Shown here one piece after another: positions 1 to 50,203 of a DNA stretch of 50,203 nt. The notes under the pieces are model-generated. The model was not told the origin of the DNA and ran no database searches. It saw only the letters and a list, made by a program, of their open reading frames with translations. This DNA is from Burkholderiaceae bacterium (lineage in GTDB: Bacteria > Pseudomonadota > Gammaproteobacteria > Burkholderiales > Burkholderiaceae_C). The DNA lies in contig JACSRS010000097.1 of assembly GCA_014879655.1 (NCBI GenBank), positions 1 to 50,203 on the forward strand. Reading direction: 5' to 3'. The position numbers and the translations under genes were made by a program. Numbering within the stretch: the first letter of the stretch is position 1; the number at the start of each line of letters is the position of its first letter.

Positions 1-939
1 CAGCATCGGGTTGGGCAGGTTGGCCGGCTCCTTGAACTCGAAGTTGAAGTCGGCGGCGGCCAGCACCGGTGCGATCTTTTCCATTCGCTCCAGGGCCTTG
101 ACCCTGCTTTGCGCCTGCTTGGCCTTGCTGGCTTTGGCCTTGAAGCGGTCGATGAATTTCTGCAGGTGCGCGATCTTGTCCTGCTGCTTGCTGAACGTGG
201 CCTGCTGCAGCTCGATCTGCTGCGCGCGAAGGGTTTCAAACTCGCTGTAGTTGCCGCCATAGCGGGTGAGCTGCTGGTTGTCGATGTGCACGGTAACGTT
301 GGTCACCGCGTCGAGAAACTCGCGGTCGTGGCTGATGACGATCAGCGTGCCTTCATAACGCTTGAGCCAGGCTTCCAGCCAGACCAGCGCATCCAGGTCC
401 AGGTGGTTGGTGGGTTCGTCCAGCAGCAGCAGGTCGCTGGGGCACATCAGTGCGCGCGCGAGCTGTAGCCGCATGCGCCAGCCGCCGGAAAAGCTGTTCA
501 CCGGCGCATCGAGTTCGCTGACCTTGAAGCCCAACCCGAGGATCAGCGCCTGCGCGCGCGGCACGGCGTCGTGCTCACCGGCGTCGGCCAGATCGGTGTA
601 GGCGTGAGCGATGGCCATGCCGTCGTCGCTGGCTTCGGCCGCCGTCAGCGCCTCTTTCAGTTCCATTAGCCGGGTATCGCCGCCCAGCACGAAGTCGGTG
701 GCGGACTCGTCGGTCTCGGGCATGTTCTGCGCGACCTGACCCATGCGCCAGTGTCTGGGCAGCGAAAAATCGCCGGCGTCCTCGTGCAGGCTGCCGTTGA
801 ACAGGCCGAACAGGGTGGATTTGCCGGCGCCATTGCGGCCGACCAGACCCACTTTTTCGCCCGGATTCAGGGTCAGCGAGACGTTGTCGAGCAGGACCTT
901 CGCGCTGCGGCGAAGGGTGACGTTCTTGAGGGTGATCAT
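1..939 (-). CDS. ABC-F family ATPase, YheS-like (3' end outside window)
   Basis: N-terminal 313 codons of a soluble ABC-F protein; the gene continues past the left edge. The first nucleotide-binding domain is complete: Walker A GRNGAGKST at residues 34-42, a signature starting FSGGWRMRLQLARAL, and Walker B LLLLDEPTNHLDLD. It is followed by the charged inter-domain linker (RFKAKASKAKQAQSRVKAL) typical of ABC-F proteins. Wording of the signature and linker is closest to E. coli YheS rather than Uup or EttA. ABC-F proteins act on the ribosome and have no membrane domain. The ATG overlaps the prmB stop codon (ATGA), so the two are probably translationally coupled. The second ATPase domain cannot be seen, so the exact subfamily is inferred from the first half only. 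Confidence 0.9.
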   Translation of the reverse strand, partial: MITLKNVTLRRSAKVLLDNVSLTLNPGEKVGLVGRNGAGKSTLFGLFNGSLHEDAGDFSLPRHWRMGQVAQNMPETDESATDFVLGGDTRLMELKEALTAAEASDDGMAIAHAYTDLADAGEHDAVPRAQALILGLGFKVSELDAPVNSFSGGWRMRLQLARALMCPSDLLLLDEPTNHLDLDALVWLEAWLKRYEGTLIVISHDREFLDAVTNVTVHIDNQQLTRYGGNYSEFETLRAQQIELQQATFSKQQDKIAHLQKFIDRFKAKASKAKQAQSRVKALERMEKIAPVLAAADFNFEFKEPANLPNPML

Positions 940-1874
940 GCAGGGTTGGTGTTCGCCGGTGCGGAACTGTTCCACGCCAGCAGCGATTCCCGTGTCAGCA
1001 GCAGCACCTGGTCGTCGCCGGCACTGGTTTCGAGCCAGACGGCTTCAAGCTGGGGGAAAGCGGTTTCAAAATGATCGCGTTCGTTGCCGATTTCCAGCAC
1101 CAGAACCGCGTCGTCGTTCATGTGGTCCGGCGCGTCGGCGAGCAGCTTCCGGATGAAATCCATGCCATCGGTGCCACCGGCCAGCGCCAGCGCCGGTTCG
1201 GCCAGGAATTCCGCCGGCAGGTCGTGCATGCTGGCGGCGTTGACATAAGGCGGGTTGCACAGGATCAGGTCGTAACGGCCGGGCAGGGCGGCGAAACCAT
1301 CGGAGCGGATCAGCTGCACGCGCGGCTGCAGGCCGTGGCGCTCCACGTTGATGCGAGCCACCGCCAGCGCGTCGGTTGACAGGTCACTGGCGTCGACCAC
1401 CACGTCCGGCCAGGTCAGCGCTGCCAGGATCGAAAGACTGCCGTTGCCGGTGCACAGGTCCAGCACCGAGCGCGTGTGTGCGCTCAGCCAAGGGTCGATG
1501 CTGCCGCCGAACTCGGGGTGGGCCAGCAGTTCGGCAATCAGGCTGCGCGGCACGATGACGCGCTCGTCCACGTAAAACGGCAGGCCTTGCAGCCAGGCTT
1601 CGCGCGTCAGGTAGGCGGCAGGTACGCGGCGCTCGATGCGCGCACGCACCAGATCGGCCACCGCGCCGGCTTTCTCGGCGTCCACGGGTTCATCGGCCAT
1701 CGACAACGGGCCTTCCAGATCGGTATCCAGTGGCAGGCCCAGCTTCCACAGCACCAGCCAGGCGGCCTCGTCTTCAGCGTTGGTTGTGCCGTGGCCGAAG
1801 CTCACGCCGGCGGCGGCCAGTTGGCGGGCTGCGTCGTCGATCAGCCCGATCACGGTGGTCGGTTGCCCGCTCAT
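936..1874 (-). CDS. prmB: Ribosomal protein L3 N5-glutamine methyltransferase PrmB
   Basis: 312-residue class I SAM-dependent methyltransferase of the HemK/PrmA-B family. The N-terminal helical part (about 1-100) precedes SAM motif [10 protein letters not shown] (137-145) and the catalytic NPPY motif (207-210), which binds the target glutamine amide. PrmB methylates a glutamine of ribosomal protein L3. It is told from PrmC (release-factor methylase) by the long N-terminal region and the [14 protein letters not shown] wording, which matches E. coli PrmB. It overlaps dapE by 4 bases upstream and the ABC-F gene by 3 bases downstream, so all three are likely on one transcript. Confidence 0.93.
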
Positions 1875-3046
1875 CGCGCCAGCCCGTCATCCAGGTGCTC
1901 GAGCACGCGCCGGTAGATGTTTTTCAGCGGTTCGATATCGGCCACCGGCAGGCATTCGTCGATCTTGTGAATGGTGGCATTGGTAGGGCCGAGCTCGATC
2001 ACCTGCGGGCAGATCCGCGCGATGAAGCGTCCGTCGCTGGTGCCGCCGGTGGTCGACAGCTGGGTTTCGATGCCCGCTTCGTCGCGAATGGCCTGCTGCA
2101 CTGCCGCCACCAGCGTGCCCGGTGGCGTGAGGAAGGGCAGGCCGCCAACGGTCCAGGTCAGCGTGTGCTCGATCCTGTGGCGCTGCAGCACTTTGGTCAG
2201 GCGGGTCTGCAGGTCTTCTGGCGTCGATTCGGTGCTGAAGCGGAAGTTGAAGTCGACCACCACTTCGCCGGGGATCACGTTACTGGCGCCGGTGCCGCCA
2301 TGGATGTTGCTGACCTGCCAGGTGGTCGGCGGGAAATAGTCGTTGCCGGCGTCCCACTGCGTGGCCACCAGCTCGGCCAGCGCAGGCGCCAGCTCGTGAA
2401 TCGGGTTGCGTGCCAGATGCGGGTAGGCGATATGCCCCTGGATTCCCTTGACGACGAGCTTGCCGCTCATGGTGCCGCGCCGGCCGTTCTTGATCATGTC
2501 GCCGGTTCGCTCGATCGAGGTTGGCTCGCCGACGATGCAGAAGTCGGGCGTGTCGACGCGGGTTTTCAGCATCTCGCAGACCACCACGGTGCCGTCGGTC
2601 GCCGGGCCTTCCTCGTCGCTGGTCAGTAGAAAGGCGATGGTCAGCGGTGAAGCCGGCCGCGCCGAAACGAATTCTTCCACCGCAACCACCATCGCGGCCA
2701 GCGAAGTCTTCATGTCGCTGGCGCCGCGCCCAAAGAGCTTGCCGTCACGGTGCGAGGGCGTGAACGGGTCGGTGGTCCACTGCGCGAGCGGACCGGTCGG
2801 CACGACGTCGACATGGCCGGCAAAAGCAATGGTTTTTGTAGCCGAAGGCGACTGGTCGACGCTGGCTGGGAGGCGTTTTGCCCACAAATTTCGCACCCGG
2901 AAGTCCGGGGGGCCGCTCTCGATCAGCTCACAGGCAAAGCCCAGCGGCGTCAGCCGCGAGACGATCAGGTCCAGGCAGCCGCCGTCTTCCGGCGTGACCG
3001 ACGGCATGGAAATCAGTTGTTCAGCAAGGCGCAGTGTGGCGGACAT
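1871..3046 (-). CDS. dapE: Succinyl-diaminopimelate desuccinylase DapE
   Basis: 391-residue M20-family zinc hydrolase that removes succinate from N-succinyl-LL-diaminopimelate in lysine/peptidoglycan precursor synthesis. Visible active-site pieces are AGHVD (zinc-binding H78), GRGASDMK (D111) and [12 protein letters not shown] (E145/E146), and the C-terminal [13 protein letters not shown] and [13 protein letters not shown] blocks match E. coli DapE closely. Residues about 56-72 ([17 protein letters not shown]) are roughly nine residues longer than in E. coli. This stretch is encoded by a copy of a dispersed repeat (2830-2880) that also occurs between genes in this window. No Shine-Dalgarno is obvious; a GC hairpin lies just ahead of the ATG. 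Confidence 0.96.
2830..2880 (-). repeat. Dispersed repeat family A, copy inside dapE
   Basis: Read on the minus strand this contains CCAGCGTCGACCAG, then CGGCTACAAAAACC, matching the family A pattern CCAGCGTC(A/G)AATGG followed about 12-16 bases later by GCTAT and an A/T-rich end. It lies in frame within dapE (codons about 56-72), exactly where the protein is longer than E. coli DapE. Divergence from the intergenic copies suggests an old insertion adapted to coding. Confidence 0.65.
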
Positions 3047-3053
3047 GGCAGGC

Positions 3054-3070
3054 GCGGCCCGGTGGGCCGC
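3054..3070 (-). promoter_or_regulatory. GC hairpin in the dapE leader
   Basis: A perfect 7-bp stem (GCGGCCC/GGGCCGC) with a 3-base loop ends 7 bases before the dapE ATG, where a ribosome binding site would be expected. It could damp translation initiation. Only the inverted repeat is seen; any function is inference. Confidence 0.35.
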
Positions 3071-3116
3071 AGAGTATGTAAATGACGGATGGCTGCGACG
3101 CGAAGCCAGCGACGAT

Positions 3117-4316
3117 CTAGGCCGGTGAACCGGCCGCCGGTTTCACCGCCGGTTTGGCAGGCGGCTCGTGACCGCCCTGGTAGACGTCAAGCGTGATGTC
3201 GGTGAACGACGGCTCGTCGCTCTGGTGTTCGGCTTCATCGGGCAGTTCCTTCTTGGAGAAGTCGTTTTGCAGCCGCCACATCAGGTTGGTCGGGGAGTCG
3301 GCGTGGGCAATGCCTTCCTTGCGGTCGATCTTGCCCTCTGTGATCAGACGGGCGATGTCCTGCTCGAACGTCTGCGACCCTTCCGCCAGCGCGTTGTTCA
3401 TGTTCTCCTTGATGGCGGAGAAGTCGCCCATTTCAATCAGTTCGGCGATCAGCCGGCTGTTGAGCATGACCTCCACCGCCGGTACGCGGGTGTTGTGCAC
3501 GGTGCGCAGCAGCCGCTGCGAGACGATGGCCTTCAGGGCGGACGCCAGGTCCCCCAGCATGGTGGGGCGCACCTCGGCCGGGTAGAAGCTCAGGATGCGG
3601 TTCAGCGCCTGGTAGCTGTTGTTGGCGTGCATCGTCGCCAGGCACAGGTGGCCCGATTGCGCGTAGGCGATGGAGGCCGACATGGTCTCGCGATCTCGGA
3701 TCTCGCCGATCATGATCACATCGGGCGCCTGGCGCAGCGCGTTCTTCAGGCCGATGGCCAGCGACTGAGTGTCGCTGCCCACCTCGCGCTGGTTCACCAC
3801 GGATTTCTTGTTGCGAAAGATGAATTCGACCGGGTCTTCGATGGTCAGGATGTGCCCGGGCTGGTTTTCGTTGCGATGGTCCAGCATCGATGCCAGCGTG
3901 GTCGACTTGCCCGCGCCGGTGGCGCCGACCATCAGGATCAGGCCACGCTTCTCGCTGACCAGATCGTTCAGGATCGGTGGCAGGTTCAGCGTTGCGAGCG
4001 CCGGAATGTCGCTGGAGATGTAGCGGATGACGGCGGCATAGGTGCCGCGCTGGCGCATCGCGCTCAGGCGGAAATTGCCGACGTCGGCCAGCGGAATCGC
4101 CATGTTCAGCTCGCCGGTTTCCTTCAGTTCTTCGATGCGGTTGGGAGGGACGACCTCCATCAGCAGATTCAGCGTGGCTTCAACAGGCAGCACCTGGCTG
4201 TTCATCGCAATGCAGTTGCCATTGATCTTGATGATCGCCGGCGAATGCGCTGACAGGTAGACGTCCGACGCCTTGCGCTCCGCCATCAGGCGAAGAATGC
4301 GGTCCATCATGCTCAT
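3117..4316 (-). CDS. PilT/PilU-family type IV pilus retraction ATPase
   Basis: 399-residue hexameric secretion ATPase of the PilT/PilU class, expected at the inner-membrane base of type IV pili to power retraction. Walker A is GATGAGKST (131-139), the Walker B region [10 protein letters not shown] (199-208), and the His-box region reads [11 protein letters not shown]. The overall length and the C-terminal tail beyond the PilT core ([13 protein letters not shown], then a Pro/Lys-rich end) fit PilU better than PilT. I chose the ATG at 4316 because GAGGAG lies 8 bases ahead; an in-frame ORF extends 24 codons further upstream without a good site. It sits alone between dapE and dapD with no other pilus gene nearby. 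Confidence 0.88.
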
Positions 4317-4418
4317 GACTCGACTCCTCGGTGTCTCACACAAATGCCATGCTGAGCCATTGCGGGCCCGAACGCAAGACCGGCCCAAGCCGCGCAGCCG
4401 CCGTGGCGACCGCCGAGA

Positions 4419-5243
4419 TCAATCGCGCAGCAGGTCATTGAGGCTGGTCTTGGCGCGCGTCTGCGCGTCTACGCGCTTGACGATGACCGCGCAGTACAGG
4501 CTGTACTTGCCGTCGGCGCTGGGCAGGTTGCCCGACACCACCACCGAACCGGCAGGGATGCGGCCGTAGGTGACCTCGCCGGTGGCACGGTCGTAGATTT
4601 TGGTGCTCTGACCGATGTAGACGCCCATCGAGATCACGGAGTTTTCTTCGACGATCACGCCTTCCACCACTTCGGAGCGGGCGCCGATGAAGCAGTTGTC
4701 TTCAATGATGGTCGGGCCGGCCTGCACCGGTTCGAGCACGCCGCCGATGCCGACACCGCCCGACAGGTGCACATTCTTGCCGATCTGCGCGCAGGAACCC
4801 ACCGTGGCCCAGGTGTCGACCATCGTCGACTCGTCCACATAGGCGCCGATGTTCACGTAGCTGGGCATCAGGATCGCGCCCCTGGCCACAAAGCTGCCCC
4901 GGCGCGCCACGGCCGGCGGTACCACCCGCACGCCGGTCGCCTTCATTTCGTCGGCGCTCAGGCCGGAGAACTTGGTGGGAACCTTGTCGTAAAAGCCCAG
5001 GTCGCCCGACTGGATGATCTCGTTGTCGCGCAGGCGGAAAGACAGCAGCACGGCTTTTTTGATCCACTGGTGCACGGTCCATTTGCCGACGGACTCGCGG
5101 GTGGCCACGCGCAGGCGGCCGGCGTCGAGTTCGGCGATCACATGCTCAACCGCATCGCGGATTTCGGCCGGTGCAGAGGCGGCGGAGAGGCTGGCGCGGT
5201 TTTCCCACGCGTTGTCGATCAGGGTCTGGAGGGCTTGGGTCAT
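4419..5243 (-). CDS. dapD: Tetrahydrodipicolinate N-succinyltransferase DapD
   Basis: 274 residues, the same length as E. coli DapD, and near-identical through the left-handed beta-helix core (for example [19 protein letters not shown] and [16 protein letters not shown]). The hexapeptide-repeat trimer transfers succinyl from succinyl-CoA to tetrahydrodipicolinate, the step before DapC. The start is the ATG giving [10 protein letters not shown], which aligns with the family; an upstream ORF extension of 27 codons overlaps dapC and looks non-coding. The gene starts 29 bases after the dapC stop, so dapC and dapD are likely cotranscribed. The ribosome binding site is poor. Confidence 0.97.
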
Positions 5244-5272
5244 TTCGGGGTCGGTCGGGAGAGGGGGGCGGA

Positions 5273-6478
5273 TCAGCCCCGGGATTGCACAAACTGGACG
5301 ATGCGGCTGGCCGCTTCCACACACTCGGCGGTTTCGGCAACCAACGCCATTCGGACGCGGCCCCGGCCGGGGTTGTGGCCGGCCGATTCGCGCGCAAGGT
5401 AGCTGCCGGGCAGCACCGTCACATTGTATTGAGTGAAGAGTTCCCGGGCGAAAGCGGTGTCATCGCCGTCCCAGGCCGGCGGTACGCCGGCCCAAAGGTA
5501 AAAGGCGGCATCGGGCAGGCGCACGTCGAGCACGCTCTCGAGCATCGGCGTGACCTGGGCGAATTTTTCGCGGTACAGGCGCCGGTTTTCCTCCACATGC
5601 ACCTCATCGCCCCAGGCGGCGATGCTGGCCGCCTGCACCACCGGACTCATCGCGCTGCCGTGATAGGTGCGGTACAGCAGGAAAGGGCGGATCAGCGCGG
5701 CGTCGCCGGCGACAAACCCGCTGCGCAGGCCGGGCACGTTGCTGCGTTTGGACAGGCTGGTCAGCGCAATCAGGTTGCGAAAGTCGCTGCGGCCCAGCTT
5801 TGCAGCCGCCTCCAGGCCACCGAGCGGCGGCTCCTCGCGGAAATAGATTTCGCTGTAACACTCGTCCGACGCAATGACGAAGTCGTGCCGGTCGGACAGC
5901 GCAAACAGCTTTTCCCACTCGGACAGCGGCATCACCGCACCGGTGGGGTTGCCGGGCGAGCAGACGAACAGCAGTTGCGTCTTTGCCCAAACGGCGTCGG
6001 GCACGCTGTCCCAGTCCACCGCAAAATTGCGCGCCGGATCACTGGGTGCGTAGTAAGGCTGCGCCCCACCCAGCAGGGTGGCGCCTTCGTAGATCTGGTA
6101 GAACGGATTGGGCAGCACCACGGTGGCGTCGCTCCCCGAGGGGTCGATGACGGTCTGCGCCAGCGCGAACAGTGCCTCGCGCGAGCCATTGACCGGCAGC
6201 ACCTGCGTGGCCGGGTCCAGCGTCAAACCGTAACGGCGCTGCAGCCAGGCGGCGCAGGCTTCGCGCAATGGCGCGCTGCCGGCGGTGGCCGGGTAACTCG
6301 ACAGCCCGTCTTTCAGCGCGGCGGCCAGGGCGTCGCGGATGAACAGCGGGGTCTCGTGCCGCGGCTCGCCGATGCCCAGGCTGACCGGCACGTGGCGGGG
6401 GTCGGGCGTCACGCCTTCGAACAGCAGGCGCAGACGCTCGAACGGGTAGGGCTGGAGCCGGGACAGCAGGGGATTCAT
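5273..6478 (-). CDS. dapC: Succinyldiaminopimelate transaminase DapC
   Basis: 401-residue class I/II PLP aminotransferase. Visible motifs are NPTG (177-180), SDECYSEIY, and the PLP-lysine segment [10 protein letters not shown] (K244), plus the C-terminal arginine region [10 protein letters not shown] that binds the substrate carboxylate. It converts N-succinyl-2-amino-6-ketopimelate to succinyl-DAP. It is the first gene of the minus-strand dapC-dapD-ATPase-dapE-prmB run, so three consecutive enzymes of the succinylase pathway are together. The ATG is preceded by a -10-like GATAAT only 8 bases away, so the mRNA may be leaderless. Confidence 0.94.
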
Positions 6479-6494
6479 GGATGGCGATTATCCC
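6476..6494 (-). promoter_or_regulatory. Start-proximal -10 element of dapC
   Basis: Minus strand reads GGGATAATCGCCATCC followed directly by the dapC ATG. The same 19 bases, start codon included, occur at map (17692-17710). GATAAT ending 8 bases before the ATG would place transcription start at or next to the start codon. No Shine-Dalgarno could fit. Confidence 0.55.
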
Positions 6495-6533
6495 CGCTCC
6501 GCCAGCGCAAGGGGGTCGACGGCTGTTTCAGCC

Positions 6534-6595
6534 AGAAAAACCGCAAAAACAGGATCAATCCAGCGTCAGATGGTGCATAAAAGCTATGGAAAACA
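6534..6595 (+). repeat. Dispersed repeat family A, intergenic copy upstream of smc
   Basis: Contains ATCCAGCGTCAGATGG followed by GCATAAAAGCTATGG, the family A core, with an A-rich stretch on its left. It lies in the 250-base gap between the divergent dapC and smc genes. The rest of that gap has a short GC hairpin (about 6606-6622) and a weak -10-like TATCAT near 6637. Confidence 0.7.
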
Positions 6596-6728
6596 GAGCA
6601 TCCGGGTCGGGCCGCTGGCCCGGAAGGCTGCACGGTATCATCTGCGGTGTCCGGCTGCCCGTCTGCCGCCGGCATTTCTTTTGAATCCAACAGCCTGGCC
6701 TTTCGCCGGCCATTGACGGACACGTCCG

Positions 6729-9700
6729 GTGCGTCTCAATTCGATCAAGTTATCAGGGTTCAAATCCTTTTCCGAGCCCACCAATTTTCTGCTGCCCGGC
6801 CAGCTGGTCGGCGTGGTGGGTCCCAACGGCTGCGGCAAGTCCAACATCATGGATGCGGTGCGCTGGGTGCTGGGCGAAAGCCGCGCCAGCGAGCTGCGCG
6901 GCGAGTCGATGCAGGACGTCATCTTCAACGGCACCAACACCCGCAAACCCGCCAGCCGCGCCAGCGTGGAGCTGGTGTTTGACAATGCCGACCACCGCGC
7001 CGGCGGCCAGTGGGGCCAGTTTGCCGAGATCGCTGTCAAGCGCGTGCTGACGCGCGACGGCACCAGCAGCTACTACATCAACAACCAGCCGGTGCGCCGG
7101 CGCGACGTGCACGACGTGTTCCTGGGCACCGGCCTGGGGCCGCGTGCCTACGCCATCATCGGTCAGGGCACCATCAGCCGCATCATCGAGTCGCGCCCGG
7201 AAGAGCTGCGGCTGTTCCTTGAAGAAGCAGCTGGCGTCTCGCGCTACAAGGAGCGGCGGCGCGAGACCGAAAACCGCCTGAGCGACACGCGCGAGAACCT
7301 GACCCGCGTCGAAGACATCCTGCGCGAGCTCAATGCCAACCTCGAAAAGCTCGAAAAGCAGGCCGAGGTCGCGCAGCGCTACCAGAGGCTGCAGGCCGAT
7401 GCGACGCTGAAACAGAACCAGCTGTGGTTTCTCAAGCGCGCCGAGAGCGACGCCGAGCAGCACCGGCTGAAGGCCGACGCCGACCAGGCCGTCAATGCGC
7501 TGGAAGCGCGCGTGGCCGAGCTGCGCCAGGTCGAGTCCGAACTGGAGACCGTGCGCCAGGCGCATTACGACGCCGGCGACCAGGTCAACCAGGCGCAAGG
7601 GCGCTTGTACGAGGCAAGCGCCGAGGTGGGCCGGCTCGAAGCCGAGATCCGCTTTGTCGTCGAAGGCCGCCAGCGCGTCGAGCAGCGCCTGCGCCAGTTG
7701 CAGGAGCAGACCGCGCAGTGGGCCGCCCGCCACACCGACGCCCAGACCGAGAGCGAAAGCCTGACCATCCAGGCCGGGCAGGCCGAAGAGTCGGCCGAAA
7801 CGCTGAACGCGCGGCTCGAAGAGCAGGCTGGCGTTCTGCCCGATCTGGAAGACGCGCTGCGCCAGGCTCAGGGTCGCGCAAACGCCCAGCGCACCAGCGT
7901 CAACGAGGTGCAGCAGCAGCTGCAGGTGCTGGCAGCCGAGCAGCGCCACATCGAAGAACAATCGCGCCAGCTGGCGCAGCGGCGCGACCGGCTGAGCGCC
8001 GACCGCCAGTCGCTGTCGGCGCCTGACGAGCAACGCCTGACCCAGCTCAACCAGCAACTGGCGCAGCTGACCGAGGCCGCCGAGACCGCCGATGCCCGCC
8101 TGCACGAGTTGCAGGAGCAGGTACCGCAGCTGGACGACGACCGGCGCAAACGCCAGCAGGCAGCCAACGAGGAAAGCGGCCGCCAGGCGGCGCTGGCGGC
8201 GCGGCTCGACGCACTGAAGGCGCTGCAGGACAAGGTCCGCATCGACGGCAAGCTCAAGCCCTGGCTGACCCGGCACGGGCTCGACGGTCTGCAGGGCCTG
8301 TGGAGCCGGCTGCACATCCAGAGCGGGTGGGAAAACGCCCTCGAAGCCGCTCTGCGCGAGCGCCTGGGTGCGCTGGAAGTCTCGCGCCTCGAACTGGTGC
8401 GTGCTTTTGCCGCCGACGCGCCGCCGGCCCGGCTGGCCTTCTACCACCCGCCGCCGGTGGCGGCGCCCGCCGGCGCGAGCGCGCTGCCGCGCCTGTCCGA
8501 CCTGCTGCGGCTGGGTGACGCCTCGCAGTCGGCGCTGCTGGCTGACTGGCTCAGCGGCTGCTACACCGCCGCCAGCCTGGACGAAGCGCTCGCCGCGCGC
8601 GAGCGCCTGCAACCGGGCGAGGTCATCTACGTGCAGGGCGGCCACGCCGTGGGCCCGCACAGTGTCAGTTTTTACGCACCCGACAACGAGCAGGCCGGCC
8701 TGCTGGCGCGGGCCCAGGAAATCGAGAACCTCGAACGTCAGCTCAAAGCGCAGTCGCTGATTGGCGAAGAGGCCAGGGCCGCGCTGGTGCGGGCCGAGAC
8801 TGCCTATGCCGATGCCGCTCAGCGCCTGACGTCAGCGCGGCGCGAGGCATCGGAAGCGCGCGAGCGCGCGCATGCCAGCCAGGTGGAGACCCTGCGCCTG
8901 AACCAGCAGGCCGAGCAGTCGCGCGCCCGCAGTCAGCAGATCGAGGCCGATCTGGGCGAGATCGATGCCCAGCTGGAGGCGCTGCAGGAGCGCCGCGTCA
9001 CCGCCGAAGCGCGCTTCGAGTCGCTGGACATGCAGCTGGCCGACAGCCAGGAGCGCCATGCGCAGCTGGACGAGCGGGTCATAGAGGCCGAGCGCCAGCT
9101 GGGCGCCAGCCGCGAGCAGCAGCGGGGGCTGGAGCGTCAGGCGCAAGAGGCCGCTTTTGCCCGGCGCAGCCTGCAGGCCCGGCTGGCCGAACTGGCGCGG
9201 GCGATGGAAACCGCCACGCAGCAAACCGCCGGCATCGAGCAGGAAGAGGCGCGCGCCCGCGACGAACTCTCGCGCCTGACCGATGCGGCCGCGCAGGCGG
9301 GGTTGCAGGACGCGCTGACATTGAAAGTTGCACGTGAGGCCGAACTGGGCCAGCGGCGCAGCAGCTACGACGACCTGACCGCGCGACTGCGGGCCAGCGA
9401 CGAGCGGCGCCTGAAGCTTGAACGCGAGCTCGAACCGATGCGCCAGCGCATCACCGATCTGCAGCTGAAGGAGCAGGCGGCGCGGCTGGGCCTGGAACAA
9501 TACGACCAGCTGCTGGCCGACGCGCAGGCCGACCTGGCCGCGCTGGCCGAGTCGGTGGCCGAAGGCAAGCTGCGCCTGGCCGGCCTGCCCGGCGAGATCG
9601 ACCGGCTGCACCGCGAAATCAACGCGCTGGGCCCGGTCAACCTGGCCGCTCTGGACGAACTGGCGACGGCGCGCGAACGCAAGCAGTTCCTGGACGCGCA

Positions 9701-10244
9701 GACCGCCGATCTGACCGAGGCCATGACCACGCTGGAAGACGCGATCCGCAAGATCGACGCTGAAACCCGCGAAATGCTTGGCCAGACCTTCAACACCGTG
9801 AACGAGCACTTCGGCCGAATGTTCCCCGAATTGTTCGGCGGCGGCAATGCACGGCTGGTGATGACCGGCGGCGAGATTCTCGACTCCGGCGTGCAGGTGA
9901 TGGCGCAGCCGCCGGGCAAGAAGAACCAGACCATTCACCTGCTGTCCGGCGGGGAAAAGGCGCTGACCGCGATTGCGCTGGTGTTTGCCATCTTCCAGCT
10001 CAATCCGGCGCCTTTCTGTCTGCTCGACGAGGTGGACGCGCCGCTGGACGACGCCAACACCGAGCGATATGCCAAACTGGTGCGCAGCATGGCGCGCGAA
10101 ACGCAGTTCCTGTTCATCAGTCACAACAAGATCGCGATGGAAATGGCCGAGCAGCTGATCGGTGTGACGATGCAGGAGCAGGGCGTGTCGCGCATCGTGG
10201 CGGTCGACATGGAAGCGGCGGTCGGCATGACCGACGCCGCCTGA
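6729..10244 (+). CDS. smc: Chromosome segregation/condensation ATPase SMC
   Basis: 1171 residues, normal for bacterial SMC. Walker A GPNGCGKSN is at 31-39, two long coiled-coil arms flank a hinge at about 510-660 (LKPWLTRHGLDGLQGLW starts it), and the C-terminal head has the LSGGEKALTAIAL signature near 1070 followed by Walker B FCLLDEVDAPLDD. The protein forms the ring that organises and helps segregate the chromosome with ScpA/ScpB, which are not in this window. The start codon is GTG at 6729, giving the family N-terminus (M)RLNSIKLSGFKSF. zipA-like and ligA follow in the same direction. Confidence 0.97.
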   Translation: MRLNSIKLSGFKSFSEPTNFLLPGQLVGVVGPNGCGKSNIMDAVRWVLGESRASELRGESMQDVIFNGTNTRKPASRASVELVFDNADHRAGGQWGQFAEIAVKRVLTRDGTSSYYINNQPVRRRDVHDVFLGTGLGPRAYAIIGQGTISRIIESRPEELRLFLEEAAGVSRYKERRRETENRLSDTRENLTRVEDILRELNANLEKLEKQAEVAQRYQRLQADATLKQNQLWFLKRAESDAEQHRLKADADQAVNALEARVAELRQVESELETVRQAHYDAGDQVNQAQGRLYEASAEVGRLEAEIRFVVEGRQRVEQRLRQLQEQTAQWAARHTDAQTESESLTIQAGQAEESAETLNARLEEQAGVLPDLEDALRQAQGRANAQRTSVNEVQQQLQVLAAEQRHIEEQSRQLAQRRDRLSADRQSLSAPDEQRLTQLNQQLAQLTEAAETADARLHELQEQVPQLDDDRRKRQQAANEESGRQAALAARLDALKALQDKVRIDGKLKPWLTRHGLDGLQGLWSRLHIQSGWENALEAALRERLGALEVSRLELVRAFAADAPPARLAFYHPPPVAAPAGASALPRLSDLLRLGDASQSALLADWLSGCYTAASLDEALAARERLQPGEVIYVQGGHAVGPHSVSFYAPDNEQAGLLARAQEIENLERQLKAQSLIGEEARAALVRAETAYADAAQRLTSARREASEARERAHASQVETLRLNQQAEQSRARSQQIEADLGEIDAQLEALQERRVTAEARFESLDMQLADSQERHAQLDERVIEAERQLGASREQQRGLERQAQEAAFARRSLQARLAELARAMETATQQTAGIEQEEARARDELSRLTDAAAQAGLQDALTLKVAREAELGQRRSSYDDLTARLRASDERRLKLERELEPMRQRITDLQLKEQAARLGLEQYDQLLADAQADLAALAESVAEGKLRLAGLPGEIDRLHREINALGPVNLAALDELATARERKQFLDAQTADLTEAMTTLEDAIRKIDAETREMLGQTFNTVNEHFGRMFPELFGGGNARLVMTGGEILDSGVQVMAQPPGKKNQTIHLLSGGEKALTAIALVFAIFQLNPAPFCLLDEVDAPLDDANTERYAKLVRSMARETQFLFISHNKIAMEMAEQLIGVTMQEQGVSRIVAVDMEAAVGMTDAA

Positions 10245-10315
10245 GTCGGTCGTGACGAAGCCAACGCCCGGGCGCTCGAAGGAACATTCAACGTGAATCC
10301 AGAGGTGACAAACGC

Positions 10316-11365
10316 ATGAGCTCGCTGCAAATCGGTCTGGCAGTGGCAGGAGGGCTGGTGCTGGCCGGCGTGGTGGCGCATGGCGCCTGGAAGTCGCGCC
10401 GCAACAAGCCACTGCAACCGCAACCCGACAGTGAACCGGCCGCCGCCGGCGGCGCGGACGGCCCGGCGCCGGACGAAACGGCCCGCCTGGAGCCCGGCTT
10501 TGACGGGCCCCTGCCACCGCTGCCGGTGGCCACGCCGGAGCGCCGGCCGGGGCTGGACGCGCTGATTGACGTGATCGCACCGGTCGCGCTTGAAGGGGTG
10601 GTCTCGGGCGATGCCGCGCTGGCCGCGATGCCGCCGACCCGGCGGGCAGGCGCCAAACCTTTTGCGATCGAAGGCCAGAACGACGCCAGCGGGGAATGGG
10701 AGTTCCCGGTGGCCGGCCAGCGCTACCGCGCCTTCCAGGCCGGCGTGCAACTGGCCAACCGCACCGGCCACCTCAACGAGATCGAGTTTTCCGAGTTCGT
10801 CATCAAGACTCAGGAATTTGCCGACGCCGTCAACGGTGCGCCGGATTTCCCCGACATGATCGAGCAGGTGGCCCGCGCACGCGAACTCGACCAGTTCGCC
10901 AGCGAGCACGATGCGCACCTGGGTTTTGTGCTGCGGGCGCGCCATGCGGCGTGGAGTCCGGGCTACGTGCAGCAGCACGCGGCGCGGCTGGGTTTTGTGG
11001 CTGGCATGTTGCCAGGGCGCATGGTGCTGCCGGCCGGCGAGCCGGGCCTGCCGCCGTTGCTCGGCCTGTCGTTCGATACCCAGGCGGCGCTGGCCGAAGA
11101 TCCCGAGCAGTCGGCCATCCGGTCGCTGACGCTGACGCTGGACGTGCCGCAGGTGAGCCGGACCGCGCAGCCCTTCGTGCGCCTGCGCGAGACGGCGATC
11201 GCGCTGGCCGCCAGCATGGACGGCCTGATCACCGACGATCTGGGTCAACCCATCGCTGCCGAATCGCTGGACGTGATCGGTGCTGACCTCGAAAAGCTCT
11301 ATGACACGCTGGACGCGCACGATCTGTCGGCCGGATCGCCACAGGCGCGCCGGCTGTTTTCCTGA
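10316..11365 (+). CDS. zipA: ZipA-like cell division protein
   Basis: 349 residues. An N-terminal transmembrane segment (about 4-22, LQIGLAVAGGLVLAGVVA) is followed by a basic patch, a Pro/Ala-rich linker, a middle region (about 75-215) and a C-terminal domain (about 220-345) that resembles the ZipA FtsZ-binding domain. ZipA tethers FtsZ to the inner membrane. Identity rests on the single-TM topology, the C-terminal domain and the smc-zipA-ligA order; sequence similarity to E. coli ZipA is low. A good site (AGAGGTG) lies 8 bases before the ATG, 71 bases after smc. Confidence 0.8.
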   Translation: MSSLQIGLAVAGGLVLAGVVAHGAWKSRRNKPLQPQPDSEPAAAGGADGPAPDETARLEPGFDGPLPPLPVATPERRPGLDALIDVIAPVALEGVVSGDAALAAMPPTRRAGAKPFAIEGQNDASGEWEFPVAGQRYRAFQAGVQLANRTGHLNEIEFSEFVIKTQEFADAVNGAPDFPDMIEQVARARELDQFASEHDAHLGFVLRARHAAWSPGYVQQHAARLGFVAGMLPGRMVLPAGEPGLPPLLGLSFDTQAALAEDPEQSAIRSLTLTLDVPQVSRTAQPFVRLRETAIALAASMDGLITDDLGQPIAAESLDVIGADLEKLYDTLDAHDLSAGSPQARRLFS

Positions 11366-11384
11366 GTCGCCCGGCCGGACCTGA

Positions 11385-14101
<2,717 letters not shown>

Positions 14102-14104
14102 AAC

Positions 14105-14168
14105 CGACTTTTTCAAGCCATTTTGGCCATCAGCCAGCGTCAAATCGTGCGTTGTTGCTATTGATTGA
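14105..14168 (+). repeat. Dispersed repeat family A, intergenic copy between def and glnD
   Basis: One of the fullest copies: a T-rich left arm (CTTTTTCAAGCCATTTTGGCC), the core GCCAGCGTCAAATCG, then TGTTGCTATTGATTG. It fills most of the 109-base gap between the convergent def and glnD genes. Confidence 0.75.
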
Positions 14169-14210
14169 TGACTGAGCGGAGACTGCACGCAGGCTCGGGC
14201 GTGCGGCAGC

Positions 14211-16844
14211 TCAGGTGACCAGCGCCGCCAGCAGTTCGGTCTCCATCGCGATCTGGCCTTTGCCGTGCTGCAACTCGGGCCCGTCGATCAGGAAGGTATC
14301 TTCGACGCGCTCGCCCAGCGTGGTCACCTTGGCCAGCAGCAGGTTGATCTTGTGTTCGGCCAGGATGCGCGCCACGCCGTAGAGCAGGCCGGGCCGGTCG
14401 CTGGCAGAGACCGACAGCAGCCAGCGCTGGGCTTTTTCGTCAGGGCGCAGATCGACCCGCGGCGCCACCGGGAAGCTCCTGACCCGGCGCGAGACGCGGC
14501 CCCGGTTCGGCGGTGGCAGCGGGCCGCGTTCCTCGACGGTCTGCGCGAGTTGCGACTCGACCATGTTGATCAGTTCGCGGTAGTGCTCGGGAATCAGCGA
14601 GGTGACGACCTGGAAGGTGTCGAGCGCGTAGCCGTTGTTGGTGGTGTGGATCTTCGCGTCCAGAATGCTGAAGCCCGCGCCGTCGAAGTAGCCACAGATG
14701 CGGGCGAACAGGTCGGGCTGGTCGGGCGCATAGACCAGCACCTGCAGGCCTTCGCCGACCGGGCTGTTGCGGGCCCGCACGATGGTCTTGCCGGTGGCGG
14801 CTTCGCCCTTGGGCGGCGCGGCCAGCACGTGGCGTGACAGGTGACGGGTGTGCCAGGCGATGTCGGAGGCATCGTGGCGCATGAAATAGCCGACGTCCAG
14901 CGTATCCCACAAGGCCTTGTGGCTCTCGTGGCGCTGGGCATGCAGCGCGAGCTTGACCAGTGCCTCGCGCTTGCGCAGTTCGATCTCGGCATGCGGGTCG
15001 GCCTCGTGGCCACCGAGCACCCGCAAGGTGTAGCGGTACAGGTCGTGCAGCAGCTTGCTTTTCCAGGCGTTCCAGACCTTGGGGCTGGTGCCGCGGATGT
15101 CGGCCACCGTCAGCAGGTACAGCGCCGTCAGGTGCCGCTCGTCGCCCACTTTCCTGGCAAAGTCGTTGATCACCTGCGGGTCGCTGAGGTCTTCCTTCTG
15201 GGCGATCCGGCTCATGGTCAGGTGCTCGTGCACCAGAAACTCGATCATCTGGGTGTCGTCGCGGCTGATGCCGTGCTGCCGGCAGAACGCGCGGGCGTCG
15301 CGTGTGCCCAGCACCGAATGGTCGCCGCCGCGCCCCTTGGCGATGTCGTGGAACAGCGCCGCAACGTATAGCACCCAGGGCTTGTCCCAGCCGGCCGCCA
15401 GTTGCGAGCAGAACGGGTATTCGTGCGCGTGCTCGGCGATGAAGAAGCGCCGAACGTTGCGCAGCACCATCAGGATGTGCTGGTCCACGGTATAGACGTG
15501 AAACAAATCGTGCTGCATCTGGCCGACGATGCGGCGGAACACCCAGAGGTAGCGCCCCAGCACCGAGGTTTCGTTCATCAGCCGCATCGCATGCGTGATG
15601 CCGATGGGCTCGTTCAGGATGGCCATGAAGGTGGCACGGTTCACCGGGTCGCTGCGGAACGTGCTGTCCATCATGCGCCGGGCGTTGTACAGCGCCCGCA
15701 GTGTGCGAGCGGACAGGCCGACGATGCCCACGGTGTTCTCGAAGACCAGAAAGGTCTCCAGGATGGCGTGGGGCTCGCGCAGGTACAGGTCGTCGCTGGT
15801 GACTTCCAGCAGGCCGTCCTTGTCGGAAAAGCGCGGATTGATCGGCCGCAGTTCGTGCTGGCTGGGGTTCAGCCGCTCCTCGATGTTCAGCAGCAGCACC
15901 TGGTTGAGCTGGGCCACGGCCTTGGCGCTCCAGTAGTAGCGGCGCATCAGCACTTCGCTGGCACGCATCGCCAGCCGGCCATTGGCGGCGAATTCATCGG
16001 TGTAGCCGAACGAACTGGCCACTGCCGCCTGCAGGTCGAACACCAGCCGGTCTTCGCGCCGGCCCGCAATCAGGTGCAGCCGCGCGCGGATCAGCGACAG
16101 CAGCGACTCGTTGCGCTTGATCTGCTGCACTTCAAACGGCGTGGCCAGGCCGTTGCGGGCCAGTTCTTCCCAGCTGGCGCCGAAACCGGCGGCGCGGGCC
16201 ACCCACAGGATCACTTGCAGGTCGCGCAGACCGCCGGGCGACTCCTTGCAGTTGGGTTCCAGCGCGTAGGGTGTGTTTTCAAATTTGTGATGGCGCTGGC
16301 GCATCTCCAGCTTCTTGGCCACGAAGAACGCGCGCGGGTCCATCGCCGCCATGAAGCGCTGCTGGAATTCCTGGAAGAGCGCCTCGTTGCCGGCGATCAG
16401 GCGCGATTCGAGAAGCGCGGTCTGCACCGTGACGTCCTGCGCCGCCATCTTCAGGCACTCTTCGAGCGAGCGCACGCTGGAGCCGATCTCCAGCCCGGTG
16501 TCCCAGCAGCTGCCGATGAAGGCCTCGATGCGCGACTTCAGGACCGGGTTGGTCTCGGGCGACTGGCCGGGCGGCATCAGCAGCAGCACGTCGACGTCGG
16601 AGCGCGGGAACAGCTCGCCCCGGCCAAAACCGCCCACCGCGACCAGCGCGAATGGCACCTCGAAGCCCGCCTGCTGCCACAGTGACAGCAGCAGCCTGTC
16701 GGCCAGCGCCGAAAGCTGGCGCAGCGTCGCGCGCAGGCCCCGGGCAAAGGCGCCGCGCGAGCGCAGCGACTCCATCAGGCGTTCCTTGTCGGCGCGATAG
16801 CCGTCGCGAAGCTGCTGCAGATCGGAAGCGGGCAGGGGCGGCAT
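14211..16844 (-). CDS. glnD: PII uridylyltransferase/uridylyl-removing enzyme GlnD
   Basis: 877 residues, close to E. coli GlnD (890). The nucleotidyltransferase motif [19 protein letters not shown] is at 71-89, the HD hydrolase site [12 protein letters not shown] near 497, and two ACT domains (about 705-780 and 815-877) sense glutamine. It uridylylates PII when glutamine is low and reverses this when glutamine is high, setting nitrogen status for glutamine synthetase and NtrBC. It starts 46 bases after the map stop codon on the same strand, so map-glnD is a likely transcript. Confidence 0.97.
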
Positions 16845-16890
16845 CAGCAGGGCCCTGCGCGGTGGCGGCCAGGCGTCACCGTTGCGCCCC

Positions 16891-17694
16891 TCATGCCTTG
16901 ACGAACGCGGGCGGCGGCGGCGTGCCGGCCGACACGGTCAGCACTTCGTAGCCGGTCTCGGTGACCAGGATGGTGTGCTCCCATTGCGCCGACAGCGAAT
17001 GGTCCTTGGTGACGATGGTCCAGCCGTCGCCCAGCTCCTTGATGTCACGCCGGCCGGCGTTGATCATCGGCTCGATCGTGAAGGTCATGCCGGGCCTGAG
17101 CTCGTCCAGCGTGCCCGGCCGGCCGTAGTGCAGCACCTGCGGTTCTTCATGGAAGACGCGGCCGATGCCATGGCCGCAGAACTCGCGGACCACCGAAAAG
17201 CCGTGGCCTTCGGCGAATTTCTGGATCGCTGCGCCAATGTCGCCCAGATGGGCGCCGGGGCGCACCTGCACGATGCCGTGCCACATTGCGTCATAGGTGA
17301 GGGCGGCCAGGCGTTTGGCCGCAATCGAGGCTTCGCCGACCAGGAACATGCGGCTGGTGTCACCGTGCCAGCCGTCCTTGATGACGGTGACGTCGATGTT
17401 CAGGCTGTCGCCCTTCTTCAGCGGCTTGTCGTTCGGGATGCCGTGGCACACCTGATGGTTCAGCGACGTGCAGATCGACTTGGGGTAGGGCACATAGCCC
17501 GCCGGCTGGTAGTTCAGTGGCGCCGGAATCGCGCCCTGGACCTGCGTGATGTAGTCGTGCGCCAGCTTGTCCAGCTGGTTGGTCGTCACGCCGGGTTTGA
17601 CGTGAGGGGTGAGGTAGTCGAGCACCTCGGAGGCCAGCCGGCCGGCCACGCGCATGCCGGCAATGCCGTCCGCGTCTTTGTAAGTGATTGTCAT
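16891..17694 (-). CDS. map: Type I methionine aminopeptidase
   Basis: 267 residues, like E. coli Map (264). Metal ligands are in [31 protein letters not shown] and the final WEHTILV glutamate. It removes the initiator methionine after deformylation. In many bacteria map is beside rpsB; here it is followed by glnD and diverges from purL. The ATG lies 8 bases after a GATAAT with an extended TG, identical for 19 bases with the dapC start region, so translation may begin on a leaderless mRNA. Confidence 0.97.
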
Positions 17695-17713
17695 GGATGG
17701 CGATTATCCCACC
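17692..17713 (-). promoter_or_regulatory. Start-proximal extended -10 element of map
   Basis: Minus strand reads GTGGGATAATCGCCATCC then ATG. TGG ahead of GATAAT is an extended -10. The -10 ends 8 bases before the start codon, predicting a leaderless or nearly leaderless transcript. Confidence 0.6.
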
Positions 17714-17762
17714 CGGTCCGCGCCGGTGCAGGGCGCCGGGCGGCCCGCGCCGGAGCGCCCGT

Positions 17763-17768
17763 TAAAAT
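17763..17768 (+). promoter_or_regulatory. Putative purL -10 box
   Basis: TAAAAT stands in an otherwise GC-rich 166-base divergent region between map and purL, about 92 bases before the chosen GTG. No convincing -35 hexamer is present at the right distance. Confidence 0.4.
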
Positions 17769-17860
17769 CAGGGTTTCCACGAGTGGCCCCGTTGTGCAGC
17801 GAGTTCCGCGCTGCAATGGCGTGGACATTTCGATCCAACCCGCGACCTCGCGCCACCACT

Positions 17861-20800
17861 GTGAACCTGCACATCACTGCTTTTGAGGGCGGCAACGCAC
17901 TCAGCGCCTTCCGTGTCCGCCAGCTGCTCCCCCGCCTGACGGCCATCCACGACCGCATCACCGGCCTTTCGGCGCGGCATGTGCATCTGGTGGCGACCGA
18001 AGCCGCGCCGACTGCGGCCGAACGGGAGCAATTTGCCGCGCTGCTGCAGTACGGCGAGCCATACGACAACCTGGCCGGGCTGGACGCCCCGCTGGTGGTG
18101 GTCTCGCCGCGGCTGGGCACGGTGTCACCCTGGGCGTCAAAGGCGACCGACATCGCCCACAACTGCGGCCTGGCCCTGCGGCGCATCGAGCGCATCACCG
18201 AATACCGCATCGCGCTGCAGCCGCGGCTGTTCGGCACCGTCGAGCTGACGCCGGCGCAATGGCAGGCGGTGGCCGATCTGCTGCACGACCGCATGACCGA
18301 AAGCGCGCTGGCGGCGCGCGAGCAGGCGCTGGGCCTGTTTCGCGAACTGCAGCCGGCGCCGATGGAGCATGTCGACGTGCTGGCGGGCGGCCGCGCCGAG
18401 CTGGAGGTGGCCAACACCCGCTTCGGGCTGGCGCTGGCCGACGACGAGATCGACTATCTGGTGAACGCGTTCACCGGCCTGGGCCGCAACCCGACCGACG
18501 TCGAGCTGATGATGTTTGCGCAGGCCAACAGTGAACATTGCCGCCACAAGATCTTCAACGCCAGCTTCACCATCGACGGGCAGCCGCAGGGCGATTCGCT
18601 GTTTGCGATGATCCGCAACACGCACAAACTGGCGCCGCAGCACACGGTGGTGGCCTACAGCGACAACGCCTCGGTGATGGAAGGTGGCGAAATCCAGCAC
18701 TTTTCAGCCTTTTTTGGGGAAACCCAGCACCAGGGGGTGCTTTCCAGCTATCAAAAACAAAGCATCCGCAGCCATGTGCTGATGAAGGTGGAAACGCACA
18801 ACCACCCCACGGCGATCTCTCCGTACCCCGGTGCATCGACCGGGGCGGGCGGCGAGATCCGCGACGAAGGCGCCACCGGCCGGGGCTCGCGCCCCAAGGC
18901 GGGTCTGACCGGTTTCACGGTGTCGCGCCTGTGGGGCGGCCTGTCGGACCAGCCGGGCGGCAAGCCCGACCACATTGCCAGCCCGCTGCAGATCATGACC
19001 GAAGGGCCGCTGGGCGGCGCCGCCTTCAACAACGAATTCGGCCGGCCCAACCTGCTGGGCTATTTCCGTGAATACGAGCAGACCGTGGGCGGCGTGCAGC
19101 GCGGCTATCACAAGCCGATCATGATTGCCGGCGGTCTGGGCAGCATCGACGCGCGGCAGACGCGCAAGATCGAGTTTCCCGCCGGCTCGCTGCTGATCCA
19201 GCTCGGCGGCCCGGGCATGCGCATCGGCATGGGCGGCAGCGCCGCCAGTTCGATGGCCACCGGCGCCAATGCGTCGCACCTGGACTTCGACTCGGTGCAG
19301 CGCGGCAATCCCGAGATCCAGCGCCGCGCGCAGGAGGTCATCAACCACTGCCAGGCGCAGGGCGACGCCAACCCGATCCTGGCCATTCACGACGTGGGCG
19401 CCGGTGGCCTGTCCAATGCCTTCCCCGAGCTGACCAACGACGCCGGCCGCGGCGCGCGCTTCGATCTGCGTGCCGTGCCGCTCGAAGAATCGGGCCTGGC
19501 GCCCAAGGAGATCTGGTGCAACGAGAGCCAGGAGCGCTATGTGCTGGCCATCGCGCCCGACTCGCTGCCGCTGTTCCAGGCCTTCTGCGAGCGCGAGCGC
19601 TGCCCGTTTGCAGTGGTCGGCGTGGCCACCGAAGCGCGCGAACTGGTGCTGGCAGATGGGGACGAGCAAGCCGCCGCGCGCCGCGCCGGGCCGCCCCAAG
19701 CAAGCGCAGCCCCCTCGGGGGGCAGCGAACCACACGAAGTGGGGAGCGTCGGGGCTCCGGTGAGCATGCCGATGGACGTGCTGCTGGGCAAGCCGCCCAA
19801 GATGCACCGCAACGTGCAAACGGTGCGGCGCGACTTTGTGCCGATGGACCTGACCGGTGTGAGCCTGCAGCAGGCCGTGATCGACGTGCTGAGCCACCCC
19901 ACGGTGGCGTCCAAACGCTTTCTGATCACCATCGGTGACCGCAGCGTCGGCGGCCTGACGCACCGCGACCAGATGGTCGGTCCCTGGCAGGTGCCGGTGG
20001 CCGATTGCGCGGTGACGCTGGCGGATTACAGCGGCTTTGCCGGCGAGGCGATGAGCCTGGGCGAGCGCACGCCGCTGGCCGCCATCGATGCCGCCGCTTC
20101 GGGCCGCATGGCGGTGGCCGAGGCCATCACCAACCTGCTGGCCGCACCGATCGAACTGCCGCGCGTCAAGCTGTCGGCCAACTGGATGGCCGCCTGTGGC
20201 GAGCCCGGTGAAGACGCTGCGCTGTACCAGACGGTGAAGGCGGTGGGCATGGAGCTGTGCCCGGCGCTGGGCATCTCGATTCCCGTGGGCAAGGATTCGC
20301 TGTCCATGCGCACCCAGTGGCCCGACCCGCAGAACGCCGCGCAGCAGCGCAAGGTGACCTCGCCGGTCAGCCTGATCGTCACTGCCTTTGCCACGCTGGC
20401 CGACGTTCGCGGCACGTTGACGCCGCAGCTGGACGTGCTCACCCCCGACACCACGCTGGTGCTGGTCGATCTGGGTCGGGGCCGCAACCGCATGGGCGGC
20501 TCCATCCTGGGGCAAGTGCTCGACCAGCCGGGTGACGAGGTTCCCGACCTGGACGATCCGCAGGACCTGGTCAACCTGGTGAATGCGGTGAATGCGCTGC
20601 GCAGCGCCGGTCAGCTGCTCGCCTATCACGACCGCAGCGATGGCGGGCTCTTGGCTGCGGCGGCCGAGATGGCCTTTGCCGGCCATGTGGGGGTGACCCT
20701 GAATGTGGACCTCCTGGTCACCGAAGGCGATGGCATCAGCGACAGCCGGGCCGACTTCGGCGACGCCAAGAACTGGGCCGGGCAGGTGGGCGCGCGCCGC

Positions 20801-21961
20801 GACGAGCTGACGCTCAAGGCGCTGTTTGCCGAAGAACTTGGGGTGCTGCTGCAGGTGCGAACGGCCGAGCGCGACGCGGTGATGCAGACGCTGCGCGCGC
20901 ACGGGCTGTCCCGGCACAGCCATTTCGTCGGCAAGACACGGCCGCCGTCGTCGGCACTGCCGCACGGCGTGGGCCAACTGTCGGTCTGGCGCGACGCCAA
21001 AGAGGTGTTCAGCGCGCCGCTGGCCGACCTGCACCAGGTCTGGGACAGCGTGAGCTGGCGCATCTGCCAGCAGCGCGACAACCCGGCCTGCGCCGACGCC
21101 GAGCACGCGGCGGCCGGCGCGCCGGCCGACCCGGGCCTGCATCTGAACCTGAACTTCGATCCGGCGCAGGACGTTGCTGCGCCTTACCTGAACCTGTCGC
21201 GCCCCCGCGTGGCCATCCTGCGCGAGCAGGGCGTGAATTCGCACATCGAGATGGCCTATGCGTTCACCGAGGCCGGTTTCGACGCGGTGGACGTGCACAT
21301 GACCGACCTGCAAAGCGGGCGCGCCCGGCTGCAGGACTTCAAGGGCCTGGTGGCCTGCGGTGGCTTCAGCTACGGTGACACGCTGGGCGCGGGCATCGGC
21401 TGGGCACGCTCCATCACCTTCAACCCGGCGCTGTCGGGCCAGTTCCGTGATTTCTTTGGCCGCGCCGATACCTTTGGCCTGGGCGTGTGCAACGGCTGCC
21501 AGATGTTTGCCGAACTGGCCGACATCATCCCCGGCGCGCAGCACTGGCCGCGCTTCACCACCAACCAGAGCGAGCGCTTCGAGGCGCGCCTGTCACTGGT
21601 GGAAGTGCTGGAGTCGCCCAGCCTGTTCCTGCAGGGCATGGCCGGCAGCCGCCTGCCGATTGCGGTGGCCCATGGCGAGGGCTTTGCCAACTTCCAGCAT
21701 CGCGGCGACGCGGCGCGGGCCATTGCTGCGATGCGCTACGTGGACAACGCCGGCGCCGCGACCGAAACCTACCCGTTCAATCCCAACGGCAGCCCCGATG
21801 GCCTGACCGGCGTGACCACTGCCGACGGGCGCTTCACCGCGATGATGCCGCACCCTGAGCGGGTCTTCCGCAACATCCAGATGAGCTGGACGTCGGGCAA
21901 CCCGGCCGACTTCAGCCCCTGGATGCGCATCTGGCGCAATGCGCGCAAGTGGGTGGGTTGA
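17861..21961 (+). CDS. purL: Phosphoribosylformylglycinamidine synthase PurL (large form)
   Basis: 1366 residues from the GTG giving (M)[17 protein letters not shown], which aligns with the family N-terminus; the open frame extends 59 codons further without matching homologues. Order: PurS-like N-terminus, linker, two FGAM-synthase halves (NSEHCRHK and [13 protein letters not shown] are the ATP/substrate blocks), then a C-terminal glutaminase (nucleophile in GVCNGCQMF, later HGEGFANF). It makes FGAM in de novo purine synthesis. It is about 70 residues longer than E. coli PurL. At least two extra segments coincide with dispersed repeats: residues about 281-300 (family A-like) and about 600-632 (family B). 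All catalytic blocks are intact. Confidence 0.97.
18701..18761 (+). repeat. Family A-like dispersed repeat inside purL
   Basis: TTTTCAGCCTTTTTTGG, then CCCAGCACCAGG, GGTGCTTTCCAGCTATCAAAAA. The T-rich arm, CCAGC and GCTATcaaaa landmarks match family A in the same order, though the core is more diverged (a sister variant). AT-rich against a GC-rich gene. In frame; encodes about [20 protein letters not shown] just before the conserved KVETHNHP block, about seven residues longer than E. coli here. Confidence 0.6.
19659..19756 (+). repeat. Dispersed GC-rich repeat family B inside purL
   Basis: Consists of GACGAGCAAGCCGCCGCG, GGGCCGCCCCAAGCAAGCG, a small CCCCCTCGGGGGG palindrome, and CACGAAGTGGGGAGCGTCGGGGCT. 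I recall near-identical elements scattered through Comamonadaceae genomes. In frame, it encodes an Ala/Gly/Ser/Pro-rich loop between LVLADG and the conserved [12 protein letters not shown], about 25 residues longer than in E. coli. Confidence 0.7.
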
Positions 21962-22110
21962 GCCTACTCACAAGCAGAGGAAGCGCCGCCGGCGCGCACA
22001 GCGGATGCGCCGCGCGGTCCGGAACGGGCCACCGTTTGTCGGCCTTACACTGGCGCCCACTGTTTCCGTCTTGCGTTGTGCACGCGCCAAATCACCAAAA
22101 GGAGTTCCTG

Positions 22111-22599
22111 ATGCAGAAAGCCCGAAGTTTCCGAACCCTTGCCGAGCGCCATCGCCGCCTGGTTCATGCGTTCGCCGTTGCCGCGGTGTTGAGCGCTGGC
22201 GCATTGCAGGCGGTACCCGCGCAGGCGGCCGGACAGCTGGTGTTGACCGCGACGGGGAAGGACGGCACTTTTCTGGGCAAACCCTCGTGTTCGGTATCGT
22301 TTCAGGTCAACAACCCGACGTCTGGCGAGGTGACCCTGTTTTCGACCGATCTGCTCGCGGTGGACGCTGTGACTGGCAAGGCGCTGGAAACCGTCAGCCT
22401 GCCGGGGGTTGGCATCGCCGGAGGAAAACTGGCGCCGCAATCCGTGAGCAAGCCGTGGCCGCTGAACCTGCAGGCGACCACCTGCGACAAGGTCGCGGTG
22501 CGGTTCAAGAAGCTGCTCTGCGTGGTGGGCGGACGGCCGTGCGCGCCCATCGCGGTTGAACAAAAAGGCCTGGCGTCGATCACGGCGCCTGCGCAATAG
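22111..22599 (+). CDS. Small secreted cysteine-containing protein of unknown function
   Basis: 162 residues starting at an ATG with an excellent AAGGAG six bases upstream; longer in-frame starts overlap purL and are unlikely. Residues about 1-40 form a signal peptide: Arg-rich start, hydrophobic core AFAVAAVLSAGAL, and an AQA cleavage site before AGQLVLTA. The mature part of about 120 residues looks beta-rich and has four cysteines (PSC, TTC, LLC, RPC), consistent with two disulfides in the periplasm or outside. I do not recognise it securely; a faint likeness to IrmA-type Ig-like secreted proteins is only an impression. A terminator follows directly. Confidence 0.72.
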   Translation: MQKARSFRTLAERHRRLVHAFAVAAVLSAGALQAVPAQAAGQLVLTATGKDGTFLGKPSCSVSFQVNNPTSGEVTLFSTDLLAVDAVTGKALETVSLPGVGIAGGKLAPQSVSKPWPLNLQATTCDKVAVRFKKLLCVVGGRPCAPIAVEQKGLASITAPAQ

Positions 22600-22628
22600 G
22601 CAGACGGCTGCCTGCCCGTCCGCCTTTT
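22599..22628 (+). terminator. Rho-independent terminator after the secreted-protein gene
   Basis: Inverted repeat GGCAGACGG / CCGTCCGCC (one mismatch, 8-base loop) followed by TTTT. It begins at the stop codon of the upstream gene. Confidence 0.7.
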
Positions 22629-22714
22629 CAAAGCAGAATTTTCCACCGGGCGCCGCCTGATCGGCGGTTCGGAAGACGCCTGGGTTGCCGGCGTCAACTT
22701 CTCGCCGGCCGGCC

Positions 22715-24388
<1,674 letters not shown>

Positions 24389-24759
24389 TCAGGATCCTTG
24401 GGTTGGTCAGGGAGGGGTGGACCCCACTGTGACGGCAGACCCGGCGGGCTGGCTAGGGGGTTTTCCGCAAGGCCCGGCCTGTCAGGTTCGAAAGGCAATG
24501 GCGCCCCGTGCCGTCTGGCAGGGGTGGCCGTTCGTTCCCGGCCGCGGGGCAGGGCTGCCCAACCGGGGACCCCCGGGCCGCTTTTGCATCAATATTGAAT
24601 AAAATATGGGGCAATCCAGCGTCAAATGGACATTGCTTGCTATCAATATGAAATTGACCTTTCATCGGCTTTGACCGTTGATGCCCGCCGCCAGGGGCGG
24701 GCCCGCAGTCCCAGTCAAAATCAACGGTTTCCCGAACCCCACTTCCCGAGACTCCGCTC
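24389..24759. other. 371-base divergent intergenic region
   Basis: Lies between the acyl-CoA synthetase (minus) and the DUF808 gene (plus). It holds a family A repeat (24588-24654) in the only markedly AT-rich stretch, and a CAAAAT box near 24716 that may be the -10 of the DUF808 gene. I see no convincing small gene or structured RNA in the rest. Confidence 0.5.
24588..24654 (+). repeat. Dispersed repeat family A, intergenic copy
   Basis: Core AATCCAGCGTCAAATGG followed by ACATTGCTTGCTATCAATATG, with an AT-rich left flank (TTGAATAAAATATGGGG). The left flank could also work as a promoter: TTGCAT and TAAAAT. Confidence 0.75.
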
Positions 24760-25749
24760 ATGGCCTCCAGCCTGCTTGCCCTGCTTGATGACATCGCCAC
24801 GCTGCTTGACGACGTGGCCACCATGACCAAGGTGGCCGCCCGCCAGGGCATGGCGGCCACCGATGACGTGGCGGCCATGTCGCAGATGGCCGCGAAGAAA
24901 ACCGCCGGCGTGCTGGGCGACGATCTGGCGCTCAATGCCCAGCAGGTGGCCGGCGTGCGCGCCGAGCGCGAGATCCCGGTGGTCTGGGCGGTGGCCAAGG
25001 GGTCGCTGCTGAACAAGGCGATCCTGGTGCCGGCTGCGCTGGCGATCAGTGCATTCGCGCCGTGGGCGGTGACGCCGCTGCTGATGCTCGGCGGCGCCTA
25101 CCTGTGCTTTGAAGGCTTTGAAAAGCTGGCCCACAAGTTTCTGCCGGAATCTGCGCATGACGAAGCGGCGCACGCGCAGCACGTCCGGGCCAACGCCGAC
25201 GCTTCCGTGGACCTGGTGGCCTTTGAAAAAGACAAGATCAAGGGGGCGGTTCGCACCGACTTCATCCTGTCTGCTGAAATCATTGCCATCACGTTGGGGA
25301 CGGTGGCCGACGCGCCGTTTGTCCAGCAGGTGGCGGTGCTGTCGGGCATCGCCTTCATCATGACGGTGGGGGTTTACGGGCTGGTGGCGGGCATCGTCAA
25401 GCTCGATGACCTGGGCCTGTGGCTCAGCGGAAAGCGCAGTGCGGTTGCGCAGGCCCTGGGCAACGGCATTGTGCGGGCCGCGCCCTGGCTGATGCGCGCC
25501 CTGTCGGTTGCCGGCACGGCGGCGATGTTTCTGGTGGGGGGCGGCATCCTGACGCATGGCGTGCCGGTGCTGCACCACGCCATCGAAGCCGCAGCGGCAA
25601 CGGCGGGGAGCTGGCCGGCGGGTGGCCTGTGGCGGTTTTTGACCCCCGCGCTGCTCAATGGCTTGGCCGGGGTGGTGGCGGGGGCGCTGGTGCTGGCTGC
25701 GCTGAAACTGGGCCAGCGCCTGCGCGCTAGCTTGGTCGGATCGCGCTGA
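24760..25749 (+). CDS. yedI: DUF808/YedI-family inner membrane protein
   Basis: 329 residues matching E. coli YedI almost word for word in the N-terminal half ([48 protein letters not shown]). Hydrophobic segments near 86-112, 170-215, 245-265 and 295-318 suggest four or more membrane helices. The function of the family is unknown. Compared with YedI there is a short extra stretch after DDVATM ([21 protein letters not shown]) that looks like a partial duplication of the VAAM/MAA-type repeat. It ends 15 bases from the convergent stress-protein gene. Confidence 0.9.
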
Positions 25750-25764
25750 CGCAGCCGCGCCGCC

Positions 25765-26229
25765 TCAATTTTGCTCGGCGTTGGTGACTTCGTCGTTCTC
25801 GGGCGGCTTGACCAGCAGCACCGGCACCGGCGAATCGTGAACCAGTGACTGCGACACCGATCCGCCCAGCGCGCTGCGGATCAGGCCGGCACCGCGGGAA
25901 CCGGTGATGACCAGTTCGCAGCCGTTTTCTTCGACCATCTCGATCATCGCGTCGACCGCGTCGCCCCGGGTGATGACCACGGTTTCGCAATCGACACCGG
26001 CTGCCTGCAGCAGTTTCACCGCCGGCTGCAGCGCGTGTTCGCCCGCCTCCTGGCTGACTTTTTCGATGACTTCGGGGTCGTGCGCGGTCACCATCTCGTA
26101 GAGGTTGGCGGGTTCCTGCACATTGACCAGCAGGAAGTCGGCTTTCAGGCCCTGCTGGACCAGTTTCACCGCAAAGCGGACTTCGTGCAGCGAGAGTTCG
26201 GTGCCGTCGATGGGCATCAGGATTTTCAT
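25765..26229 (-). CDS. Universal stress protein (UspA family)
   Basis: 154-residue single-domain Usp. It starts MKILMPIDGTELS and has the ATP-binding loop GSRGAGLIRSALGGSVSQSL, fitting the G-x2-G-x9-G-S consensus of ATP-binding Usp proteins. A soluble, usually dimeric stress protein. It begins 17 bases after the rlhA stop codon on the same strand, so it may be cotranscribed with rlhA. Confidence 0.92.
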   Translation of the reverse strand: MKILMPIDGTELSLHEVRFAVKLVQQGLKADFLLVNVQEPANLYEMVTAHDPEVIEKVSQEAGEHALQPAVKLLQAAGVDCETVVITRGDAVDAMIEMVEENGCELVITGSRGAGLIRSALGGSVSQSLVHDSPVPVLLVKPPENDEVTNAEQN

Positions 26230-26246
26230 GGTGTCGGGTTCCGTGT

Positions 26247-28220
26247 TCAGTGGGGCGCTTGCGGCCGGGTCTTGTAGAAGGTCAGGGGTGTGGTCCGGGT
26301 CTGATCCAGCACGCGGGGCCGGATCTTGCCCATCACATGCATTTCACAGGGCTTGCAGTCAAAGCGCAAGCTCAGGCGCTCGTCGCCATTGATCAAGGTC
26401 AAGGGCTCGGCACGCACCGTGCCCTGCACGCCGGTGACGCCTTTGGCCTGTTTGGGGCACAGGCTGAGCGAAAAACGCACACAGTGCTTGGTGATCATCA
26501 GACTCACTTCGCCTGTTTCCTCGTGGCTCTCGTAGGCCGCCGCAATCACCTTCACGCCGTGCCGGGCGTAGAAGTCGCGCGCCTTCTGGTTGAACACGTT
26601 GGCCAGGTAGGTCAGCGTGTCTTCCGGGTAGGGCACCGGCGGGGTGACCGGCTCGGCCCGTGGCAGCCGTTGCCAGGCGGCGGCGCGGGCGGCCTCCAGC
26701 GCGGCAATGGCCTCGCGGCGCAGGGCGTTGAGCTGCGATGTCGGCACGAACCAGGGGCGGGGCAGGTCGATGGCCACGTCGATCGGTTCAAAAATGGTCT
26801 CGCCCATGCGTGCGAGGTTTTCGCGCAGCTTGCCCAGCGCCTGGGCGCTGTCTTTGGCGGCCTCGAAGGGCAGGGCCAGCACGCCCCGGCCGGTGTGGCC
26901 GTCTTCATCGGTCACGGTCAGCGCAAGGCCGTCTGCCGCTTCGGTCAGGCGCAGCCACACACCAATGCGCCGCTGCGCCGTTTTCTTTTCCAGTCCGCGC
27001 ACCCAGTCCATGTCGCGGTTGCGGTTGATGCGGGTGCCTTTTCGCAGGTCGCGCAACCCGGCCATCGCGTCCTTGGGGTAGGCGCGCCAGTGGCCGGCGG
27101 CGCCGGCGGGTTCGGCCCGGTTGATCTGCACGCCGACCAGTTCCTTTTGCAGGTCGTGAAAACACAGGCCGTCGCCGTTGTGCAGCACGAGTTGCGGGTC
27201 GTCGGCCTCGAATTCGAACCAGTTGGGCCCGGTCTTCGTCACCCAGCCGATGGGGCGGCCGGGGTTCTTGGGCGAGTCGAACGCGCCGATGTCCATCTGC
27301 CGGCCGTTGACAAAATAGTCGGTGAACTCGCGGTTGAAGTTCTGGTCGGGGTCGGGGGTGAAGCTGAAGCGGCTGTGTCCGCTGGAACTGCGCGCCAGTT
27401 CGGGTCGCTCTTCCAGGATGGCGTCGAACAACGTGCGGTAGTGGGCCGTGATGTTCTTCACGTAGGCCAGGTCCTTGTAGCGGCCCTCGATCTTGAAGCT
27501 GCGGGCACCGGCGTCGATCAGTGCACGCAGGTTGTCGCTCTGGTTGTTGTCCTTCATGCTCAGCACGTGCTTGTCGTGCGCGATGAAGCGGCCCTGGCTG
27601 TCGGTCACCTGGTAGGGCAGGCGGCAGGCCTGCGAGCAGTCGCCGCGGTTGGCGCTGCGGCCGGTGTGCGCTTCGCTGATGTAGCACTGGCCGCTGTAGG
27701 CCACGCACAGCGCGCCATGGATGAAGAACTCCAGCGTGCAGCGCGCCGGGTCGGTGGCGGCGCGGATCGCGGCGATCTGAGGCAGCGTCAGCTCACGTGC
27801 CAGCACGATCTGGTTCAGCCCCACATCCTGCAGGAATCGCGCCTTTTCGGGCGTGCGGATGTCGGTCTGCGTGCTGGCGTGCAGCTGGATCGGCGGCAGG
27901 TCGAGCTCCAGCAGTCCCATGTCCTGGATGATCAGCGCATCGGCGCCGGCGTCATAGAGCTGCCAGGCGAGCTTGCGGGCCGGCTCCAGTTCGTCGTCGC
28001 GCAGGATGGTGTTGAGCGTGACGAAGATCCGGCTGCCAAAGCGGTGCGCGTGTTTCGCCAGCCGGGCGATGTCCTTCACGCTGTTGTCGGCGCTGGTGCG
28101 GGCGCCGAACGACGGCCCGCCGATGTAGACGGCGTCGGCGCCGTGTTGGACCGCTTCAATGCCGATGTCGGCATCGCGTGCGGGGGCAAGCAGTTCGAGC
28201 TGGTGGGGCAGGAGCGACAT
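26247..28220 (-). CDS. rlhA: U32-family 23S rRNA 5-hydroxycytidine synthase RlhA
   Basis: 657 residues from the ATG giving MSLLPHQLELLAPARD; it aligns over its whole length with E. coli RlhA (YdcP). Conserved blocks include GADAVYIGGPSFGAR, LHASTQTDIRT, FIHGALCVAYSGQCYIS, RSANRGDCSQACRLPY, KIEGRYKD and a C-terminal FDCKPCEMHVMGKI. The cysteines fit the iron-sulfur cluster expected for this group. RlhA makes 5-hydroxycytidine at C2501 of 23S rRNA using prephenate-linked chemistry. The 16-codon upstream extension lies beyond a GATAAT placed 7 bases before this ATG, so the mRNA may be leaderless. Confidence 0.93.
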   Translation of the reverse strand: MSLLPHQLELLAPARDADIGIEAVQHGADAVYIGGPSFGARTSADNSVKDIARLAKHAHRFGSRIFVTLNTILRDDELEPARKLAWQLYDAGADALIIQDMGLLELDLPPIQLHASTQTDIRTPEKARFLQDVGLNQIVLARELTLPQIAAIRAATDPARCTLEFFIHGALCVAYSGQCYISEAHTGRSANRGDCSQACRLPYQVTDSQGRFIAHDKHVLSMKDNNQSDNLRALIDAGARSFKIEGRYKDLAYVKNITAHYRTLFDAILEERPELARSSSGHSRFSFTPDPDQNFNREFTDYFVNGRQMDIGAFDSPKNPGRPIGWVTKTGPNWFEFEADDPQLVLHNGDGLCFHDLQKELVGVQINRAEPAGAAGHWRAYPKDAMAGLRDLRKGTRINRNRDMDWVRGLEKKTAQRRIGVWLRLTEAADGLALTVTDEDGHTGRGVLALPFEAAKDSAQALGKLRENLARMGETIFEPIDVAIDLPRPWFVPTSQLNALRREAIAALEAARAAAWQRLPRAEPVTPPVPYPEDTLTYLANVFNQKARDFYARHGVKVIAAAYESHEETGEVSLMITKHCVRFSLSLCPKQAKGVTGVQGTVRAEPLTLINGDERLSLRFDCKPCEMHVMGKIRPRVLDQTRTTPLTFYKTRPQAPH

Positions 28221-28239
28221 GGGGCGGATTATCCCAGTC
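28218..28239 (-). promoter_or_regulatory. Start-proximal extended -10 element of rlhA
   Basis: Minus strand reads ACTGGGATAATCCGCCCC then ATG. Same layout as at map and dapC: TGGGATAATC, then 6-7 bases, then the start codon. Confidence 0.6.
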
Positions 28240-28306
28240 CCGGCCACGCCGCGCAGGCATGCGGGCACAGCCGTCGGGGCATCGGCCGGTGCGGTATCGT
28301 CGCGAT

Positions 28307-29077
28307 GTGAAACGCAAAATGCCCGTTCCCCCGGCCCCCGCTGGCCGCCTCGACGCCATCGACGCGCTGCGCGGCCTGGCGATGGTCTGGATGACCGTCT
28401 ATCACTTCTGCTTCGACCTGAACCATTTCGGCTACCTGAAACAGTCGTTCAACACCGACCCACTGTGGACCTGGCAGCGCACGGCCATCGTCAGCCTGTT
28501 TCTGTTCACCGCTGGCCTCGGGCAAGCCACTGCCGTCGCGCGGGGTCAGAGCTGGCCACGCTTCTGGCGGCGCTGGGCGCAGGTGGCGGCTTGCGCGATG
28601 CTGGTGAGCATCGGCTCGTGGTGGATGTTTCCGGCCAGCTACATCTTCTTTGGGGTGCTGCATGGCCTGGCCGTGATGTTGCTGATCGCCCGGCTGAGCG
28701 CTGGTTGGGGGCCTTGGCTGTGGGGGCTGGGCGCGCTGGCGATCGCTATGCCTTCAATAGCATCATGGATCCATTCGACGCTGGGATGGGTCGATTTTTA
28801 TTCGTTTTTTGATCAAAAGGCGCTGCAGGGGGTCGGTCTGGTCAGCCGCAAACCGGTGACCGAAGACTACGTGCCGCTCCTGCCATGGCTGGGCGTGATG
28901 TGGTGGGGGCTGGCCTGTGGCAACCGGCTGCACCGCTCGCAAGCGCCCTGGCTGCGCTGGCAGCCAGGGCGCCTGGGGCAGAAGCTGGCGGTGCTGGGGC
29001 GCTGGAGCCTGAGCTACTACATGCTGCACCAGCCAGTGATGATCGGCGTGCTGATGGCGGTGGCCGCGCTGAAATGA
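28307..29077 (+). CDS. DUF1624/heparan-alpha-glucosaminide N-acetyltransferase-type membrane protein
   Basis: 256 residues from GTG 28307 (ATG 28319 is an equal alternative; neither has a Shine-Dalgarno, and a weak -10-like TATCGT lies 6 bases before the GTG). The family signature RLDAIDALRGLAMVWMTVYHFCFDL at the N-terminus is in place (arginine and histidine of the first helix), followed by about six to seven hydrophobic helices and the C-terminal LSYYMLHQPVMIG helix. Such proteins are acyltransferase-3-like inner-membrane proteins of uncertain substrate. Residues about 148-170 (MPSIASWIHSTLGW, DFYSFFDQK) are encoded by a family A repeat in inverted orientation. Confidence 0.85.
   Translation: MKRKMPVPPAPAGRLDAIDALRGLAMVWMTVYHFCFDLNHFGYLKQSFNTDPLWTWQRTAIVSLFLFTAGLGQATAVARGQSWPRFWRRWAQVAACAMLVSIGSWWMFPASYIFFGVLHGLAVMLLIARLSAGWGPWLWGLGALAIAMPSIASWIHSTLGWVDFYSFFDQKALQGVGLVSRKPVTEDYVPLLPWLGVMWWGLACGNRLHRSQAPWLRWQPGRLGQKLAVLGRWSLSYYMLHQPVMIGVLMAVAALK
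28749..28820 (-). repeat. Dispersed repeat family A, copy inside the DUF1624 gene
   Basis: Read on the minus strand: TTTTGATCAAAAAACG, AATAAAAATCGA, CCCAGCGTCGAATGG, ATCCATGATGCTATTGAAGG. Close to the intergenic copies (14133, 24613, 47967), so relatively recent. It lies antisense within the open frame and introduces no stop. Confidence 0.75.
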
Positions 29078-29098
29078 AAAACGCGGCCGAAGCCGCGT
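29077..29098 (-). terminator. Rho-independent terminator of the selO-ppiC operon
   Basis: On the minus strand: CGCGGC-TTCG-GCCGCG followed by TTTTT. The UUCG tetraloop and T run are textbook. It starts 34 bases after the ppiC stop and touches the stop codon of the convergent DUF1624 gene. Confidence 0.88.
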
Positions 29099-29109
29099 CT
29101 GCACTTGCA

Positions 29110-29134
29110 GGCCGGACCTGCCGGCCGCTGTTTT
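29110..29134 (+). terminator. Possible plus-strand terminator after the DUF1624 gene
   Basis: GGCCGG-ACCTG-CCGGCC, then GCTGTTTT. The T run is separated by four bases from the stem, so it is weaker than the minus-strand one beside it. Confidence 0.4.
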
Positions 29135-29915
29135 ATTCCACTTTGGCCTTGGCGCGCAGTTCGTCCTGGTACTTGGAGAGCTTTTGCTGCTGCATCTGCT
29201 GCTGCAACTGTGGCTTGACCTGCTCGAACGGCGGCAAGCTGGATTCGCGGATGTCGTCCACCCGGATCACGTGCCAGCCGAACTGCGTTTTCACCGGCAC
29301 ATCGGTCATCTGGCCCTTGCCCAGTTTGACCATGGCGGCCGAGAACTCGGGCACGTAGCTATTCGCATTGGCCCAGTCCAGATCGCCGCCGTTGGCGCCG
29401 GATCCGGGATCCTTCGACGATTTTTTGGCAATTTCTTCGAACTTGCCGCCCTTTTTCAGGCTGGCGATGATGGCCACCGCGTCGGCTTCGTTCTCGACCA
29501 GAATGTGGCGGGCGCGGTATTCCTTGCCGCCGTTGGCTGCGGCAAAGCGGTCATATTCGGCCTTCATCTCCGCATCCGTCACCGGGTTGTTCTTGACGTA
29601 ATCGGCGAACAGTTCGCGAATCAGCAGTGTCTGGCGCGCCAGTTCAAGCTGGTTCTTGAAGTCGTCGGTGGCATCAAGGCCGCGCTTCCTGGCCTCCTGC
29701 ATGAAGATTTCGCGGGCGACGACTTCGTCTTTGAGCTGGTTCATCTGGTCCGGTGTGACCGGCTTGCCCGAGCGCGCCAGCTGCTGGGCCAGCGCGTCCA
29801 TGCGCGCCTTGGGCACGGGCTTGCCATTGACGATGGCCAGGTTTTGCGCCAGCACCGGGGCGGCGGCGCCCAGCAAAGCGGTTGCCACAGCAACGCTCAG
29901 AAGGTGTTTTCTCAT
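29133..29915 (-). CDS. Periplasmic PpiC-type peptidyl-prolyl isomerase (parvulin)
   Basis: 260 residues. The N-terminal signal peptide MRKHLLSVAVATALLGAAAPVLAQ is followed by a SurA-N-like helical region (about 25-125) and a parvulin domain (about 130-225) with the family blocks ARHILVENE, GGDLDWAN and FGWHVIRVDD. The C-terminal tail is Gln-rich. It should act in the periplasm as a folding catalyst or chaperone for exported proteins. ATG 29915 gives the signal peptide directly; an in-frame TTG four codons upstream is less likely. Last gene of the selO-msrB-yciB-bolA-ppiC run, 86 bases after bolA. Confidence 0.9.
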   Translation of the reverse strand: MRKHLLSVAVATALLGAAAPVLAQNLAIVNGKPVPKARMDALAQQLARSGKPVTPDQMNQLKDEVVAREIFMQEARKRGLDATDDFKNQLELARQTLLIRELFADYVKNNPVTDAEMKAEYDRFAAANGGKEYRARHILVENEADAVAIIASLKKGGKFEEIAKKSSKDPGSGANGGDLDWANANSYVPEFSAAMVKLGKGQMTDVPVKTQFGWHVIRVDDIRESSLPPFEQVKPQLQQQMQQQKLSKYQDELRAKAKVE

Positions 29916-30001
29916 GGGAACTTTCAAACGACAGTGATGAAACGGTGGGTCGTCGGTTGCGGCCCCGGGGTCTCAAGGGGCGGCGCTGGCAGCTGACGCA
30001 G

Positions 30002-30271
30002 CTACAGGGTCTCGATCGCCAGCGCGTGCACGCCCTGGTCGATGAAATCTTGCAGCGCATCATACACAAGGCGGTGCCTGGCTACGCGGCTGAGGCCGGC
30101 AAACGCCGGCGTGGCAATTCGCACCCGGAAATGGGTGCCGAAGCCGGTTCCGTTGGCGCCGGCGTGGCCGGCGTGGGCGTGGCTTTCGTCCCGCACTTCG
30201 AGTTCGGTGGGGGACAGCCCCAATTGCAGGCGCCGGGTCATCTGGTCGGCCAGGGGTTCGGCGTTATTCAT
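30002..30271 (-). CDS. BolA-family protein
   Basis: 89 residues. The BolA core is recognisable: ELEVRDESHAHAGH near the start and HFRVRIATPAFAGLSRVARHRLVYDAL, with the Fe-S-ligand-type histidine and the helix-turn-helix-like end. BolA proteins pair with monothiol glutaredoxins in iron-sulfur handling and influence cell shape. The start chosen is the ATG 10 bases after the yciB stop; the open frame runs 52 codons further into yciB but without family similarity. Confidence 0.88.
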   Translation of the reverse strand: MNNAEPLADQMTRRLQLGLSPTELEVRDESHAHAGHAGANGTGFGTHFRVRIATPAFAGLSRVARHRLVYDALQDFIDQGVHALAIETL

Positions 30272-30281
30272 GGTGGCGGGG

Positions 30282-30833
30282 TCAGGAGCCGGCGGCATCG
30301 GGATTGTCGTCCTGTGGCAGATGCCGGTGGATATAAATCCCTTGGGCGATGATGAAGACCAGCGGGAAGGCGTAGCCCCAGAGCTTGAAATTGACCCAGT
30401 CTTCGGTGCTGTAGAAAGCCGCCACATAGCCGTTGATGGTCGCCATGAAGGCGCTGTAGCCGATCCAGGCCACGTTCAGCCGGTGCCAGACCGGGTCGGG
30501 CAGCGTCAACTGGGTGCCCAGCAGCAGCTTGAGGTAGTTCTTGTGCAGCACCCACAGCGCCACGGCCAGCGCCAGCGCCATGGCCGTGTACAGCACGGTG
30601 GGTTTCCACTTGATGAAGCGGTCGTCGTGCAACGCCAGTGTCAGTGCGCCGAAGATCAGCACCAGTGCCAGCGTGACCTTGTGCAAGGTCTGAAGCTTGC
30701 GGTCGATCGCGTAGATCGCGCCCATCTGCACCACCGTGGCGGCCATCAGCACCCCGGTCCCGACATAGATGCCGTAGAACTTGTAGGCGGCAAAGAACAG
30801 CAGGATGGGGAAAAAGTCGAGCAGTATTTTCAT
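30282..30833 (-). CDS. yciB: Inner-membrane septation protein A (YciB)
   Basis: 183 residues with five hydrophobic helices, beginning [27 protein letters not shown], the family signature, and the conserved [17 protein letters not shown] near the end. YciB is an inner-membrane protein linked to the septum and envelope synthesis. Its ATG overlaps the msrB stop by four bases. Confidence 0.95.
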
Positions 30834-31252
30834 GAATCGGGCTTTTGGTCGGCCTTGAAGTCTAGCGAAGCCGAATTCATGCAGTAGCGCAGGCCGGTCG
30901 GCGCCGGGCCGTCGTCGAAGACATGGCCCAAGTGCGCGCCGCAGTCGGCGCAGACGGTTTCGGTGCGCCGCATCCCGTGGCTGGTGTCGGTGATTTCCTT
31001 GATCGCCCCCGGCACGGCCTGCGAAAAACTGGGCCAGCCGCAGCCGGCGTCAAACTTGGTACTGGCGTCGAACAGCAGCTTGCCGCAGCAGATGCAGTGG
31101 TAGCTGCCGTCGGCCCAGACCTTTTCGTACTTGCCGGTGTAGGGGCGCTCGGTGGCGGCGTGTCGGGTGACCATGAAAGCGCCGCGCTCAGCGCCCTTGG
31201 CCGCCAGCAGGTCCTGCCATTGCTCGTCGGTTTTTTCGATCTTGTAAATCAT
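30830..31252 (-). CDS. msrB: Peptide-methionine (R)-S-oxide reductase MsrB
   Basis: 140 residues. Zinc pairs C53-x2-C56 and C101-x2-C104, the block GCGWPSF, and the catalytic cysteine C124 in RYCMNSAS are all present. It reduces methionine-R-sulfoxide in oxidised proteins using thioredoxin. No signal peptide, so cytoplasmic. Its ATG overlaps the selO TGA (ATGA) and its own stop overlaps yciB. An in-frame TTG three codons upstream is less likely. Confidence 0.96.
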
Positions 31253-32757
31253 GATGAACAACTGATCTGGATGGAGGATGCCCAGTCGGGCGGGAAGGCT
31301 GCGTAGCTCTCGCAGCCGGCGACTTCGGTGAAAGGCGATTGCAACAGGTCCAGCAGCTTCTGCACTTCGGAGAAATCCCCGGCCTGCGCCTGGCGGATGG
31401 CTTGCTCACCAAGGTGGTTGCGCAGCACGTAGACCGGATTGACCGCGCGCATGGAAGTGGCGCAGGCCGCGAGAGAGAACGGTTGCAGCCGCGCTGCGAA
31501 GCGTTCGCGCCAGGCATCAAAGGTGGCGCGGTCGGCGAACAGGTCGCGCACCGGCTCCCAGGCCAGGTTGCCGGTTTCAAAGGCAGCGGCCATGCTCAGG
31601 CGCCGCCAGAAAATCGTGTAGTCGACGCGGCCGCCGGCCAGCAGTTTCAGCAGGTCGGCGATCAACTCGCGGTCACCCGGCCGCGCGTCGGGCAGGCCGA
31701 GCTTGGCGCGCATCTGCGCGTCGTAGGCCTGCGGGTACAGCACCTTGAACGGCTCCAGTGCGGCCATCGCGTCGTCGGGCTCGCCGATCAGCGGCAGCAG
31801 GGCCTGGCCCAGCGCAAAAAGGTTCCAGTACGCGATGCCGGGCTGGCGGTTGTAGGCGTAGCGGCCCTGCGGGTCGGAGTGGTTGCAGATGTGGTCGGGA
31901 TCGAAACCGTCGAGAAACTGGAACGGCCCGTAGTCGATGGTCAGGCCCAGGATGCTCATGTTGTCGGTGTTCATCACGCCATGGCAGAACCCCACTGCCT
32001 GCCAGCGCGCAACCATCTGCGCGGTGCGCTCGCTCAACGTCTCCAGCAGCGCAGCGAACGGATTGGGGGCATGCCGGCACTGCGGGTAGAACGCATCGAT
32101 CGCGAAATCCGCCAGTGTTTTCAGCTGCCCGGTCTGCCCGCTGTGCGAGAAATGCTCGAAATGCCCGAACCGGATGAAACTGGGTGCAACCCGGGTGACC
32201 ACCGCAGCGGTCTCCACCTGCTCGCGGTAGACCGGCGCGTCCGAGCCGGTGACGCAAAGCGCGCGGCTGGAGGGAACGCCCAGCGCGTGCATCGCTTCGC
32301 TGCACAGGAATTCGCGGATGCTGGACCGCAGCACGGCTCGCCCGTCGCCCATGCGTGAGTACGGCGTCAGGCCGCTGCCCTTGAGCTGCAGTTCAACGGT
32401 GCCGGCATCCGGCGTGACCACTTCACCGAGCAGCAGCGCGCGGCCGTCGCCAAGCTGGCCGGCCCAGTGGCCGAACTGGTGGCCGCTGTAAACGCTGGCC
32501 AGCGGATCACTGCCGGGCAGCACGCCGTTGCCCGAAAACGCTTTGAGCGCCTGCCGGCTTTCCATCCATTCTTCGTCCAGCCCGAGCTCGCGCGCCATCG
32601 ACCGGCTGCGGCCCACCCAGTACGGATCTGGCAGCGGCTGGGGCGACAGCCGGGTGAAAAAGGCCGGCCCGAGCGCGGCGAACCGGTTGTGCCAGCGCAG
32701 TGGGGCAGCTGCGGTGGCGCCTTGGCCGGTTTCGGCGGGTTCGGCAATGGTGGTCAT
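31249..32757 (-). CDS. selO: Protein adenylyltransferase SelO (YdiU/UPF0061)
   Basis: 502 residues from ATG 32757 (an upstream ATG at 32805 gives 16 more). SelO is a pseudokinase that binds ATP in flipped orientation and transfers AMP to Ser/Thr/Tyr of redox-related proteins. Family blocks present: [58 protein letters not shown] and [10 protein letters not shown]. The C-terminus ends in CSS, where eukaryotic SelO carries selenocysteine and most bacteria cysteine. First gene of the operon with msrB, so a redox or protein-repair link is supported by context. Confidence 0.95.
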
Positions 32758-32944
32758 AGAGCCATTTTCGTCAGTCTTCAGCACACCTGATCGCTGCGGG
32801 GCCATTGCGTCCGGCTGGCGATTCGGGCTGGCGTCGAAAAATCCCGCCGCCGCACCCGGGAAGCGCCCATGCAGCGTTCAGGTTGCACCGCCCTCCGTTA
32901 CCATGCAGTCTGACTTTGACCACCTACCAACAGGAGACTCGACC

Positions 32945-34573
32945 ATGCTGGGTTTGATGCAGAACCACCCCTTGCTGATTTCATCGCTGATCACGTTTGC
33001 GGAACGTCATCACGGCGAAGGCGAAATCGTTTCTCGCCGCGTCGAAGGAGACCTCCACCGCTACACCTACAAGGACTTGGCCGCACGTTCACGGCAGGTC
33101 GCGAATGCCATCGACGGCCTGAAACTGGGTTTCAGCGATCGCGTTGCAACACTGGCCTGGAACGGCTACCGGCACCTGGAGCTGTACTTCGGCGTCAGCG
33201 GTTCCGGGCGCGTCCTGCACACGCTCAATCCACGCCTGCACCCGGACCAGATCACCTGGATTGCCAACCACGCCGAAGACACCGTGCTGTGCTTTGACAT
33301 GAGTTTCCTGCCCATCATCAAGGCGGTGCACGCTGGCTGCAAGACGATCCGGCACTATGTGGCGCTGTGCGATGCCGCCCAGTTGCCGGCCGACAGCGGC
33401 ATTCCCGGCCTGATCAGCTACGAAGCCTGGATCGGGGCGCAGTCGGATGCGTACGAGTGGCCCGAGTTTGACGAAAACTCCGCGTCGAGCATGTGCTACA
33501 CGAGCGGGACGACCGGCAACCCCAAGGCGGCGCTGTACAGCCACCGTTCCACCATCCTGCACGCGCTGGCCGGCGCCTTGCCCGATGCCTTGTCGATGAG
33601 CGCGCGCGATTGCGTGCTGCCAGTGGTGCCGATGTTCCACGTCAATGCCTGGGGGTTGCCCTATTCGGCGGCAATGACGGGTGCCAAACTGGTGTTTCCG
33701 GGGCCGGCCATGGACGGCAAGTCGATCTATGAACTGATCGAAGGCGAAAAGGTCAGCTTCGCGGCGGGCGTTCCGACCGTGTGGCAGATGATGCTGGGCC
33801 ACATGCAGGCGAACAACCTGCGCTTCTCGACGCTCAAGCGCACGGTGATCGGCGGTTCGGCCTGCCCGCCGGCCATGATCAATGCGTTCAACGACGTGTA
33901 TGGCGTGGAAGTGCTGCATGCGTGGGGCATGACGGAAATGTCGCCGCTGGGCACGGTCTGCACACTGAAGAACAAGCATCTGGACATGGCACCCGCCGAC
34001 AAGCTCAAGGTCCGGCTCAAGCAGGGCCGCGGCATCTACGGCGTGGACATGAAGATCGTCGACGATACGGGCAAGGAACTGCCCTGGGACGGCAAGGCCT
34101 ACGGCGACCTGCTGGTCAAGGGGCCCTGGATCATCAGCGGTTACTTCAAGGGTGAGGGCGGCTCGCCGCTGGTGGACGGCTGGTTTCCGACCGGCGATGT
34201 CGCCACCATCGACCCGGATGGTTACATGCAGATCACCGACCGCAGCAAGGACGTGATCAAGTCCGGCGGCGAGTGGATCAGTTCCATCGATGTCGAGAAC
34301 ATTGCCATGGCCCACCCAGCCGTGGCGATGGCCGCCTGCATCGGCATGAAACATCCCAAGTGGGACGAGCGACCCATCGTCGCGGTGGTCAGGAAGCCCG
34401 GCGCCGAGGTGACCCGGGACGAACTGCTGGCCTTCTACGAGGGCAAGACGGCGAAGTGGCAGATCCCCGACGACGTTGTCTTCGTCGACGCCATTCCGCT
34501 GGGTGCGACCGGAAAAATGCAGAAGATGAAGCTGCGCGAACAGCTGAAGGATTACGTGCTTCCGGGGCTTTGA
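32945..34573 (+). CDS. Acyl-CoA ligase of the DmdB/medium-long-chain fatty acid type
   Basis: 542 residues, AMP-forming. Motifs: YTSGTTGNPKAALYSHRS (P-loop), PMFHVNAWGLPYSA, AWGMTEMSPLG, GWFPTGDVATIDPDGY, DRSKDVIKSGGEWIS and the catalytic lysine in GATGKMQK. This wording is shared by medium/long-chain fatty acid ligases and by 3-(methylthio)propionyl-CoA ligase (DmdB), which cannot be separated by eye. GGAG lies 8 bases before the ATG; the open frame extends 139 codons upstream but overlaps selO. It heads the acyl-CoA catabolism locus. Confidence 0.9.
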   Translation: MLGLMQNHPLLISSLITFAERHHGEGEIVSRRVEGDLHRYTYKDLAARSRQVANAIDGLKLGFSDRVATLAWNGYRHLELYFGVSGSGRVLHTLNPRLHPDQITWIANHAEDTVLCFDMSFLPIIKAVHAGCKTIRHYVALCDAAQLPADSGIPGLISYEAWIGAQSDAYEWPEFDENSASSMCYTSGTTGNPKAALYSHRSTILHALAGALPDALSMSARDCVLPVVPMFHVNAWGLPYSAAMTGAKLVFPGPAMDGKSIYELIEGEKVSFAAGVPTVWQMMLGHMQANNLRFSTLKRTVIGGSACPPAMINAFNDVYGVEVLHAWGMTEMSPLGTVCTLKNKHLDMAPADKLKVRLKQGRGIYGVDMKIVDDTGKELPWDGKAYGDLLVKGPWIISGYFKGEGGSPLVDGWFPTGDVATIDPDGYMQITDRSKDVIKSGGEWISSIDVENIAMAHPAVAMAACIGMKHPKWDERPIVAVVRKPGAEVTRDELLAFYEGKTAKWQIPDDVVFVDAIPLGATGKMQKMKLREQLKDYVLPGL

Positions 34574-34637
34574 GATGGCTTTGCCGCATTGAACGGCGGG
34601 TCGGAAAGTCGGTGAAAGTCACCAGTGTGATAGCACC

Positions 34638-34652
34638 TAGGGGCAATCCCTG
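34638..34652. promoter_or_regulatory. Candidate response-regulator site upstream of livK
   Basis: TAGGG-GCAAT-CCCTG, a near-palindrome of the TAGGG-N5-CCCTA type that I associate with LuxR/FixJ-type response regulators controlling acyl-CoA and alcohol metabolism genes in proteobacteria. It is 60 bases before the livK ATG. One half-site base deviates. Confidence 0.4.
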
Positions 34653-34712
34653 ACGGGGTCGCCCGGCGAATCCCTTAAGCTGAAAGCTGATTGTCCAACC
34701 AAGGAGACCCCA

Positions 34713-35948
34713 ATGAAATTTGCCGTCAAGGCCGTCGCTGTATCCGCCATGATCGTCGCCGCTGGCGCTGCGTTTGCCCAGAAAGGCGAAACGGTCAAGA
34801 TCGCGTTCATGGACCCGCTGTCCGGCCCGTTTGCCAATGTGGGCCAGAACCAGCTCAAGAGCTGGCAGTTTGTTTCCGGCAAGCTGTCGGGCGCGAAAAA
34901 CGTTGCAGGTGTCAATTTCGAGGTCGTGGGTTTTGACAACAAGGGATCCCCGCAGGAGAGCCTGAACACCCTGAAAGCTGCCATCGACCAGGGTTTTCGC
35001 TATGTGACCCAGGGCAACGGGTCGGGCGCTGCAGCGGCCATCCTGGACGCCGTGGCCAAACACAACGCGCGCAATCCGGGCAAGGAAGTCGTGTATCTGA
35101 ACTACGCGGCGGTCGATCCGGCGCTGACGAACGAAAAGTGCGACTACTGGCACTTCCGCCTGGATGCGGACACCACCATGAAGATGGAGGCACTCACCAG
35201 CTTCATGAAGGACCAGCCCAAGGTGACCAAGGTCTTCTTGCTGAACCAGAACTATTCGCACGGCCAGCAGGTTGCCAAGTACTTCAAGGAAGGCATTGCC
35301 CGCAAGCGTCCGGACGTGAAGATCGTTGGTGAAGACCTGCACCCGATCGGGCAGGTCAAGGACTTTGCGCCCTATGTGGCCAAGATCAAGCAGTCAGGCG
35401 CCGATACCATCGTGACCGGCAACTGGGGCCAGGATCTGACCTTGCTGGTCAAGGCGCTCAATGACGCCGGCCTGAAAATTCCGATGTACACCTATTACGC
35501 AGGCGTCACCGGCACCCCGACGGCGCTGGCTGCCGGTGGCGACAGCGAGGTGTATGTGATTGCCTACGGTTCGGCCAACCAGACGGGCGAAATCGGTCAG
35601 TTGGCCGCTGAATTCAAGAAGCAATTCAATGACGACTTCTACACCTATGCGGTGTACAACGGCATCAAGCTGATGGCCGGTGCGATTGAAAAGGCCAAGT
35701 CGACCGATCCGGTCAAGGTGGCCAAGGCGCTCGAAGGTCTGCAGGTCAAGAGTTTTGCCGGCGACGTGACCATGCGCGCGACCGATCACCAGTTGCAGCA
35801 GTCCATGTTTGTCACGAAGTGGCAGAAGGCTGACAAGAAGTATCCGTACAGCGTCGAAAACACCGGCTACACCTTTGCGCCCGTCAAGCAGATGGAGCCC
35901 TATGTGGCCAGCACGCCGACCAGCTGCCAGATGAAGCGTCCCGGCTGA
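34713..35948 (+). CDS. livK: Branched-chain-amino-acid-type ABC transporter substrate-binding protein
   Basis: 411 residues. Signal peptide MKFAVKAVAVSAMIVAAGAAFAQ, then a type I periplasmic binding fold starting VKIAFMDPLSGPFANVG. It lacks a lipobox. Blocks such as GNGSGAAAAILDAVAKHN and GVTGTPTALAAGGD fit the Leu/Ile/Val/urea-type clade but not a defined amino-acid binder, and its place in an acyl-CoA locus suggests another carboxylate or amide substrate. AAGGAG precedes the ATG. A terminator-like hairpin follows, separating it from the permease genes. Confidence 0.9.
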   Translation: MKFAVKAVAVSAMIVAAGAAFAQKGETVKIAFMDPLSGPFANVGQNQLKSWQFVSGKLSGAKNVAGVNFEVVGFDNKGSPQESLNTLKAAIDQGFRYVTQGNGSGAAAAILDAVAKHNARNPGKEVVYLNYAAVDPALTNEKCDYWHFRLDADTTMKMEALTSFMKDQPKVTKVFLLNQNYSHGQQVAKYFKEGIARKRPDVKIVGEDLHPIGQVKDFAPYVAKIKQSGADTIVTGNWGQDLTLLVKALNDAGLKIPMYTYYAGVTGTPTALAAGGDSEVYVIAYGSANQTGEIGQLAAEFKKQFNDDFYTYAVYNGIKLMAGAIEKAKSTDPVKVAKALEGLQVKSFAGDVTMRATDHQLQQSMFVTKWQKADKKYPYSVENTGYTFAPVKQMEPYVASTPTSCQMKRPG

Positions 35949-35977
35949 TCGCGCCGGTTAACGGGCACCGGGCCGCA

Positions 35978-36013
35978 AGCCGGGATGGCGTCAGCGATCC
36001 CGGCTTTTCTGTT
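35978..36013 (+). terminator. Intra-operon terminator/attenuator between livK and livH
   Basis: Perfect 9-bp stem AGCCGGGAT / ATCCCGGCT with a 10-base loop, followed by TTTTCTGTTT. Partial readthrough would give more binding protein than membrane components, as is common for such transporters. Confidence 0.8.
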
Positions 36014-36054
36014 TCTGATCCGGTCTTTGCAGACCATCACTTCCAGGGTGGAGC

Positions 36055-37002
36055 ATGGAGTTTTTTTCCATATCACTGTTGAACGGCCTGAGCTACGGCC
36101 TGCTGCTGTTCATGCTGAGTTCGGGACTGACGCTCATCTTCAGCATGATGGGTGTGCTCAATTTTGCGCATGCGAGCTTCTACATGCTGGGCGCGTACTT
36201 TGCCTACATGACCACGTCATGGGTGGGCTACTGGCCAGCGCTGCTGCTGGCCCCGCTGCTGGTCGGTCTGATGGGCGCGGGGTTCGAGAAATACTGTCTG
36301 CGGCGGGTGCACAAGTTCGGCCATGTGCCCGAACTGCTGATCACCTTCGGGCTGAGCTTCATCATTCTGGAGGTGGTACAGCTGATCTGGGGTACCAGCT
36401 CGGTTGACTACCGCGTGCCGGACGTGCTCGACGGGCCGCTGTTCACCATTTATGGCACGCAGTTTCCGATGTACCGCGGCTTCATGATGCTGGTGGCCGT
36501 GCTGATGCTCATCTCCATCTGGCTGCTGCTGACTCGTACCCGCATCGGGCTGGTCATCCAGGCGGCGCTGACGCATCCGGATACCGTAGAAGCACTGGGC
36601 CACAACGTGCCGCGCGTGTTCATGCTCGTCTTCGGTGGCGGCGCGGCGCTGGCGGGCCTTGCCGGTGTCATCGGGGGCAATGCGTTTGTCACCGAGCCGG
36701 GCATGGCCGCAACCGTGGGATCCGTGATCTTCGTGGTGGTCGTTGTCGGCGGCATGGGTTCGCTTTCCGGTGCGTTTCTGGCTTCAATCCTGATTGGGGT
36801 GATCCAGACTTTTGCGGTCGGCATTGATGCGTCGCTGCTGGGAGGCGCTCGCCTGCTCGGTATCGACATCACGTCGCAGACGTTCGGCTATGCGCTGTGG
36901 AAGCTCAAGATCAGCCAGATTGCGCCCATCCTGCCGTACCTGTTTCTGGTGCTGATCCTGATATTCCGGCCCAAGGGTCTGCTTGGCACGCGGGAGGGCT
37001 GA
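36055..37002 (+). CDS. livH: ABC transporter permease, LivH type
   Basis: 315-residue inner-membrane permease with about eight hydrophobic helices. It has the LivH landmarks GLTLIFSMMGVLNFAHASFYMLGAY near the N-terminus and GGMGSLSGAFLASILIG near the C-terminus, where the cytoplasmic coupling region lies. It pairs with LivM to form the channel. Its stop is 4 bases before the livM ATG. Confidence 0.93.
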   Translation: MEFFSISLLNGLSYGLLLFMLSSGLTLIFSMMGVLNFAHASFYMLGAYFAYMTTSWVGYWPALLLAPLLVGLMGAGFEKYCLRRVHKFGHVPELLITFGLSFIILEVVQLIWGTSSVDYRVPDVLDGPLFTIYGTQFPMYRGFMMLVAVLMLISIWLLLTRTRIGLVIQAALTHPDTVEALGHNVPRVFMLVFGGGAALAGLAGVIGGNAFVTEPGMAATVGSVIFVVVVVGGMGSLSGAFLASILIGVIQTFAVGIDASLLGGARLLGIDITSQTFGYALWKLKISQIAPILPYLFLVLILIFRPKGLLGTREG

Positions 37003-37006
37003 TCAA

Positions 37007-38299
37007 ATGTCCAAGGCTTATTACGAATTCAAACCGCTCAATGTTGGCCGCTGGGTCATCTGGAGCCTGTTTGCCATCGTGCTGCTTCTCGCGCCGATGG
37101 TGTTTACCAGCGGGCTGTCGCACACCATGCTCAGCCAGATGGGCATTGCCATCATCGTCTGCCTGTCCTACAACATGCTGCTGGGGCAGGGAGGCATGCT
37201 GAGTTTCGGTCATGCGGTGTACTCGGGTCTGGGCGCGTTTCTGGCGATCCATACGCTGAACCTGGTGAGCAAAGGCACGCTGCCATTGCCCGTCAGCCTG
37301 GTGCCCATTGCCGGCGGTCTGTCAGCCATGGTTTTTGCCATCGTGTTTGGCTGGGTCACGACCAAGAAAGCTGCCACGCCGTTCGCGATGATCACGCTGG
37401 GCATCGGCGAACTGGTCTGGGCCAGCGCCCTGATGTTCCCGGAGTTCTTTGGTGGCGAAGGCGGCATCTCTGGCAACCGTGTCACCGGCAGCAAACCTTT
37501 CGGCATCACCTTCGGGCCGCAGATCCAGCTGTACTACCTGATCGCGATCTACACCTTTGTCTGCACGGCGCTGATGTATGCCTTCACCCGCACGCCGCTG
37601 GGCCGGATGCTCAACGCAGTGCGCGACAACCCTGAGCGGGTGGAATTTGTCGGCTACGACACGCAGAAGGTCCGTTATTTCGCTTTTGTCATCGCGGCCT
37701 TTTTCGCGGGAATCTCTGGCGGGCTGGCCGCGCTGAACTTCGAGATCGTCACCTCCGAGGTCGTCGGCGGTCCGCGCTCGGGCGCCTATCTGCTGTTCAC
37801 GTTCCTGGGCGGCGCAACGTTCTTCTTCGGACCGATCATCGGCGCCATTCTGATGATTCTGGCGTTCGTGCTGCTGTCGGAGTTCACCAAGGCCTGGCTG
37901 CTGTATCTGGGGCTGATCTTCCTGTTCATGGTGATGTACGCCCCAGGCGGGGTCGCCAGCCTGATCATGATGAACCTGCGTGTTGCAGCGTTCGGGAAGC
38001 TGCGCCAGCTCTGGGTGAGTTATCTGGCGCTGGCGATCACGGCGCTGGTGGCGCTGTCCGGCGCAGCGACGATGATCGAGATGGTCTATCACCTGCAGCT
38101 GAACGAGGCGCTTGGTCCCAAGCTGCAATTTCTGGGCGTCTCGCTGAACGCCAAGAGCCTGGGCAGCTGGTTCGGTGCCGGATTCGTGATGGTCACCGGG
38201 CTGGGGCTGTTCGAGGTCACCCGGCGTCAGTTCGCGCGCGAGTGGAGTGCGATCCAGGAATACATCGAGAAAGAAACCAAACGCAGGGAGGCGCTATGA
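37007..38299 (+). CDS. livM: ABC transporter permease, LivM type, with C-terminal extension
   Basis: 430 residues from the ATG with GGGAGG upstream. The LivM core runs to about residue 320 (YNMLLGQGGMLSFGHAVYSGLGAF and GGPRSGAYLLFTFLGGATFFFGPIIGA are typical). About 110 more residues follow, with two further hydrophobic segments (LWVSYLALAITALVALSGAA and LGSWFGAGFVMVTGLGLF) and a basic, helical end. Many LivM proteins stop near 320-420 residues, so the extension is a lineage trait of unknown role. The stop overlaps the livG start. Confidence 0.92.
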   Translation: MSKAYYEFKPLNVGRWVIWSLFAIVLLLAPMVFTSGLSHTMLSQMGIAIIVCLSYNMLLGQGGMLSFGHAVYSGLGAFLAIHTLNLVSKGTLPLPVSLVPIAGGLSAMVFAIVFGWVTTKKAATPFAMITLGIGELVWASALMFPEFFGGEGGISGNRVTGSKPFGITFGPQIQLYYLIAIYTFVCTALMYAFTRTPLGRMLNAVRDNPERVEFVGYDTQKVRYFAFVIAAFFAGISGGLAALNFEIVTSEVVGGPRSGAYLLFTFLGGATFFFGPIIGAILMILAFVLLSEFTKAWLLYLGLIFLFMVMYAPGGVASLIMMNLRVAAFGKLRQLWVSYLALAITALVALSGAATMIEMVYHLQLNEALGPKLQFLGVSLNAKSLGSWFGAGFVMVTGLGLFEVTRRQFAREWSAIQEYIEKETKRREAL

Positions 38300-39099
38300 G
38301 CGAATCACCGAAACCGGGCGATGGCGCAGCCTTCGCGCTGGAACTGCGCGACTTGCGCAAGAGCTTTGGGAAGACCGAGATCATCCGCGGCGCGAACCTG
38401 GCCGTGAAAAAGGGCGAGCGGGTCGCGGTGATCGGCCCCAACGGCGCCGGCAAGTCGACACTGTTCAACCTGATCAGCGGCCGCTTCGAGCCGACCAGCG
38501 GTGACGTGCTGCTGCAGGGACGGCGCATCAACGGTCTGCGACCCTTCGAGATCAACCGGCTGGGCCTTTCGCGCAGTTTCCAGATCACCAACATCTTTCC
38601 CAAACTCAGCGTTTTCGAAAACCTGCGCTGCGGTGTGTTGTGGAGTCTGGGCTACAAGTACACATTCCTGAAGTTCCTGGCCGATCTGGACGATGCCAAC
38701 GAGCGCGCCGAACAGCTGATGAAGATGATCCATCTGGACCGCAAGCGCGACGTGCTGGCGATCAACCTGACCTACGCCGAGCAGCGGGCGCTGGAGATCG
38801 GCATCACGATCGGCGGCGGGGCAGAGGTGATCCTGCTCGACGAGCCGACCGCCGGCATGAGCCGCAGCGAAACCAGCCGGTTCATCGAACTGATCAAGGA
38901 AGTGACCGTCGGCAAGACGCTGCTGACCGTGGAGCACGACATGGGTGTGGTTTTCGGGCTGGCCGATCGCATTGCCGTGGTCGTCTATGGTGAAGTCATT
39001 GCGTTCGATACGCCAGACGCCGTGCGTGCCGACCCCAAGGTGCAGGAAGCCTACCTGGGTTCACACGTCGCCGACGAGCAGGTGGGGGTGAGCGCATGA
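38296..39099 (+). CDS. livG: ABC transporter ATP-binding protein, LivG type
   Basis: 267-residue cytoplasmic ATPase. Walker A GPNGAGKST (47-55), the LivG-type signature LTYAEQRALEIG, Walker B VILLDEPTAGMS and the H-loop VEHDMGVVF. The signature departs from LSGGQ, as usual for LivG. It dimerises with LivF. ATG 38296 overlaps the livM stop (ATGA) and is preceded by GGGAGG. Confidence 0.94.
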   Translation: MSESPKPGDGAAFALELRDLRKSFGKTEIIRGANLAVKKGERVAVIGPNGAGKSTLFNLISGRFEPTSGDVLLQGRRINGLRPFEINRLGLSRSFQITNIFPKLSVFENLRCGVLWSLGYKYTFLKFLADLDDANERAEQLMKMIHLDRKRDVLAINLTYAEQRALEIGITIGGGAEVILLDEPTAGMSRSETSRFIELIKEVTVGKTLLTVEHDMGVVFGLADRIAVVVYGEVIAFDTPDAVRADPKVQEAYLGSHVADEQVGVSA

Positions 39100-39181
39100 A
39101 GGCCTGTTACCTGTTCCGAGTTTCCGTCGGTGCCGGCCGTGCGCCGGCCAGCGTACTGATTCGTGATTGCCGGAGCGCCGC

Positions 39182-39877
39182 ATGCTGAAAATCGACAACC
39201 TTCATGCTTTCTACGGCAAGAGCCATGTGTTGCACGGTGTCCATTTCGAAGTGCGGACCGGTGAAATCGTCGCGCTGCTCGGGCGCAACGGCTCGGGTCG
39301 TTCTACCACTGCCAAGGCCATCATGGGCATGGTCGAAGGGCAGGGTTCGCTGGTCTGGAAAGACCAGCAGATCATGGGGCGCAAACCCTACGAGATCGCG
39401 CACATGGGTATCGGCTATGTGCCCGAAAGCCGCGACATCTTTCCGAACCTGACCGTGCACCAGAACCTGCGCCTGGGCCAGAAGGGGTCGGGCAAAGGCA
39501 GCCGCTGGTCGTTCGACGACATGTACCAGATGTTTCCGCGTCTGAAGGAGCGCCAGCACACCGAGGCCGGGGTCATGTCGGGGGGCGAGCAGCAGATGCT
39601 GACCCTCTGCCGCACGCTGATGGGTGATCCGGACCTGATCATCATCGACGAGCCCACCGAAGGCCTGGCGCCCAAGATCGTCGAACTGGTTGGCCAGTAC
39701 CTGCAGACGCTGAAATCGCGCGGTGTTTCGGTGCTGCTGATCGAGCAGAAGCTCACCATCGCGATGGCCATTTCGGACCGTGCGCTGGTGATGGGTCATG
39801 GCAGCATCGTGTTCGACGGCACGCCCGATACCCTGCGTGCCAACGCCTACATCCGCAAGGAGTGGCTGGAGGTCTGA
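39182..39877 (+). CDS. livF: ABC transporter ATP-binding protein, LivF type, with Arg in Walker A
   Basis: 231 residues. Order: Walker A GRNGSGRST (34-42), Q-loop region, signature MSGGEQQML, Walker B LIIIDEPTEGLAP and the LivF-type switch IEQKLTIAMA. The invariant Walker A lysine is replaced by arginine (R40, codon CGT at 39299-39301). LivF signature and Walker B are intact. The start is ATG 39182; an upstream in-frame TTG is unlikely. It is 82 bases after livG, an unusually wide gap for this operon. Confidence 0.92.
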   Translation: MLKIDNLHAFYGKSHVLHGVHFEVRTGEIVALLGRNGSGRSTTAKAIMGMVEGQGSLVWKDQQIMGRKPYEIAHMGIGYVPESRDIFPNLTVHQNLRLGQKGSGKGSRWSFDDMYQMFPRLKERQHTEAGVMSGGEQQMLTLCRTLMGDPDLIIIDEPTEGLAPKIVELVGQYLQTLKSRGVSVLLIEQKLTIAMAISDRALVMGHGSIVFDGTPDTLRANAYIRKEWLEV

Positions 39878-39914
39878 GCCGCCGGCCCGCAAGTCCCTGC
39901 GGTGACACAGCCGG

Positions 39915-39962
39915 TTTGTCTTGCAGGGCATTGGTTTTAGAATCGAAATCGAACGATCGTTC
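39915..39962 (+). promoter_or_regulatory. fadJ-like gene promoter with overlapping palindromic operator
   Basis: A -35-like TTGTCT (39916-39921) and a -10 TAGAAT (39938-39943) with 16-base spacing are followed by the perfect palindrome GAACGATCGTTC at 39951-39962, over the likely start of transcription. The size and sequence style fit a TetR-family repressor site. No TetR gene is in the window. Confidence 0.6.
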
Positions 39963-40001
39963 TTTTTTTCCGCATCATCTCTTTTCAAGGGGAATCACAG
40001 C

Positions 40002-42113
40002 ATGACGGCTGAATACAAAGTCCACGGCGACGTGGCAGTGATCACAATGAACAACCCGCCGGTCAATGGTCTGGGCCATTCCACCCGCGTCGGCATCACC
40101 GACGCGCTCACCAAAGCCAACGACGACGCAGCCGTCAGGTCCATCGTCCTGACCGGTGGCGGCAAGGCTTTTTCCGGTGGTGCGGACATCCGTGAATTCG
40201 GGTCGCCCAAGGCGCTGCAGGAGCCCAACCTTCTTAGCGTCATCCGCGCGATCGAGAATTCGGATAAACCGGTTGTCGCCGCAGTCCACAGTGTCTGCAT
40301 GGGCGGCGGTCTGGAATTGGCACTGGGTTGCCACTACCGGATCGGTGCACCGGGCTGCCAGGTTTCGCTGCCGGAAGTCAAACTGGGATTGATCCCGGGC
40401 GCCGGTGGCACGCAGCGCCTGCCGCGCGTGCTGGGTGTCGAAGCCGCCTTGAACATGATCGTCAGCGGCGAGTCGGTGAAAAGCGAAATGCTCGCCATGC
40501 TTCCGGGCCAGAAGCTCTTCGACAAGATGGCCGCGTCGCCCGAATCTCTGGCTGAAGAAGCCCTCGCGCTTGCGCGAGAAGTCGCCGCAAAGCACGCCGA
40601 TGGAAGCGCCAAGCCGCTGGTGCGCAACCTCAAGTGCAGCCATCCGCAGGGCGCAGCTTACTTCCAGTTTGCCCGCAACATGGTCAAGGGCATGGCGAAG
40701 AACTTCCCGGCGCCGGCCAGGTGCGTGGACGCGGTAGAAGCCGCCACCACGATGAAGTTTGACGACGGCATGGTGCTGGAGCGGGAAATCTTCATCAACC
40801 TGATGTGGACGCCCGAATGTCGCGCACTTCGCCACATCTTCCAGGCCACGCGAGCGGCTTCCAAGATCCCCGACGTGCCGGCAGACACGCCGCTGCGTGA
40901 TGTCAAGTCCGTGGCCGTCATCGGCGCTGGCACCATGGGCGGCGGCATCACCATGAACTTCCTCAACGCCGGCATTCCGGTGAAGATTCTGGAGATGAAG
41001 CAGGAAGCGCTGGACAAGGGCGTGGGCATCATCCGCAAGAACTACGAAGCCCAGGTCAAGAAGGGCAAGCTCAAGCAGGACAAGTACGACCAGCGCATGA
41101 GCCTGCTGAGCACCACGCTCAGCTACGACGACCTGAAAGACGCCGATCTGGTGATCGAGGCGGTGTTTGAAGAAATCGGCGTGAAGGAAAAAGTCTTCAA
41201 GGAACTCGACCGGGTCATGAAGCCCGGTGCCATCCTGGCATCGAACACCTCCACGCTGGACGTCAACAAGATTGCTTCGTTCACCCAGCGCCCGCAAGAT
41301 GTGGTGGGCCTGCACTTCTTCAGCCCGGCCAACGTGATGAAGCTGCTGGAAGTGGTGCGTGGCGAGAAAACCGCCAAGGATGTCATGGCCACCGTGATGG
41401 CGGCCTCCAAGAAAATCCGCAAGACGGCGGTGGTTTCCGGCGTGTGCGACGGTTTCATCGGCAACCGCATGATCGAGCAGTACGGCCGCCAAGGCGGCTT
41501 CCTGCTGGACGAAGGCTGCACGCCGCAGCAGGTTGACAAGGCCATGGAAAAGTTCGGCATGGCGATGGGGCCGTTCCGCATGGGCGACCTGGCCGGCAAC
41601 GACATCGGCTGGGCGATCCGCAAGCGTCGCTACCAGGAAAAGCCGGACATGAAGTACAGCAAGACGGCCGACCTGCTGTGCGAGAAGGGGCGCTTTGGCC
41701 AGAAAACCGGTGCCGGCTGGTACGACTACGTGCCGGGCAAGCGCGACGCGATCCCGAACGCCGAAGTGGTGCAGATGATCGAAGACCACCGCAAGTCGCT
41801 CGGCATCACGCCGCGCAAGATATCGGATGAAGAGATCGTGCAGCGGCTGGTTTTTGCACTGGTCAATGAGGCAGCGCACATTCTGGAGGAAGGCATTGCT
41901 TCCCGCGCCAGCGATATCGACGTGGTGTACCTGATGGGTTATGGCTTCCCGCTGCACCGCGGTGGCCCGATGCTGTACGCCGACCAGGTCGGCCTGTTCA
42001 ACGTCGTCGAAGCGATGAAGCGCTTTGCGAAAAACCCGCTGGACGACGCCAAGTTCTGGACGCCCGCACCGTTGCTGGCCCGCCTCGCCGCTGAAGGCAA
42101 GACGTTCAACTGA
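40002..42113 (+). CDS. Bifunctional enoyl-CoA hydratase/3-hydroxyacyl-CoA dehydrogenase (FadJ/FadB-like)
   Basis: 703 residues. The N-terminal crotonase domain (about 1-190) has the oxyanion block [10 protein letters not shown] and both catalytic glutamates (GGGLELALG and [18 protein letters not shown]). The dehydrogenase Rossmann motif [13 protein letters not shown] begins near 304 and [15 protein letters not shown] contains the catalytic histidine. It carries out the hydration and oxidation steps of beta-oxidation. Start ATG 40002 has AAGGGGA upstream; the frame extends 27 codons further through the operator region. The thiolase follows 64 bases later. Confidence 0.95.
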
Positions 42114-42177
42114 AAAACTTGCGGGACTGCGCCTCGCGCCTGATGCCAGCGCGGTCCCCGAAACTTTGGAGATTCAA

Positions 42178-43353
42178 ATGACTTCAGCCGTAATCGTATC
42201 GACCGCCCGCACCCCCCTGGCCAAGAGCTGGAAGGGTGCTTTCAACATGACCCACGGCGCCACGCTCGGCGGCCATGCCGTGCAACACGCCATCGCCCGT
42301 GCCGGCATCGAAGCCGGTGAGGTGGACGACGTGATCATGGGCTGCGCCAACCCCGAAGGCGCCACGGGCGCCAACATCGCGCGCCAGATCGCACTGCGCG
42401 CGGGCTGCCCGATCACCACATCCGGGGTCACGGTCAACCGGTTCTGCTCATCCGGCCTGCAGACCATTGCCTTGGCGTCCCAGCGCATCATTGCAGGTGA
42501 GGCCGACGTGTTCGTGGCCGGTGGCGTCGAGAGCATTTCCTGTGTGCAGCAAGAAATGAACAAGCACATGCTGGCCGACCCCTGGCTGGTGAAAAACAAG
42601 CCCGAGATCTACTGGAACATGCTGCAGACCGCCGAACAGGTGGCCAAGCGTTACAACATCTCGCGCGAAGCCATGGACGAGTACGGCGCTGCCAGCCAGC
42701 AGAAAGCCGCTGCGGCGCTGGCTGCCGGCCTGTTCGAAGCCGAAATCGCACCGATCACGGTGACCATGGGCGTGGCCGACAAGGTGATGGGCATGATCAC
42801 CAAGGAAGTCACCGTGAAGGACGACGAAGGCATTCGCGCCGGCACCACCGTCGAAGGCATTCGCGGTCTGCGCTCGGCGCTGCCCGGTGGCCTGGTTTCC
42901 GCCGGCAACGCCAGCCAGTTCAGCGATGGCGGCGGTGCCTGCGTGGTGATGCATGAAAAGCTGGCCGAGAAGAAGGGCCTGAAGCCCCTGGGCCGTTTCC
43001 TGGGTTTTGCCGTGGCCGGCTGCGAGCCGGATGAGATGGGCATCGGCCCCGTGTTTGCCATTCCCAAAGTCCTGGCGCGTCTGGGCCTGAAGATCGGCGA
43101 CATTGACCTGTGGGAGCTGAATGAGGCTTTTGCGGTGCAGGTCATCTATTGCCGCGACAAGCTGGGCATTCCGGCCGATCGTCTCAACGTCAATGGCGGC
43201 GCCATTGCGGTGGGTCACCCCTATGGTGTGAGCGGCCAGCGGCTGACCGGGCATGCGCTGATCGAAGGCAAGCGCCGCGGTGCCAAACGCGTCTGCGTCA
43301 CCATGTGTATCGGTGGCGGCATGGGCGCGGCAGGCATCTTCGAAGTCCTTTGA
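42178..43353 (+). CDS. Acetyl-CoA C-acyltransferase (3-ketoacyl-CoA thiolase)
   Basis: 391 residues with the thiolase triad: nucleophile C90 in [10 protein letters not shown], histidine in [11 protein letters not shown] and the second cysteine in [17 protein letters not shown] is also present. It cleaves 3-ketoacyl-CoA to acetyl-CoA and a shortened acyl-CoA, completing the cycle with the preceding gene. TGGAG lies 7 bases before the ATG. The overlapping upstream open frame is not used. Confidence 0.96.
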
Positions 43354-43391
43354 CGGACAGGTCCCGGACAGCAGGCGGGGAAGGCAGGGCG

Positions 43392-44315
43392 ATGCAGACG
43401 CCACCGCCGCGCCTGCTGTATCTGGTTCACGGTGCGCCGAGCTACTACCACGAAGCGGCGTACTCGATCCTGTCGCTGTGGCGGCAGAGCGCCGGCCGTT
43501 CGGTTGACGTCGTCGTCGTCACCAATGACGCGCAACCCCTGCGCGATCTGCTCGGCGACGCTGCCGGCGTGCAGACCCTGATCTTCACGGCGCAGCAGCA
43601 AAAAGACTGGATCGGCCCGACCGGCTACATCCACCGCATGAAACCAAAGGCCTTTGCCTGGGCGATGGCGCAGCTCGACCCGGACGGCCGGGGCGTCTGG
43701 GCATTTGTCGATTCCGACACCGCCTTCAACCGCCCGCCGCAGGCCTGGCTGGACGCGGTGGCGCCGGGGCGGGTGGTGCTGCACGCGCAGGAAGGCACGG
43801 TGGCGGGCAATCGCAGCCATTCACGCTCGCAGCGTCGCCTGGCCGACGCGCTGGCGCGTGCGCCGATCCCGATCCGCGGGCAGTCCCGGCAGATCGCGGG
43901 TCAGGCGCCGATGTGGAATTCGGGCGTGATCGGCCTGCACGCCAGCCAGCGCGATGTGCTGACCGACACGGTCGAACTGATCGACTCGCTGTACCCTTTG
44001 ATCACCATCCACACCATCGAGCAGGTCGCGCTGTCGCTGGTTCTGCAGGACCGCGGCATCACGGTCGAGACCTGCGACGATGCGGTGTTGCACTACCACA
44101 CGTTCAAGGAATTCCGCGGCGATCTGGCGCAGTTCTTTGCCCACCACCGAGGCGCCAGCGTCGACGAATTGCTGGTGGCATGGCCCGAGATCAACCCGGC
44201 TGTGCGCATCGTGCCCAAGCGTGAATTCAACGCGCTGCCCAAGTGGCGGCGCAAGCTGAAAAAGTATTTCGGCGGTGGCTGGAAACCCCTGCCGCTGCCA
44301 TGGCCGGATGCCTGA
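43392..44315 (+). CDS. GT-A-fold glycosyltransferase-like protein of unknown role
   Basis: 307 residues. An N-terminal alternating strand/helix region (LLYLVHGAPSYYHEAAYSILSLW) leads to the DxD-type motif FVDSDTAF near 108, and NSGVIGLH near 180 resembles the GT8-like acceptor block. The C-terminus is basic (KWRRKLKKYFGGGW). This fits a nucleotide-sugar-binding GT-A fold, probably cytoplasmic. No glycan genes are nearby; it sits 38 bases after the thiolase and 75 before an acyl-CoA dehydrogenase, so it is likely cotranscribed with beta-oxidation genes. Substrate and product cannot be told. Confidence 0.7.
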   Translation: MQTPPPRLLYLVHGAPSYYHEAAYSILSLWRQSAGRSVDVVVVTNDAQPLRDLLGDAAGVQTLIFTAQQQKDWIGPTGYIHRMKPKAFAWAMAQLDPDGRGVWAFVDSDTAFNRPPQAWLDAVAPGRVVLHAQEGTVAGNRSHSRSQRRLADALARAPIPIRGQSRQIAGQAPMWNSGVIGLHASQRDVLTDTVELIDSLYPLITIHTIEQVALSLVLQDRGITVETCDDAVLHYHTFKEFRGDLAQFFAHHRGASVDELLVAWPEINPAVRIVPKREFNALPKWRRKLKKYFGGGWKPLPLPWPDA

Positions 44316-44390
44316 ACCGGGCGTGCGGCCGTTTGCAGGCCCAAACTGCATGCATCCGAATCGAAGTTCCAACTCTCCGGGATCACCGTC

Positions 44391-46250
44391 ATGACCTTGC
44401 GCAACACCCTCGAATTCCTGCTCTACGACTGGCTCAAGGCCGGTGACCTGAACCGGCGCGAGCGTTTCGCCGAGCACAGCCGTGAGACCTTCGACGCGGT
44501 GATGGATACCTGCGAGCGCATCGCCCGCGAGAGATACGCACCGTTCAACCGGCTGGTCGATACGCAGGAGCCACATTTCGACGGCGAAAAAGTCATCCTG
44601 CCGCAGGCTACGCATGACGCGCATCGTGCCTATGCCGCCTCGGGCATGCTCAGCGCCGCGCAGGACTACGACATCGGCGGCATGCAACTGCCCTACACCG
44701 TCGAGGCCGCCGCCAACAGCTTTTTCGCGATGGCGTCGGTCAGCATCGGCACCGGCATGCTGACAACCGGCAATGCCAACCTGCTGCTGGTGCACGGCAC
44801 CGAAATGCAGAAAAAGGTGTTCGCGACCAACGAGTTTTCGGGGCGCTGGTCGGGCACGATGTGTCTGTCCGAGCCGCAGGCCGGCTCGTCGCTCAGTGAC
44901 GTGGTCACCCGCGCCGTGCCCGATGGCGACGACTTCGAATCCGACCCGCTGGGTCCGCGCTACCGGCTCAAGGGCAACAAGATGTGGATCTCGGCCGGCG
45001 AGCACGAGCTGAACGAGAACATCATTCACCTGGTGCTGGCCAAGATCCCCGGCCCCGACGGCAAGCTGATCCCCGGCACGCGCGGCATTTCGCTGTTCAT
45101 CGTGCCCAAGAAGATGGTGAATGTCGACGGCCAGCTCACCGGCGAGCGCAACGACGTCGCACTGGCCGGACTGAATCACAAGTGCGGCTGGCGCGGAACC
45201 ACCAACACGCTGCTGAACTTTGGCGAAGGCAAGTACCCGGTGACGAGTGTCTCGGGCGGGCTTGACGGCAAGGGCGCCGGCGCGGTCGGCTACTTGGTCG
45301 GCACCGCCGGCAAGGGCCTGGCCTGCATGTTCCACATGATGAACGAGGCGCGCATCGGTGTCGGCCTGGCCGCCACCATGCTGGGCATGGCGGGCTACCA
45401 CGCCAGCCTGGATTACGCAAAAAACCGCCCGCAGGGCCGGCCGATGGGTACGGGTGGCAAAGACGCTGCGCAGCCGCAGGTGCGCATCATCGAACACGCC
45501 GACGTGCGGCGCATGCTGCTGGCGCAAAAGGCTTATTGCGAAGGCGCACTGGCGCTGGAGCTGTACTGCGCAAGGCTGGTGGACGAGCAGCACACCGGTG
45601 ATGCGGACGCCGCCAACGAGGCGCGCCTGCTGCTGGAAGTGCTGACGCCAATTGCCAAGAGCTGGCCCAGCGAATGGTGCCTGGAGGCCAACAGCCTGGC
45701 CATCCAGATCCACGGCGGCTACGGTTACACCCGGGATTTCCCGGTGGAGCAGTACTGGCGCGACAACCGCCTGAACATGATTCACGAAGGCACCCACGGC
45801 ATCCAGGGCATGGACCTGCTGGGTCGCAAGGTGCTGATGGAAGAGGGCCGGGGCCTGCAATTGCTGGCCGCTCGCATGCACGCCACCATCGCGCAGGCCG
45901 GCCTGATCGCCGACCTGGCCGAATACGCCAGTGCCCTGACGGCAGCGCTGCACCACGTGGAAACCGCCACCCGCGCGGCCTGGTCCACCGGCCAGCCCGG
46001 CGATGCGCTGGCCAACGCCGTGCCCTACATGCAGGCCTTCGGCCACACGGTGCTGGCCTGGATCTGGCTGGACGTCGCGCTGACCGCACACGCGGCCGAG
46101 CGCGCCGAAGGCCCGTCGGCCGCTCAGACCGGACGGCTGGCGGCAACGCGCTTCTTCTTTCACTACGAACTGCCCAAGATCGGCGCCTGGCTCAAGGTGG
46201 TTGAAACGCGCGACCTGACCTGCGCGACGCTGGCCGAAGAGGCTTTCTGA
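44391..46250 (+). CDS. Acyl-CoA dehydrogenase, long DmdC-like form
   Basis: 619 residues, longer than ordinary acyl-CoA dehydrogenases (about 380-400). The FAD-binding block MCLSEPQAGSSLSDV, WISAGEHE, the QIHGGYGYTRDFPVEQYWRD segment and the catalytic glutamate in MIHEGTHGIQGMDLL are present, followed by an extra C-terminal helical domain (about 480-619). This long architecture is shared with 3-methylmercaptopropionyl-CoA dehydrogenase (DmdC) and some fatty acyl-CoA dehydrogenases. It performs the first oxidation of an acyl-CoA. Substrate is undetermined. Confidence 0.92.
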   Translation: MTLRNTLEFLLYDWLKAGDLNRRERFAEHSRETFDAVMDTCERIARERYAPFNRLVDTQEPHFDGEKVILPQATHDAHRAYAASGMLSAAQDYDIGGMQLPYTVEAAANSFFAMASVSIGTGMLTTGNANLLLVHGTEMQKKVFATNEFSGRWSGTMCLSEPQAGSSLSDVVTRAVPDGDDFESDPLGPRYRLKGNKMWISAGEHELNENIIHLVLAKIPGPDGKLIPGTRGISLFIVPKKMVNVDGQLTGERNDVALAGLNHKCGWRGTTNTLLNFGEGKYPVTSVSGGLDGKGAGAVGYLVGTAGKGLACMFHMMNEARIGVGLAATMLGMAGYHASLDYAKNRPQGRPMGTGGKDAAQPQVRIIEHADVRRMLLAQKAYCEGALALELYCARLVDEQHTGDADAANEARLLLEVLTPIAKSWPSEWCLEANSLAIQIHGGYGYTRDFPVEQYWRDNRLNMIHEGTHGIQGMDLLGRKVLMEEGRGLQLLAARMHATIAQAGLIADLAEYASALTAALHHVETATRAAWSTGQPGDALANAVPYMQAFGHTVLAWIWLDVALTAHAAERAEGPSAAQTGRLAATRFFFHYELPKIGAWLKVVETRDLTCATLAEEAF

Positions 46251-46298
46251 ACGTTGGCTGGCGCCGCCTGCCCATTCGCACACCGGGGAGACACGCAA

Positions 46299-46601
46299 TT
46301 GATCAAGCACATCGTGATGTGGAAATTCAAGGACTTTGCCGAGGGCGCCGACAAGGCAACCAATCTCGCCAGGGCCAAGGCGCTGCTGGACGCCTGTGCG
46401 GATATCGCACCGGGGACACGCTGTTTTGAAGTGGCCACCGCACAATCCGGGCTGGAGTGCACGTATGACCTGATCCTGTATGCCGAGTTTGAGGATCAGG
46501 CCGCGCTGGACGCCTACCTGCATCACCCACAGCACGTTGCGCTCAAACCTTTCATCGGCGCGGTGCGGCTGGAACGCCAGTGCATGGATTTTCTGGCCTG
46601 A
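46299..46601 (+). CDS. Dabb-domain (stress-responsive A/B barrel) protein
   Basis: 100 residues. MIKHIVMWKFKD is the standard Dabb N-terminus, and YDLILYAEFEDQAALDAY and HPQHVALKPFI are family blocks. Dabb proteins are small dimeric ferredoxin-like barrels with varied roles. The start must be TTG 46299, with GGGGAG 8 bases upstream, because no ATG is near; the next ATG falls inside the first strand. 48 bases after the dehydrogenase gene. Confidence 0.87.
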   Translation: MIKHIVMWKFKDFAEGADKATNLARAKALLDACADIAPGTRCFEVATAQSGLECTYDLILYAEFEDQAALDAYLHHPQHVALKPFIGAVRLERQCMDFLA

Positions 46602-46635
46602 CGCGCCCTTTTACCCCCCCATATCAGGAGACACC

Positions 46636-47430
46636 ATGACAACCCGCACCATCCAGCAATTGTTTGACCTCAAGGGCAAGAACGCGCTCGTCACCGGCGG
46701 CTCGCGCGGCCTGGGCCTGCAGATGGCCCACGCGCTCGGCGAGGCTGGCGCCCGCGTGATGCTCAGCTCGCGCAAGGCCGAAGACCTGGAGCAGGCGGTG
46801 GCCGAGCTGCAGGCGGCCGGCATCGATGCCCGCTGGATCGCCGCTGACTGCGCCAAAGAGGCTGACATCCGCCGCCTGGCCGACGAAACCCTGGAGCGCA
46901 TGGGCCCCATTGACATCCTGGTCAACAACGCGGGTGCCGCCTGGGGTGCGCCCGCCGAAGACCACCCGGTCGAAGCCTGGGACAAGGTCATGAACCTGAA
47001 CGTGCGCGGCTACTTCATCCTGAGCCAGCACGTGGCCAAGCAAAGCATGATCCCGCGCAAATCGGGCCGCATCATCAACATTGCGTCGATCGCCGGCCTG
47101 GGCGGCAACCCGCCCGAGATGAAAACCATCGCCTACAACACCTCCAAGGGCGCCGTCATCAACTTCACCCGCGCGCTGGCTGCCGAATGGGGCCCGTACA
47201 ACATCAACGTCAACGCCATCTGCCCGGGCTTTTTCCCGAGCAAGATGACGGTGGCCACGCTGAAGGCCTTCGGCGAAGAAAAGCTCGCCGCCCACGCGCC
47301 GCTGCGCCGCCTCGGCGACGACGAAGACCTGAAGGGCCTGACGCTGCTGTACGCATCGGACGCCGGCAAGCACATCACCGGCCAGTGGCTGGCGGTGGAC
47401 GGCGGTGTGAGCGTGGTTACGGGAGGCTGA
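46636..47430 (+). CDS. Short-chain dehydrogenase/reductase
   Basis: 264 residues, classical SDR. Cofactor motif TGGSRGLG (20-27), NNAG, catalytic serine in NIASIAG and tyrosine-lysine in YNTSK. SSRK after the second strand suggests NADP(H). It may act on a 3-hydroxy- or 3-ketoacyl-CoA, given the neighbours, or on a gluconate-type substrate. CAGGAG lies 8 bases before the ATG. Confidence 0.92.
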   Translation: MTTRTIQQLFDLKGKNALVTGGSRGLGLQMAHALGEAGARVMLSSRKAEDLEQAVAELQAAGIDARWIAADCAKEADIRRLADETLERMGPIDILVNNAGAAWGAPAEDHPVEAWDKVMNLNVRGYFILSQHVAKQSMIPRKSGRIINIASIAGLGGNPPEMKTIAYNTSKGAVINFTRALAAEWGPYNINVNAICPGFFPSKMTVATLKAFGEEKLAAHAPLRRLGDDEDLKGLTLLYASDAGKHITGQWLAVDGGVSVVTGG

Positions 47431-47470
47431 TGATTCACTGCCCGTTTGTCATCATTAAGGCGTTGCACTC

Positions 47471-47941
47471 ATGAGCCTGCCCTTCGGTGTCGTCGTCCCG
47501 TTTGTGGACCATCTCGGCTTCACGCTCGAGCGCTTCGAGGGCGGCGAGTCCGAAATGCACTACGCGCCGCGGCCCGAGCATCTCAATTCGTTCGAGGTGA
47601 CCCACGGCGGCGCCATCATGACCTTGCTGGATGTGACCATGGCGACGGCCGCCCGCAGCGTGCAGGCCGACATGGGCGTGGTCACCATCGAAATGAAGAC
47701 CAGCTTCATGCAGCCGGCCAAGGCCGCGCCCGGTGGCACGCTGGTCGGCAAGGGACGGCTGATGCACCGCACCCGAACCATGGCGTTCACCGAAGCCACC
47801 ATCTATGACCCGGCGGGCCGCGCCTGCGCGCATGCCACCGGAACTTTCAAATACGTGAGCCGTCCGCCTGCCGCGGCAGGCCAGGCCGCGCCGCCGCCGA
47901 CAGCCCCTCTGCCGGACGGTACCCCTATCGCCACCGATTGA
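47471..47941 (+). CDS. Hot-dog fold thioesterase (PaaI family)
   Basis: 156 residues. The hot-dog helix HGGAIMTLLDVTMATAA with the family histidine-glycine-glycine and acidic residue, and TIEMKTSFMQPA fit PaaI/YdiI-type acyl-CoA thioesterases. It would release free acids from stalled acyl-CoA. The tail (about 135-156) is Pro/Ala-rich and unstructured. Starts 40 bases after the SDR stop. Confidence 0.9.
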   Translation: MSLPFGVVVPFVDHLGFTLERFEGGESEMHYAPRPEHLNSFEVTHGGAIMTLLDVTMATAARSVQADMGVVTIEMKTSFMQPAKAAPGGTLVGKGRLMHRTRTMAFTEATIYDPAGRACAHATGTFKYVSRPPAAAGQAAPPPTAPLPDGTPIATD

Positions 47942-47943
47942 CG

Positions 47944-48008
47944 TTTTTCATGCTTTTTTGGCATCAACCCAGCGTCAAATGGTGATTTTTCGCTATTTCT
48001 TTTGAACT
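47944..48008 (+). repeat. Dispersed repeat family A, intergenic copy
   Basis: Complete copy: TTTTTCATGCTTTTTTGGC, ATCAACCCAGCGTCAAATGG, TGATTTTTCGCTATTTC. It fills the gap between the thioesterase and the reductase genes; it may separate transcripts. Confidence 0.75.
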
Positions 48009-48024
48009 GAACAAGGAGTCTTTC

Positions 48025-49041
48025 ATGCCCGTCAACCATCAAATCCTGCTCGACAACCGCCCCGAAGGCGAAGCCACTGTTTCCAATTTCAAGCTCGTCA
48101 CCACCGAAACGCCGGCGCTTGCCGACGGCCAGGTGCTGGTGCGCCACCACTTCCTCAGCCTCGACCCCTATATGCGCGGCCGCATGAATGCCGGCAAGAG
48201 CTATGCCCAGCCGCAGCCGGTGGGCGAGGTGATGCAGGGCGGCGTCGTGGGCGAGGTCGCCGAATCGAAGAACCCCAAGTTCAAGGTCGGTGACAAGGTC
48301 GTCGGCTTCGGTGGCTGGCAGGAGTACAGCGTGGTCGACGGCAACCTGCCCGGCGTGCTGCGCAAGGTCGACACCACCCACGTGCCGCTCAGCCACTACC
48401 TGGGCGCGGTCGGCATGCCCGGCGTGACAGCGTGGTACGGCCTGGTCAAGATCATCAACCCCAAAGAGGGCGACACGCTGGTCATCAGCGCGGCGACCGG
48501 CGCCGTGGGCAGTGCCTTCGGTGCGCTGGGCAAGGCGCGCGGTTGCCGCGTGGTCGGCATTGCCGGCGGACCCGAGAAGTGCAAGTACGCCGTCGATGAG
48601 CTGGGCTTTGACGTCTGCATCGACTACAAGCTGCACAAGGACGCCGCTTCGCTGTCCAAGGCCTTGAAAGATGCCTGCCCGAAGGGCATCGACGGCTACT
48701 TTGAAAACGTCGGCGGCATGATCCTCGACGCCGTCCTGCTGCGCATGAACGCCTTCGGCCGCATCGCGATGTGCGGCATGATCGCCGGCTACGACGGTCA
48801 GCCGCTGCCGATGGCTTATCCGCAGCTCATCCTGGTGAACCGCCTGAAGGTTGAAGGCTTCATCGTCAGCGAGCACATGGAAGTCTGGCCCGAGGCGCTG
48901 GCCGAGCTCGGCACGCTGGTGGCCACCGGCAAGCTGCGCCCTCGCGAGTCGGTCGCCGAAGGTCTGGCCGCCGCGCCCGAAGCCTTCATCGGCCTGCTCA
49001 AGGGCAAGAACTTTGGCAAGCAGCTGGTCAAGGTGATCTGA
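48025..49041 (+). CDS. NADP-dependent oxidoreductase, MDR family (CurA-like)
   Basis: 338 residues. Starts with the leukotriene B4 dehydrogenase/CurA pattern (LDPYMRGRMN), has the Rossmann block SAATGAVGSAFGALGKARG and YFENVGGMILDAV, and ends ...LLKGKNFGKQLVKVI. No zinc-ligand cysteines, so zinc-independent. It likely reduces double bonds of alpha,beta-unsaturated carbonyl compounds with NADPH. AAGGAG 7 bases before the ATG. Confidence 0.93.
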   Translation: MPVNHQILLDNRPEGEATVSNFKLVTTETPALADGQVLVRHHFLSLDPYMRGRMNAGKSYAQPQPVGEVMQGGVVGEVAESKNPKFKVGDKVVGFGGWQEYSVVDGNLPGVLRKVDTTHVPLSHYLGAVGMPGVTAWYGLVKIINPKEGDTLVISAATGAVGSAFGALGKARGCRVVGIAGGPEKCKYAVDELGFDVCIDYKLHKDAASLSKALKDACPKGIDGYFENVGGMILDAVLLRMNAFGRIAMCGMIAGYDGQPLPMAYPQLILVNRLKVEGFIVSEHMEVWPEALAELGTLVATGKLRPRESVAEGLAAAPEAFIGLLKGKNFGKQLVKVI

Positions 49042-49062
49042 GCGGGCACGCGTTTGACGGGC

Positions 49063-49081
49063 CGCCGGTCGGTGACCGGCG
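49063..49081 (+). promoter_or_regulatory. Intergenic hairpin between the reductase and AidB-like gene
   Basis: Perfect 8-bp stem CGCCGGTC-GGT-GACCGGCG without a T run. Possibly an mRNA-stabilising or processing structure; not a terminator by sequence. Confidence 0.35.
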
Positions 49082-49105
49082 ACCCTGAAAAACAGGAGGT
49101 GAAAG

Positions 49106-50203
49106 ATGTTGGCAACGCATGAAGTGTTCAACCAGCCCGAGCCGCTGGTCGATACCAATCTGTTCGATGGCAACCGCGCACTGCAGGCTGCGCTGGCCTT
49201 CAACGCGCCGGCGCTGGACACTGCGCCGCTGCGTGAGTTGGGCGCCACGGCGGGTTCGGCGCAAATGCAGGCGCACGCACGCCTGGCCAATGTGCACACG
49301 CCGCAACTGCGCAGCCACAGCCGGCTGGGGCACCGCATCGACGAGGTAGAGTTTCACCCCAGCTACCACGCTTTGATGGCCGCCGCCACCAGAGCCGGTC
49401 TGCACGGCACGCCGTTTTCGGCCGAACAACAGGCCAGCGGCCACGCGCACCAGTTGCGCGCCGCCGGCTTCATGCTGTTCACCGAACTGGAGCCGTCCAT
49501 CCTGTGCCCGATCTCGATGACCTACGCGGTGGCGCCGGCGCTGCAGAGCAATGCGGCCATATACAACGACTGGCAGTCACAGCTGACCAGCCGCGCCTAT
49601 GATCCGGCGCTCAGGCTCTGGAGCGGCAAGCCAGGCGTGACCATGGGCATGGGCATGACCGAAAAACAGGGGGGGTCCGACGTGCGCGCCAACACCACGC
49701 AGGCCGTGCCCGACGGCTCGGACGCCTGGGGCCAGCGCTTCACCGTTACCGGCCACAAATGGTTTTTCTCCGCGCCTATGTGCGACGCCTTCCTGATCCT
49801 GGCGCAGACGCCCTCGGGCCTGAGTTGTCTGTTCTTGCCGCGCGTGCTGCCGGCATGGGCAGCGTCCTCTGGTGGCGCGGGCAGCCTGAACAAGCTTTTC
49901 ATCCAGCGCCTGAAAGACAAACTCGGCAACAAGGCCAACGCCAGTTCCGAGGTCGAATTTGCCGGCGCCACCGCCTGGCTGGTGGGCGACGAAGGGCGCG
50001 GTGTGCCGCAGATCCTGGCCATGGGCACGATGACGCGGCTCGACTGTGCACTGGGCACGTCCGGCCTGATGCGCCAGGCGCTGAGCCTGGCGATGAACCA
50101 CACGGTGCAGCGAGAGGCTTTTGGCAAACGCCTGATCGAGCAACCGCTGATGCGCAACGTGCTGGCCGACCTGGCGCTGGAGAGCGAAGCCGCCACCGCG
50201 CTG
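49106..50203 (+). CDS. AidB-like acyl-CoA dehydrogenase (5' part, truncated by window)
   Basis: 366 codons open to the right edge; the 3' end lies outside. Starts at an ATG preceded by AGGAGG. Aligns along its whole visible length with E. coli AidB: TVFNQP-like start, GRLANVNPP-type block here HARLANVHTP, the FAD block GMGMTEKQGGSDVRANTT, GHKWFFSAPMCDAF, LKDKLGNKANASSEVEF and QREAFGKRL. AidB is an isovaleryl-CoA dehydrogenase-like flavoprotein induced by alkylation. Here it follows acyl-CoA genes, so a catabolic isovaleryl-type role is as likely as DNA protection. The catalytic glutamate region is not in the window. Confidence 0.92.
   Translation, partial: MLATHEVFNQPEPLVDTNLFDGNRALQAALAFNAPALDTAPLRELGATAGSAQMQAHARLANVHTPQLRSHSRLGHRIDEVEFHPSYHALMAAATRAGLHGTPFSAEQQASGHAHQLRAAGFMLFTELEPSILCPISMTYAVAPALQSNAAIYNDWQSQLTSRAYDPALRLWSGKPGVTMGMGMTEKQGGSDVRANTTQAVPDGSDAWGQRFTVTGHKWFFSAPMCDAFLILAQTPSGLSCLFLPRVLPAWAASSGGAGSLNKLFIQRLKDKLGNKANASSEVEFAGATAWLVGDEGRGVPQILAMGTMTRLDCALGTSGLMRQALSLAMNHTVQREAFGKRLIEQPLMRNVLADLALESEAATAL

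Follow-up and report, generated by a model that had tools for sequence, protein, structure and literature searches.

Rickettsia provides the best-known cases of repeats that lie in frame within conserved enzymes. A 50,203-nucleotide stretch of DNA from a Burkholderiaceae bacterium (the window) raises the question of whether the conserved enzymes of another family carry such repeats, and of how these come to lie in frame. A sequence-only reading of the window had proposed that 19659–19756, within purL, is one copy of a dispersed GC-rich repeat, here called B. The family is rich in species, and one of its genera offers dozens of sequenced congeners; together with empty sites this makes gain, loss, frame choice and tolerance measurable.

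The GTG at 17861 was picked by us as the start of purL, giving 1366 codons; the longest frame opens at 17684. A 580-amino acid part of the product matched solved PurL chains (E 1.8e-205). Because a single PurL match was found in the window's genome (G000), the insert-bearing enzyme presumably works. Between the motifs VVGVATEA and LGKPPKM the window PurL has 64 residues. The commonest length among 80 relatives is 36 (17/80), and 50/80 have 36–41. Relative to the commonest loop the net gain is 84 nt (28 codons), with edges ambiguous by one codon. The right end of the span first proposed fits, while its left end lies about 11–14 nt too far out (Table 1). As had been proposed, the segment encodes an Ala/Gly/Ser/Pro-rich loop between LVLADG (LVLADGDEQ) and PMDVLLGK, and one open frame spans it. 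Salmonella PurL (1T3T) has a solved structure, and alignment to its sequence sets 31 window residues against four there (600–603) and shows that the insert is located in a loop. An AlphaFold model of the 580-residue part (mean pLDDT 52) was too poor to show the loop; residues 410–430 scored below 50, like about half of the model. Judging from the frame, the copy appears to be a tolerated insert that would be translated as a 28-residue loop extension.

Table 1. Features of purL and of its copy of repeat B (positions in the window).
Feature	Coordinates	Strand	Basis or remark
purL (phosphoribosylformylglycinamidine synthase)	17861..21961	+	ORF and match to solved PurL chains
Repeat B copy in purL, in frame	19670..19756	+	Genome and family matches, protein alignment to 80 relatives
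P3 outer arm (variable-stem hairpin)	19676..19684	+	Arm pairs changing together between copies
P3 conserved loop GCCGGGCCGCCCCAA	19685..19699	+	Recurs in noncoding and coding copies
P3 inner arm	19700..19707	+	Arm pairs changing together between copies
P2 central palindrome CCCCCTCGGGGGG	19710..19722	+	In frame gives A-P-S-G-G
P1 small hairpin CAC-GAA-GTG	19733..19741	+	CGC-GAA-GCG in some other copies
Element end, GTCGGGGC in window, GTGGGGGC in consensus	19748..19755	+	Faces stop codon in most noncoding copies

A genome-wide search with the segment, in which coding and intergenic copies and their frames were listed, showed that other copies exist. The window's genome, the sole member of its genus in the genome set searched, holds 20 further matches at E ≤ 1 (21 with the segment itself) and 18 at E ≤ 0.001, self included. 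Matches were also found in 123/150 genomes of the window's family (E ≤ 1e-5); judged by PurL, the named group closest to this family is the Comamonadaceae. The scan scored no more than about six candidates in each genome, so copy numbers there are lower bounds. With 40 candidates scored in each, G099 has at least 40 matches and G042 at least 81. G099 probably belongs to Polaromonas, since Polaromonas sp. YR568 (L046) has an identical PurL loop. A 19-nt piece of B, searched with 3 mismatches allowed, had a single match in the window (expected 0.01). This search and the copies in its own and family genomes rule out a chance GC-rich loop. The internal palindrome CCCCCTCGGGGGG is present as first described; alone, with 3 mismatches allowed, it is not significant in the GC-rich window (present in 32/100 shuffles). 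B matched 6/72,556 plasmid records (E ≤ 1e-6), three of them from Burkholderia or Paraburkholderia, and none of 50,697 phage records. An exact-pattern search gave 15 stretches in viral contigs. The copy set comprises 175 B copies from 97 regions and the window. 99 are intergenic, 28 lie at a gene edge and 48 are internal, in keeping with the usually intergenic repeat of many Comamonadaceae genomes that the element had been said to resemble.

B is about 80 nt long with 77% GC. 112/113 full copies measure 78–84 nt, and 91/113 measure 79–80 nt. Two or more units are present in 33/117 arrays, with a commonest period of 84 (16/40 steps). Three hairpins recur among the copies. The first, CAC-TTC-GTG, changes to CGC-TTC-GCG between copies, and the central hairpin is CCCCCCGAGGGGG. 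The third combines an invariant loop, TTGGGGCGGCCCGGC, with arms that vary from copy to copy yet stay complementary, for example AATTTTCC with GGAAAATT, CAGCCGGC with GCCGGCTG and GCCCCGCC with GGCGGGGC. The structure came out poorly when RNAalifold was run on 93 copies aligned with MAFFT, and arm pairing was then scored directly in the copies fitting a loop pattern (81 noncoding and 23 coding). Over distinct arm pairs, the mean arm score of noncoding copies was 5.72 vs 4.24 for swapped arms, with 5.25 the highest of 200 shuffles. Coding copies scored 6.45 vs 3.76, the highest shuffle reaching 4.6. Since the arms vary yet stay complementary, selection acts or has acted on the structure, whether in RNA or in single-stranded DNA. 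Folded as single-stranded DNA, the window copy did not exceed its shuffles in stability (z 0.10). A stop-free design in all six frames was rejected, being found in 44% of 75 noncoding copies vs 37% of shuffles, hardly above composition. Inspected by eye for MITE features, the ends GCCGC... and ...GTGGGGGC showed no long inverted repeat. A longer form, with 77 nt extra within the central palindrome, occurs at L161 2305–2456 and L169 1695–1846.

We consider it likely that B is a non-autonomous, hairpin-forming chromosomal repeat spread by insertion, and that the PurL copy is a tolerated, translated and probably neutral insert. Matched by description rather than by sequence, B is probably the Beta-proteobacterial repeat element (BRE) of Bordetella and Comamonadaceae. 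Part of the account of Hot et al. (2011; PMC3110155) describes the BRE as a GC-rich chromosomal element of about 90 bp (75–91 bp in Bordetella), with tandem copies separated by few or no nucleotides, usually intergenic and sometimes wholly within coding sequence. Its hosts are given there as Bordetella, Comamonadaceae and Azoarcus, with Polaromonas (29 copies in JS666), Delftia, Acidovorax and Rhodoferax. B resembles the BRE in length, GC content and tandem arrays. Its presence in a family related to the Comamonadaceae, in few plasmid records and in no phage record may fit the BRE host range. In contrast, section 14 of that paper mentions neither stop-codon orientation, reading frame, empty coding sites nor a PurL hot spot. 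Among the papers listed in literature searches for B or its behaviour, none but that on the BRE gave a description, and the parts of PMC2755013 and PMC2817692 consulted held nothing on B. Neither the element nor the phenomenon is new in kind; the literature examined held nothing on the rules of orientation and frame, on empty sites in coding sequence or on a PurL landing site shared by different repeats.

Copies between genes occupy a particular slot. On the strand beginning GCCCCCACGC, 49/72 arrays start at most 10 nt after a stop codon of the same strand, vs 11.0 expected under random place and orientation within the same gaps. The opposite placement was found in 8/72. These 72 are the arrays not wholly inside genes; those with no intact end, lacking either neighbour or wholly internal were excluded. 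39 of the 49 stop-adjacent arrays precede a gene of the same direction. The flank preceding noncoding copies leans to AATATG, and a start-codon reading of this ATG-like flank was given up, since copies vary in length near P1 and this variation shifts the frame. At one intergenic site B stands directly after TGA in G099, G188 and G166; in the empty congeners (8/10 aligned, 12 searched) the neighbouring genes appear to overlap by ATGA. Occupation of the stop-codon slot in one orientation suggests a role at the mRNA 3′ end or an insertion route coupled to the slot, and can be used to study directly how repeats of this sort insert or what they do.

GTAG- and CGTC-tagged REPs likewise lie near gene 3′ ends, and part of Di Nocera et al. 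(2013; PMC3733652) reports some within genes of known proteins and, in one case, different REPs at about the same recB site. Were B a REP moved by a Y1 transposase of the RAYT type, it should be palindromic, have many copies mostly at gene 3′ ends and sometimes be intragenic, all of which holds for B, and Y1_Tnp matches were found in 19/22 genomes tested. None of the 22 Y1_Tnp loci, however, had a B copy within 1.5 kb on each side, and a RAYT partner in cis was rejected on these loci; one may act in trans. GTAG and CGTC tags stood near the ends of at most 5/113 full copies for any one tag, and B has three hairpins rather than one. Mobilisation of B as a REP is, in our judgement, improbable. 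The main text of PMC3733652 nowhere uses the names Comamonadaceae, Acidovorax, Delftia or Burkholderia. A known RNA family was ruled out by an Rfam scan of 10 loci holding B, in which nothing but a tRNA matched at E ≤ 1.

Within genes, insertion in frame is recurrent. 25 of the 48 internal copies have coding sequence on both sides, and these represent 19 host-gene families. Coding sequence was recognised with our own codon model, and the 23/48 internal copies with a flank coding score ≤ 4 were left out, including an AcrB array of G088 and a TrpE array of G042, whose flanks are other B copies. The coding share was 8/41 copies in G099, 5/19 in the window's genome, 2/89 in G042 and 10/26 in the other genomes, sampled by best match. 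22/25 coding copies are oriented opposite to the stop-codon copies, and 19 of these 22 are read in the APSGGS frame or a near variant. The 3/25 in the stop-codon orientation all share one reverse frame (LPPEGA or LPPGGA), and 3/25 are read in other frames. Counted by host-gene family, grouped by hand, 14/19 use the APSGGS frame (P 6e-8 vs 1/6). All these counts depend on a gene caller written by us and a simple 1/6 null.

Pfam identified the hosts as sulfate permease, alpha/beta hydrolases, fatty-acid hydroxylase, pyruvate dehydrogenase, TrpE, FdhD, PEP carboxylase, response regulator, acyl-CoA dehydrogenase, Mur ligase, CoA-transferase III, AMP-binding enzymes, RecQ, a CobB/CobQ-type amidotransferase, AMP nucleosidase and an AAA ATPase that we took for RadA. 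Across 20 host proteins, a domain spans the insert in 6 and resumes beyond it in 6; a domain starts or stops at the insert in 3, the insert lies between or outside domains in 4, and 1 was unclear. The sequence-only reading had suggested that insertion into protein loops is general behaviour. Its in-frame part holds across the 19 families; the loop location comes from PurL, and for the other hosts we infer it.

Tandem periods were divisible by three in 8/10 steps of coding-classed arrays vs 11/26 of noncoding ones. Both indivisible coding steps belong to TrpE of G042, and one of the four coding-classed arrays, L177, has a doubtful frame. Six in-frame 28-codon copies follow one another in an AcrB-type pump of G088 (L219 1666–5301), and at least four stand in tandem in TrpE of G042 (L169 3777–5726), at the site used singly in G099. 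In FdhD, B lies at the same place in two genera (L146, L194), in the less usual orientation and frame.

An excerpt of PMC10969869 describes Rickettsia palindromic elements (RPEs) as palindromic, about 150 bp long and inserted in frame in many unrelated genes, where they encode a conserved peptide. Compared by description, B shares the in-frame insertion into conserved genes and the recurring peptide. It differs in being GC-rich and about 80 nt long, in its hosts, and in that most sampled copies are not inside genes. These results show that proteins can be lengthened in frame by such repeats outside Rickettsia as well.

Filled and empty sites in congeners delimit the unit. The PEP carboxylase genes of G099 and G181, 89–91% identical, differ by 84 nt, and the site is empty in 26/27 aligned congeners (40 searched). 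The other filled copy, in G188, has two 9-nt indels relative to G099. TrpE has gained 81 nt in G099 and 84 nt in G166 and G182, the site being empty in the other 10/12 genomes searched; the three filled copies have a common junction and hairpin arms that differ. Genomes that could not be bracketed were left out of these alignments. Target-site duplications were looked for by eye at three filled/empty sites and none was seen, flank divergence limiting the view. B is a discrete dispersed unit in two settings, with one preferred genic frame and filled and empty sites that differ by 81–84 nt in two host genes. Among congeners, filled sites are distributed patchily: G181, the nearest to G099 in the genes compared, is without inserts that are found in the more distant G188, G166 or G182. 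Since the filled state does not track nearness to G099, precise loss or allele exchange between species may also contribute to the pattern.

The PurL loop was surveyed in 90 of 144 PurL-bearing genomes; one loop, L249, was unread, leaving 89. Six contain a full B and one (L229) a partial copy, and L227 and L234 are possible remnants. All of these rank within the top 30 hits (L221–L250) obtained with a B-bearing query, a set enriched for long loops. The 60 loops taken from the remainder (L251–L310) are all short, with at most 43 residues. In a PurL tree built without the loop by a quick method, it takes seven changes to account for the seven carriers. Shuffled labels do no worse, and the starred branches force at least four. 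Descent of the PurL copies from a single clade is unsupported, the carriers being scattered over the tree. Repeated insertion at one site could be mimicked by one old insertion in an ancestor, followed by many losses or by the spread of purL alleles through recombination. Changes on the tree cannot tell gain from loss, 6/7 B-bearing loops share the 3′ junction (GA then PV before the MPM motif; L224 has AV), and the common TrpE junction, kept despite differing arms, fits such a history. The number of tree changes and the uniformly short loops of L251–L310 speak against it, as does the entry of unrelated repeats into the same loop of other genomes, and we regard a single old insertion as possible but rather unlikely. 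Among metagenome genomes, L042 and L065 have B in the PurL loop and L026 has a remnant.

The PurL loop of G129 (L228 1963–2019) holds an unrelated 53-nt near-perfect inverted repeat. This repeat has at least 77 matches in G129 (40/109 candidates scored), many being the two strands of one palindrome, which reduces them to about 40 places. In G061 the loop holds another repeat, with 3 matches in that genome including itself. Judged by their peptides, the PurL loops of other relatives perhaps contain further unrelated repeats. The PurL loop is a landing site for several lineages and several repeats. The sequence-only reading had argued for loop insertion from two unrelated repeats in the window purL. 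B is one of these; the other segment, 18690–18785, is weak as a repeat, having besides itself one partial match in its own genome (36 nt, 83%, E 5.6e-4, at E ≤ 0.001), and a SASSYQ-type loop at its site is common to Rhodoferax and Polaromonas PurL. The unrelated repeats of other genomes give stronger support for loop insertion.

These observations also bear on what the insert does. An insert kept for PurL function or regulation, as an adaptive loop or an RNA signal in the purL mRNA, would agree with the arms that still pair in coding copies. Relatives, however, have unrelated repeats or none in the same loop, and B is present in 19 unrelated gene families, leaving a functional insert improbable. 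From sequence comparison the insert is probably neutral for the enzyme. Removal of the segment after transcription, or its skipping in translation, would yield PurL without the loop and would explain insertion into conserved enzymes. Frame-keeping lengths, a preferred frame and the 9-nt indels of PEP carboxylase would then be needless, and we consider such processing highly improbable.

In the mechanism that we favour, B would insert widely through family genomes via some enzyme, and selection would decide which copies remain. Intergenic copies would survive mainly just behind stop codons in one orientation. Genic copies would survive where their length keeps the frame, the peptide is flexible and rich in Gly, Pro, Ser and Ala, and the site is a tolerant loop. 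A more speculative proposal, to which we give little credence, is that B inserts at chosen places, its entry being coupled to mRNA ends or to translation, through an enzyme class so far unrecognised for such repeats; placement one way beside stops, at the same codon boundary of PurL and TrpE loops in separate lineages and in one frame would follow from it. Shared by unrelated repeats, the PurL loop is a natural experiment in insertion tolerance and a warning for annotation. A different dispersed repeat, of the CAGCGTCAAAT...TTGCTAT type, occurs at four places in the window (6556–6587, 14109–14175, 24612–24643 and 47944–48010).
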